Of a DNA stretch of 42,147 nt, positions 1-42,147 are shown in pieces. This DNA is from Bacteroidaceae bacterium (GTDB lineage Bacteria; Bacteroidota; Bacteroidia; Bacteroidales; Bacteroidaceae), in contig JAGCNZ010000109.1 of assembly GCA_017645655.1 (NCBI GenBank), forward strand, positions 1-42,147, written 5' to 3'. The notes beneath the pieces were generated by a model. The model searched no databases, was not told the origin of the DNA, and saw only the letters and a program-made list of their open reading frames with translations. Position numbers and translations under genes: made by a program. Numbering within the stretch: position 1 is the stretch's first letter; the number at the start of each line of letters is the position of its first letter.

Positions 1-4
1 CAAC

Positions 5-712
5 ATGAGATTCAAACGCATTCTACTCAAGCTCTCGGGCGAAAGCCTGATGGGCGAACAGGGCTACGGCATCGACGTGAAACGTCTGAGCGAGTATGCC
101 GCACAGATTAAGGAAGCCGCCGACATGGGCGTGCAAATCGGCATCGTCATCGGCGGAGGCAACATCTTCCGGGGCTTGACAGGAGCCGGCAAAGGGTTCG
201 ATCGCGTGAAGGGCGACCAGATGGGCATGTGCGCGACGGTCATTAACTCGCTGGCCCTCAGTAGCGCACTCGATGCCGTCGGTCAGAAAAACCGCGTTAT
301 GACTGCAATCAGGATGGAGCCCATCGGCGAGTTCTACGGCAAGTGGAAAGCAATCGAAGCGATGATGAAGGGCGAGGTGGTCATCTTCAGTGCGGGGACA
401 GGCAGCCCTTATTTTACTACCGACACCGGTTCATCGTTGCGAGGCATCGAAATTGAAGCAGACGTGATGCTCAAAGGCACGCGTGTGGACGGCATCTACA
501 CTGCTGACCCCGAGAAAGACCCAACGGCAACGAAGTTCCATGACATCACGTACGAGGAGGTAATCGCACGCGGCCTGAAGGTGATGGACATCACAGCCAC
601 CGCTATGTGCATGCAGAACAACCTGCCCATCTACGTCTTCAACATGGACATCGTAGGCAACCTGGGGCGCGTGCTTGGCGGCGAAGAAATCGGCACGCTG
701 GTCCACAACTGA
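5..712 (+). CDS. pyrH: UMP kinase
   Basis: This gene encodes uridylate kinase, which phosphorylates UMP to UDP in cytoplasmic pyrimidine synthesis. The 235-residue protein is full length for the family. Visible motifs are KLSGES (9-14), GGGNIFRG (50-57), GTGSPYFTTDT (131-141) and the nucleotide-binding stretch around VDGIYTADPEKDP (161-173), all typical of the bacterial amino-acid-kinase-fold PyrH. The ATG lies five bases from the window edge, but the N-terminus MRFKRILLKLSG begins where known PyrH proteins begin, so the gene is probably complete. Its promoter and upstream neighbour are outside the window. In many Bacteroidales pyrH is followed by frr, but here the next gene is a convergent glycosidase, so pyrH ends its transcript. 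I see no strong hairpin terminator directly after the stop; the next structure is the inverted repeat at 881-967. Confidence 0.96.
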   Translation: MRFKRILLKLSGESLMGEQGYGIDVKRLSEYAAQIKEAADMGVQIGIVIGGGNIFRGLTGAGKGFDRVKGDQMGMCATVINSLALSSALDAVGQKNRVMTAIRMEPIGEFYGKWKAIEAMMKGEVVIFSAGTGSPYFTTDTGSSLRGIEIEADVMLKGTRVDGIYTADPEKDPTATKFHDITYEEVIARGLKVMDITATAMCMQNNLPIYVFNMDIVGNLGRVLGGEEIGTLVHN

Positions 713-880
713 CCGCTGCTGCCCGTTTTGCCCCATTCCATGCACTTCGTTGCCCAACCTCGCAAGTAAGGTTCTTTGAACTGTCATGATGATTCAATGA
801 ACTCTCCCTGTAGTGTTGGCTAACTTGTCATGCCTCCGCCAGTGATTTAGCGTGGAGCGCACGGTCACATAAAAGGATAT

Positions 881-967
881 AACCACGAATCACACGAATT
901 GCACAAATTAATAATCGCCTGATAATCAGCGGCAATAAAATTCGTGCAATTCGTGTAATTCGTGGTT
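881..967. repeat. Inverted repeat built from CACGAAT words
   Basis: Two 28-base arms (881-908 and 940-967) are reverse complements with two mismatches, around a 31-base loop. Each arm is itself made of a word CACGAAT repeated at a 9-base step (884, 893, and a variant CACAAAT at 902 in the left arm). It lies in the 288-base space between the convergent pyrH and GH2 genes. A long stem-loop here could end transcription from both sides, although there is no T-run. It could equally be a dispersed intergenic repeat. I see no gene in 713-1000. Confidence 0.8.
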
Positions 968-1000
968 AAAAAGGTATCCCGGTATTAGGAACCTATTATC

Positions 1001-2860
1001 TTACTTGCTCGAGGCGGGTTTCTTGGAGAAGATGGCCTTGATGCGCGCCATGTCGAACTTCGAGGTGCGGTCGTAGAAATAGATGCCGTTCTGCTCCTGC
1101 TCGACGTCGGTGAGTTGCGTGTAGGTGTAGCCCCAGACGTTGTCGGCTATTTCCATCAGGGCATCGACCTGTCCCTCCAGACGCGTATAGAACTCCTCGA
1201 GGGAGTGTGGCGGCTCGCCGTAGCCCCAGGAGGCGTTGGAGTTGCCTGTGGCTGTGTCCTGTCCCTTCACCCATTTGATGCCGCCGAACTCGTCGAGGAG
1301 ATACGGCTTATCGGCCTTCTCGTAGCGCGGAAAGTCATAGACGTTGACGTCTGTGGGGCGGTTGAAGCCGGTGTTGGTGCGCGGCACGTCGCGCGTCTCG
1401 TTGGGTGTCTGGAACCAGCGCTCGCCATTATATATAATGTCTTTGAGGCGCTTCGGGTCCTGCTCGTAGTTATGGGTTGTCCAGATATCTGTCTTGATAT
1501 GTACACCTCCGCTGACGTCGCAGACGGGTCGCGTGGGGTCGAGCGCCTTGCTCAGGTCATAGACATCGCTCACGAAGCGCGGGAACTGCACGCGGTCGGG
1601 CCACCACTCTTCGTTCATGGGCGTCCATGTGACGATGCTCGGGTGGTTGCGGTCGCGCACAATCTCCTCGGTCCATTCGCTCAGGAAATTGCGTGCCACC
1701 TCGGGGTCGTTGGCATTCATGCCCCACGACGGTGCTTCGCCCCAAGTGATGTAGCCCAGCTTGTCGGCCCAGTAATGGAAACGTTCCTCGAAGACCTTCT
1801 GATGGAGGCGTGCGCCGTTGAAGCCGGCTGCCATGGAGAGCTCGATGTCGTGGCGCAGGGCGTCGTCGGAGGGTGCCGTCCAAATGCCGTCGGGGTAGTA
1901 GCCCTGGTCGAGCACGAGGCGCTGGTAGAAAGGTTCGTTGTTGAGGTATGTCTTGTTGCCTTCGACGTGGATCTTGCGCATGCCGACGTAACTGTTGACA
2001 CGGTCGATGACCTTGCCTGCGGCATCCTTCGTCTCGTAGGTGAGGTCGTAGAGGAAGGGGCTTTCAGGGCTCCAGAGCTTCAGCTTCTTGACAGGCAGCA
2101 CGATGGTGGAGTTGTTCTGCGCGCGGACAGTCTTCGTGGCGACCACCTTGCCTCCATCCTTGAGGGTGACCGTCAGTGTGCCGCCTGACTCGCGATAGAA
2201 TGTGGGGTGCAGGACGACCTGGCTCTGGTCGATGTCCGTGATGACCTGTGCGCGGAGGAGTGCGCTTTCGTCCACCGGCTCCATCCATACCGTCTGCCAG
2301 ATGCCTGTGCAGCGCGTGTACATACATTCAAACTGGTTGAGGCGGACGTTCTGTTTGCCGGCGGGCTGCTTCGTGGTACGCGTGTCGCTGTAGGCATGCA
2401 CGACGAGCGAATGCTGCTTACCATCGGCAAGGAACTTCGTTACATCAACGGCAAAGGAGGTGCTGCCGCCGAAGTGTCTGCCTGCGAGGCGGCCGTCGAT
2501 GAACACTTCGCTGTTGTAATAGACTGCGCCGAAGTTGAGCATGACGTTGCGACCCGTCCACTCCTGCGGCATTTGGATGCTGCGCTGATACCATATATTA
2601 TTGATAAAGTCGGTGTAGCCCACGCCGCTGAGCTTGCTCTCGGGACAGAAGGGAATGGTAATCTTGCCGTCGAAACCTTTGCTCTCGAAGAGGCGCTTCT
2701 CCATGCCTGAGCCGACGAAGTCGAAGGTGTAGGTCCAGTCACCATTGAGGTTAAGCCAGTCTTGGCGTTCAAACTGTGGGCGAGGGTACTCAGCCCGGGG
2801 CAATGCCCATGCTCCACATGCAAGGCATAGCATGAGGAGTGAGAGATACAATCTTTTCAT
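1001..2860 (-). CDS. Secreted glycoside hydrolase family 2 protein
   Basis: This is a 619-residue GH2 enzyme of the beta-galactosidase / beta-glucuronidase / beta-mannosidase superfamily, acting on exported glycans. Residues 1-19 form a signal peptide ending near GAWA. The order of domains is a jelly-roll sugar-binding domain (about 25-190, with WLNLNGDW and the GH2 hallmark TGIWQ), an immunoglobulin-like domain (about 200-290) and a TIM barrel (about 295-610). The acid/base glutamate is in TPMNEEW near residue 415 and the nucleophile in LLDEFGG near residue 523, so both catalytic residues are present. It is shorter than LacZ and lacks its C-terminal domains. No SusC/SusD pair is next to it, so the substrate cannot be inferred from context. 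It has its own promoter, separated from the next gene by a terminator. Confidence 0.92.
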   Translation of the reverse strand: MKRLYLSLLMLCLACGAWALPRAEYPRPQFERQDWLNLNGDWTYTFDFVGSGMEKRLFESKGFDGKITIPFCPESKLSGVGYTDFINNIWYQRSIQMPQEWTGRNVMLNFGAVYYNSEVFIDGRLAGRHFGGSTSFAVDVTKFLADGKQHSLVVHAYSDTRTTKQPAGKQNVRLNQFECMYTRCTGIWQTVWMEPVDESALLRAQVITDIDQSQVVLHPTFYRESGGTLTVTLKDGGKVVATKTVRAQNNSTIVLPVKKLKLWSPESPFLYDLTYETKDAAGKVIDRVNSYVGMRKIHVEGNKTYLNNEPFYQRLVLDQGYYPDGIWTAPSDDALRHDIELSMAAGFNGARLHQKVFEERFHYWADKLGYITWGEAPSWGMNANDPEVARNFLSEWTEEIVRDRNHPSIVTWTPMNEEWWPDRVQFPRFVSDVYDLSKALDPTRPVCDVSGGVHIKTDIWTTHNYEQDPKRLKDIIYNGERWFQTPNETRDVPRTNTGFNRPTDVNVYDFPRYEKADKPYLLDEFGGIKWVKGQDTATGNSNASWGYGEPPHSLEEFYTRLEGQVDALMEIADNVWGYTYTQLTDVEQEQNGIYFYDRTSKFDMARIKAIFSKKPASSK

Positions 2861-2891
2861 CTAATTAATACTTTTTTGTGATGTTGATGGT

Positions 2892-2900
2892 GCAAAGATA
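2892..2900 (-). promoter_or_regulatory. Putative Bacteroidetes -7 box for the GH2 gene
   Basis: The minus strand reads TATCTTTGC, matching the TAnnTTTG -7 consensus of the Bacteroidetes primary sigma factor. It is about 30 bases upstream of the GH2 start codon. I do not see a clear -33 TTTG. Confidence 0.6.
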
Positions 2901-2958
2901 CAACATTTTATCGAAGATTGAAAATCGAGGCACGAAAAACTTCCACAAGATAAAGTAA

Positions 2959-2988
2959 GGGGGCTCTGCCCTTTCGGACGGAGCCCCC
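2959..2988 (-). terminator. Hairpin terminator downstream of the first GLUG gene
   Basis: A GC-rich stem (GGGGGCTC paired with GAGCCCCC, with further pairs towards a small loop) lies 38 bases after the stop codon of the 3026-7936 gene. The minus-strand continuation is T-rich. It would insulate the GH2 promoter. Confidence 0.75.
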
Positions 2989-3025
2989 TCGCTTCTTATA
3001 CATTATTTATAAATATAATGTGCAA

Positions 3026-6000
3026 TTACTTGACGAGCACCTTCTTGCCGTTCACGATGTTGATGCCCTTCTGGAGCTTCTCAAGGCGCTGACCAGCAAG
3101 GTTGTATATGCCAGTCATGACGGTCTCAACCTTCGACTCTTCGCTCTTGACAGAACCGATACCTACTACGACATCGTTGATGAGGTTGTAGTAGAAGTCC
3201 TCAGTTTCGTTGTAGAACACTTTCTCGTGATTCTCGAACGGAACGGGATAAGAGTCTTCGTTGATGTTCTGGTACCAGTTGATAACAGACTGAGATCCGT
3301 TGAGCTTGTAGCAAACCTCGCCGCTCATCAGCTGCTTCTCGGTCACCTCGGTAGGAGCTTCACAACTTGATGTCTTGTTGCCGATGGCGATAGTTGTGGT
3401 AGAACCCGGCTGGAAGCGGTAGTAGTTATTCTTCACAGCTGTTGTGTTGGCACCATTCCAGTTTGCAATGATTGCAGCAGCAGTGGTGCAGCCTTCGTTG
3501 GCGATAATCTTACCTACGCACAGACAGTTCTGAACGCCTTTGAAGCCAGGAACCTTGCAATAGCCGAGGATGCCACCATACTTCGAGCTCTGTCCGATGA
3601 TAGTACCGCTGAAGACGCAGTTGAAGATGCCACCGCCGTAAGTGTATCCGCAGATGCCTGCCTGGCAGTCACCTTGACCGGTGTGTGTAAGCGTGCCTGC
3701 ATATTCGCAATTGCGGATCTCCATCGTGCTTCCTGTAGTCATGCCGCCCACGATACCGCCACTATGTGCGTTCCTGTTGGAGACGTTGATACTCATGTCG
3801 CTATAGATACCGCTGATTACTGAGTTGCCTTCTGCCTGACCAATCACGCCGTTGTATGTGTAGCCGTCTGACGTCAGCGAACCGCTGATGCGGAAGTTCT
3901 TGACTCGAGCACTGCCGTTGATGCAACCGAACAGTCCATTGTTGTCACCGGCAGCCACATATACGAAGTTCTTGATGGAGTAGCCCTGACCGTCGAATGT
4001 GCCAGTGTAGGGAGTGCTGCTGTTGCCAATAGGATCGAAGTATTCCAACTCGCTCATGTCGATGTCATTTGTCATGACAGCATTCAGACTGGTCTGACCG
4101 GTGTTGACAAGTGTGCCGAAGAGCAGCATGTCTCTTGCACTTGCCAGTTGATAAACACCGTCAACAACCTGGAGTGCAAATTCGCATTCCTTCAACTCCT
4201 GTGTGATGGCAATGGCCTCTTCTGTTGTAATCTCACCAGTTTCAGAATATGCCAGAGCATCCTGAATCTTTCCATCCCAGAGATTGTAGTCGGCGTCTGT
4301 AATCAAACCTGCTGCATCCAGTGCATCGAGGAAGTCGTAGAGGCCGTTGGCAGTATTGCACATTTCAATGTAAGCCATGCGGCAAGCATATACTTCGTTG
4401 AAGAGGGCAGAGAAGATGCTGATGAGTTCCAGCTTGCTTTCCTCTACTTCTTCTGCACCATCGTCATCGATGATTGCTGTTGCCTTCTCGATAGTTTCCT
4501 CCAGTTGTGTCCTCAGTCCCTCATACATGTTGGGATATGTGGCATACTCTTCGTAGTCCGATTCGAATTCAACAATGGTTTGAGCGCGTTGAGCGTAGCC
4601 AGCGAGGACTTCCGTGAGGCGCTCGTCGGCTTCCTCAGCTGTGCCGAGATAGTAGACATGAATGTTGCTGAAAGGCATCCACTGGCTAGCCAGACCGTTG
4701 CCAGGATTGCGAACACCGATGGTCAGTGTGCCGTCGGTAACCTCTGTAGCACAGAAGTTCTTGTAGCGTCCGGCGTTGAATGCATAGGAACTGCCATTCA
4801 TGTTGTTTGGTGTGTAACCGAATATGATACCGTCATCGTATTGATAGTCGGCGCTGATGAGGCAGTTGATGCCATCCTCGGCTTCGTCCTCGGGAATGAC
4901 ATCCTCGCCGGGAGTCATGACGTAGTTCACGATGTCGTTCATGTAGACCTGACCGGCATAGAAGTTCAGGTAAGCGTCAGAGCTGGCGCGGTACATGGCG
5001 TTGGTTGTCGTCATGTAGATGCCATTCGGCAGGTTGCTTGCGGTCTGATAGACATTGAATGCGCCGTTGCCGCCTCCACGCACGATAGGCATCACATCTG
5101 TTGTACCGCCGCTTGACATGGTAACGCTCTCCTCGCTCTCTACTGTCCAGCCATTGAATGCATCAGCAAACGAGGTGTTGGTGAAGAGGCGAGAAACGTC
5201 GTTGCCAGCAAAGATGCCGTCGGCTGCAACAGCTGCTTCGAGCATTTGGTTGACGAAGGCAATCTCGGCATCGAGAGCGTCGTTGTCCAGATTGCGCGTA
5301 TCCATGATGTAGCCGTAGCTGCCGTTGGGGTAAGTCTCGTCGCCTGCCTCGATGGTATTATCCTCGAGATAGGTGAGGAGGATGTCTGTCGTCTCACCAG
5401 AGAGATTGTTCTCTTCGATTTCTGCAGCTGCAGCCTCGCAAGCCTGAACATAGGCCTCGTATTTGGCAACGGACTTCAAGATGTCCTCCTTGATTTCGGC
5501 TGCTGCCTGATAAGCTTCGAGGAACTCATCGATGTCTGTGTAGTTCTCCCAAGATTCAATCTCTGCCTTGTATGCGTCGATCAATGCCTGGTAAGCAATC
5601 AGGTCTTCGTCCTCGATGAACTCTGTCTCTTCAGCGCTAAGGTCGCTAATCAGAGTAGAGATGTTATCACTGTTGATGTTTTCGTAACCAGCGGTGAAGT
5701 AGTAGACGTAGTCACCTTCGCTCTTTGGCAGAGGATAGGGCTCCACTTCGAGAGTCTGGCGCCAAGCAGCGTCGAGTAAAGTCTCTTCATTGAGTTCCCA
5801 GCAAATCTCGCCGCTTGCAAGCTCGTCAGCCGTTACCTCTACAGGTTCATCACCTTTTGCTTCTTTAGCACTCTCCGTACCATTGACGAAGTCGCCTGCA
5901 TAATAGACGTTGGTAAAGGTGGTGTTGCTGCCATTGAGAAGGCCAATGAACATACCGTTACGGCCATCATAGCCCTCTACCGTGCCAATGGACAGACAGT

Positions 6001-7936
6001 TCTTGATGGTAGCCTTGCCGCTGTTATTGTAACCTATAATGCCGCCGGTTGCAGCTGTTTCGTCTTTGGTTCCTACGTTATGGATTTCGCCATCGAACAG
6101 ACAATTGGTGATGTTGACGATGGCTGCTGAGTTATTGTTGACATAGCCTACAATGCCACCAATATTGCCTCCAGCTATATCCCCTTGAATGACATTGAGT
6201 ATGCCGGAATAGATGCAGTTCTCAATATTTGTTGTGCCGTTGACAGCACTGCCCACGATGCCACCAGGTCTGGGGTTGTCTGTATAGGTGACATTGAGAG
6301 TCATGTAGCTACGAATGTTGCGGATGTTGCAAGAGGTGTCGCGGGTGTAACCAACCACGCCGCCGGTCTTGTGGCCGAGCGTCATTGTGCCGTAGATGTT
6401 GAAGTTCTCGATAAGACAGCCTTCTGACACCACGCCGAAAATGCCATAATAGTTTTGCGTGGATGTAGCATTGAAGTTGTTGATGGTGTGTCCTTGTCCG
6501 TCGAAGTGTCCCTTGAAGCAAGCACTTCCGTTAGTAGTACTGCTCCAATTGCCGATGGGCACCCAAGGGTTGGTGCTGGAGATAGTCTTAGACATGTCGA
6601 TGTCGGCAGTCAGGATAGCGTTGGCGTCGAAGTTGCCTGCATTGACGTGCTTGGAGAACCACTTAAGTTGGGCAGGGTTGCTTATCTCGTAGTAGCCGTC
6701 GGCATTCAGTACCATGCTGGCTGCGATGACGTCCTCGTCGTAGTAGCCGCAATAAGAGCATACGCCGTCCACCATGTCGTGTTCGTCCTGCACAATGCCT
6801 AAATTCTCGTTGGAATATGAAATATCATCATAGAGCTCGCCGTTGCAGTGACGACGTCCGTTCAAATATACCTGGGCGTGAGTTGCGTCGAGCGTGGGTT
6901 GCTGGTCTGCGGGCAATGTCTGATACCAACCGATTTCTTTTTGGTCACCGTTCAGGTAGTAGCATATCTCGCCTGAGGGCAGTTCGTCCAAGGTGAAACT
7001 GCGTGTCGTGGGAACGCTGTTCTCGCCTGTACCTGTCTTGGCACTTCCCTCGAGCCAGCAGTTGTTGAATATCTGGGAAGGGGTGTTGTTTCTCATGCGG
7101 CCGATGATTGCGCCGCCGTAGTCGGCAGCACCTTCACCGGTGAAGGTAATGGTGCCCATGTTGAGGCAGCCCTTCACTGTGCCTTCCACATTGTTCATGT
7201 AACCTGCGATGCCGCCGCAGTAAGCGTTTGTGGTCTTGAAGGAAATCTCACCATAGTTGGCGCAATAAAGGATGCTGTCCGAGGCCATGTAGCCTACAAC
7301 GCCGCCGAAGCAGTTGTAGTTGCCTTCCACTACCGACATGGTGCCGGAGAAGGTGCAACCACGGATGTCGTTGTTGTACTGGGCAGAACCGACCACACCA
7401 CCTACGTGGCTGCAGCCTGCTTCCGTAACGGTGATGTCCAGCGAAGAGTGGACGTTGGTGATGCGGCATCCTTTTTCCGGCTCTGTGCCGATGGCATAGC
7501 CGATGGCGCCCGAGCCTTCGCCGGCTGTCACTTCGAGCGAGCCGTCGATGCTGAAGTTCTTGATGGTGGCGTCGCTTGCCGTACCAATCAGTCCGCCGCG
7601 TCCCACGCTGGTTGTCTCGAAGGCGGAGATGTTGTGTCCCTGTCCGTCGAAGATACCCGTGAAGGGGCTTTCTGCGGTGCCGATGGCAGCCTCCCAGAGC
7701 ACTTCGGCCATGTTGATGTCGGCCGTAAGCAAGGCGTTGGCATCGCCCTGACCTGGGATTTCGTTGTCCGGGTCACCGTTCACCAGCTGTGCAAACGCAA
7801 GGAGTTGGTCGGCGTTGCCAATCTCGTAGTATGTCACGCCGTCGATCACCGTGGTGGTGAGCCCTTGCGCCCATACTTGCATTCCTGCCATGCTCAGGAG
7901 AGCTGTCAGGAAGAGTGAGTAGAGTTTCTGTTTCAT
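3026..7936 (-). CDS. Giant secreted GLUG-repeat protein with sorting-signal-like tail
   Basis: This is a 1636-residue exported protein. An ATG 117 bases further upstream is open, but I chose the ATG at 7936 because MKQKLYSLFL begins a clean signal peptide, ending near VWAQ, and matches the start of the paralogue at 13911. Three blocks of GLUG-like repeats (about 26-375, 400-735 and 1259-1565) show recurring words such as GxFDGQGHxI, GGIVGY and NCxF.G. Between blocks 2 and 3 are an acidic helical segment (about 745-910), a sandwich-like domain (about 915-1095, starting TNTSFADAFNGWTV) and a second helical segment. A CSYCG linker (near 388) precedes block 2. The end (IYNLAGQRLEKLQKG... then KKVLVK) resembles a short type A sorting signal of the type IX secretion system. 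GLUG repeats occur in surface adhesins and proteases, so a surface-binding role is likely, but ligand and activity are unknown. Confidence 0.9.
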   Translation of the reverse strand: MKQKLYSLFLTALLSMAGMQVWAQGLTTTVIDGVTYYEIGNADQLLAFAQLVNGDPDNEIPGQGDANALLTADINMAEVLWEAAIGTAESPFTGIFDGQGHNISAFETTSVGRGGLIGTASDATIKNFSIDGSLEVTAGEGSGAIGYAIGTEPEKGCRITNVHSSLDITVTEAGCSHVGGVVGSAQYNNDIRGCTFSGTMSVVEGNYNCFGGVVGYMASDSILYCANYGEISFKTTNAYCGGIAGYMNNVEGTVKGCLNMGTITFTGEGAADYGGAIIGRMRNNTPSQIFNNCWLEGSAKTGTGENSVPTTRSFTLDELPSGEICYYLNGDQKEIGWYQTLPADQQPTLDATHAQVYLNGRRHCNGELYDDISYSNENLGIVQDEHDMVDGVCSYCGYYDEDVIAASMVLNADGYYEISNPAQLKWFSKHVNAGNFDANAILTADIDMSKTISSTNPWVPIGNWSSTTNGSACFKGHFDGQGHTINNFNATSTQNYYGIFGVVSEGCLIENFNIYGTMTLGHKTGGVVGYTRDTSCNIRNIRSYMTLNVTYTDNPRPGGIVGSAVNGTTNIENCIYSGILNVIQGDIAGGNIGGIVGYVNNNSAAIVNITNCLFDGEIHNVGTKDETAATGGIIGYNNSGKATIKNCLSIGTVEGYDGRNGMFIGLLNGSNTTFTNVYYAGDFVNGTESAKEAKGDEPVEVTADELASGEICWELNEETLLDAAWRQTLEVEPYPLPKSEGDYVYYFTAGYENINSDNISTLISDLSAEETEFIEDEDLIAYQALIDAYKAEIESWENYTDIDEFLEAYQAAAEIKEDILKSVAKYEAYVQACEAAAAEIEENNLSGETTDILLTYLEDNTIEAGDETYPNGSYGYIMDTRNLDNDALDAEIAFVNQMLEAAVAADGIFAGNDVSRLFTNTSFADAFNGWTVESEESVTMSSGGTTDVMPIVRGGGNGAFNVYQTASNLPNGIYMTTTNAMYRASSDAYLNFYAGQVYMNDIVNYVMTPGEDVIPEDEAEDGINCLISADYQYDDGIIFGYTPNNMNGSSYAFNAGRYKNFCATEVTDGTLTIGVRNPGNGLASQWMPFSNIHVYYLGTAEEADERLTEVLAGYAQRAQTIVEFESDYEEYATYPNMYEGLRTQLEETIEKATAIIDDDGAEEVEESKLELISIFSALFNEVYACRMAYIEMCNTANGLYDFLDALDAAGLITDADYNLWDGKIQDALAYSETGEITTEEAIAITQELKECEFALQVVDGVYQLASARDMLLFGTLVNTGQTSLNAVMTNDIDMSELEYFDPIGNSSTPYTGTFDGQGYSIKNFVYVAAGDNNGLFGCINGSARVKNFRISGSLTSDGYTYNGVIGQAEGNSVISGIYSDMSINVSNRNAHSGGIVGGMTTGSTMEIRNCEYAGTLTHTGQGDCQAGICGYTYGGGIFNCVFSGTIIGQSSKYGGILGYCKVPGFKGVQNCLCVGKIIANEGCTTAAAIIANWNGANTTAVKNNYYRFQPGSTTTIAIGNKTSSCEAPTEVTEKQLMSGEVCYKLNGSQSVINWYQNINEDSYPVPFENHEKVFYNETEDFYYNLINDVVVGIGSVKSEESKVETVMTGIYNLAGQRLEKLQKGINIVNGKKVLVK

Positions 7937-8008
7937 GTTAGTTGTGTTTAAGTTTTCGGATAAAGTTTTAATAATAGTGATAATTTGTTTTTCCTCATAA
8001 AATCGATA

Positions 8009-8016
8009 CAAAATTA
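8009..8016 (-). promoter_or_regulatory. Putative -7 box for the first GLUG gene
   Basis: The minus strand reads TAATTTTG, a TAnnTTTG match about 75 bases upstream of the ATG at 7936. The paralogue at 13911 has the identical octamer at a similar distance, which supports both calls. Confidence 0.55.
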
Positions 8017-8063
8017 AGGAAATGTACGTACGCGTGTATGCGTGCGATGGCAAAAGGACTGAT

Positions 8064-8081
8064 TTTTAACATTTCTTAACC
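8064..8081 (-). promoter_or_regulatory. Shared upstream box GGTTAAGAAATGTTAAAA (copy 1)
   Basis: This 18-base minus-strand sequence has a GTTAA direct repeat at a 10-base step. It differs by one base from the box at 14042-14059 upstream of the paralogous gene. It lies about 48 bases upstream of the -7 box, a position suited to an activator. The regulator is unknown. Confidence 0.5.
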
Positions 8082-8212
8082 CGCATAGTGCGAACATATA
8101 GGCTGTGTGTGTTAAATGAAGGAAAAAGCGGTGTAAACATTTGTAATTGGGCGAGTTCTCCGTTGCTCTGCGCGGCGATGAAGTGCGCGGCAGGGAGTGT
8201 TTCAAAATGACC

Positions 8213-8305
8213 CACGTGATAATTCAGTTTTACCCACGTGATATTTGAAATATTACACGTGATAAATTGATTTTACCCACGTGATAATTTCGTTTTACCC
8301 ACGTG
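8213..8305. repeat. CACGTG periodic array, copy A
   Basis: Five perfect CACGTG hexamers start at 8213, 8235, 8256, 8278 and 8300 (steps 22, 21, 22 and 22). Between cores the sequence is AT-rich, mostly reading GATAA then TTTTACC. The array is the main content of the 488-base gap 7937-8424, between the terminator of the second GLUG gene and the upstream region of the first. No gene is seen in the gap. Confidence 0.9.
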
Positions 8306-8334
8306 TCGATTTTCATCGCGACTGCCGCCCGCAT

Positions 8335-8372
8335 GAAAAGCCCCCTGCGGAGGGTCCGCAGAGGGCTTGTTG
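8335..8372 (-). terminator. Hairpin terminator of the second GLUG gene
   Basis: On the minus strand GCCCTCTGCGG pairs with CCGCAGGGGGC around a five-base loop, followed by TTTTC. It lies about 60 bases beyond the stop codon at 8425. Confidence 0.8.
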
Positions 8373-8424
8373 CTGGTCCGGCTATTCCAGGTGGTCTGGA
8401 ATGCCGGGAACTGTCGGGTTCGTC

Positions 8425-11400
8425 TTACTGTGCAGACATGATGTTGAGCACTTGCTGATAGTCGCCGCCATCAACCACGTTGTCGGCGTTGATATCGCAT
8501 TTCTCGTCGTAGCCGTCATCCGATATCACGTTCAGGATTTGCTGGGCGTCGCCGCCGTCCACGCTGCCGTCGTCGTTGACATCACCGAGACGTGTGTTCG
8601 TGTATGCGCCTCTGACGAAGTAAACTGTTCTGCCGCTGTCGAGCAGAGGATAGTCGTGCGTGCCCAGAGTCTGGAACCAGTTAATCTCCGTCTGGTCGCC
8701 GTTGAGCTTGAAGCAAACCTCACCGCTCTTCAGCTGCTCGTTGGTCACGCTTGTGGCTTCCTGAGGATTAGCAACCTGGCCACTTGAAGAGCCGTTGATG
8801 TAGTCGCCCTGATAGTAGCTGTTGATAATCTTCGAGTTCGTGCCGTTCAGTGCGCCGAAGAACTGAGCATACCTTGCAGATTGTACTGTGCCGATGGAGA
8901 GGCAGTTCTTGATGGTGACGAGCGAACTGTTGGTATAGCCCACCATGCCGCCGAAGGTGCAGTTGCCCGGAACGTCAACAGTATTGATGAGCTTACCGTC
9001 GAACAGGCAGTTGGTAATGTTGCAGATTGCATTTGTACTGTTGTTGGTGTAGCCTACGATACCACCATAGTTGCCACCACCGCCAGCGTCGTAACCGTCA
9101 AGAGTTCCGGAGTAGGTACATCTCTCGATGTTTATCGTTCCATTGTCTGCGCAGCCCAAGATACCGCCCGTTCTGCCGCCTTGTGGCAGGCTCGTCACGT
9201 TCACGTAGCTGTGGATGCCGCGGATGGTCACGTTGTTGTCGCGAGCATATCCTGCAACGCTGCCCTCATACTGCCATTCAGAACTTATCTCACCAGTGAG
9301 GGTGAAGTTTTCTACAATGGCATTTGTTGAGAGAACACCAAAGAGTCCGAACCAGTTCCGTCCTGCTGTGAAGTTGAAGTTGGAAATGGTGTGGCCCTGA
9401 CCATCGAAGTGACCCTTGTAGCCAATGCCGTCGGTTGCCCAGTTGCCGATAGGTGACCATTCGAAGCCTTCATTAAGCTCTGCGAAGTCGATGTCGTTCA
9501 TGAGAACAGCATTGGCAGTAAGCTCACCGCTATTGACAATCTTGCTGAAGAGAGCAAGCTCGCCGGCAGACGTCAAATGGTAAACACCGTCCACGGGAGT
9601 CGGCATGAGGCCATTGTTGTTGAGTTCCTCGATGATGGCAAGCGCTTCCTCTGTGGTAACGTCGCCCTCAGTGTAATGCGTCTGAGCGTTCAAAACCTTA
9701 TCCTCCCAAAGAGCATAATCGTCATCGGAAATGAGGCCCATGGCATCCAGCTCACCGATAATGTCGTAAAGCTTGTTGGCAGTGTTGAGCAATTCGATGT
9801 AGGTCTTGCGGCATTTAAACACTTGGTTGAAGAGGTCGGAGAAGGTGTTGATGAGCGCCATCTTGTCGCTGGTCTGCCCAACCTGAGCAATAGCTTCATT
9901 AAGCTTGACCTTCAGCTCTTCCGACATGTTCGGGTAGTGCGTGAAGTCTTCGTAGTCGTCGCTGAAGTCCACGATGACCTGTGCACGCTCCTTAAAGCCT
10001 TGGAGTACCTCTGTAATCTTAGCGTCGGCCTCTTCTGCAGTGCCCAGATAATAGACATGCAGGTTGCCGAACGGCAGCCAGTCGCTGGTGAGGCCAGTTC
10101 CCTGATTGCGTACACCAACCGTCAGCGTGCTGTCGGTCACCTCGGTAGCGCAGAAGTTCTGGTAGCGGCCAGCATTGAATGCAACAGAGCAGCCCACTCT
10201 CAGCTGTGGAACCCAACCTGCGATGTCACCCCATTCGTAGTGCGCGTCGGTGCCCTGACCAATGCAGTTCACACCTGGCTGGGCATCGTCATCTAAGACG
10301 ATATCCTCGCCTACAGACATGAAGTAGTTGTAAGTGTCGTTCATGTAGAGCTGTCCTGCATAGAACTTAGAGTAGATGTCATTGCCAGTGCGGAACAAGC
10401 CGTTGAGAGCCATCATGTAGATACCGTTAGGAATGTCCGTCAGAGTCTGGCTTGCGCTGAAGCTCTTGTTGTTGAATCCTTCAGGGATAGGCATGATTTC
10501 AGGATTGCCTTCCACGGTAGCGGTGCCGCCGTCAGCCTCGACCGTCCAACCCTCATATCCCTCAGCAAATGTGGGATTCGTCATCAGACGGGTAATCTCG
10601 GTGCCAGGCGTGAGACCGCCTGCAATAGCATTGTCAAGCATTTGACCTACGAAGGTAATCTCTGCAGCGAGAGCCTCGTCGTCCAGGTTGAGCTCGTCCA
10701 TGATGTAAGCATAGGAGCCGTTGGGATAGTCGGAGCCCGGCACGACATTCTGCTCCAGGTAAGTTCTCAGGAAGTCAGCGTATTGGCCTTCAAGTCCATT
10801 GTCGAAGAGATACTCTGCTGCTTCCGCACAAATCTGAGCGTAAGCTTCGTAGTTGGCAACAGAAGTGTTGATTTGCTCCTTCAGCTCAACTGCTTCACCA
10901 TAGGCTTGCATGAAGGCTTCGAGAGTCGTGATGTCTTCCCAAGACTCGATAGCTGCCACGTAATCATCAAGCAAAGCCTGATATGCTATAGCGTCTTCCA
11001 GGAATTCCTTCTCTTTGGTAGAGATGTCGTCAATGAACTCGGCAAGTACTTCATCACTGAGGTTCTTGTAGTCTTCCTCGCCAAACTCGTAAACGATGCC
11101 TTCGTCGCCAAATGGAACGGGATACAGTGTCTCGCCGATAGTCTGATGCCAAGCGACGTTGTAGAACTTGCCTTCGTTCAGCTTCCAAGCAATCTCGCCA
11201 CTTGCCAGTTCGTCGTCGGTGACTTCTGTTGCCATTAATGTCTCGGGCTCTGGCAGTATAGAACCATTGCCGATGCCATTAACGAGATCTCCCTGATAGA
11301 AGGAGTTGGTGATGACGGCGTCAGTACTCTTAACGATTCCATAAATCTGTCCTGCAATTTGAGATTCCACGGTGCCGATAGAGAGACTATTCGAAACAGT

Positions 11401-13911
11401 TACCTTCGGGCCACCGCCGATATAACCTACAAAGCCGCCAAAGGTGCAAGTGCCAGGAGCTGGATTTGTGTTGATGACCTTGCCATCGAACAGACAGTTG
11501 GTGATGTTTAAGATGGAGCTTGATGCACTCTGAACGTAGCCGACCATACCGCCATAGTTACCGCTGCCTCCTGCATCGTTGCCGTCAAGAGTACCGGAAT
11601 ATATGCAGCGATCAATGTTTACGGTACTGCCAGAGTATGAAACACCCAAGATGCCGGCAACGCGAGCGCCAGCCTTCGAGTTATTGATGTTAAGGTAGCT
11701 GTGAATGCATCGCATGGTAGGATTGTCGTCTCGTGCGAAGCCTACAACGCCCAGCTGGCTGTTGTTGGGATTGGTGATTGTTCCATAGATGCTGAAGTTC
11801 TCGATGAGTGCTCCTGTTGAGATGACGCCGAAGAGTCCGTGATACTCTCGAGATGTGGTATAGGTGAAGTTCAGAATGCTATGGCCTTGTCCGTCGAAGT
11901 GTCCCTTGTAGACTGCATTGCCGGATGGTGTTGAGCCCCAGTTGCCGATAGGATTCCACGAGAAGGTTTGGGCTCTTGCAGCATAGTTTTCAAGCAGCGG
12001 GCCGAAATCTATGTCGTTTACGAGGACGGCATCAATGTCGAGTTGTCCTGCGTTCACGAGTGTGCTGAAGTGTCTGAGCTTGTTTGCTGAGGTAATCTCA
12101 TAGACGCCTTCTGCGTTTGGTGTAAATGTGTAGTTTTCATCCAGGAGGTCACAGTACGAGCAGAATCCGTCGACGAAGTTGTGGTCGTCTTGTGTCACGG
12201 TTGAAGGTGTGTTGGAATAAGTGGCGTCACTATAGTTGTCGCCATTGCAGTGCTTCCGTCCGTTCAAATAAACTTGTCCGTGAGTGGGGTCGAGTACGGG
12301 AGCGTCGTCAGTGCCGATTGTCTGATACCAACCAATCTCCGACTGGTCGCCATTCAGGTTGAAGCAGACAAAGCCGGTGGGTAGTTGCTCAGCCGTGAAG
12401 CTCTTTGTCGAGGTTGCTGTTCCGCCGTTAGGCTTTTGGGCACTGTCTGCGAGGTAGAGGTTGTCTGCGATGTTCGAGTCGGTGATGTCACGCATCCATC
12501 CCAGTGCACCGCCGTAAGTGGAGGTTTCGGTTTCGTCGATAGGGCCTACCTTTCCCATGTTCAGGTTGCCCTTGATGACGCCGGAAGTGCTGTTCAGGTA
12601 AGCCACGATGCCGCCAGCCGAGCAACTAGGCAGAGCGTAACTGACGGTGCCGTAGTTGGCGCAGAACATGATGGTGTCGCTGCTCATGTAGCCCACCACT
12701 CCGCCGAAGTTGTCGTTGTTGCCTGCCAGTTCAGTCAGGGTGCCAGAGAAGGTACAGCCCGTGATGCGGTTGTTTGACTGGGCTGAGCCTAAGACGCCAC
12801 CTACATGGTGCACGTTTACTTCTTCTGGAATAGTGATATCCAAAGATGAATGCACATTCGAGATGCGGCTGCCAGCTGACCATCCGATGGCTCCTGAGCC
12901 GTGTGCTTGTATAGCTTCAAGTGTTCCTTCGATGCTGAAGTTCTTTACGTCGGCATTGCTGATGAAGCCGAAGAGTCCGAACTTGCCGGTGCTAACGCCG
13001 TTGAAGCCAGTAATCTTGTGTCCCTGACCGTCGAAAGTGCCTGTGAAAGGTACGCCATCGATGCCAATGGGCGTTTCCCAAGTGCTGGTGAGTGCAATGT
13101 CGGCAGTCATCACGCCATTGGCCGCCTTGCCAGAATTGACATAGTCAGCGAAATCCCGCAACTCTGCTTCTGTTGCGATTTCGAAGTCCTTGGCTATCTC
13201 CTTGAAGCCGCCAAGAGCGCGAATCTGTTCGTCGGTAAATGATTCTTCCCAGAATGCAACTTCCGCTACGTATGTGTCGTTCTTCTCACCATCTTCGTCG
13301 CAGAAGAGATAGAAGCCGAACGGCAGAATTTTGAAGCGGTCGTTGGTGTCGGGATTTGCCTCGCAAATCTTTTCGCCATTCTGATAAAGAATGTTTTTGC
13401 CGTCGCGATACGTCAGCACGATACGGTTCCAGAAGCCGTTCTTTATCGTGCCTCCGTAGCCCAGTGAGCCTACGCCTACCGTGTTGTTGTGGATGAAGAG
13501 GTCACCGTCGCTGCCATTCGATGGGTCTGTTTGCAACAAACCGTCGTAGGGACTTGCGTCTTCCACCATTATGTCCAACATGAGAGTGTAGGACTGGGAT
13601 GGTGCAGAGCCTTCTTCACGTGCCACCTTGAGTGCCGACGCTGCAGGAACGAAGATGGCTTTGTTCGTGTCGTCTGGCCCGTCTGCAGATACAATGCCTG
13701 TTGTGCCGAGGTCGGAGAGCGAAATGTTGTTTCTGCTTAACAAAGCAGGCGTCATCTCCAGACTTCCCTCGTCTGCGAGAAGCAAGTTGCTCACATCGTT
13801 GAAAGTCCATCGTGCAGTCGGCGAGGGAATCTCCTGCGCCATGACGCGTACACTACTTCCCAGTAGCCCTACCAGGGCGAAAAGGAAGAGAGAGTAAAGT
13901 TTTTGTTTCAT
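8425..13911 (-). CDS. Giant secreted GLUG-repeat protein with LamG-like and dockerin-like ends
   Basis: This 1828-residue exported protein is a paralogue of the 3026-7936 product. It has a signal peptide (1-25, ending VMAQ), then a concanavalin A/LamG-like domain (about 27-235, with TARWTFND and SYTLMLDIMV) that the paralogue lacks. GLUG blocks follow at about 237-560 and 590-930, joined by a CSYC linker near 583. Next come an acidic helical segment (about 942-1100), the same sandwich domain (about 1105-1270, TNPTFAEGYEGWTV), a further helical segment and GLUG block 3 (about 1435-1745). The C-terminus (about 1775-1828) has two calcium-loop repeats, DVNDDGSVDGGD and DINADNVVDGGD, of the dockerin type I pattern, in place of the sorting-signal-like tail. 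It probably acts as a large binding or scaffold protein at the cell surface. The dockerin-like end suggests a calcium-dependent partner, but no cohesin is seen here. Confidence 0.9.
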   Translation of the reverse strand: MKQKLYSLFLFALVGLLGSSVRVMAQEIPSPTARWTFNDVSNLLLADEGSLEMTPALLSRNNISLSDLGTTGIVSADGPDDTNKAIFVPAASALKVAREEGSAPSQSYTLMLDIMVEDASPYDGLLQTDPSNGSDGDLFIHNNTVGVGSLGYGGTIKNGFWNRIVLTYRDGKNILYQNGEKICEANPDTNDRFKILPFGFYLFCDEDGEKNDTYVAEVAFWEESFTDEQIRALGGFKEIAKDFEIATEAELRDFADYVNSGKAANGVMTADIALTSTWETPIGIDGVPFTGTFDGQGHKITGFNGVSTGKFGLFGFISNADVKNFSIEGTLEAIQAHGSGAIGWSAGSRISNVHSSLDITIPEEVNVHHVGGVLGSAQSNNRITGCTFSGTLTELAGNNDNFGGVVGYMSSDTIMFCANYGTVSYALPSCSAGGIVAYLNSTSGVIKGNLNMGKVGPIDETETSTYGGALGWMRDITDSNIADNLYLADSAQKPNGGTATSTKSFTAEQLPTGFVCFNLNGDQSEIGWYQTIGTDDAPVLDPTHGQVYLNGRKHCNGDNYSDATYSNTPSTVTQDDHNFVDGFCSYCDLLDENYTFTPNAEGVYEITSANKLRHFSTLVNAGQLDIDAVLVNDIDFGPLLENYAARAQTFSWNPIGNWGSTPSGNAVYKGHFDGQGHSILNFTYTTSREYHGLFGVISTGALIENFSIYGTITNPNNSQLGVVGFARDDNPTMRCIHSYLNINNSKAGARVAGILGVSYSGSTVNIDRCIYSGTLDGNDAGGSGNYGGMVGYVQSASSSILNITNCLFDGKVINTNPAPGTCTFGGFVGYIGGGPKVTVSNSLSIGTVESQIAGQIYGIVKSTDAVITNSFYQGDLVNGIGNGSILPEPETLMATEVTDDELASGEIAWKLNEGKFYNVAWHQTIGETLYPVPFGDEGIVYEFGEEDYKNLSDEVLAEFIDDISTKEKEFLEDAIAYQALLDDYVAAIESWEDITTLEAFMQAYGEAVELKEQINTSVANYEAYAQICAEAAEYLFDNGLEGQYADFLRTYLEQNVVPGSDYPNGSYAYIMDELNLDDEALAAEITFVGQMLDNAIAGGLTPGTEITRLMTNPTFAEGYEGWTVEADGGTATVEGNPEIMPIPEGFNNKSFSASQTLTDIPNGIYMMALNGLFRTGNDIYSKFYAGQLYMNDTYNYFMSVGEDIVLDDDAQPGVNCIGQGTDAHYEWGDIAGWVPQLRVGCSVAFNAGRYQNFCATEVTDSTLTVGVRNQGTGLTSDWLPFGNLHVYYLGTAEEADAKITEVLQGFKERAQVIVDFSDDYEDFTHYPNMSEELKVKLNEAIAQVGQTSDKMALINTFSDLFNQVFKCRKTYIELLNTANKLYDIIGELDAMGLISDDDYALWEDKVLNAQTHYTEGDVTTEEALAIIEELNNNGLMPTPVDGVYHLTSAGELALFSKIVNSGELTANAVLMNDIDFAELNEGFEWSPIGNWATDGIGYKGHFDGQGHTISNFNFTAGRNWFGLFGVLSTNAIVENFTLTGEISSEWQYEGSVAGYARDNNVTIRGIHSYVNVTSLPQGGRTGGILGCADNGTINIERCTYSGTLDGYDAGGGGNYGGIVGYTNNSTNAICNITNCLFDGKLINTVDVPGNCTFGGMVGYTNSSLVTIKNCLSIGTVQSARYAQFFGALNGTNSKIINSYYQGDYINGSSSGQVANPQEATSVTNEQLKSGEVCFKLNGDQTEINWFQTLGTHDYPLLDSGRTVYFVRGAYTNTRLGDVNDDGSVDGGDAQQILNVISDDGYDEKCDINADNVVDGGDYQQVLNIMSAQ

Positions 13912-13996
13912 GTTAGTTTAGTTAAAAGATTAATACCAAGAATATGTTGTTAATTCTCTTGCATATTGATGCAACGCATAATGCGTTTTTCTGGCA

Positions 13997-14004
13997 CAAA
14001 ATTA
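13997..14004 (-). promoter_or_regulatory. Putative -7 box for the second GLUG gene
   Basis: The minus strand reads TAATTTTG about 86 bases upstream of the start at 13911, identical to the box of the paralogue. Confidence 0.55.
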
Positions 14005-14041
14005 AATAAAATTAGTTTCGCGCATACACGTAATCTATGAA

Positions 14042-14059
14042 TTTTAACATCTCTTAACC
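14042..14059 (-). promoter_or_regulatory. Shared upstream box GGTTAAGAGATGTTAAAA (copy 2)
   Basis: The box matches 17 of 18 bases of 8064-8081. It lies about 38 bases upstream of its -7 box, so the spacing differs from copy 1 by 10 bases, one helical turn. Confidence 0.5.
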
Positions 14060-14297
14060 ATAAATATAGCATTAAACAGCATATTGCGGGTAAATGAAGA
14101 ATGGCAGAAAACAAATTCCGTGTGCATTTGCGTTGACAGCGTTCGCACTTCGGGCGAAATGTTTTCTTCAGTTTTCTGATATGTCAGAAAGTAAGCAAAG
14201 CGGAAGGATTCCTTTCAATGTGTCACTTTTCAAAGTGTCGAAAAATGGCTCGAAACGCGCCAAAATTGCCGCCGACGCTCGCCATGATTTCTGACGA

Positions 14298-14347
14298 CAC
14301 GTGGGTAGTTTGAAATTATTCCACGTGATATTTTAATTTTACCTGTG
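14298..14347. repeat. CACGTG periodic array, degenerate copy B
   Basis: Two perfect CACGTG cores start at 14298 and 14322, followed by a weak CCTGTG at 14342. Flanking bases (GTGGGTA, TTTTACC) match the other arrays, but the steps (24, 20) are irregular. It lies in the 778-base space 13912-14689. That space otherwise holds the promoter elements above, several short dyads (for example CACTTT-TC-AAAGTG at 14224-14237), three copies of GGCTAnTGA (14352, 14409, 14430) and the palindrome at 14589. I see no credible gene there. Confidence 0.6.
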
Positions 14348-14588
14348 CTTCGGCTACTGAAAATCCACGCCTGAAAATACGGTTTTTAGCGATGGAATGG
14401 CCGATTTTGGCTACTGAAGATGACAAATTGGCTAATGAAAAGTGAGGATTGAACATTGGATGGCTTTGGTAAGGGCCTGAGAGAGAGGCAGTTCCAAAAC
14501 GCTTTCGATTTAAGCGCGTCTTTTTGAAAAAATGACTCAGACATCGGGCGAAACGATTTTAAGCGATTCTGGAGCGTTTGCCTAAAAT

Positions 14589-14626
14589 CAAAAGGTAAGC
14601 AAATCAGCTGATTTGCTTACCTTTTG
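14589..14626. terminator. Perfect 38-base palindrome, probable terminator
   Basis: Two 19-base arms (14589-14607 and 14608-14626) are exact reverse complements with no loop. They lie about 64 bases after the last gene of the minus-strand run ending at 14690. The minus-strand side runs on into GATTTTAGG. It could end that operon's transcript. Confidence 0.65.
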
Positions 14627-14689
14627 TAAAGTTCGGTTCCCGTTCGCGGACGACGTGTCGAATGCGGATGGGACGTGCCGCAGAGTCGT

Positions 14690-15484
14690 TTACATCTTGA
14701 CTTTCGCCATGACGGGGAAGTGCGAGGAGGGCAAGCGACGCTTGTAAGTGCCGTTCTCCGACGTGAAGTAGGCGTACTGCAACTGTCCGTAGGCACTGAC
14801 CGTGACGTTCTTCGAGGCAAAGACAAAGTCGAAGCGGTCGGTGCTGTGGTTGTTCTCGAGGTCGAAGTTGTTGACCGTGCCGTACTCAGCACTCTTGTAG
14901 GTAGCCGAGTCGAAGCAGTCGGGGAACTTCGCCGTCATTCTCTTATGTGGCTGCGTACCCTCTTTCATGCCGAGGTTGCCCACTACGAAGCAAGGCGTTG
15001 TGGTGGGCACCATCTCCGCGCTTACCGTGCGGAGGCGGTTGGTGGAGACGTAGGCGCTGTCGGCCGTGAAGCAGATGTTGTAGACGTAGAACTCGGTTCC
15101 GTCCTTCCTCATCTTAGCCCACGTGCATGAACATCCCTCGGGCATGCCGTCCACCACGCCGCAGGTGTCGAGCTCCACGGTGTTGTTGTAGAGGATGTCT
15201 CCTGCCAGTTTGTAGGATGCGAGGCCCGACATGCCGGAGTTCATGCCAGCCCTCATCGCCGTCATCTGGCTGCTTGTGGCGCTCTGCAGCCCCAGGACGT
15301 CGGGCAACTCGTACTTGAACATGTCGTAAACAGTCTGGCGTCGGGTGGTCCACTTGTCTTTTCCGTCGCCCAACAAGGCTTCCTGTTCTGGTGTAGTAAC
15401 GAAGAAGCTACCGATGTAGAGGTCTTGCGCGTTGGTGAGCAAGGCCGCCATTGCTATGATGATGAATGTGAGTGAGCGTTTCAT
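14690..15484 (-). CDS. Secreted EEP-fold protein lacking catalytic residues
   Basis: This 264-residue protein has a signal peptide (1-19, ending TNAQ). It aligns by eye with the N-terminal half of the protein encoded immediately upstream, which is an endonuclease/exonuclease/phosphatase (EEP) domain. Shared landmarks are TRRQTVYDMFKYELPDVLGLQ, split here as TRR, PDVLGLQ and QMT, plus RFDFVFASKN and SSHFPV. The residues that make EEP enzymes active are mostly replaced: YNVR is GSFFV, QE is QS, the middle His region HFNTH is VYNICF, GDYN is GNLG, and SDH is SSH. Only the last His remains. It is therefore probably a non-catalytic binding or partner protein. Its ATG overlaps the upstream stop codon (ATGA, 4 bases), so translation is probably coupled. 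It has no GLUG block or C-terminal tail. Confidence 0.82.
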   Translation of the reverse strand: MKRSLTFIIIAMAALLTNAQDLYIGSFFVTTPEQEALLGDGKDKWTTRRQTVYDMFKYELPDVLGLQSATSSQMTAMRAGMNSGMSGLASYKLAGDILYNNTVELDTCGVVDGMPEGCSCTWAKMRKDGTEFYVYNICFTADSAYVSTNRLRTVSAEMVPTTTPCFVVGNLGMKEGTQPHKRMTAKFPDCFDSATYKSAEYGTVNNFDLENNHSTDRFDFVFASKNVTVSAYGQLQYAYFTSENGTYKRRLPSSHFPVMAKVKM

Positions 15485-18102
15485 TTCCTGATGTATTTTT
15501 TGCCGTTAATAATGTTGATACCTCTCTGCATCTTGCTGAGACGCTGCCCCGCCAGGTTGTAGATAGCCTCGTCCTGCTGCTTGCCGACGGTCGAGATGCT
15601 GATGCCGGTGGCGTCCACGATGTGGAGCGTGACGTCCTGCGGCTGTGCGCCGTTGGCAGTCAGGCTGGCTGCGAAAGGCGGCGTCACGACCTCGTCTGTC
15701 GTCCGATGGAAGGCCGCTCCGCTCAGCACGTAGCCTCCGGAAGCCGTCATCCCCTCGAGCGTACCCGTCAGCAGGAAGTCGCCAGCGGTGAGCGAGGCAT
15801 CTGTGGGCGGAACAGCGACGGGCACGTCGTTGCCCTCCAGCTCGAATGTGCCGCCACTGTATTGGTAGAGGCCGGGCGTGTAGGCACGCAGATTGTAGCA
15901 AGGCGCAATGGCCAGAACGGAGCCCTCCGACAGTTCGGGAACGACTTCGTAGAGCTGCACGTTGTCGCTCGACAGCGCAGTGTAGGGCAGATAGACTGTT
16001 CCCCATTGGCTGGTCGCACTCGGAGCGTAGCAAGCATAGTCGGCAATGAAGGCAACGGGAGTGGCGAAGTAATTGTCCAGCGTGAGGTTTGCCAGGTGTC
16101 CGCCCTCGTTGACGTAGAAATTGTAGTTGGTATCGTCGCCTGCATTCTTCTGCCTGCCCTGCTCGCCAACATAGACGACCTTGTGCTCGGGCTGTGAGCC
16201 GATGACAGGGTAGGGGTCGGTCTGCTCGCCAGCACACAAGTTCTGGAGGAAGACGTAGCTTGCCTCGTCCAGTCCCTCGTTGAGGATGACTGTCAGGCGA
16301 CCGCTCGTCACGTCGTCCGTCGTGACAGGCGTCGTGCCGGTTGTCGACGTGCTGTTGGTGCCCGAGCCGAATGCAGCGCTGCTTGTCTCGCCGATGTAGT
16401 AGAGTTCAGATGGCAGCGTCGTCATGGCCTGCATCTGTCGGCCGATAATCTGTCCGCCGTGGGTCTCGCTGGCAGTCACCGTGCCGACATTGGCACAATG
16501 GGACATCTGGAAGACCGACGAGTTCACGTATCCCAGGATGCCTCCCGTGTTTGTCTCGCTGCCGTTCGACTTCACAGTGCCGCAGTTGATGCAGTAGGAG
16601 ATGCTGTTGTTCGTGCCGTCAGCATATCCGACGATGCCTCCCACGGTGTTCGTCCCGGCATCGTTGAGCGTTCCTGTATAGGAGCATTTGCTCACGGAGC
16701 AGCCGTTGTAGATTGCTCCGGCGATGCCGCCGATGTGTTGCGTGTCGTCGTTCGCCTTGCCCACGGTAATGTTGAGTGCCGAATGGACGTTCGTGATGGT
16801 CGAAGCGTCTGCGCTGCCCACGGTGCCATGGTTAACGTAGCCCTCCGACACGATGAGCGTACCCTGTATGCGGAAGTCTTTGATTGTGGCTCCGGAAGCC
16901 GTTCCGATGAATCCCGAATAAGACTTGCTCGTACGGATAGAAATGTTGCTGATGGTATGTCCCTGTCCGTCGAAAGTGCCCGTGAAGGGATAGCTTTCCG
17001 TTCCCATCGGCAGCCAAGTGGTCATCTCGCTCATGTCGATGTCGTTCAGCAGCATGGCTTTCGCGGCCCTATTGCGTGAGAAGCCGGCCACTCCGTTGAC
17101 GATAAACGAGAATGCTTGCAGGTCTTCCGGAGTGGAAATCTGGTAGTAGCCACCCACTATGGGAGGCGGTGTCGTGGGTAGCTCCATTCTTGGAACGCTG
17201 CTCTTATAGGCGAACTTAGTCAGCACGGGACTGTGGTCGGAGTACGCTCTCAGGTGATAAGTGGCAGTGCCGTCCGTCGAGTAATAGCACGAATTGAGCA
17301 CCGCATAGCGATTGGCAGTGAAGGCTTCCTTCGTGTAGAAGAGGTGGTCGATGCGTCTGGGCTCTCCCGACACCAGATTATAGTTCTCGGAATTGAAGCC
17401 GGGGCATGTCCCGTTGGTAATGAACTTCTGCTTCGCCTTGGCATAACTGTCGTAAAGGAAGCCGGAATTAAGAAAGAGATTGTATGCGTCGCCAGTCTGC
17501 ACGGCATTGTAATCGCCGGTGATGATGACGGGCGAACCTGTGCTGGCAAGCTCCTGAATCTTTTGCTTGATGAGGTAATACGATTGTTGTCGGTTCGTCT
17601 CGTCAAGGTCCATGTGGGTGTTGAAGTGCCAGAGGACCACACCCGTCAGCTTGTCGTAGAACTTGCCCCACGTGCAGATACGTTTGTAGGTAGTGCTTCC
17701 GCCTTTGCTCGGGAAGCCTTTCGAGGGTTTGTAAGGTGTGTCGCTCAGCCAGAAGTCGCCGTGATCCAACACCACCATGCGTTCCTTGCGATAGAAGATG
17801 GCAGAGTATTCGCCGCCTGTTGTGCCATTGTCTCGTCCCACGCCGATGGTGCCGTAGTCTGTCAGGCCGTTCTTCAAGTCCGTCATCTGTGCGTTGACTG
17901 CTTCCTGCACGCCAAGCAAGTCGGGCTGCTGGAAGTTAACGATGTTGATGAGATAAGTGCGCCTGGTGTTCCAGCCGTTGCCGGCATTGTCGTCGCTCGA
18001 ATTCTTGTATCTCACGTTGTACGTGCATACCGTGAGATCCTGTGCATGTGCTGCAGTGATGGCGAGCAGCACAAAGAGTAAGTGGAATAGTTGTCGTTTC
18101 AT
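15481..18102 (-). CDS. Secreted EEP nuclease/phosphatase-GLUG fusion protein
   Basis: The protein has 873 residues from the ATG at 18102. A start 36 bases upstream is open, but MKRQLFHLLFVLL begins the signal peptide. Residues about 20-300 are an EEP hydrolase domain with intact motifs: TYNVRYKN, GVQEA, HFNTHMD, ITGDYN, RIDHLF and YSDHSPV. The fold covers secreted DNases, sphingomyelinases and phosphodiesterases, so the substrate is undetermined. About 312-605 is a GLUG-like block (FDGQGHTI, GGIAGAIYNG, GGIVGYADG). About 640-840 is an uncharacterised beta-rich region, and the end (IYNLAGQRLSKMQRG, KKYIRK) is a sorting-signal-like tail. The gene follows rnhB by 32 bases and overlaps the next gene by four. 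GLUG repeats joined to a hydrolase suggest a surface-anchored enzyme. Confidence 0.88.
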   Translation of the reverse strand: MKRQLFHLLFVLLAITAAHAQDLTVCTYNVRYKNSSDDNAGNGWNTRRTYLINIVNFQQPDLLGVQEAVNAQMTDLKNGLTDYGTIGVGRDNGTTGGEYSAIFYRKERMVVLDHGDFWLSDTPYKPSKGFPSKGGSTTYKRICTWGKFYDKLTGVVLWHFNTHMDLDETNRQQSYYLIKQKIQELASTGSPVIITGDYNAVQTGDAYNLFLNSGFLYDSYAKAKQKFITNGTCPGFNSENYNLVSGEPRRIDHLFYTKEAFTANRYAVLNSCYYSTDGTATYHLRAYSDHSPVLTKFAYKSSVPRMELPTTPPPIVGGYYQISTPEDLQAFSFIVNGVAGFSRNRAAKAMLLNDIDMSEMTTWLPMGTESYPFTGTFDGQGHTISNISIRTSKSYSGFIGTASGATIKDFRIQGTLIVSEGYVNHGTVGSADASTITNVHSALNITVGKANDDTQHIGGIAGAIYNGCSVSKCSYTGTLNDAGTNTVGGIVGYADGTNNSISYCINCGTVKSNGSETNTGGILGYVNSSVFQMSHCANVGTVTASETHGGQIIGRQMQAMTTLPSELYYIGETSSAAFGSGTNSTSTTGTTPVTTDDVTSGRLTVILNEGLDEASYVFLQNLCAGEQTDPYPVIGSQPEHKVVYVGEQGRQKNAGDDTNYNFYVNEGGHLANLTLDNYFATPVAFIADYACYAPSATSQWGTVYLPYTALSSDNVQLYEVVPELSEGSVLAIAPCYNLRAYTPGLYQYSGGTFELEGNDVPVAVPPTDASLTAGDFLLTGTLEGMTASGGYVLSGAAFHRTTDEVVTPPFAASLTANGAQPQDVTLHIVDATGISISTVGKQQDEAIYNLAGQRLSKMQRGINIINGKKYIRK

Positions 18103-18134
18103 TTTATATAATAAAAAGTTGATTGTGCATTGTG

Positions 18135-18743
18135 TCAAGTGCTGAAGTCAAACTCCAGTTGAGGCGATCCGAGCAGGTTGAACGTCATGCGGTGGTAGGG
18201 TGAAGTGCCGTGCTCGCGTATTGCCTGACGATGCGCAGGTGCCGGATAGCCCTTGTTCGAGTCCCAATGATAGGCAGGGAACTCAGTGTGGATTTCCTTC
18301 ATGAAGTCGTCCCTGTATGTCTTTGCCAGGATGCTCGCGGCGGCGATGCTCATGTACTTGCCGTCTCCCTTGACGATTGTGGTGTAGGGCAGGTCGCCGT
18401 ATGGCTTGAAGCGGTTGCCGTCGACGATAATCTCTTCGGGCCGCACCCGGAGTCCGTCCAGGGCGCGATGCATGGCGAGGATGCTGGCACGCAGGATGTT
18501 GATGCGATCTATCTCCTCATTGCTCACGCTGGCCACTGCCCAGGCCACTGCCTCGCGCTCAATGACCTCTCGCAGCGCATAGCGTCTTTTCTCGCTGAGT
18601 TGCTTGGAGTCGTTGAGGAGTTCGCTCTCGAAGTCAGGCGGCAAGATGACGGCAGCCGCGTAGACAGGGCCTGCCAGACAGCCTCTTCCTGCTTCGTCGC
18701 AACCCGCCTCGATGACGTCTCTATGGTAGTATGGCTTGAGCAT
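18135..18743 (-). CDS. rnhB: Ribonuclease HII
   Basis: The protein cleaves the RNA strand of RNA-DNA hybrids and removes misincorporated ribonucleotides in the cytoplasm. The 202-residue length is normal. The family signature [19 protein letters not shown] (13-31) carries the first catalytic Asp-Glu pair, and IIVDGNRF and [16 protein letters not shown] supply the other conserved acidic region. It lies six bases downstream of a glycosyltransferase gene and just upstream of the EEP-GLUG gene, so it is embedded in a run of envelope and secreted-protein genes to which it has no obvious functional link. Confidence 0.97.
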
Positions 18744-18749
18744 GTTGCC

Positions 18750-19529
18750 TTATTTTTTGATGACGGCACGGATGATGAACCAAAAGTGCTTGAAGAGCGT
18801 TGTCAGCCAGCCGTAGTAGTGGACCATGATGCGGAATCGCTCCTTCAGTGATGCCTGGTGGTTTTGTGTCGTCATGCCTTCGTTGAGGTAGTCCGTGAGC
18901 ACCAGATGCGTGTTGACTATCCTTATGCGTCGGCGTGTGGCACGTCGGATGATGCGAATGCACCAGTCGAAGTCGGCCGAGAATAGGTAGTCGAGATTGT
19001 AGAGTTCCTGTTTCGCGATGTCTGTGCGGACGTAGAACGACTGGTGACAAACCAGCATGCCATTGCTGAAACTGTCAGTCGTGAGCACCTCCGGCGGCGT
19101 GAGTCTGCGGCGACGCAGGAAGTTACCTTCGTCGTCGACAATGTGTGTGTCTCCGTACAGGATTGCCGGATGCCGATGGCTTCCCTTGACCCATCCGGCT
19201 TGCTGAGCAAGGGCAGAGATGGTGTCGGTGCTGTGCAAACAGTCACCAGCATTGAGGAAGACGATGTAGTCGCCTGTCGCGGCAAGTATCGCCTTGTTCA
19301 TCGCATCGTAGAGCCCGCTGTCGGGTTCGCAGACGAGGCGTATGTTGTGGCGTGCCTGATTCTCCTCCACATAGCGTTGCACCAGGGAGAGCGTGTGATC
19401 CTTGGAGCAGCCGTCGATGATTAGATGCTCGATGCGGTCATAATCTTGCGAGGCTACACTCTTCAAGGTCCGTCCCAGAGTTGCTTCTGCATTGTAGGTG
19501 ACGGTCGCTATGGTAAAGAGAGGTTTCAT
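18750..19529 (-). CDS. Glycosyltransferase family 2
   Basis: This 259-residue inverting glycosyltransferase has a GT-A fold. It begins FTIATVTYNAEATLGRTLKSV, split here as TIATVTYNAEATL and TLKSV, the usual GT2 nucleotide-binding start. IIDGCSKDHT (about 38-47), EPDSGLYDAMNKAI and the metal-site region FLNAGD follow. It resembles WcaA-type enzymes that add a sugar to a lipid-linked oligosaccharide or O-antigen. There is no signal peptide, and the hydrophobic C-terminus (LTTLFKHFWFIIRAVI) could associate with the inner membrane. It sits between the GT4 gene (39-base gap) and rnhB (6-base gap). The donor and acceptor sugars cannot be told from sequence. Confidence 0.93.
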   Translation of the reverse strand: MKPLFTIATVTYNAEATLGRTLKSVASQDYDRIEHLIIDGCSKDHTLSLVQRYVEENQARHNIRLVCEPDSGLYDAMNKAILAATGDYIVFLNAGDCLHSTDTISALAQQAGWVKGSHRHPAILYGDTHIVDDEGNFLRRRRLTPPEVLTTDSFSNGMLVCHQSFYVRTDIAKQELYNLDYLFSADFDWCIRIIRRATRRRIRIVNTHLVLTDYLNEGMTTQNHQASLKERFRIMVHYYGWLTTLFKHFWFIIRAVIKK

Positions 19530-19568
19530 GTTTTCGGTAGAGTGGTCAGAAAACTCTGAATGCTCTGT

Positions 19569-20750
19569 TTATTCTGATTGAGTATATAATCTAATGTATT
19601 TCTGTGCGACGCGAGTCTCTCCATAAGCATCGGCAGCCTTGTGGCGCGCGGCTTCTCGCAGGTCGTGGGCAAGGACGAAGCGTATGCCCTCTGCCAGGTC
19701 GGCTGCATCTCGGTAGCGAGCCACGTAGCCGTTGCTCATGTGGTCGATCATCTCGGGAATGCCCCCGACGTCGAAACCCACGCATGGTGTGCCGCAACTC
19801 ATCGCCTCGGCAATCGTGTTGGGCAGGTTGTCCTGCAGGCTTGGCGTGACGAACACGTCGGCGGCGCTGTAGAGTTTGGGCATCGTCTCTTCGCTGACCG
19901 ACCCGAATCGGTAGGCTTTTATGCCGTCGGGCAATGGTATCTGTTCCGAATCTTTGCCCACGATGATGAGTTGCAGGTCGTCTTGATGAAGGTTTTGCAA
20001 CGCTTCGACGAGGAACGTGATGCCTTTGCGCTCATCGGTCACCTTTTGACTGCAGAAGAGTAGGAGTCGTTTGTCCTTCGGAAGGGCAAGTGCTCGACGG
20101 GCCTGCAGCATGTCGATGGGATGGAAGAGGGCAGCCGGGATGCAGTTGTTCACGTGCTCCACGCGTTCTTCAGGCAGCGCCTTTCGTGCTTCCTCGGCAA
20201 TCCAGTTGCTGCATCCGACGAGTGTTGGATGCCAACGTTGGTACATCGCGCGCTTTTTTGCATACAGTTTATAAGGTATAGAACCGCAGAGAAGCGGGCA
20301 CTTGCGGCACTCCTTTTCTGCGCATTCGCCTCGGTAATGACACACACCCAGGTAGGCCCATTCGTCGTGCAAGGTCATGACGACGCGTTTCCCGCTATGC
20401 ATTATTTTGCCCATTTCATCGAGAGAAAGCATTCCTTGATTGACCCAGTGAAGGTGCACGACGTCTGCCTCTTTGAACTCTTTAGTGCCTGTTATGCTGA
20501 TGCCTACGTTGGCGATGTCTGCCTGCCAGAGTCGTGAGCGGCGGAACCCGCAGAGGGGCAGGATGGCGAGGCGTTCCAAAAGTTTCGGCAACTTGTTCCC
20601 CACCTTGACGACCGTTACGGCGTCGGATTGTTTGTCGCGTACCATGAGTTTTGCTTTCACACCGTTTGCGACCAAGGCCTCCATGAGTCGTCGGGCAGCG
20701 ATGGCACCCCCGCCGCTTCGTTCGCTTGTGCTTATGAGCAAGACATTCAT
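19569..20750 (-). CDS. Glycosyltransferase family 4
   Basis: This is a retaining GT-B glycosyltransferase of 393 residues. A longer open frame exists, but I chose the ATG at 20750 because MNVLLISTSERSGGGAIAAR is the canonical GT4 N-terminus and its ATG overlaps the upstream stop (ATGA). Conserved points are the Gly-rich loop SGGGAIAARRL, VHLHWVN, a four-Cys insert (CHYRGECAEKECRKCPLLC, residues about 145-163), GCSNWIAEEA, and the C-terminal donor site TPSLQDNLPNTIAEAMSCG with EAMSCGTPCVGFDVGG. The Cys insert is common in this GT4 subgroup of Bacteroidetes. It probably acts with the two flanking transferases on an exported polysaccharide or glycoprotein glycan. Confidence 0.94.
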   Translation of the reverse strand: MNVLLISTSERSGGGAIAARRLMEALVANGVKAKLMVRDKQSDAVTVVKVGNKLPKLLERLAILPLCGFRRSRLWQADIANVGISITGTKEFKEADVVHLHWVNQGMLSLDEMGKIMHSGKRVVMTLHDEWAYLGVCHYRGECAEKECRKCPLLCGSIPYKLYAKKRAMYQRWHPTLVGCSNWIAEEARKALPEERVEHVNNCIPAALFHPIDMLQARRALALPKDKRLLLFCSQKVTDERKGITFLVEALQNLHQDDLQLIIVGKDSEQIPLPDGIKAYRFGSVSEETMPKLYSAADVFVTPSLQDNLPNTIAEAMSCGTPCVGFDVGGIPEMIDHMSNGYVARYRDAADLAEGIRFVLAHDLREAARHKAADAYGETRVAQKYIRLYTQSE

Positions 20751-21778
20751 CGGTACGCCTCCTTTCCCAACCATTTGCGGATGCGGTTGCCTATGGATTT
20801 GATGATGAATTTGAAGTTTCCATATCGCAGGTTTAAGGCAAGTTCTTCGATGGAACGGGCAATTTTTGTCATCGGGCACATCCATCCCATGATGCGATAT
20901 GCGCGGTGACGGTAGGCCACATGCTCTATGACGTAGGGGGGATGCACGAGCGAGAGCCCCTCCTCATTCTGGGGAAGTTCGTAGCGTTGCATGGTGAAGA
21001 TGCGTCGGTATCCGTGCGGCATGGTCTTGAGCGAGCCGCCAAAGTGTGTGCTGTCGGCAGTGGCACCCAGGTTGTTGACCATGTTTCGGGTGGGCACGAT
21101 GGCCATTCCGCCAGAAAGAAGCATGTGCGACCAGAAGATTGTTTCGTAGAAAGCTTTGCCCTGTTCGCGGTGTTTGCGGCACATCGGCATGAAGTCGTCG
21201 CGGTAGCCTCGCTCGCGTATCAGTTCTTCGAGTTGTCGCACGGCGACTGGGTTGTCGAGCCAAGTGTAGTGTTCATCCCATTGATCGACGACGCGTCGCC
21301 ACGATGCCCAGCCCCATATGCTGAAGTTCGTCGAGAAGAAATAGTCGCCTTGTGTGTCGTCGGTCCGTTCCTCGACGTTAAATCCGCTTACCATAGTAAT
21401 GCGCTCATCGTGTTCGTAGCGGTCGAGCATCTCCTTGCAGAACGAGAAGAATGTCACGCTGGGGACATCGTCGTCCTCGAGCACGACACACTTCTCGACG
21501 CGGCTGAAGGCCCATTTCTGCGAGATGAATTCCGATGGGTCGCAGCCGTAGTTCTTCTCCTGGAAGAGCGTTTCGACCTCGCACTCCCAGTCTACTTGTG
21601 CGACGACCTCGCGGCAAGCCATTATTCCGGGCAGGTCGGCCTCGCTTCTGGGGCCGTCCTGATAGAGGAACAGCCGTGAGGGGCGGGCCTTCTTGACTTG
21701 CTCGAAGACCTGACCGAGTTGCTGAGGTCTGTTGAAGAACAGTATCAGCACTGGAATATCGACAAGATATGGTTTCAC
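20747..21778 (-). CDS. GT-A glycosyltransferase, HlpA-like, start uncertain
   Basis: This is a glycosyltransferase of the GNT-I/GT2-like type, often named hemolytic protein HlpA-like in Bacteroidetes. From the GTG at 21778 it has 343 residues and begins VKPYLVDIPVLILFFNRP, which matches the usual start of the family. Further landmarks are LFLYQDGPR, the metal-binding VVLEDDDVPS, FSIWGWASWRR and GGMAIVPTRNMVNN. The frame stays open to 21892, with an ATG at 21802, but a -7-like box (21783-21791) and a tandem repeat lie within that extension, so the longer starts are doubtful. Its stop overlaps the ATG of the GT4 gene by four bases. It is first in the minus-strand glycosyltransferase run. Confidence 0.85.
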   Translation of the reverse strand: MKPYLVDIPVLILFFNRPQQLGQVFEQVKKARPSRLFLYQDGPRSEADLPGIMACREVVAQVDWECEVETLFQEKNYGCDPSEFISQKWAFSRVEKCVVLEDDDVPSVTFFSFCKEMLDRYEHDERITMVSGFNVEERTDDTQGDYFFSTNFSIWGWASWRRVVDQWDEHYTWLDNPVAVRQLEELIRERGYRDDFMPMCRKHREQGKAFYETIFWSHMLLSGGMAIVPTRNMVNNLGATADSTHFGGSLKTMPHGYRRIFTMQRYELPQNEEGLSLVHPPYVIEHVAYRHRAYRIMGWMCPMTKIARSIEELALNLRYGNFKFIIKSIGNRIRKWLGKEAYR

Positions 21779-21782
21779 GCCT

Positions 21783-21791
21783 GCAAAGTTA
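21783..21791 (-). promoter_or_regulatory. Possible -7 box for the glycosyltransferase run
   Basis: The minus strand reads TAACTTTGC. If used, transcription would begin at or within a few bases of the GTG at 21778, giving a leaderless or nearly leaderless mRNA. The -33 region is weak, so this is tentative. Confidence 0.4.
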
Positions 21792-21871
21792 CGAATTCGC
21801 ATGCAAACTGCCAAGAAAAATGTCGCTTTTTCGTTGGAAAGTGAGTCCGACTGGCTCAAACCAGGGCCGTG

Positions 21872-21925
21872 CAACGTTGCGCAAACCTTCACGGCACGTT
21901 ACGTTTGCCTTCACGGCACGCTGCA
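21872..21925. repeat. 22-base tandem repeat, about 2.5 copies
   Basis: The 13-base word CCTTCACGGCACG occurs at 21886-21898 and 21908-21920, a step of 22. Related sequence flanks both copies (GCAACGTTGCG before, GCACGCTGC after). It is in the 299-base divergent gap 21779-22077, which otherwise holds promoters for the genes on either side and no further gene. Confidence 0.6.
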
Positions 21926-22048
21926 TTCATTAAATGTGCTTTCTGATTTTGCGAATGCGGGCTCCGAAGTCGGGCGGCCTGATTGGGGAAAATGGATGAC
22001 ATTATATATTTTATATGGCGAAATCATTTTTCGTATTGAAAAATTTCG

Positions 22049-22057
22049 TATATTTGC
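22049..22057 (+). promoter_or_regulatory. Putative -7 box for the FAS1 lipoprotein gene
   Basis: TATATTTGC matches the TAnnTTTG consensus 21 bases before the ATG at 22078, leaving a short leader. Confidence 0.6.
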
Positions 22058-22077
22058 AAAGCTAAACTAACACTTTT

Positions 22078-24270
22078 ATGAAAAACCATCACATCAAAAG
22101 ACTCTTTTCTGCGATATTCATGCTGGTTCTTCTGGCTGCCTGCACAGAAAACATAGACACTTCTGCCAGGTATGTTTTCCAGACCAAAACCATCACCGAG
22201 TACCTTGAGGAAAAGGACTATTACAGCGAATACGTCCGCTTGCTGGGAGAGATGAAACTCAGCAATTACTCCGAGACTACGCTGAAGCAGCTGCTGTCTG
22301 CCCGTGGGCACTACACCGTGTTTGCTCCCACGAACGATGCCATTCAGCTTTATCTCGACTCGCTTTTCCGAAAGGGCATCATCTCGGAAGCCTCCTGGGA
22401 AGGTTTCAAGGAGCAGAGCACGCTGGATAGCATACGCAGGGTCATCGTCTTCAACAGTATTCTGGACAGCGGCGACCAGCCGGCCTACGATATTTCCGAC
22501 TTCCCGGAAAACGAGCACGAGTTTTCTTTGGCCAACATGAACAACCGTAAACTCCGCATCTTTTATGGACAGCTCGACCTCGACAGCATCAGCATCGATG
22601 GCGTGGCGACCATTTCCAAGAAGAATCGCGGCATTGTGCTCTCTAACGGATATGTTCACCAGGTTGAGGGCGTCGTGGCTCCAAGCGATGCGCGACTGGG
22701 CGACTTCATGCGTATGTGGGCAAAGCAGACGACCAGCGGCTACACGGTTATGTCGAAGCTCTTGCTTGCGTGCGGCATGGAGGATACGCTCAACGCATAT
22801 CGCGATGAGCAATGGGAGTTCCTGTATCAGACAAGTCAGGTCAAGGACTTGCCCAACCACACGTCCGTCGGACAGAAAGGCACCATTCCTCGTCACCGTT
22901 ACTACGGCTTCACGCTATTCGCCGAGACCGACCGTTTCTGGGAGGAGACGCTGGGCAAGTCGGTGGAGGAGATTACCGTGGACGACGTCTGCAACTACCT
23001 GCGCGAGTCGGGGCTTTTCGACTACATCCCCGGCACGCTGTATGACGAGGACTATGAGAACCAGATGAATGTCCTCAACCAGTTCGTCACGTACCATCTC
23101 CTGCCACAGCGCATCGGCAGGGAGAAGCTGGTGATTCACTACAATGAGCTCGGCTACAACTACACTTCGTCCAAGGGTCCCAGCATTCCCATCATGGACT
23201 ATTACCAGACTATGGGTTTGCCGCGACTCATCAAGACGTATGAGAGTGCCGAGTCACACGGCATATACCTCAATCGCTTCCCCAGGCTGAGGAATGGTCG
23301 CGGGCAGTACGGACCGGCAAAACTCAACATCAACGACTATCATGAGAGCGGTGAGTTCCCGCGACTGAAAGGGTCGTGCACGACGCCAAACGAGACGGAG
23401 GGCATACGCGTGCTGACCAGCAGCGAGGCTGGTACCGACCCTACCAGCGTCGCCAATGCTGTCGTCTATCCTTTGGAGCAACTTCTCGTGTGCACGGAGA
23501 ACGTCAGCAATCAGATGGGTAGCGAGCGTATCCGCATCGACGCGGGCTGCATGCTGCCGGAACTTATGAATAATGACATTCGTGCTCAGCGTGCCTACTA
23601 TCCTTACGGGGCGACCAATGTCAGGGCCATTCCCACGAACTATCCGTACCTGGACGGTGTCCAGATTCGCGAGGGAACGCAGTTCTACTACTTGCAAGGC
23701 TATATGGTCAACTATCACAACCTGCAGGCGGACGAGTACAACATCATTGGCCGTTACGATTTTACCATGAGACTCCCGCCGGTGCCGCGTGCCGGACAGT
23801 ATGAGATACGCTTTGGCGTTGCCACGGGTTCCCGCGTTCGTTCGATGGCTCAGGTGTATTTCGGCACCAGTCCTGACCGCATGCCGGCTGCCGGCATCCC
23901 TATGGACTTGCGTGTCGGAGGTAAGGAGAAGAGGATGGAAGACATTACGATGCCCTCGGATGTGGGTTGGGAAGAGGACACCGACGATGATGAATACAAC
24001 GACCGTGTCACGAAGGCCATGCGTGCGAAGGGCTTCATGAAGGCTCCCAACTCGTGGACGAACGGCACGGGAGGCAGTACGCCTGTGCGCACTTTCCACT
24101 ACATGACGCGCCGCATCCTGCTCAGCACCTACCTGCAACCCTACCAGAACTACTACATCCGGTTCCAGTCGGTGCTCGACGCGGAAGCCAAGGAGTTCTA
24201 TATGGACTACTTTGAGTTCGTTCCCAAGGAGGTCTATGACAATCCCGAGGAACCCGAAGACATCTGGTAG
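22078..24270 (+). CDS. Fasciclin-domain lipoprotein
   Basis: This 730-residue surface lipoprotein has a signal peptide ending in a lipobox, LLAAC, with lipidated Cys at about residue 22. The first FAS1 domain (about 38-205) shows YTVFAPTNDAIQLYL and later NGYVHQVEGVV. A second, more divergent FAS1-like domain (about 220-370) shows FTLFAETDRFW and VTYHLLPQRIG. The remaining 350 residues are beta-rich (YDFTMRLPPVPRAGQYEIRFG), like the C-terminal extension of Bacteroidetes FAS1 proteins encoded in polysaccharide-utilisation loci beside SusC/SusD. No susC or susD is present here, so this copy stands alone with its own promoter. FAS1 domains mediate adhesion or glycan binding, but the ligand is unknown. 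Confidence 0.9.
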   Translation: MKNHHIKRLFSAIFMLVLLAACTENIDTSARYVFQTKTITEYLEEKDYYSEYVRLLGEMKLSNYSETTLKQLLSARGHYTVFAPTNDAIQLYLDSLFRKGIISEASWEGFKEQSTLDSIRRVIVFNSILDSGDQPAYDISDFPENEHEFSLANMNNRKLRIFYGQLDLDSISIDGVATISKKNRGIVLSNGYVHQVEGVVAPSDARLGDFMRMWAKQTTSGYTVMSKLLLACGMEDTLNAYRDEQWEFLYQTSQVKDLPNHTSVGQKGTIPRHRYYGFTLFAETDRFWEETLGKSVEEITVDDVCNYLRESGLFDYIPGTLYDEDYENQMNVLNQFVTYHLLPQRIGREKLVIHYNELGYNYTSSKGPSIPIMDYYQTMGLPRLIKTYESAESHGIYLNRFPRLRNGRGQYGPAKLNINDYHESGEFPRLKGSCTTPNETEGIRVLTSSEAGTDPTSVANAVVYPLEQLLVCTENVSNQMGSERIRIDAGCMLPELMNNDIRAQRAYYPYGATNVRAIPTNYPYLDGVQIREGTQFYYLQGYMVNYHNLQADEYNIIGRYDFTMRLPPVPRAGQYEIRFGVATGSRVRSMAQVYFGTSPDRMPAAGIPMDLRVGGKEKRMEDITMPSDVGWEEDTDDDEYNDRVTKAMRAKGFMKAPNSWTNGTGGSTPVRTFHYMTRRILLSTYLQPYQNYYIRFQSVLDAEAKEFYMDYFEFVPKEVYDNPEEPEDIW

Positions 24271-24316
24271 GACAGGTTGTTGATTCTTAGGTGGCTCGCT
24301 GTGTCGTCAATTTTGG

Positions 24317-24409
24317 CACGCGATGATTGCAAACGTCACACGTGATAAATTCATTTTACCCACGTGATATTTGAAATATTACACGTAATATTTTCATTTT
24401 ACCCACGTG
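24317..24409. repeat. CACGTG periodic array, copy C
   Basis: Cores start at 24317 (CACGCG), 24339, 24361, 24382 (CACGTA) and 24404, with steps of 22, 22, 21 and 22. It has the same polarity as copy A and fills the gap between the convergent FAS1 and membrane-protein genes. Confidence 0.9.
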
Positions 24410-24448
24410 ATGTTTTCCGACGTCGCGTACTTCGTCTTTTCTCTCCCC

Positions 24449-25399
24449 TCAGAGAGTGAATGAAGTCAGCCAGAGGTTCAGTGTGGCCATGCCTGCCGTG
24501 AGCAATACGGAGAGCAGGAAAAAGATGGTGGTCAGCCAGCTTCCGCTGAGCGAGAAGTAGTGCGCGATGAGGGGGCTGGCACTGGCCAGGAGCAGTGCCA
24601 TCGTGGTCTCGTAGTGCGCGGGCTGAGCCAGGAGGAATGCCATCAGGAGCACCGTCTGCGACACATATATATATAGTATCATGCGCACGCGTATCTTGTC
24701 GTCGTATTTCGTCTGGAGATAGTGCAGGATGCTTATGATGCTGAGCAGCGCGACGACGCCCGCAGAGACTTGCCGGACGAGGGGCATCGACGTAAGCAGC
24801 TCGACGCTGGGCATCTCGAACTGCACCATGTCGGTCAGCCTCGCCAGGAAACTCTGCATGTCTTTCGTCACGAAACACCAGACGGCATAGCACCAGTAGG
24901 GCACTGCGAGACCCAGTATGCCTGCCCAGAACGCGCGCTTCGTCATGGAGCGCAAGAAGATGACGAGGTACAGGAAGAAGGGTATCGCCATCGGCAGCAT
25001 GACAGGCGCAAAGAAACTGCCCAGGCTGAGCATCAGGAACGCGTGGAAGGCAATGGCTTGCGGGCGGTGACGCTGGTAGCAGCGAAAGAGCAGGAGATAG
25101 CTGATGCTGAGGAGCGTGGCAGCGAGGACCGGCTCTCCCAGGGGATGCATGAACGAGAGGCTTGCTGCCAGCACCAGCCAGACACACGACATCATGCGGG
25201 TGCGGATGCGGATGATGTGCTGCCTGGCGTTCGTCTCCATGATGATGTACGTCGTCAGCAGGCAGAAGAGCAGTCCCAGCAGGCAGCGCACGTCGAATGC
25301 CCTCTGCGGCAGCCACCACATGCCAATCGCGGCAATCGCACAAAAGGGAAGCGTAAAGACACTTCCCGCCACCTTGTTCTGGAGCCTGTTTTGCTTCAC
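24449..25399 (-). CDS. Multi-pass membrane protein of unknown function
   Basis: This is an integral inner-membrane protein with roughly eight to ten hydrophobic segments and no recognisable soluble domain. I place the start at the GTG at 25399 (VKQNRLQNKVAGSVFTLPF, 316 residues). The frame extends to another GTG at 25426, but those nine codons are part of the low-complexity AATTCAC repeat in the gap to purD. Alternating helices and charged loops (FLRSMTKRAFW, LQTKYDDKIRVR) suggest a carrier- or polymerase-like membrane fold, but I do not recognise a family with confidence. Relatives in Bacteroidetes sometimes carry misleading enzyme names. It is the last gene of the cysE-to-purD run. Confidence 0.8.
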   Translation of the reverse strand: MKQNRLQNKVAGSVFTLPFCAIAAIGMWWLPQRAFDVRCLLGLLFCLLTTYIIMETNARQHIIRIRTRMMSCVWLVLAASLSFMHPLGEPVLAATLLSISYLLLFRCYQRHRPQAIAFHAFLMLSLGSFFAPVMLPMAIPFFLYLVIFLRSMTKRAFWAGILGLAVPYWCYAVWCFVTKDMQSFLARLTDMVQFEMPSVELLTSMPLVRQVSAGVVALLSIISILHYLQTKYDDKIRVRMILYIYVSQTVLLMAFLLAQPAHYETTMALLLASASPLIAHYFSLSGSWLTTIFFLLSVLLTAGMATLNLWLTSFTL

Positions 25400-25414
25400 G
25401 TTTGTCTGGTTTAA

Positions 25415-25505
25415 CTCATAATTCACAGTTCATAATTCACGGTTGTTTCCTTCTGCAAGTGTAGGAAGTAGTCCAATGATGAATGATGAACTGCGAATTA
25501 TGAAT
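25415..25505. repeat. Short-word repeat in the purD / membrane-protein gap
   Basis: CATAATTCAC occurs twice (near 25417 and 25431), and a reverse-oriented GAATTATGAA occurs near 25495, giving an imperfect inverted repeat. The gap also holds GATGAATGATGAA. It is non-coding and probably slippage-prone spacer. Confidence 0.55.
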
Positions 25506-25509
25506 CGTT

Positions 25510-26778
25510 TCAAAGGTCCGCGCCTATGTCCCGGCGGAAGTTCTTGCCCTGGAATGTAATCAGTTTGGCATTGGCAAAACTCTTCTCCAGGGCTTCCGAC
25601 TTGTCCTTCCCATAACTGCTGACGGCAATCACTCGCCCGCCGCTGGTGACGACTTGGCCGTCCTTCATGGCCGTGCCGGCGTGGAACACGATGCTGCCCC
25701 ACACGTCTTCGATGCCAGCGATGGGGAAACCTTTCTCGTACGAACCGGGGTAGCCGCCGCTCACCAGCATGATGCAGACGGCAGCGCGCTCGTCGAACTC
25801 TACCTCCTTCTCTGCCAATGTTCCCGTCGCAACCCCTTCGAAGAGGTCCACGAGGTCACTCTTCAGGCGCAACATCACGGTCTCCGTCTCCGGATCACCC
25901 ATGCGAACATTGTACTCGATGACTTTCGGGTCGCCTCCCACGTTGATGAGTCCGAAGAAGATAAACCCTTTGTAGTCGATGCCCTCGGCTTTCAGACCTT
26001 CCACCGTCGGACGGATGATGCGGTCTTCCACCTTCTGCATCCACGCCTTGTCGGCAAAGGGAACGGGGCTCACGCTGCCCATGCCGCCGGTGTTCAGGCC
26101 GGTGTCGCCCTCGCCGATGCGCTTGTAGTCCTTCGCCTCGGGCAGTATCTTGTAGGTCTTTCCGTCGGTCAGCACGAAGACGCTGCACTCGATGCCGTCC
26201 AAGAACTCCTCGATGACGACCCGACTGCTTGCACCGCCAAACATGCCGCCCAGCATCTCCTGGAGCTCCTTCTCAGCCTCTTCCAGAGTGGGCAGGATGA
26301 GGACGCCCTTGCCTGCGCACAGGCCGTCGGCCTTCAGGACGTAGGGCGGCTGCAAGGTCTTGAGGAAGAAAATGCCCTCCTCCACAGTCTCTTGGGTAAA
26401 CGTCCTGTAGGCCGCAGTCGGGATGCCGTGCCTCTGCATGAAACCTTTCGCAAAGTCTTTGCTTCCCTCAAGCACCGCTCCTGCCTTGCTCGGCCCGATG
26501 ACGGGAATTCCCCTCAGCTCGGCATCGTTCTGGAAGAAGTCGTAAATACCGTTCACCAAGGGGTCTTCAGGACCTACCACGACCATCGTTATCTGCTTGT
26601 CAAGGCAAAAGTTCCTGATGCCTTCGAAGTCGTTGACCTTTATGTTGACGTTCTCTCCCACACTTGCCGTGCCGGCATTGCCTGGGGCGATGTAAAGCTT
26701 ATCACATTTCTCGCTTTGGCTTATTTTCCAGGCCAGCGCATGTTCGCGCCCGCCGCTGCCTAAAAGAAGGATTCTCAT
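25510..26778 (-). CDS. purD: Phosphoribosylamine--glycine ligase
   Basis: This is GAR synthetase, the second step of purine synthesis, which joins glycine to phosphoribosylamine using ATP. The 422-residue length is typical. Motifs are [15 protein letters not shown] (4-18), [11 protein letters not shown], the ATP-grasp region [42 protein letters not shown] and the metal-binding [16 protein letters not shown]. It stands alone from other pur genes, between the S9 peptidase and membrane-protein genes in a minus-strand run, with low-complexity gaps on both sides. Confidence 0.97.
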
Positions 26779-26815
26779 GACTGTGAATGATGAATTGTGA
26801 ATGATAAATTGTAAA
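26779..26815. repeat. Short-word repeat in the S9 peptidase / purD gap
   Basis: The gap consists almost wholly of variants of GTGAATGATGAATT and GATAAATTGTAAATT. It resembles the AATTCAC-type words in the next gap on the other strand. Confidence 0.55.
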
Positions 26816-28831
26816 TTAAGGGAGGGGCTTCAGGTAATCCTCAAAGTATTGCGTAATCCTCTCGTGCAGGTGGACGCTCTTGTGCCCTGCCATGTTGTGG
26901 CCCTCGCCCGGATAGACGAAGAAGTCGGGCTGGGTGCCGGCCTCGGCACAAGCGTTGAGGAACTGCAGGCTGTGTTGCGGAACACACGTCGGGTCGTTCA
27001 TGCCGATGATTATCTGCAGCTTGCCCTTCAGGTTCTTGGCCTTGTTGATGCAACTCGTCTGCTCGTAGCCCTCGGGATTCTGCTCGGGTGTGTCCATATA
27101 TCGCTCGCCGTACATCACCTCGTACCACTTCCAGTCGATGACCGGACCGCCTGCCACGCCTACTTTGAACGCGTCGGGATAGGTCGTCATGAGCGATGTC
27201 GTCATGAATCCGCCGTAGCTCCAGCCGTGAACTCCCAGCCTGTCGGCATCGACGTAAGGCAGCGAATGCAGAAACTCGACGCCCTTCATCTGGTCTTTCA
27301 TCTCTTCCTGACCGAGACGACGGAACGTCACTTGCTCGAAGTCCCTGCCTCTGTCCTCGCTCCCTCTATTGTCGAGAATAAAGAGGATGTAGCCTTTCTG
27401 TGCCATATACGTTTCCCAGGAACGTGAGCCCCAGTGCCAAGATGCCTCGACATTGTGGGCGTGCGGGCCGCCATAGACGTAGACGACGGTCGGATACTTA
27501 CGGCTCGGATCGAAGTCCATCGGCTTGACCATGCGCCAGTAGAGTGTCGTCTCGCCATCCGCAGCGAGGATTGTTCCCTGTTCGAAGATGGGCTGATACC
27601 AACCTTCCCACGGGTCTTTTGCCGTCCGAAGCAGCGTTTGTTTGCCTGTTTTCGTGTCGGTGACGGCGCAGGCACGCGGCACATCGGGCTCTTGCCAAGT
27701 ATCAATGAGGTAACGACCATCGGCAGAAAGCTGCGCGGAGTGGCAGCCACGGCCGTTGTCGAGCAGCGTGCGCTTCTTTGTCTTCAGGTCGAGGCGGTAG
27801 ATGTTGCGTTGCAGGTCGCCTGCTTCCTTTGTGATGATGATGGCACTCTTCGTGGCAGGGCAGAAGCCGACGAGTTCCTTCACGACCCACTTCCCGCTGG
27901 TGAGTTGCCCGAGTTCCTTGCCGCTAATGTCCATCAGGTACAGGTGCTTGAAGCCGTCCCGCCAGCTCCAATAGATAAACTTGCTGTCGTCCCAAGGCAG
28001 GAAGGTAATGGGGTGGAGCGGTTCGACGTATTTGTCCGAGCTTTCCTCGCGGAGGGTGCGGAGCTTACGACCTGTCGCGACGTCGTAGGCATCGAGTGTC
28101 GTGTGGTTCTGGTCGCGGTTGAGTTCGTAGAGATAGAGTGTCTTGCCGTCAGGTGCCCAAGCGATGTTCGTGAAGTATCGGTCGGTGGGGTCGCCCAGGT
28201 CAAGGTAGATGGTCTTTCCCGTCACGAGGGAGAAGATGCCAATCGTCACTTTGTGCGAGGTCATGCCGGCCATCGGATATTTGTCCGGAGCGAGTGTCGC
28301 CTCGCGTTCGAACGTGTTGACCTGCGGATAGTCTGCCACCATGCTTTGGTCCATGCGATAGAATGCGAGCTGTTGTCCGTCGGGACTCCAGAAGGTTCCC
28401 TTGTAGATGCCGAACTCGTCGCGGTGCACACTCTGTCCATACACGATTTCGCGAGAGCCGTCGGAGGACAGCTGATGCTCCTTTCCATCTGCAGAAGCGA
28501 CGAAGAGATTGCTGTTGCGAAGGAATGCGACGGCGCCGGAAGTTTTGCAGTACTCCAGTTCCCCTTCGTGTCGCGAACGCTTTTGTGCATCGAGTTCAAC
28601 GGTCTCGCCGTCGATTGTGTTGCCTGTCTTGGGGTCTATGACGTTGGCTGGCTTCTGGTCAGCATCGATGAGTTTGTCGCCTTCCCAGCGCAACTTCCAT
28701 CGCTCAGGGTAGAACTTCGAGGCGTTCTTCCCGCCGAAGTTGAGTTCTTCGAGTGTGAAGAGCTTCTGTGCGAAGAGTGAACCGGTTGTCGTGAGCATGA
28801 GGAGTGTGAGCAGTAGGTGTTTAGTCTTCAT
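26816..28831 (-). CDS. Secreted S9 family prolyl oligopeptidase / DPP IV-like
   Basis: This exported serine peptidase has 671 residues from the ATG at 28831, with a signal peptide ending SLFAQ. A start 21 bases upstream is open but leaves the signal peptide less well placed. An N-terminal beta-propeller (about 40-420; [23 protein letters not shown] and later blade repeats, split here as GTFWSPDG and LAFYRMD) precedes an alpha/beta hydrolase domain (about 430-670). The catalytic triad is visible: Ser in GWSYGG near 535, Asp in GMNDPT near 610 and His in GEGHN near 644. DPP IV-type enzymes release N-terminal dipeptides after proline, a nutritional role in Bacteroidales. The end of the upstream gene overlaps its start by 11 bases, so the two are probably cotranscribed. 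Confidence 0.93.
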
Positions 28832-30263
28832 CGTCGTAGCGTTTCTTACCATATTTATTGTTGCCTTTATCTCGTCCCGAAGGCTTGCGGTCGCCTCGGA
28901 AGTCCTTTCGGAAGTCTCCTTTCTTGCTGTCTCTGCGATAGTCTTCTCTGTCCTTCTTTCGGGTGAAGCGCTCGCGTGGGTCGTCCTCGAGGCGTTCCTT
29001 GAAGTCGCGATGTTGCTTGAATCGTTTGCGATCTGCCATCATGCGACGCTCCTGAGCGGTCTTGATGTCGCCTCCTCCGGCACGCATGTCGTTGAACTTT
29101 CCGCTGAACATCTGGTACTTGCGGAGTTCGCACTCGAGGCTTCCGTTGTAGAGCGGCGTGCGTAGCGACGGCTTAAGTCCGATTTGGTCGAAGCATTCCT
29201 CGCGATAGCTGAGCACCCACGCGTCGTTTCCCGTAAAGTCGTGTTTGAACTTGCTGCCTATCATCTTGTAGAGCCCAAGCAGGTCCGGCGCTGAGATGCG
29301 CTCGCCGTATGGCGGGTTGGTGATGATGATGGCTTTCTCCGCGGGCTGCTTGAAGTCTGCGAAGTCCTGTTGCTGGATGCTTATTTCCTTGCTTAGGCCG
29401 GCCGCCTTGACGTTTGTCGTGGCGATGGCAACCGCGTTATGGTTGATGTCGTAGCCGTAGATGTGATGCTCGAACTCGTGCTCGCGCGACTCATCCTCGT
29501 AGATGCTGTCGAAGAGTTCCTGGTCGAAGTCGGGCCACTTCTCGAAGGCATATTCCTTGCGATACACGCCGGGAGCGATGCCGCGGGCTATCAAGGCAGC
29601 CTCGATAGCGATGGTTCCGCTGCCGCACATCGGGTCGATGAGGTCGCATTCGCCCTTCCAACCCGTCAGCATAATAATGCCAGCAGCGAGGACTTCATTC
29701 AGCGGAGCCTCTACCGTCTCTTGTCTGTAGCCACGACGATGCAGGCTTTCTCCGCTGGTGTCGAGCGAGAGGGTGCAGTCGTACTCAGCGATGTGGATGT
29801 GTAGCTGCAGGTCGGGATTGGTGACGCGGATGTTCGGGCGACTTCCCGTACGCTCCCTCATTTGGTCGACAATAGCGTCTTTCACCTTGTAGGCCACAAA
29901 CTTGGAGTGTCGGAACTCTTGGCTGAAGACCACGCTATCCACGGCGAAGGTGGTTTCGTTGGTCAGGTAGTTGGTCCAGTCGACTTGCTGCACAGCCTCG
30001 TACACCTCGTCTGCAGAGGTGGCGCGGAAGTGTTTGATGGGCATGAGGATGCGGATTGCCGTGCGGAGTTGGAAGTTCGCGCGATAGAGAAGTTCCTTGT
30101 TTCCGGTGAACGATACCATGCGTCGGCCTATCTGTATGTTGTTTGCGCCGAGGTCTATAAGCTCCGTTGCCAGCACTGTCTCAAGGCCTTGGAAGGTCTT
30201 GGCAATCATCTCGAACTCTTCTCCGGCATTTGTCGCAGGAGTTTTCCACTTTGGGTTTTGCAT
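28821..30263 (-). CDS. THUMP-domain RNA methyltransferase (RlmL-type)
   Basis: This cytoplasmic S-adenosylmethionine-dependent rRNA guanine methyltransferase, of the RlmL/YpsC type, has 480 residues. The N-terminus (about 19-165) has the ferredoxin-like and THUMP RNA-binding region, beginning MIAKTFQGLETVLATEL. The Rossmann methyltransferase domain shows DPMCGSGTIAIEAALIA and catalytic NPPYGER (about 318-324). It lacks the second RlmK methyltransferase half of E. coli RlmKL, as is usual in this phylum. The last 90 residues are a highly charged Arg/Lys/Asp tail (RKKDREDYRRDSKKGDF), probably disordered and RNA-binding. The start is probably MQNPKW, although an internal ATG 54 bases further on is possible. 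Confidence 0.92.
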   Translation of the reverse strand: MQNPKWKTPATNAGEEFEMIAKTFQGLETVLATELIDLGANNIQIGRRMVSFTGNKELLYRANFQLRTAIRILMPIKHFRATSADEVYEAVQQVDWTNYLTNETTFAVDSVVFSQEFRHSKFVAYKVKDAIVDQMRERTGSRPNIRVTNPDLQLHIHIAEYDCTLSLDTSGESLHRRGYRQETVEAPLNEVLAAGIIMLTGWKGECDLIDPMCGSGTIAIEAALIARGIAPGVYRKEYAFEKWPDFDQELFDSIYEDESREHEFEHHIYGYDINHNAVAIATTNVKAAGLSKEISIQQQDFADFKQPAEKAIIITNPPYGERISAPDLLGLYKMIGSKFKHDFTGNDAWVLSYREECFDQIGLKPSLRTPLYNGSLECELRKYQMFSGKFNDMRAGGGDIKTAQERRMMADRKRFKQHRDFKERLEDDPRERFTRKKDREDYRRDSKKGDFRKDFRGDRKPSGRDKGNNKYGKKRYDDED

Positions 30264-30313
30264 GAATAGCTTTGTATTAACTCTTAACTCTTAACTTTGA
30301 ACTCTTAACTGTC
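30264..30313. repeat. Heptamer TTAACTC repeat in the cysE / methyltransferase gap
   Basis: TTAACTC, TTAACTC, TTAACTT, TGAACTC and TTAACTG follow one another at a 7-base step from about 30278 to 30311. This is an intercistronic short tandem repeat. Confidence 0.75.
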
Positions 30314-31243
30314 CTACAGGCATCCCCAGTCTTCGGGGCGCACCAGTTGGCTTTTCCGCTTTTTAGCCTGTACGAGTTGTTCGCCTGGCTGCGTGCTTTC
30401 CGTTACCCAGAGGTTGCCTCCTATCACGGTGCCTTTGGCCAGAGTGATGCGTCCGAGCACTGTCGCATTACTGTAAACGATGACATTGTCCTCGAGTATC
30501 GGGTGACGTGGAATGCCCTTGATGGGGTTCCCGTTGTCGTCGAGCGTGAAGCTTCTTGCGCCAAGTGTGACGCCCTGATACAGCTTGACGTAGTTTCCGA
30601 TGATGCACGTCGCTCCGATGACCACGCCTGTTCCGTGGTCGATGGTGAAGTGGTGGCCGATCTGGGCACCCGGATGGATGTCGATGCCCGTTTCGCTGTG
30701 GGCCATTTCGGTAATGATGCGAGGAATCAAGGGCACCCCGAGCAGCAGGAGCTCGTGGGCGATTCGGTAGCAGGTGAGTGCTTTGATGACGGGGTAGCAA
30801 CTGATAATCTCGCCATACGAGTCGGCTGCCGGGTCGCCGTTGTAGGCTGCTTCGACATCGGTAGCGAGTATCTGGCGCAGTTCTGGCAGCCAAGCGATGA
30901 ATTCGCCGGTTATCGTCTGTGCCTTTTCTGTGAGTTTGCATGTCTCAACCGGCTCGGTCCTTTGGAAACAGAGGCCTGCCAGAACCTGCTGCGTGAGCAG
31001 GTGGCTGAGTCGGTCCAGGCTGACGCCGATGTGATAGGGAAGTGTCTCGCGACTGAGGAGGGACTTGCCGTAGAAGCCTGGGAACAGGATGGCACGGCAA
31101 AGGTCGACTATCTCAGCCAGTGCAGGGGCTGAGGGAAGTGGGTCGCCCTCGCTGACTTCACGGAAAAGTCCGTGCAGCGATTCGGGCTCCGAGAGCTGGC
31201 TGACGGTTTGCTTCAGCAGCTCGTTGAGTTCGTTTGGACTCAT
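30314..31243 (-). CDS. cysE: Serine O-acetyltransferase
   Basis: The enzyme acetylates L-serine from acetyl-CoA, committing it to cysteine synthesis. It has 309 residues, somewhat longer than E. coli CysE, with an N-terminal helical region (1-160) followed by a left-handed beta helix of hexapeptide repeats. Active-site signatures include MAHSETGIDIHPGAQIGHHF, split here as TGIDIHPGAQIG and FTIDHGTGVVIG, and the catalytic His in IDHGTGV. LYQGVTLGARSF and PRHPILEDNVIVYSNATVLG follow. It stands at the head of a five-gene minus-strand run with a promoter-like box upstream. No cysK is adjacent. Confidence 0.96.
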   Translation of the reverse strand: MSPNELNELLKQTVSQLSEPESLHGLFREVSEGDPLPSAPALAEIVDLCRAILFPGFYGKSLLSRETLPYHIGVSLDRLSHLLTQQVLAGLCFQRTEPVETCKLTEKAQTITGEFIAWLPELRQILATDVEAAYNGDPAADSYGEIISCYPVIKALTCYRIAHELLLLGVPLIPRIITEMAHSETGIDIHPGAQIGHHFTIDHGTGVVIGATCIIGNYVKLYQGVTLGARSFTLDDNGNPIKGIPRHPILEDNVIVYSNATVLGRITLAKGTVIGGNLWVTESTQPGEQLVQAKKRKSQLVRPEDWGCL

Positions 31244-31274
31244 GGCGTTGTGTCGTTATCAGTAAATACGGGTA

Positions 31275-31282
31275 CAAAGGTA
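31275..31282 (-). promoter_or_regulatory. Putative -7 box for cysE and downstream genes
   Basis: The minus strand reads TACCTTTG about 32 bases upstream of the cysE start. The -33 element is not clear. Confidence 0.5.
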
Positions 31283-31325
31283 CGAAATAAAATTAAGATT
31301 TAAGAACGATGCGTTAAGAATTATT

Positions 31326-31464
31326 ACGTAGGCAGTCAAAAAACGTGGCACGTGATGTTTCGAAACGTCACGTGGGTAAATTTGAATTATCACGTGTAAT
31401 ATTTAAAATATTACGTGGGTAAAATGAATTTATCACGTGGGTAAATTTCAATTATCCCACGCGA
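31326..31464. repeat. CACGTG periodic array, copy D (reverse polarity)
   Basis: Cores start at 31350, 31370, 31392, 31413 (TACGTG) and 31435, with steps of 20, 22, 21 and 22. Weaker outer cores lie at 31326 (TACGTA) and 31459 (CACGCG). It is the reverse complement of copies A and C. It occupies most of the 320-base gap 31244-31563; the rest holds the cysE promoter and no gene. Confidence 0.9.
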
Positions 31465-31563
31465 CGTTTCCGGACGCTCTGCGATAAGTTGAGTCTTATG
31501 CTGTGCGAAAAGGCCATCACGGCACGCCATGATGACCAAAGATGGATGGTGAGCCGGCAGTCT

Positions 31564-33666
31564 CTACTTGACGATTTTCCTGCCTTCCTGTATGTAGAGT
31601 TGTCGTTCGGGCAACGTGGCAGGGTCGTTTCCGAGGTAGCGGCCGTTGAGGTCATAGATGCCGTGAGGGCTTCCGGCCTTGGACGGGAGGGAGGAAAGGC
31701 CGGTGGCATCCTCCTCTTCCAGCAAGCCGAGCTCGAGAAGTTTTGCGAACATGCGCTGGGCAGCGTCGATGCAACCGTTCGCGTTGAAGTGCAGGACGTC
31801 CGAGCCGAGCATGCAGTCGCTCATGTCCACCACGTGGAAGTTCTCGTCTTCCTCTGCCAACTGAAGCACAGCCTGCTCCACCACGGCGTTGTACTGCGTG
31901 CTGTTGCGGTTCACGGTGCCAGCGATGAAGGGCAGCCTGGCATATCGCTCGTCGCCCGTCTTGCTGACGAGATAGGAGCGCAGGTAGGCGACGAGTTGCT
32001 GCAGGTTGTCGTGATAGGAAGCCGGCTGCGTGCGGTCCGCCTCGCCTTGATGCCACATGATGCACTGAATCTTGTAGCCCTCCTCGAGCTGCGACAGGAC
32101 ATTGTCGATGCAAAGCCCAATGTTCTCGGTGAACTCCAAAGCCAGCGAGTGCCCGCTCCTCGGCCCTGCCGTGGCGAGCCAACTGGGATCGGCGCACCAC
32201 CAGAGGTCGCCCGTGCTGGAGCAACGCGTGTCGATGGCAGTGCCGCCGCGGCTCTCCTTGATGACATAGAAACGCTCCTGCAGCGCCTGCTCAATGAGGT
32301 GATAGACGATACCATCAAAGCCGCAGCGCGACGTGGCGTTGTTGTCGGTGTAAGGCATGTAGGGAGCCATCTTGCCGCCAAACATCTGCCAAGCCGCTTC
32401 GGTGCCGTTGGCGTAGCTCCAGTAGCAGAACCTGCTGCCGCCGCGATTGGCATAGTCCTGTATGTACTGCGGCATGGTGCCTATTGCGACACGGCCGTCG
32501 GCATTGCTCTGACCTCCCATCAGGAACACTTTGCGAGGCGGAAAGTCATAGCCCGGCTGCAAAGCGCCGCAGACGGAGCAGTGTCCCTTCTCAAACAGAT
32601 GCGCCGTGAAGGCCAGACCCTCCTCGTCGTTGGAGAAGAAGGATTCGCCTGCAATGAGCGTCCCGTCGCATTTCGCCTTGCCGCAAAGGAAGACGCGCGC
32701 CGATTCGCCCAAGGGCAGGGGAGCGTCGTCCTCGCCCAACGTCTGCCGCCAGACCTCGCCATTCTGCCCCTGCGACAGGAAGTAACAGAGCTCGCCGCTT
32801 GCCATCGGCGATTCCGTCACCCAGTCCTTCTTGATGCCCTGCGTGTAGGAAGAAACAGAATAGAACTCGAAAAGGTTGCGGATGGCTGAACCGCCACCAT
32901 GCCGAACCATGTTGCGCTTGTCGCCGTCGATGCCAATAAGGCGCCCCGTATTGTAGCAATTTTCCACGAGCGAGTTGGCGTGGTCGCCCAGCCAGCCTGC
33001 GATGGAGGCCGACTCGCCTGAGCCTCGAATCGTTCCTCTATTGACGCAGTTGCGGATGTGAATGGCCGGATGAGGGCTCATACTGCCCCCCAAAATGCCG
33101 CCAACCGCAGTGCTCGACCCCGTGATGTTAGCCTCGTTGATGCAGTTCTCGATGATGATTGGGTCGCCAATAATGGTTTGTGCGAACGCGGCAATGCCTC
33201 CCACACGCTGCTTGCCAGTAATCAGGCACGACTTGTCTATGATGAGGTTGCGCACGACGGTGCCTCCTCCGCGCAGTCCGCCGAAGAATCCTTGCAGGTC
33301 CTTCGAGGTGCGCAACTTGAGATTGAGCAGCCTATGACCTTGCCCATCGAACTTCCCATTGAACTTCGTCGCGTCGCTAACCCCGATGGGAGTGTGCGTA
33401 ATGCCAGTGAAGTCGATGTCCGACGTCAGTTTTCCCCAAAGGAGGATGTTGTTGCCACCTTGGTTGACGAGCGCCGAGAACCATTCCACATTGCCGGCAT
33501 TGGCAAGCAGATACCAGCCCTCTTGCAGTGTGGCAGGCTGGAAAGGCTCGGCGCAATCGACATCGGTACACACGCCTTGCTCGTTGTAATTGTGCGCCTC
33601 GGCAGGCAGAAACAGCACAAAAATAGCGATGAAAACGGTCAAAATTGACTTCAGGAAGTGCTTCAT
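31564..33666 (-). CDS. Secreted GLUG-SGNH (sialate esterase-like) protein
   Basis: This 700-residue exported protein has a signal peptide (1-24). A Cys-containing segment (NEQGVCTDVDCAEPFQP, about 28-44) and GLUG-like repeats (about 50-300; KFDGQGHRLLNL, RVGGIAAFAQ, AVGGILGG) follow. A CSVCG linker near 360 leads into an SGNH hydrolase domain (about 372-655) of the sialate O-acetylesterase / carbohydrate esterase 6 type. The catalytic pattern is intact: nucleophile Ser in GGQSNADGR, block III IMWHQGEADR, and Asp-His in DVLHFNANG. The enzyme probably removes O-acetyl groups from glycans at the cell surface. The C-terminus (GIYDLNGRYLG, GRKIVK) resembles a short sorting signal. The gene is monocistronic, with a strong promoter. 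Confidence 0.88.
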   Translation of the reverse strand: MKHFLKSILTVFIAIFVLFLPAEAHNYNEQGVCTDVDCAEPFQPATLQEGWYLLANAGNVEWFSALVNQGGNNILLWGKLTSDIDFTGITHTPIGVSDATKFNGKFDGQGHRLLNLKLRTSKDLQGFFGGLRGGGTVVRNLIIDKSCLITGKQRVGGIAAFAQTIIGDPIIIENCINEANITGSSTAVGGILGGSMSPHPAIHIRNCVNRGTIRGSGESASIAGWLGDHANSLVENCYNTGRLIGIDGDKRNMVRHGGGSAIRNLFEFYSVSSYTQGIKKDWVTESPMASGELCYFLSQGQNGEVWRQTLGEDDAPLPLGESARVFLCGKAKCDGTLIAGESFFSNDEEGLAFTAHLFEKGHCSVCGALQPGYDFPPRKVFLMGGQSNADGRVAIGTMPQYIQDYANRGGSRFCYWSYANGTEAAWQMFGGKMAPYMPYTDNNATSRCGFDGIVYHLIEQALQERFYVIKESRGGTAIDTRCSSTGDLWWCADPSWLATAGPRSGHSLALEFTENIGLCIDNVLSQLEEGYKIQCIMWHQGEADRTQPASYHDNLQQLVAYLRSYLVSKTGDERYARLPFIAGTVNRNSTQYNAVVEQAVLQLAEEDENFHVVDMSDCMLGSDVLHFNANGCIDAAQRMFAKLLELGLLEEEDATGLSSLPSKAGSPHGIYDLNGRYLGNDPATLPERQLYIQEGRKIVK

Positions 33667-33692
33667 AAGGAATGTTTTTACTTGTTTTCACT

Positions 33693-33724
33693 GCAAAAAT
33701 ACAATAAAAAAACAATATCCCAAA
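33693..33724 (-). promoter_or_regulatory. Bacteroidetes promoter of the GLUG-SGNH gene
   Basis: The minus strand has TTTG (33721-33724), exactly 19 bases, then TATTTTTGC (33693-33701). This is a full -33/-7 match about 27 bases before the start codon. Confidence 0.78.
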
Positions 33725-33743
33725 GCAAAGAAAAGAAAAAATG

Positions 33744-33781
33744 AAGAGCCGCGGCACTGACTCTGCAGCACTGCGGCTCTT
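33744..33781 (-). terminator. Terminator of secDF
   Basis: AAGAGCCGC (33744-33752) pairs with GCGGCTCTT (33773-33781). The minus-strand continuation is T-rich (CATTTTTTC). It lies about 90 bases past the secDF stop. Confidence 0.75.
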
Positions 33782-33783
33782 TC

Positions 33784-33872
33784 TATCTCGAAGAGAGAAG
33801 TCTTCCGTCTAACGTCTTCCGTTTTACTTCTTCCCTCTTCCCTCTTCCTTCTGACGTCTTCCTTCTTCCTTC
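33784..33872. repeat. Pyrimidine-rich CTTCC-word tract after secDF
   Basis: A run of CTTCC, TCTTCC and ACGTCTTCC words fills the space between the secDF stop and its terminator. It is almost wholly C and T on the plus strand and non-coding. Confidence 0.6.
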
Positions 33873-36800
33873 TTACTTCGTCTCCGTCTCCTCCACGATG
33901 TTCTTACCTCTGGTGAGATAAGCCGCAGGAGCTGCTACGAAGATAGAGGAAAGTGTGCCGAATACAACACCCAGAATCATTGCGAAGGCGAAGCTGCGGA
34001 TGCTGGCACCGCCCAGGCAGAAGATAACTGCCAGTACAATGAACGTGGAAACAGAGGTGTTGATTGTTCGGTTCAAGGTGCTGTTCAAAGACTCGTTGAA
34101 GAGTTCCTGCTTGTCGCGCCTCGGGTGCAGGTGCAAGAACTCGCGGATACGGTCGAACACCACAACCTTATCGTTGATGGAGTAACCGATAGCGGTCAGC
34201 ACAGCGCCGATGAATGTCTGGTCAATCTCGAGAGAGAACGGCATCCAGCCCCAGCACATACTGTACATACCCAGGATGAGGATGATGTCGACAATCAGTG
34301 CAGTGATTGCACCGATAGAGAACGACAGGTTGCGGAAGCGGATGAAAATGTAGATGAAGATGGCGATGAATGCCAAGATGACACTCCAGATAGCACCATT
34401 CGTGATGTCTTCAGCTACGGAGGGACCTACCTTCTGGCTGCTGATGATAGAGCCGCCGGCACGCTCATCGCGGTTGATGAAGTTCTCCAGGGTAAGGTCG
34501 CTTGCCAGCAGACCACCGCCCTTCAACGTTTCGAACAGTTTGCTCTCAATTTCGCTGTCCACCTCAATGCCGTCCTCCTCAATGCGATAGTTCGTAGAGA
34601 TACGGATGGTCTTGCCCTCTGTACCAAGTGCGATGGCACTGGTATTGCTTTCGGGGAACGCCTCGGACAGCAAACCGCGAACGGTCTCGGGCTGTACCTG
34701 ATTCTCGAACAGCACAACAAAGTTGCGACCGCCAGTGAAATCGATACTCTTGCTGAAACCGCGTGTCAGCATGAAGCAGATGCTGATGACTGCCAAAATG
34801 CCAAAAATGGTGAAACTCTTTTTATATGCGCTCATGAACTTGTAGGCAGGGTTCTGGAACGAAACCTTGTCACCAATCGCAGTGCGGAACGTGAGGTCCA
34901 GCCACTTGCCCTTTTCCATGACTTGTGTGTAGACAACGCGCGTCAGGAACACTGCGGTGAAGAAGCTGACGCAGATACCAATCAGGAGGGTCGTTGCGAA
35001 GCCGCGGATAGGACCTGTACCGAAGTAGTAGAGGATGATGGCAGTGATGACAGATGTCAAGTTCGAGTCGAAGATAGCACTGAACGCATTGCTGTAACCG
35101 GCAGAAAGGGCTTCGTTAACCCTCTTTCCTGACTTAAGCTCTTCCTTCGTACGTTCGTAGATAAGCACGTTGGCGTCCACTGCCATACCCAGCGACAGAA
35201 CCATACCGGCAATACCACTCATGGTCAGGGCTGCCTGGAAGCTCGTCAGGACACCAATGGTGAAGAAGAGGTTCAGCAGCAGAGCGCAGTTGGCAACCAT
35301 GCCGGGGATGAAGCCGTACATCATAATCATGTAGCACATCAGGATGATGAATGCGATGACGCAGCTCCAAATACCCTGACGGATTGACTCGGCACCGAGA
35401 GAAGGACCAACGATTTCTTCGCTGACAATCTTTGCAGGAGCAGGCATCTTACCTGACTTCAGCACGTTTGCAAGGTCGCGTGTGTCTTCAGCAGTGAAGC
35501 GACCAGTAATCTCGGAGTTGCCACCGGTAATCTCGCTCTGTACCGTAGGAGCGCTGTAAACGTTATCATCGAGGACGATGGCGACGCTACGCTTCAGGTT
35601 AGCCTTCGTGAGGGCAGCCCAGCGACGTGCGCCGTCGACGTTCATCTTCATGCTGACGCAAGGCATGCCGCGCTGGTCGTAAGAGTCGCTGGCGTCGGTC
35701 ACGACGTCACCCTCGAGTGGAGCACGACCGTTGCGCTCTGTCACCTTGATAGCGTAAAGCTCGTAGATGTTGGCACCGGCACCTTCTCCCATGCCTTTTA
35801 CGCCCCACTTGAGGCGGAGGTCAGAGGGAAGCACTTCCTTAGCCTCGGGGGAAGCAAGGAGCTCGTCGATGTCAGCCATGTCACGCTTGCTGGCAAAGCC
35901 AACTACGCAGCCGTAAGGGCCCTGAGCGATCTGCAAGCGGCTCAGCAGGGGATGTGCCTTGTGTGCCTTCTCGAGGTCAGCTGCAGATACATTGGCGCTT
36001 GCAGCTGTCTCGTCGGTATTCTCTGCAACGGCAGAAGCGAGGTCGGCAGCAGCCTTAGTTGTGTCGGCAGCAGCCTCAACCTTCTGTTCGTCGGCAGGAG
36101 CAACGGCCTCTGTGCTGTCGGCAGTTGTCTCGTCCTTGATGCCGCTCAGGGCAGCAGCAAGCTTTGTGTCGAGGTTGATGAGGAAAGGAACAATCTCTTG
36201 AGTGTTGTAGGTTTCCCAGAACTCGAGGTTGGCACTGCCTTGCAGCAGCTTACGTACACGCTCAGGTTCTTTCACGCCAGGCATTTCGACCATGATGCGG
36301 CCTTCCTGTCCTTCGAGAGCCTGAATGTTAGGCTGTACGACGCCGAAGCGGTCGATACGTGTGCGAAGTACGTTGTACGAGTTGTCAATCGCACTCTTCA
36401 CCTCAGCGCGAAGCACGCTTTCGACCTCCGAGTCAGTGCTCTTCGTGGTCACCTTGTCACGCAGTTGCTGTGTGGCAAAGAGCTCGGCAAGAGCCTTGTT
36501 AGGCTCCAGTGCTTTGTAGTCCTTGATGAATAATGTGATGAAGTCACTTTGGCTGTTGGCAGCCTCCTTTGTGGCCTGTTCTACGGCCTTGCGGAAGTTT
36601 TCGTCGGTCTCTTCCTTGTGGTCTGCCAGTGCCTTGATGACATCGGGCACACTTACTTCGAGAATGACGTTCATGCCGCCCTTGAGGTCAAGTCCAAGAC
36701 CTATGCCCATCTCACGGCACTCCTTCAATGTCCATACATTGCAGTAGACCTTGTTGTTGAGCAGGGAGTCCAAGTAGTGGTCGGCAGCTGCCTGACCTTC

Positions 36801-36923
36801 TGTCTCGGCGAGCTTCTGGGCCTTGCCTTCGAAGTGATTGGCCACGACGGAGAAGCTCAGATAGAAGAGGCACACGAGTGTCAGCAGAACCGCGAAAACC
36901 TTTACAAATCCTTTGGTTTGCAG
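33873..36923 (-). CDS. secDF: Protein translocase SecDF fusion, apparent CTG start
   Basis: This is the membrane component that uses the proton gradient to complete Sec-dependent export. SecD and SecF are fused, as is normal in Bacteroidetes, giving 1016 residues from position 36923. The SecD half has LGLDLKGGMNV, the P1 domain, and AVDANVLIYERTKEEL. The SecF half has SIDFTGGRNFVV and GYSINDKVVVFDRIREF, with about twelve membrane helices in all. No ATG precedes the first helix. The frame reads LQTKGFVKVFAVLLTLVC, which aligns with the MQNKGFVKVFA-type start I recall from relatives, with CTG in place of ATG. The only GTG (36875) would cut the first membrane helix in half. An Ala/Glu/Thr-rich acidic insert lies at about 255-315 in the P1 region. 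Confidence 0.92.
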   Translation of the reverse strand: MQTKGFVKVFAVLLTLVCLFYLSFSVVANHFEGKAQKLAETEGQAAADHYLDSLLNNKVYCNVWTLKECREMGIGLGLDLKGGMNVILEVSVPDVIKALADHKEETDENFRKAVEQATKEAANSQSDFITLFIKDYKALEPNKALAELFATQQLRDKVTTKSTDSEVESVLRAEVKSAIDNSYNVLRTRIDRFGVVQPNIQALEGQEGRIMVEMPGVKEPERVRKLLQGSANLEFWETYNTQEIVPFLINLDTKLAAALSGIKDETTADSTEAVAPADEQKVEAAADTTKAAADLASAVAENTDETAASANVSAADLEKAHKAHPLLSRLQIAQGPYGCVVGFASKRDMADIDELLASPEAKEVLPSDLRLKWGVKGMGEGAGANIYELYAIKVTERNGRAPLEGDVVTDASDSYDQRGMPCVSMKMNVDGARRWAALTKANLKRSVAIVLDDNVYSAPTVQSEITGGNSEITGRFTAEDTRDLANVLKSGKMPAPAKIVSEEIVGPSLGAESIRQGIWSCVIAFIILMCYMIMMYGFIPGMVANCALLLNLFFTIGVLTSFQAALTMSGIAGMVLSLGMAVDANVLIYERTKEELKSGKRVNEALSAGYSNAFSAIFDSNLTSVITAIILYYFGTGPIRGFATTLLIGICVSFFTAVFLTRVVYTQVMEKGKWLDLTFRTAIGDKVSFQNPAYKFMSAYKKSFTIFGILAVISICFMLTRGFSKSIDFTGGRNFVVLFENQVQPETVRGLLSEAFPESNTSAIALGTEGKTIRISTNYRIEEDGIEVDSEIESKLFETLKGGGLLASDLTLENFINRDERAGGSIISSQKVGPSVAEDITNGAIWSVILAFIAIFIYIFIRFRNLSFSIGAITALIVDIILILGMYSMCWGWMPFSLEIDQTFIGAVLTAIGYSINDKVVVFDRIREFLHLHPRRDKQELFNESLNSTLNRTINTSVSTFIVLAVIFCLGGASIRSFAFAMILGVVFGTLSSIFVAAPAAYLTRGKNIVEETETK

Positions 36924-36938
36924 TGTTAGTAGAATTAT

Positions 36939-36974
36939 TTAATATTTAGTTTGTGTTTTTTCCTTTTTACACAT
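36939..36974 (-). other. Possible 11-codon leader ORF upstream of secDF
   Basis: An ATG in the secDF leader opens a short frame, MCKKEKTQTKY, whose stop lies 15 bases before the presumed CTG start. It has no known relative. It may be chance, or may supply ribosomes to an otherwise weak start. Confidence 0.25.
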
Positions 36975-36982
36975 AAAAGCGT

Positions 36983-36991
36983 GCAAAGATA
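36983..36991 (-). promoter_or_regulatory. Putative -7 box for secDF
   Basis: The minus strand reads TATCTTTGC, about 60 bases before the presumed secDF start at 36923. A transcript from here would include the CTG codon. Confidence 0.6.
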
Positions 36992-37048
36992 CATCTTTTT
37001 TCTGGAAACAGTGCGCAATTGAGGGAAAAATTATGCGAAAAAGCTGTA

Positions 37049-38107
37049 TTAACGTACTTTTTTGCTTAATCGGGCGACAAGCGGGTAGTGGTCGGACGCT
37101 GAAATGGCTCGATCGGTGTAGCACGATGTGCATGTCCACATGTCGGAGAAGAAGAGGTGGTCTATGCGCACGGGGAATGAGCGACGTGTATATGTGAAGC
37201 CCAGGCCGTTGCCTGCTTCTCTGTAGGCAGAGGAGAGGTGACGGTCGAGTCGTTGATATGCGTAGGAGATTGGGGTGTCGTTGAAGTCGCCGCATACGAT
37301 GGTGGGCCGGCCGGGGTTGCGTTCCAGGAAGGCACAGATGCTGTCTGTCTGTGCGCCTCTGTAGGCTGCGGCTTCGCTGAGTTTGTCCAGGAGCATCTTT
37401 GAGCTGCTCTTGATGGCTTCGCGGTTCGGGTCGATGATGGTGTTGGTGTATTCGTCCTTCTCTTGCGAGCTGAGATGATTGCTTTCCAGATGTCCGTTGA
37501 CGACCAGCAGACTGTCGCCTTCATAGTCTATCCAGCAGGCGAAGCAATGGTTTGAGCGTGTGGGGAAGTTTATGTGGATGGTGTCGCTGAGGAGGGGGTA
37601 GCGCGAGAGGATGACGACGTTGCCGGCCTGCAGGGTCTTGTAGGCTGTGGAGTCGAGCCAGTCTTTGTGCCTTTTGAGGAAGTATTTGCCGAGTTCCTGC
37701 AGGCAGATGATGTCGGCATCGGTGGTGTTGACGAGTTGGATGAATTGTGAGTCGAACTGCTCTTCCTTCATGTATCCTACGTTGTAGGAGATGATGGTGA
37801 GTGTGCTGTCGTTTGTCTCGCCGTTGCTGCTGAAGTGGATGGGGCAGTAGTCGAGTACGTATCCTCCGACGAGGAGTGCTCCGGCGAGGGGTACCCAGAC
37901 CAGTCGTGCCTTGAAGAGCAGCCAGAAGATGACGAAGAGCAGGTCGACGAGCAGGAAGATGGGGAATGCCAGCGTGAGCAGTGAGAGTCGGGGGAAGACG
38001 TCGGGGGAGATGAATGTCATGCCGACGCTGAGCCACAGCAGCAGGATGGTGAAGATGTTTGCTCCGAGGAATAGGCTGACGGAGAAGCGCTTGAAGAGTT
38101 CTTTCAT
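37049..38107 (-). CDS. Membrane-anchored EEP-family phosphohydrolase
   Basis: This 352-residue protein has three N-terminal membrane helices (about 10-90) followed by an EEP domain. The catalytic motifs are intact: ISYNVGY, CLQELG, VNGHLESN, GDFNDTP and SDHYPLV. The fold includes nucleases and phosphodiesterases, and the substrate is unknown. Membrane-tethered EEP proteins next to a rhomboid protease gene are common in Bacteroidales. The gene follows the rhomboid gene by 52 bases and is probably cotranscribed with it. Unlike the secreted EEP proteins at 14690-18102 it has no cleavable signal peptide or GLUG region. Confidence 0.88.
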   Translation of the reverse strand: MKELFKRFSVSLFLGANIFTILLLWLSVGMTFISPDVFPRLSLLTLAFPIFLLVDLLFVIFWLLFKARLVWVPLAGALLVGGYVLDYCPIHFSSNGETNDSTLTIISYNVGYMKEEQFDSQFIQLVNTTDADIICLQELGKYFLKRHKDWLDSTAYKTLQAGNVVILSRYPLLSDTIHINFPTRSNHCFACWIDYEGDSLLVVNGHLESNHLSSQEKDEYTNTIIDPNREAIKSSSKMLLDKLSEAAAYRGAQTDSICAFLERNPGRPTIVCGDFNDTPISYAYQRLDRHLSSAYREAGNGLGFTYTRRSFPVRIDHLFFSDMWTCTSCYTDRAISASDHYPLVARLSKKVR

Positions 38108-38159
38108 GAATTCTGTCGTGTCTTTTGGGGCTTTGCGGGCCTTGCGGACTGCGGTGTGG

Positions 38160-39086
38160 TTATTTTCTGCTGATGTCGAAGAGGCGTTTCTTCTCTTCCG
38201 GCGTGAGTCCGTCGTAGCCGTGCTTCTTCACTTTGTCGAGTATGTGGTTGAGTTCTTCTTCCTGCTCTTTCTTTTGCTGTCGGTAGGCTGCTTCCTGCCC
38301 GTAGCGTCCGCCGTAGGTCACGTCGATGTGTGGTTCTTTCTTTTTGAAGAGGGATGAGAACCAGTTGCGGAAGTTGTCCCACGAGTTGCCACGGCCGTAG
38401 TGTGTGTAGCCGCCGTGGCTGCCTCCTCCTCCGCCTTTGCGCCAATACATGAGGAGCAGCAGTCCGACGAGCATGCCGCCCAGGTGGGCCATGTGTGCCA
38501 CGCCGTCGCCTTTCTGCGAGAGGGCGGAGAGGAGTTCGATGACGGCATATCCGATGACGAAGTACTTGGCCTTGATGGGGACTGGGATGGGGAAGATGAA
38601 CATGCGTTCGTTGGGATAGGTGACGCCAAAGGCGAGCAGTATGCCATAGACGGCGCCGGATGCTCCGACGGTGTTCCAGCGGTTGAGGTATTCTGCCATC
38701 GGCACAATTGCTCCGCCCATGTTGACTTGTTCGAAGTTGGCGAAGCCGTAGTACCAGAATTCGACTGTCTGTGCCAGTTCCTGCATGAGGCCAGCGCCGA
38801 GTCCGCAGGTGAGGTAGTAGAAGAGGAAGCGCTTCTGGCCCATGGTCTGCTCGATGATGCGTCCGAACATCCAGACGGCGAACATGTTGAAGAAGATGTG
38901 TTGCCAGCTGGCATGCATGAACATGTATGTGAAGAGTTGCCATGGGCGGAAGCCGCTTGCGAGGAAGAAATGCAGTCCGAAGAGCTCTTCAAGATCTATG
39001 CCGTGGGATGCAAAAGCGAGTGTTGCGAAGAAGCACAGCACGTTGATGATGAGCAGGTTTTTGGTGATTGGAGGTATCGAGTTCAT
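38160..39086 (-). CDS. Rhomboid family intramembrane serine protease
   Basis: This 308-residue membrane protease has six or seven transmembrane helices. Catalytic Ser is in GASGAVYG (near residue 140) and catalytic His in AHLGG (near 200). The HIFFNMFAVWMFG motif of the oxyanion helix is also present. A Gly/Ser-rich linker (RKGGGGGSHGGY) leads to a C-terminal soluble tail that ends HGYDGLTPEEKKRLFDISRK, a small helical domain frequent in Bacteroidetes rhomboids. The natural substrates are unknown. Many relatives have two rhomboid genes in tandem before the EEP gene, but only one is present here. Confidence 0.95.
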   Translation of the reverse strand: MNSIPPITKNLLIINVLCFFATLAFASHGIDLEELFGLHFFLASGFRPWQLFTYMFMHASWQHIFFNMFAVWMFGRIIEQTMGQKRFLFYYLTCGLGAGLMQELAQTVEFWYYGFANFEQVNMGGAIVPMAEYLNRWNTVGASGAVYGILLAFGVTYPNERMFIFPIPVPIKAKYFVIGYAVIELLSALSQKGDGVAHMAHLGGMLVGLLLLMYWRKGGGGGSHGGYTHYGRGNSWDNFRNWFSSLFKKKEPHIDVTYGGRYGQEAAYRQQKKEQEEELNHILDKVKKHGYDGLTPEEKKRLFDISRK

Positions 39087-39117
39087 TGTTATACGCAGAA
39101 ATATTGCTAATTTGCGT

Positions 39118-39126
39118 GCAAAGGTA
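39118..39126 (-). promoter_or_regulatory. Putative -7 box for the rhomboid gene
   Basis: The minus strand reads TACCTTTGC about 32 bases before the ATG. A TTTG lies upstream, but at 24 rather than 19 bases. Confidence 0.5.
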
Positions 39127-39208
39127 CGAAAATTAGGGCGAATTATGGGGCAAAACGTGCTTTATATAAGTTTTTTTCACTGTTTGTTGCATTTTTTTTA
39201 GGAAAAGC

Positions 39209-39239
39209 TTTGCAGTTCGGTCAACTTTCACTAAATTTG
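39209..39239 (+). promoter_or_regulatory. Bacteroidetes promoter of the HU gene
   Basis: TTTG (39209-39212), 19 bases, then TAAATTTG (39232-39239) gives a textbook -33/-7 pair, leaving a leader of about 60 bases before the HU start codon. Confidence 0.8.
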
Positions 39240-39304
39240 TCATGCAAATGTACGAAATACAGTGTATTAAATAACCTATTTACAAACAATCAAACATTTT
39301 CTCT

Positions 39305-39568
39305 ATGAACAAGACTGAATTAGTTGCCAAGATCGCTGAGGGCGCTGGCATGAGCAAGGTTGACGCAAAGAAGGCTCTGGACGCAACTCTGGACGCTATC
39401 AAGAAGGCTGTTAAGAAGAGCGAAAAGGTTGCTCTCGTAGGCTTCGGTACTTTCGACGTTACAAAGCGCAAGGCTCGCAAGGGTATCAACCCCGCTACTA
39501 AGAAGGCTATCACCATTCCCGCAAAGAAGGTGGTTAAGTTCAAAGCTGGTAAGGAACTCGCTTTCTAA
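39305..39568 (+). CDS. HU family DNA-binding protein
   Basis: This 87-residue nucleoid protein binds and bends DNA as a dimer. It starts MNKTELVAKIAEGAGMSK, typical of HU, with the dimer core GFGTFDVTKRKARKGINPAT, split here as GFGTFDV and GINPATKK, then IPAKKVVKFKAGKEL. HU/IHF proteins have the beta-arm Pro that intercalates into DNA (INPAT). It has its own strong promoter and a rho-independent terminator, and the sequence is favoured by codons of a highly expressed gene. It is one of two HU-type genes within 1.2 kb. Confidence 0.96.
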   Translation: MNKTELVAKIAEGAGMSKVDAKKALDATLDAIKKAVKKSEKVALVGFGTFDVTKRKARKGINPATKKAITIPAKKVVKFKAGKELAF

Positions 39569-39592
39569 ACAACAGTTTCTTGCAAGAAAGGC

Positions 39593-39622
39593 AGCCTCTC
39601 CCCGCAACGGAGAGGCTTTTTT
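39593..39622 (+). terminator. Rho-independent terminator of HU
   Basis: AGCCTCTCC (39593-39601) pairs with GGAGAGGCT (39609-39617), followed by TTTTT. Confidence 0.9.
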
Positions 39623-39649
39623 CGTGCCCTTCCATCGGGCAGGGCAGGG

Positions 39650-39757
39650 GACGTGATGAAACATCGCGCGGGCAAACTGAAAACGTCACGTGGGTAAAAT
39701 GAAAATATTACGTGTAATATTTCAAATATCACGTGGGTAAAATGAATTTATCACGTG
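39650..39757. repeat. CACGTG periodic array, copy E (reverse polarity)
   Basis: Cores start at 39665 (CGCGCG), 39687, 39709 (TACGTG), 39730 and 39752, with steps of 22, 22, 21 and 22. A GACGTG lies at 39650. One isolated CACGTG follows at 39818. It lies in the 435-base gap 39569-40003, between the HU terminator and the leader of the histone-like gene. No gene is seen. Confidence 0.9.
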
Positions 39758-39877
39758 GGTAAATTCTTGGATGCTTCAGCACCAAGTCGCGCTTTTTGGC
39801 GCGCCGGCGCAAAACATCACGTGCCGCGTTTCCATATGCGTGCGTGCGCATTTATTATTATATAATGTGTGTGAAAA

Positions 39878-39885
39878 TATTTTTG
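39878..39885 (+). promoter_or_regulatory. Putative -7 box for the histone-like gene cassette
   Basis: TATTTTTG matches the consensus and lies about 118 bases before the ATG at 40004, leaving a long leader. A -33 TTTG is not seen. Confidence 0.5.
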
Positions 39886-39902
39886 CCTTTTTGTGAAAAA
39901 AA

Positions 39903-39999
39903 GTAGGTTTAGGGGTTTACAAAAATCGGGGTATGCCGTATATAATAACAGAAGCGCTTCTGAGACAACACAACCTAAACCATTAACTCTAAAACCTAC
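39903..39999 (+). promoter_or_regulatory. Structured leader of the histone-like gene
   Basis: GGTTTAGG (39906-39913) can pair with CCTAAACC (39974-39981), or GTAGGTTTAG can pair with CTAAAACCTAC just before the start codon (39989-39999). A 14-base palindrome CAGAAGCGCTTCTG (39949-39962) lies between. The two alternatives exclude each other, as in some regulated leaders. Function is unproven. Confidence 0.35.
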
Positions 40000-40003
40000 T
40001 ATT

Positions 40004-40465
40004 ATGATTAATTACAGCATCGCTATCATGGGCACCAAGCCCGGCACCTTCAAGGCAAACATTCAGGAAACCAAGGCTTATGGCACCGCACAGGTTCACG
40101 AGCGACTCTCGTTCGATGGTTTCTGTAAGCACATCGCCGACCACAACTCGCCTTTCTCGAAGGGCACCATCAAGGGCATCCTCACCGACACTGTGGCCTG
40201 CCTCCGCGAGCAGATGCTTGCCGGAAACAGCGTAGAGCTGGGCGACATGGGCATCTTCCACGTCGAGCTTAAGACCGAGGGCGCCGTCACCACCGACGAC
40301 TTCGGCACCGACAACATCAAGGCGGTCAACGTGCGCTGGTATCCCGGCAAGGGCTTCAAGAACCTCAGGCAGGAGGCGCAGTTCCAACTCGTGCCTGGCC
40401 GCAAGGCGCAGAAGGAGGACATCGAGATCATCAAGAACACCGACACCATCCAGGGACTGGAGTAG
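40004..40465 (+). CDS. Histone-like HU-related DNA-binding protein
   Basis: This 153-residue protein belongs to the Bacteroidetes histone-like family related to HU/IHF. I chose the ATG at 40004 because MINYSIAIMGTKPG is the family's start; the upstream open frame runs through the leader. The N-terminal half has an HU-like core (SFDGFCKHIADHNSPFSKGT, split here as RLSFDGFCKHIA and SPFSKGTI), GNSVELGDMGIFHVEL and the C-terminal extension VNVRWYPGKGFKNLR. Such proteins often occur in many copies per genome beside a peptidoglycan-cleaving enzyme and a tiny smalltalk protein, and this locus has that pattern. Its role is unknown; DNA bending or packing is inferred from the fold. Confidence 0.9.
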   Translation: MINYSIAIMGTKPGTFKANIQETKAYGTAQVHERLSFDGFCKHIADHNSPFSKGTIKGILTDTVACLREQMLAGNSVELGDMGIFHVELKTEGAVTTDDFGTDNIKAVNVRWYPGKGFKNLRQEAQFQLVPGRKAQKEDIEIIKNTDTIQGLE

Positions 40466-40513
40466 TCGCTCTCGTCGCACGATAGCGTCAACGCCTCAGC
40501 AAGTCATCCCGAC

Positions 40514-40912
40514 ATGGTTCGAGCACAGAGAAACTGCAACCCGCTGAACATCCGGCGGGTTGCAGGTGCCCGATGGAGAGGACAGTCCGTGTTGCAGACC
40601 GACAGGGAGTTCGTCAGGTTCGATGCCATGGAATGGGGCATTCGCGCCGCCTTCTGCATCCTCCATACCTACGCCCGCAGGTACAATGCCTTCTGCATAC
40701 GCGACATCATTCGCCGCTGGGCACCACCCTCCGAAAACAACACCGAACAGTACATCCGCAACGTATGCTGCTGGACCGGCTTTGGCGGCAACCAACGCCT
40801 CGCCGAACACGAATGGCCGGCCCTTGTCCGCGCCATGGCAAGGCAGGAATCCGGCCTCCAACTCAGCATGCAGACCGTCATGCGGGCCTTCTGCCTCTAC
40901 AAAAACTATTAA
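40514..40912 (+). CDS. P5-like lysozyme-type protein
   Basis: This 132-residue protein resembles those named structural protein P5 in Bacteroidetes, related to phage virion-associated muralytic proteins. It shows CNPLNIRR, GARWRGQ, FVRFDAMEWGIRAAF, the helical IRDIIRRWAPPSENNTEQYIRNV, split here as RDIIRRWAPPSENNTE, and a C-terminal helix. These words match phage P5-type lytic enzymes, so peptidoglycan cleavage is possible, but no catalytic residue can be assigned from sequence alone. It has no signal peptide. It lies 48 bases after the histone-like gene and 30 before the small peptide gene, so the three are probably one operon. Its beginning contains a perfect 10-bp hairpin. Confidence 0.75.
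   Translation: MVRAQRNCNPLNIRRVAGARWRGQSVLQTDREFVRFDAMEWGIRAAFCILHTYARRYNAFCIRDIIRRWAPPSENNTEQYIRNVCCWTGFGGNQRLAEHEWPALVRAMARQESGLQLSMQTVMRAFCLYKNY
40535..40564 (+). other. Perfect hairpin within the start of the P5-like gene
   Basis: TGCAACCCGC (40535-40544) and GCGGGTTGCA (40555-40564) are perfect arms around a ten-base loop, over codons 8-17. No U-run follows, so it is not a standard terminator. Confidence 0.6.
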
Positions 40913-40942
40913 CCAGAAACATCAGAAAATCCAGTTAAAGCA

Positions 40943-41059
40943 ATGAAAAAAGTAAACCTGATTGAGCTCGTGGCGAAGGTATTAGTAGCTGCGCTCACCG
41001 CATTCCTCACCGCACTGACCACCACCTCGTGCATGGGCTACGGCCCCTTCCTGGCGTAA
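40943..41059 (+). CDS. Smalltalk-like 38-residue membrane peptide
   Basis: This small gene encodes a charged start (MKKVNLIELVAKV), one hydrophobic segment (VLVAALTAFLTALTT) and TTSC, resembling a weak lipobox, then a short tail MGYGPFLA. It matches in size and layout the tiny proteins called smalltalk in Bacteroides, which sit beside histone-like and cell-wall-hydrolase genes. The role of these proteins is unknown; a holin-like or lipoprotein-like function is only a guess. It is followed by a clear terminator, so it ends the cassette. Confidence 0.7.
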   Translation: MKKVNLIELVAKVLVAALTAFLTALTTTSCMGYGPFLA

Positions 41060-41094
41060 TGCCTGGTGCGCAAGCCAGAGCAGGTGCAAACAAA

Positions 41095-41119
41095 AAGCCT
41101 CCCCAGCGCGGGGAGGCTT
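41095..41119. terminator. Bidirectional terminator between the cassette and the barrel gene
   Basis: AAGCCTCCCC (41095-41104) pairs with GGGGAGGCTT (41110-41119), followed by GTTTCGTTT on the plus strand and preceded by AAAAA, which is TTTTT on the minus strand. It can serve both convergent genes. Confidence 0.85.
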
Positions 41120-41126
41120 GTTTCGT

Positions 41127-42147
41127 TTAGAAGATTCTGTATGAGAATGTCACGGACGCCTTGGGATAGACCTTGAATCTGGAAGCCGTCTGAGTCATGT
41201 TGCCCACCTTCCCGGGGACATCCCTCAGGTCGTGAACAATGTCGACTTTGTCCAGTTTCTCTGCGTTAACCAGCTCGTACTCCCATTCGTCCTGGTTCCA
41301 GCGTACGAGCTCACCATAGTAGTTGTCGTACTTATCCACACCTATACCGCTCACGTAATTGCCGTTCTCATCAAAGCGAAGCGGGCTGTCGTCAATCTTA
41401 TACACGTTGTCAACATAGACTTTGGGCGCTCCGCAAAGGAACATGATGCCCGCATCGACGTTCAGATTCCACTTCTTGTCCTTCGACAGGCTCGTGTTGT
41501 AGCCAAATCCGAGGTAGGGACGGAACTTGCTTATCTTCATGTCGGCACACGCCTTGCCTTCCTCGTCGGGAACCATCACCGCCTTGCGGCCGTCGTCCTT
41601 GAACCTGCCCAGGGTGAAACCGCCTAAGCCGTTTTTCTTCACGATGTTCGTCACATCGTCATATCCCACAAGGTGCGTTCCGTATTCATCCACATACCTG
41701 ATATGCATGTCGTTCAGGACATAGTCGCGATAGTAGCGGCTGTTGTAGAGATTCACAGCTTTCAGCAGCATCCTGTCCTGGTCCAAAGTGTTGGCTTTGC
41801 CGACATAGGCGGGACCGACGAAGAAGCCGGCAGTAAAGCTCCAGTGCTTGTTGTTCTTGAACGGCAAGACGTCCACGAAGAACTTGAACTGGTGTAGGTT
41901 CGGCTTCATGTTGACGGTCACATCGTCTTTCGCCTGCAGTTTGCCGCTTTTGTAAGCCTCAATCAGCTCCCTCTCTTGATTGAAGGTAGGCTGATTGATG
42001 TCTATTCCACGCTCGGCAAACTTCTTGTCGATTTTTCCTATCTTGTCGATGAAGGAAGTTACATTGTGACCCGTGCCAACGTCGGTCTTGATGTTGAACC
42101 CCGGCATGTAGTTGTAGCCGGCACGCACGCGGACATAATCGCCCACG
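41127..42147 (-). CDS. Outer-membrane beta-barrel protein, N-terminus outside the window
   Basis: About 339 residues of the C-terminal part are visible; the frame runs off the window edge, so the signal peptide and start are missing. Alternating hydrophobic strands (VRVRAGYNYMPGF, NLNVDAGIMFLCG, KVYPKASVTFSYRIF) and a terminal aromatic residue (Phe after SYRI) are typical of outer-membrane barrels recognised by the BAM complex. Paired strands such as LHQFKFFVDVLPF and WSFTAGFFVGPAYVG fit an OmpA/porin-like barrel with large extracellular loops. I do not recognise a specific family. It converges on the small-peptide cassette across the shared terminator. Confidence 0.75.
   Translation of the reverse strand, partial: VGDYVRVRAGYNYMPGFNIKTDVGTGHNVTSFIDKIGKIDKKFAERGIDINQPTFNQERELIEAYKSGKLQAKDDVTVNMKPNLHQFKFFVDVLPFKNNKHWSFTAGFFVGPAYVGKANTLDQDRMLLKAVNLYNSRYYRDYVLNDMHIRYVDEYGTHLVGYDDVTNIVKKNGLGGFTLGRFKDDGRKAVMVPDEEGKACADMKISKFRPYLGFGYNTSLSKDKKWNLNVDAGIMFLCGAPKVYVDNVYKIDDSPLRFDENGNYVSGIGVDKYDNYYGELVRWNQDEWEYELVNAEKLDKVDIVHDLRDVPGKVGNMTQTASRFKVYPKASVTFSYRIF

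Follow-up and report, generated by a model that had tools for sequence, protein, structure and literature searches.

Plasmid iterons and parS/Noc-type sites are two-turn direct repeats or CACGTG-centred sites that are read by DNA-binding proteins. DNA uptake sequences are single short words that occur in coding sequence too, and BIMEs have been linked to gyrase, with a proposed role in DNA topology. In the sections available of the published reports, REP/BIME elements are described as RAYT-associated (PMC2817692, PMC6379681), and the DNA uptake sequences of the Neisseriaceae as species dialects of a short many-copy word (PMC3630211). BrickBuilt, a minisatellite MITE of Porphyromonas gingivalis, is described there as tandem 23-nt direct repeats in 19 copies, with a leader, a tail and GAGACCTT-type terminal inverted repeats like those of ISPg1/ISPg9 (PMC4596501). 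The available text on RepRanger (PMC12306157) describes nothing equal to the arrays reported here.

The window, the whole 42,147-nt stretch of a Bacteroidaceae bacterium genome analysed here, carries five arrays (Table 1), at the five places where a sequence-only reading had reported them and including the copy at 14298 that it had called decayed. The comparisons with published elements refer to those elements as the available sections describe them. Like REP/BIME elements, the arrays are intergenic, exceed 100 copies and hold palindromic cores in small composite arrays, and BIMEs bind proteins; unlike them, they come without a Y1 transposase gene and without hairpin covariation, their repeats are direct at 22 bp and not alternating, and their sequence varies by species while the geometry is kept. 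With BrickBuilt they share a Bacteroidales host and tandem direct repeats dispersed in the genome, but the units are of 22/21 bp and of other sequence, in an estimated 165 or so copies that are evenly spaced and, in the source genome, have no sharp ends. Species dialects and many copies recall DNA uptake sequences, whereas these arrays have several units in helical register and lie between genes, with 0 of 83 in the source genome inside one. Iterons and parS/Noc-type sites are similar in that they consist of direct repeats close to two helical turns in length or have a CACGTG centre; the arrays differ in being dispersed, at about 165 by estimate, and array 5 has no plasmid match. The parS site, which we take to be TGTTTCACGTGAAACA, differs from the repeated unit in the flanks of CACGTG. 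A small literature search, which says little about print overall, found no description of such arrays; the author of the sequence-only reading had known of no described element with this layout.

Table 1. Arrays, model R1 matches and the adjoining module in the window.
Feature	Positions	Strand	Details
Array 1	8207..8306	-	five CACGTG cores at 8213, 8235, 8256, 8278, 8300; steps 22, 21, 22, 22
Array 1, model R1 match	8199-8277	-	73.8 bits
Array 2, decayed	14296..14345	+	pair of CACGTG cores at a 24-bp step; also a degenerate TTTTACCTGTG
Array 3	24326..24424	-	cores at 24339, 24361, 24382 (CACGTA), 24404
Array 3, model R1 match	24321-24426	-	100.8 bits
Array 4	31345..31465	+	cores at 31349, 31369, 31391, 31412 (TACGTG), 31434; degenerate core near 31457
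Array 4, model R1 match	31347-31457	+	96.3 bits
Array 5	39650..39765	+	cores at 39687, 39709 (TACGTG), 39730, 39752; degenerate unit on the left
Array 5, model R1 match	39664-39769	+	103.8 bits
Module TCTTGGATGCTTCAGCACCAAGTCGCG...	39766..39823	+	ends in CACGTG at 39818; step from core 39752 exactly 66 bp (3 x 22)

The source genome comprises 2,738,346 bp in 130 contigs (84% complete), and a sample of 984,390 bp (36%), in contigs partly picked for having matches, was examined. The repeated unit is directional, CACGTGGGTAAAATGAATTTAT, and 22 bp long, with a single distinct central unit of 21 bp, CACGTG[T/G]AATATTTCAAATAT. In 45 core matches from 21 stretches of the source genome, conservation is high over the central ~100 bp, and towards the edges the units become fainter without leaving the register. 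The unit word CACGTGGGTAAA occurs 356 times exactly in the 2.74-Mb genome, against 0 for the reversed control; for three ACGTG at 20-23-bp spacing, the two strands together give 849 matches, overlapping ones included, against 1 for the control. The 984 kb contained 93 clusters with 201 units; given 356 units genome-wide, about 165 arrays would therefore be expected by proportion, a little below the hundreds of copies that the sequence-only reading had predicted. A sequence-only model, R1, built from 37 copies found 202 matching pieces in the genome, some arrays being split in two. That reading had also treated the CACGTG cores themselves as the repeat; the register it described is real, but what recurs is the directional unit. 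The hexamer is only mildly enriched in the window (23 versus a shuffled mean of 15.0, with at least 23 in 2 of 100 shuffles), which is too weak to serve as a signal, and the signal therefore lies in the register and the repeated unit. The word CACGTGGGTAAA is found exactly at 10 window positions spread over four arrays, and 99-nt stretches of two window arrays are 83% complementary. A separate dispersed repeat, a 30-bp inverted repeat TAACCACGAATCACACGAATT...AATTCGTGTAATTCGTGGTTA, lies at 880-968 of the window; its word AATTCGTG[TC]AATTCGTG has 15 matches (overlaps included) in the 984 kb, never adjoining arrays.

The word CACGTGGGTAAA is private to one species, with at most three matches per genome in 119 others (72 of the same genus). 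Of 138 other genomes in the genus, 24 had diverged matches to R1, and nearly all of their best loci are made up of some 3-6 units, which are spaced at 21-22 bp but differ in sequence. The pattern of three ACGTG at 20-23-bp steps was present in 86 of the 139 genomes of the genus. At least 20 matches were found in 31 of these (source genome included); the reversed control reached this number in two, G122 (21) and G011, whose 119 may reflect a family that has a different core. Of the repeat posited by the sequence-only reading, then, the architecture recurs in relatives, while the sequence is species-specific. An order-wide sample of 295 genomes yielded 33 with a three-ACGTG match and few with many (the source genome at 849, G447 225, G390 24, G385 23), the control being high in a few genomes (G212 183, G344 40, G250 23). 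The matches in G447, from another family of the same order, have CCACGTGGAGATTTGAGATTTTC-type units, several of them paired 108 bp apart. When named genomes were searched for four ACGTG at 22 bp, 68 of the 80 matches listed were Bacteroidota by title and 12 came from other phyla; the latter are probably unrelated minisatellites. Matches were obtained in Hoylesella marshii (29), Prevotella pallens (20) and Parabacteroides intestinigallinarum (24), and in few long arrays of Flavobacterium aquatile (32), all with a control of 0; these matches overlap, so the arrays are fewer. The word of the source genome was absent from a viral contig collection, where the four-ACGTG pattern fits 11 stretches, and array 5 had no match in a plasmid collection; a phage or plasmid origin was rejected on these grounds.

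In G012, a relative of which 793 kb were examined, the main family, GGTTAACC, is unrelated in sequence to that of the source genome. It forms 32 arrays, 20 with four strict units and 12 with three, and 78 of its 84 steps are 22 bp, the remaining 6 being 44. Its ends are sharper than those of the source family. Further G012 families are CTTCTC..GAGAAG and ACACGTG, and one array mixes the half-sites CTC..GAG and CAC..GTG, which is hard to fit to one strict specificity. The unit of G064 is AAGTAC-GT-GTACTT with a variable spacer, the ACGTG positions being invariant because units were picked by that word. Over 63 units, AAGT and TACTT around this ACGTG are conserved at 1.3-1.9 bits, and the spacer varies (0.4-0.9 bits, with 1.35 at one position); binding sites would be expected to show this, and copied minisatellite units would not. 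Rare families also exist in the source genome, e.g. TTGAA-N3-TCATGA-N3-TTCAA. Near-perfect 22-bp palindromes, TTGAANNNTCATGANNNTTCAA, were seen at L272:16445-16510, L273:10798-10862 and L288:1-60, in arrays that share flanking GGCAGGGT-type sequence, and another minor family, GGACTCCAGTCCCACCGTGGGA at 22 bp, at L037:18421, L044:14236 and L048:13760. On inspection, two related arrays of a minor source family suggested a 'three half-site period', but a third did not show it and the idea was dropped.

CACGTG-core steps of up to 120 bp in the 984 kb were predominantly 22 (207), 21 (62) and 20 bp (7); longer steps were 43 (29), 44 (13), 65/66 (11) and 87/88 bp (2), with 12 at other values. Modules inserted in place of units kept the register. 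The step across the TGGATGC...GTGCGC module was 66 bp in all 5 copies, including that in Table 1, and the step across the main pattern of a C-rich module inside arrays was 44 or 88 bp in all 6, although the copies of either module are not independent events; two variant C-rich modules gave steps of 41 and 51 bp. The C-rich module GACCCCCTAACCCCCTTTAGGGGGAATT lies within arrays at L034:3090-3200 and L280:1-100 with exact 44-bp steps, and its word was also found at three places outside arrays. In 764 kb of the source genome, Tandem Repeats Finder reported 175 arrays with a 22-bp period and 103 with a 21-bp period (12 and 11 after block shuffling), and in 400 kb of G012 the numbers were 66 and 29 (4 and 11); many further periods were raised too, mostly ordinary coding or AT-rich repeats. 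As in an operator array, the sites of both genomes lie on one helical face with the register kept. Outside CACGTG, the unit of the source genome has no symmetry (p = 0.72). Symmetry at p < 0.05 was found in 3 of 26 ACGTG-type units, 5 of 10 of the other type and 0 of 4 controls, the tested units having been hand-picked, some for looking palindromic. A full-unit palindrome, strong in some families and absent in the source family, was rejected as a universal rule.

Arrays occur about once per 7-10 kb and are spaced more evenly than by chance. Compared with a null of random choice among gaps of at least 100 bp, the CV of the spacing in the source genome was 0.59 (0 of 400 random sets) or, in a second run, 0.61 (p ≤ 0.001) versus 0.87, and in G012 it was 0.65 versus 0.93 (p ≤ 0.001). 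Inter-array gaps below 2.5 kb made up 6% versus 23% in the source genome and 4% versus 16% in G012. When the null was restricted to gaps of at least 200 bp, the CV was still significant (0.021 in the source genome, 0.001 in G012), and the short-gap test in G012 was not (0.098). Short gaps separated 1 of 68 same-family and 5 of 28 cross-family neighbours in the source genome, where the latter do not avoid one another and 'other' includes simple repeats, and 2 of 39 and 1 of 30 in G012, where different families keep apart. Array-free stretches above 18 kb numbered two in 984 kb of the source genome (one bounded by the sample edge) and three in 793 kb of G012. One low-GC array-free stretch, L274:7467-17513, carries caspase-like peptidase, WD40-like and CHASE2 genes and is possibly a conflict system; at about 190.5-238 kb of G012 C18 (L307-L309), a prophage without arrays lies next to an EPSP synthase gene. 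An autonomous element between close arrays was rejected, the intervening genes of the closest pairs being ordinary or spurious by eye.

We propose, tentatively and short of calling it probable, that the arrays are multi-site platforms for a lineage-specific, chromosome-organising, probably dimeric DNA-binding protein. Each array would be a landing platform for several molecules of this sequence-specific protein, and sites 22 (or 21) bp apart would place neighbouring molecules on one face of the helix, where they could bind co-operatively. With about one platform per 7-10 kb, intergenic and in any gene orientation, the chromosome would be organised or insulated and not single operons switched, the platforms perhaps acting as bridging points or topological boundaries. 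In the course of the genus's evolution, the sequence that is recognised would have been replaced repeatedly, as a change of 'dialect' that may follow change in the protein, whereas the geometry was kept, and with it many of the positions.

A different account, possible although we lean away from it, is that the arrays are miniature mobile (MITE-like) elements, each lineage having its own 80-130-bp family that is copied into intergenic safe sites and kept apart by target immunity or purifying selection. The exact family of the source genome is private to one species. Its members are homologous and derive from one element, whose central unit is fixed and whose edges fade, so they must have been dispersed by some process. 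This dispersal, the coexistence of several unrelated families within one genome, and the inverted-repeat frame ATCTACTGCC...GGCAGTAGAT that surrounds some G012 units all fit mobile arrays. However, Y1_Tnp/RAYT (PF01797), the only transposase family searched for, had 0 matches in the source genome (G000, 84% complete), with controls positive in 5 of 14 genomes, and a RAYT-driven REP was rejected on this result.

Comparison of positions between species also weighs against mobility. The parts of the source genome and G012 examined contain 95 syntenic neighbour pairs, with a median identity of 75% between reciprocal best matches. At a score threshold of 26, gaps of 66-1000 bp held an array in both genomes (6), the source genome only (5), G012 only (2) or neither (17). 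G012 thus had an array at 6 of 11 gaps with one in the source genome and lacked it at 5, versus an array at 2 of the other 19 (p = 0.015; 0.015 to 0.049 over thresholds 25 to 28); the sample is small, and intergenic length is a possible confounder. Different families occupy the same orthologous sites: behind one gene, a CACGTG array in the source genome stands opposite a GGTTAACC array in G012 (o81 7447-10366). Avoidance between families in G012 likewise speaks against mobile copies. In one orthologous gap, a GGACTCCAGTCCCACCGTGGGA array in the source genome was seen to correspond to a GGTTAACC array in G012. Six array loci of G064 had a match in the examined parts of the source genome, with a source-type array facing the same gene end at three and none at three, one of the latter being a 56% match and perhaps a paralogue. 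These three loci, like the five gaps at which G012 lacks an array, count against the proposed platforms.

In the closer pair G012 and G024 (95% identity), each of the 8 listed syntenic array sites has an array of the same family at the same position in both, although some of the units have changed. In 80 kb of G024 there are 11 arrays, 10 of which aligned to G012; the one without an aligned counterpart counts in favour of mobility. Across the ten aligned arrays, identity was 160/164 in cores, defined by the motif in G024, 708/796 in the rest of the array and 2952/3563 in flanking intergenic sequence (core versus flank, p = 4e-9); with the eleventh, non-orthologue-aligned array included, the values were 171/188 versus 2989/3661 (p = 4e-4). 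In this pair, the one compared, the cores are constrained relative to the flanks, contrary to what mobile copies would lead one to expect. Core constraint, strict register, even spacing and sites shared across dialects together fit chromosome-organising arrays of binding sites. Both accounts may hold at once, the arrays being mobile in origin and kept by use. The sequence-only reading had argued from the two-turn step that all cores face one side of the DNA and suit a co-operative dimeric protein. Its argument is partly supported: the step is kept in unrelated families and across modules, and core conservation in one species pair and the lack of paired changes (below) agree with binding to DNA; the asymmetry of the source unit beyond CACGTG does not, and the protein is one that we infer.

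Marks of self-recognition, like DNA uptake sequences or Chi-like words with species dialects, would account for the species-specific sequence and the even spacing, and the longest array-free stretch, 60 kb of G012, contains a prophage (integrase-like, portal, capsid and tape measure genes). We regard this explanation as improbable. Such marks would be single words, whereas the arrays are multi-unit, and with plain ORF calls as gene models (ORFs below 400 bp overlapping an array discarded beforehand) 0 of 83 source arrays lay inside genes. In G012, 1 of 11 ACACGTGA-like arrays and 0 of 19 GGTTAACC arrays were scored inside an ORF.

Bidirectional terminators or RNA-stabilising hairpins are, in our judgement, a poor candidate as well. 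The median distance to a gene's 3' end is short (69 bp in the source genome, 30 bp in G012), several arrays of relatives lie closely behind a stop codon or a terminator-like stem, and many G012 arrays are A-rich at the start and T-rich at the end, as this reading would have it. But of the 78 source arrays with both neighbours in view, 19 lie between divergent genes, 25 between convergent and 34 between tandem ones; among 129 gaps of at least 120 bp that have no array, the corresponding numbers are 27, 25 and 77. Since all three contexts occur, the arrays cannot all be terminators or all be promoter elements, and both readings were rejected. Compensatory changes were found at 0 of 18 predicted pairs of the consensus fold of the source family, most pairs being invariant and so little informative; the double variant GCTTAAGC was seen in 0 of 116 G012 cores, in which both single variants occur 20 times and 3.4 double variants would be expected if the changes were independent. 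An RNA structure was rejected, as the window has no Rfam match at gathering scores and paired changes support neither an RNA nor a cruciform fold. Neutral minisatellites spread by slippage and conversion, to which adjacent units that are sometimes near-identical inside an array might point, are very improbable against the narrow range of unit number, strict register and diversified units in G012, the conserved inverted repeat with variable spacer in G064, and the even spacing and core constraint.

Intergenic repeat families are usually explained as mobile-element debris or operon signals. In the present arrays, what persists between species whose compared proteins have a median identity of 75% is the geometry, the spacing and some of the positions, and not the sequence. 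Because geometry persists without sequence, it can be asked whether bacteria have chromosome-wide systems of sites under turnover, and what reads them. A further question is whether topological domains, which are about 10 kb in size, have sequence-marked boundaries. It is conceivable, if on balance unlikely, that the Bacteroidales have a system in which evenly spaced two-turn arrays hold their place while their sequence is swapped between species along with a fast-evolving protein, a proposed bacterial counterpart of satellite/centromere or PRDM9-like turnover. Since arrays are present in named species (Hoylesella marshii, Prevotella pallens), the question is testable.
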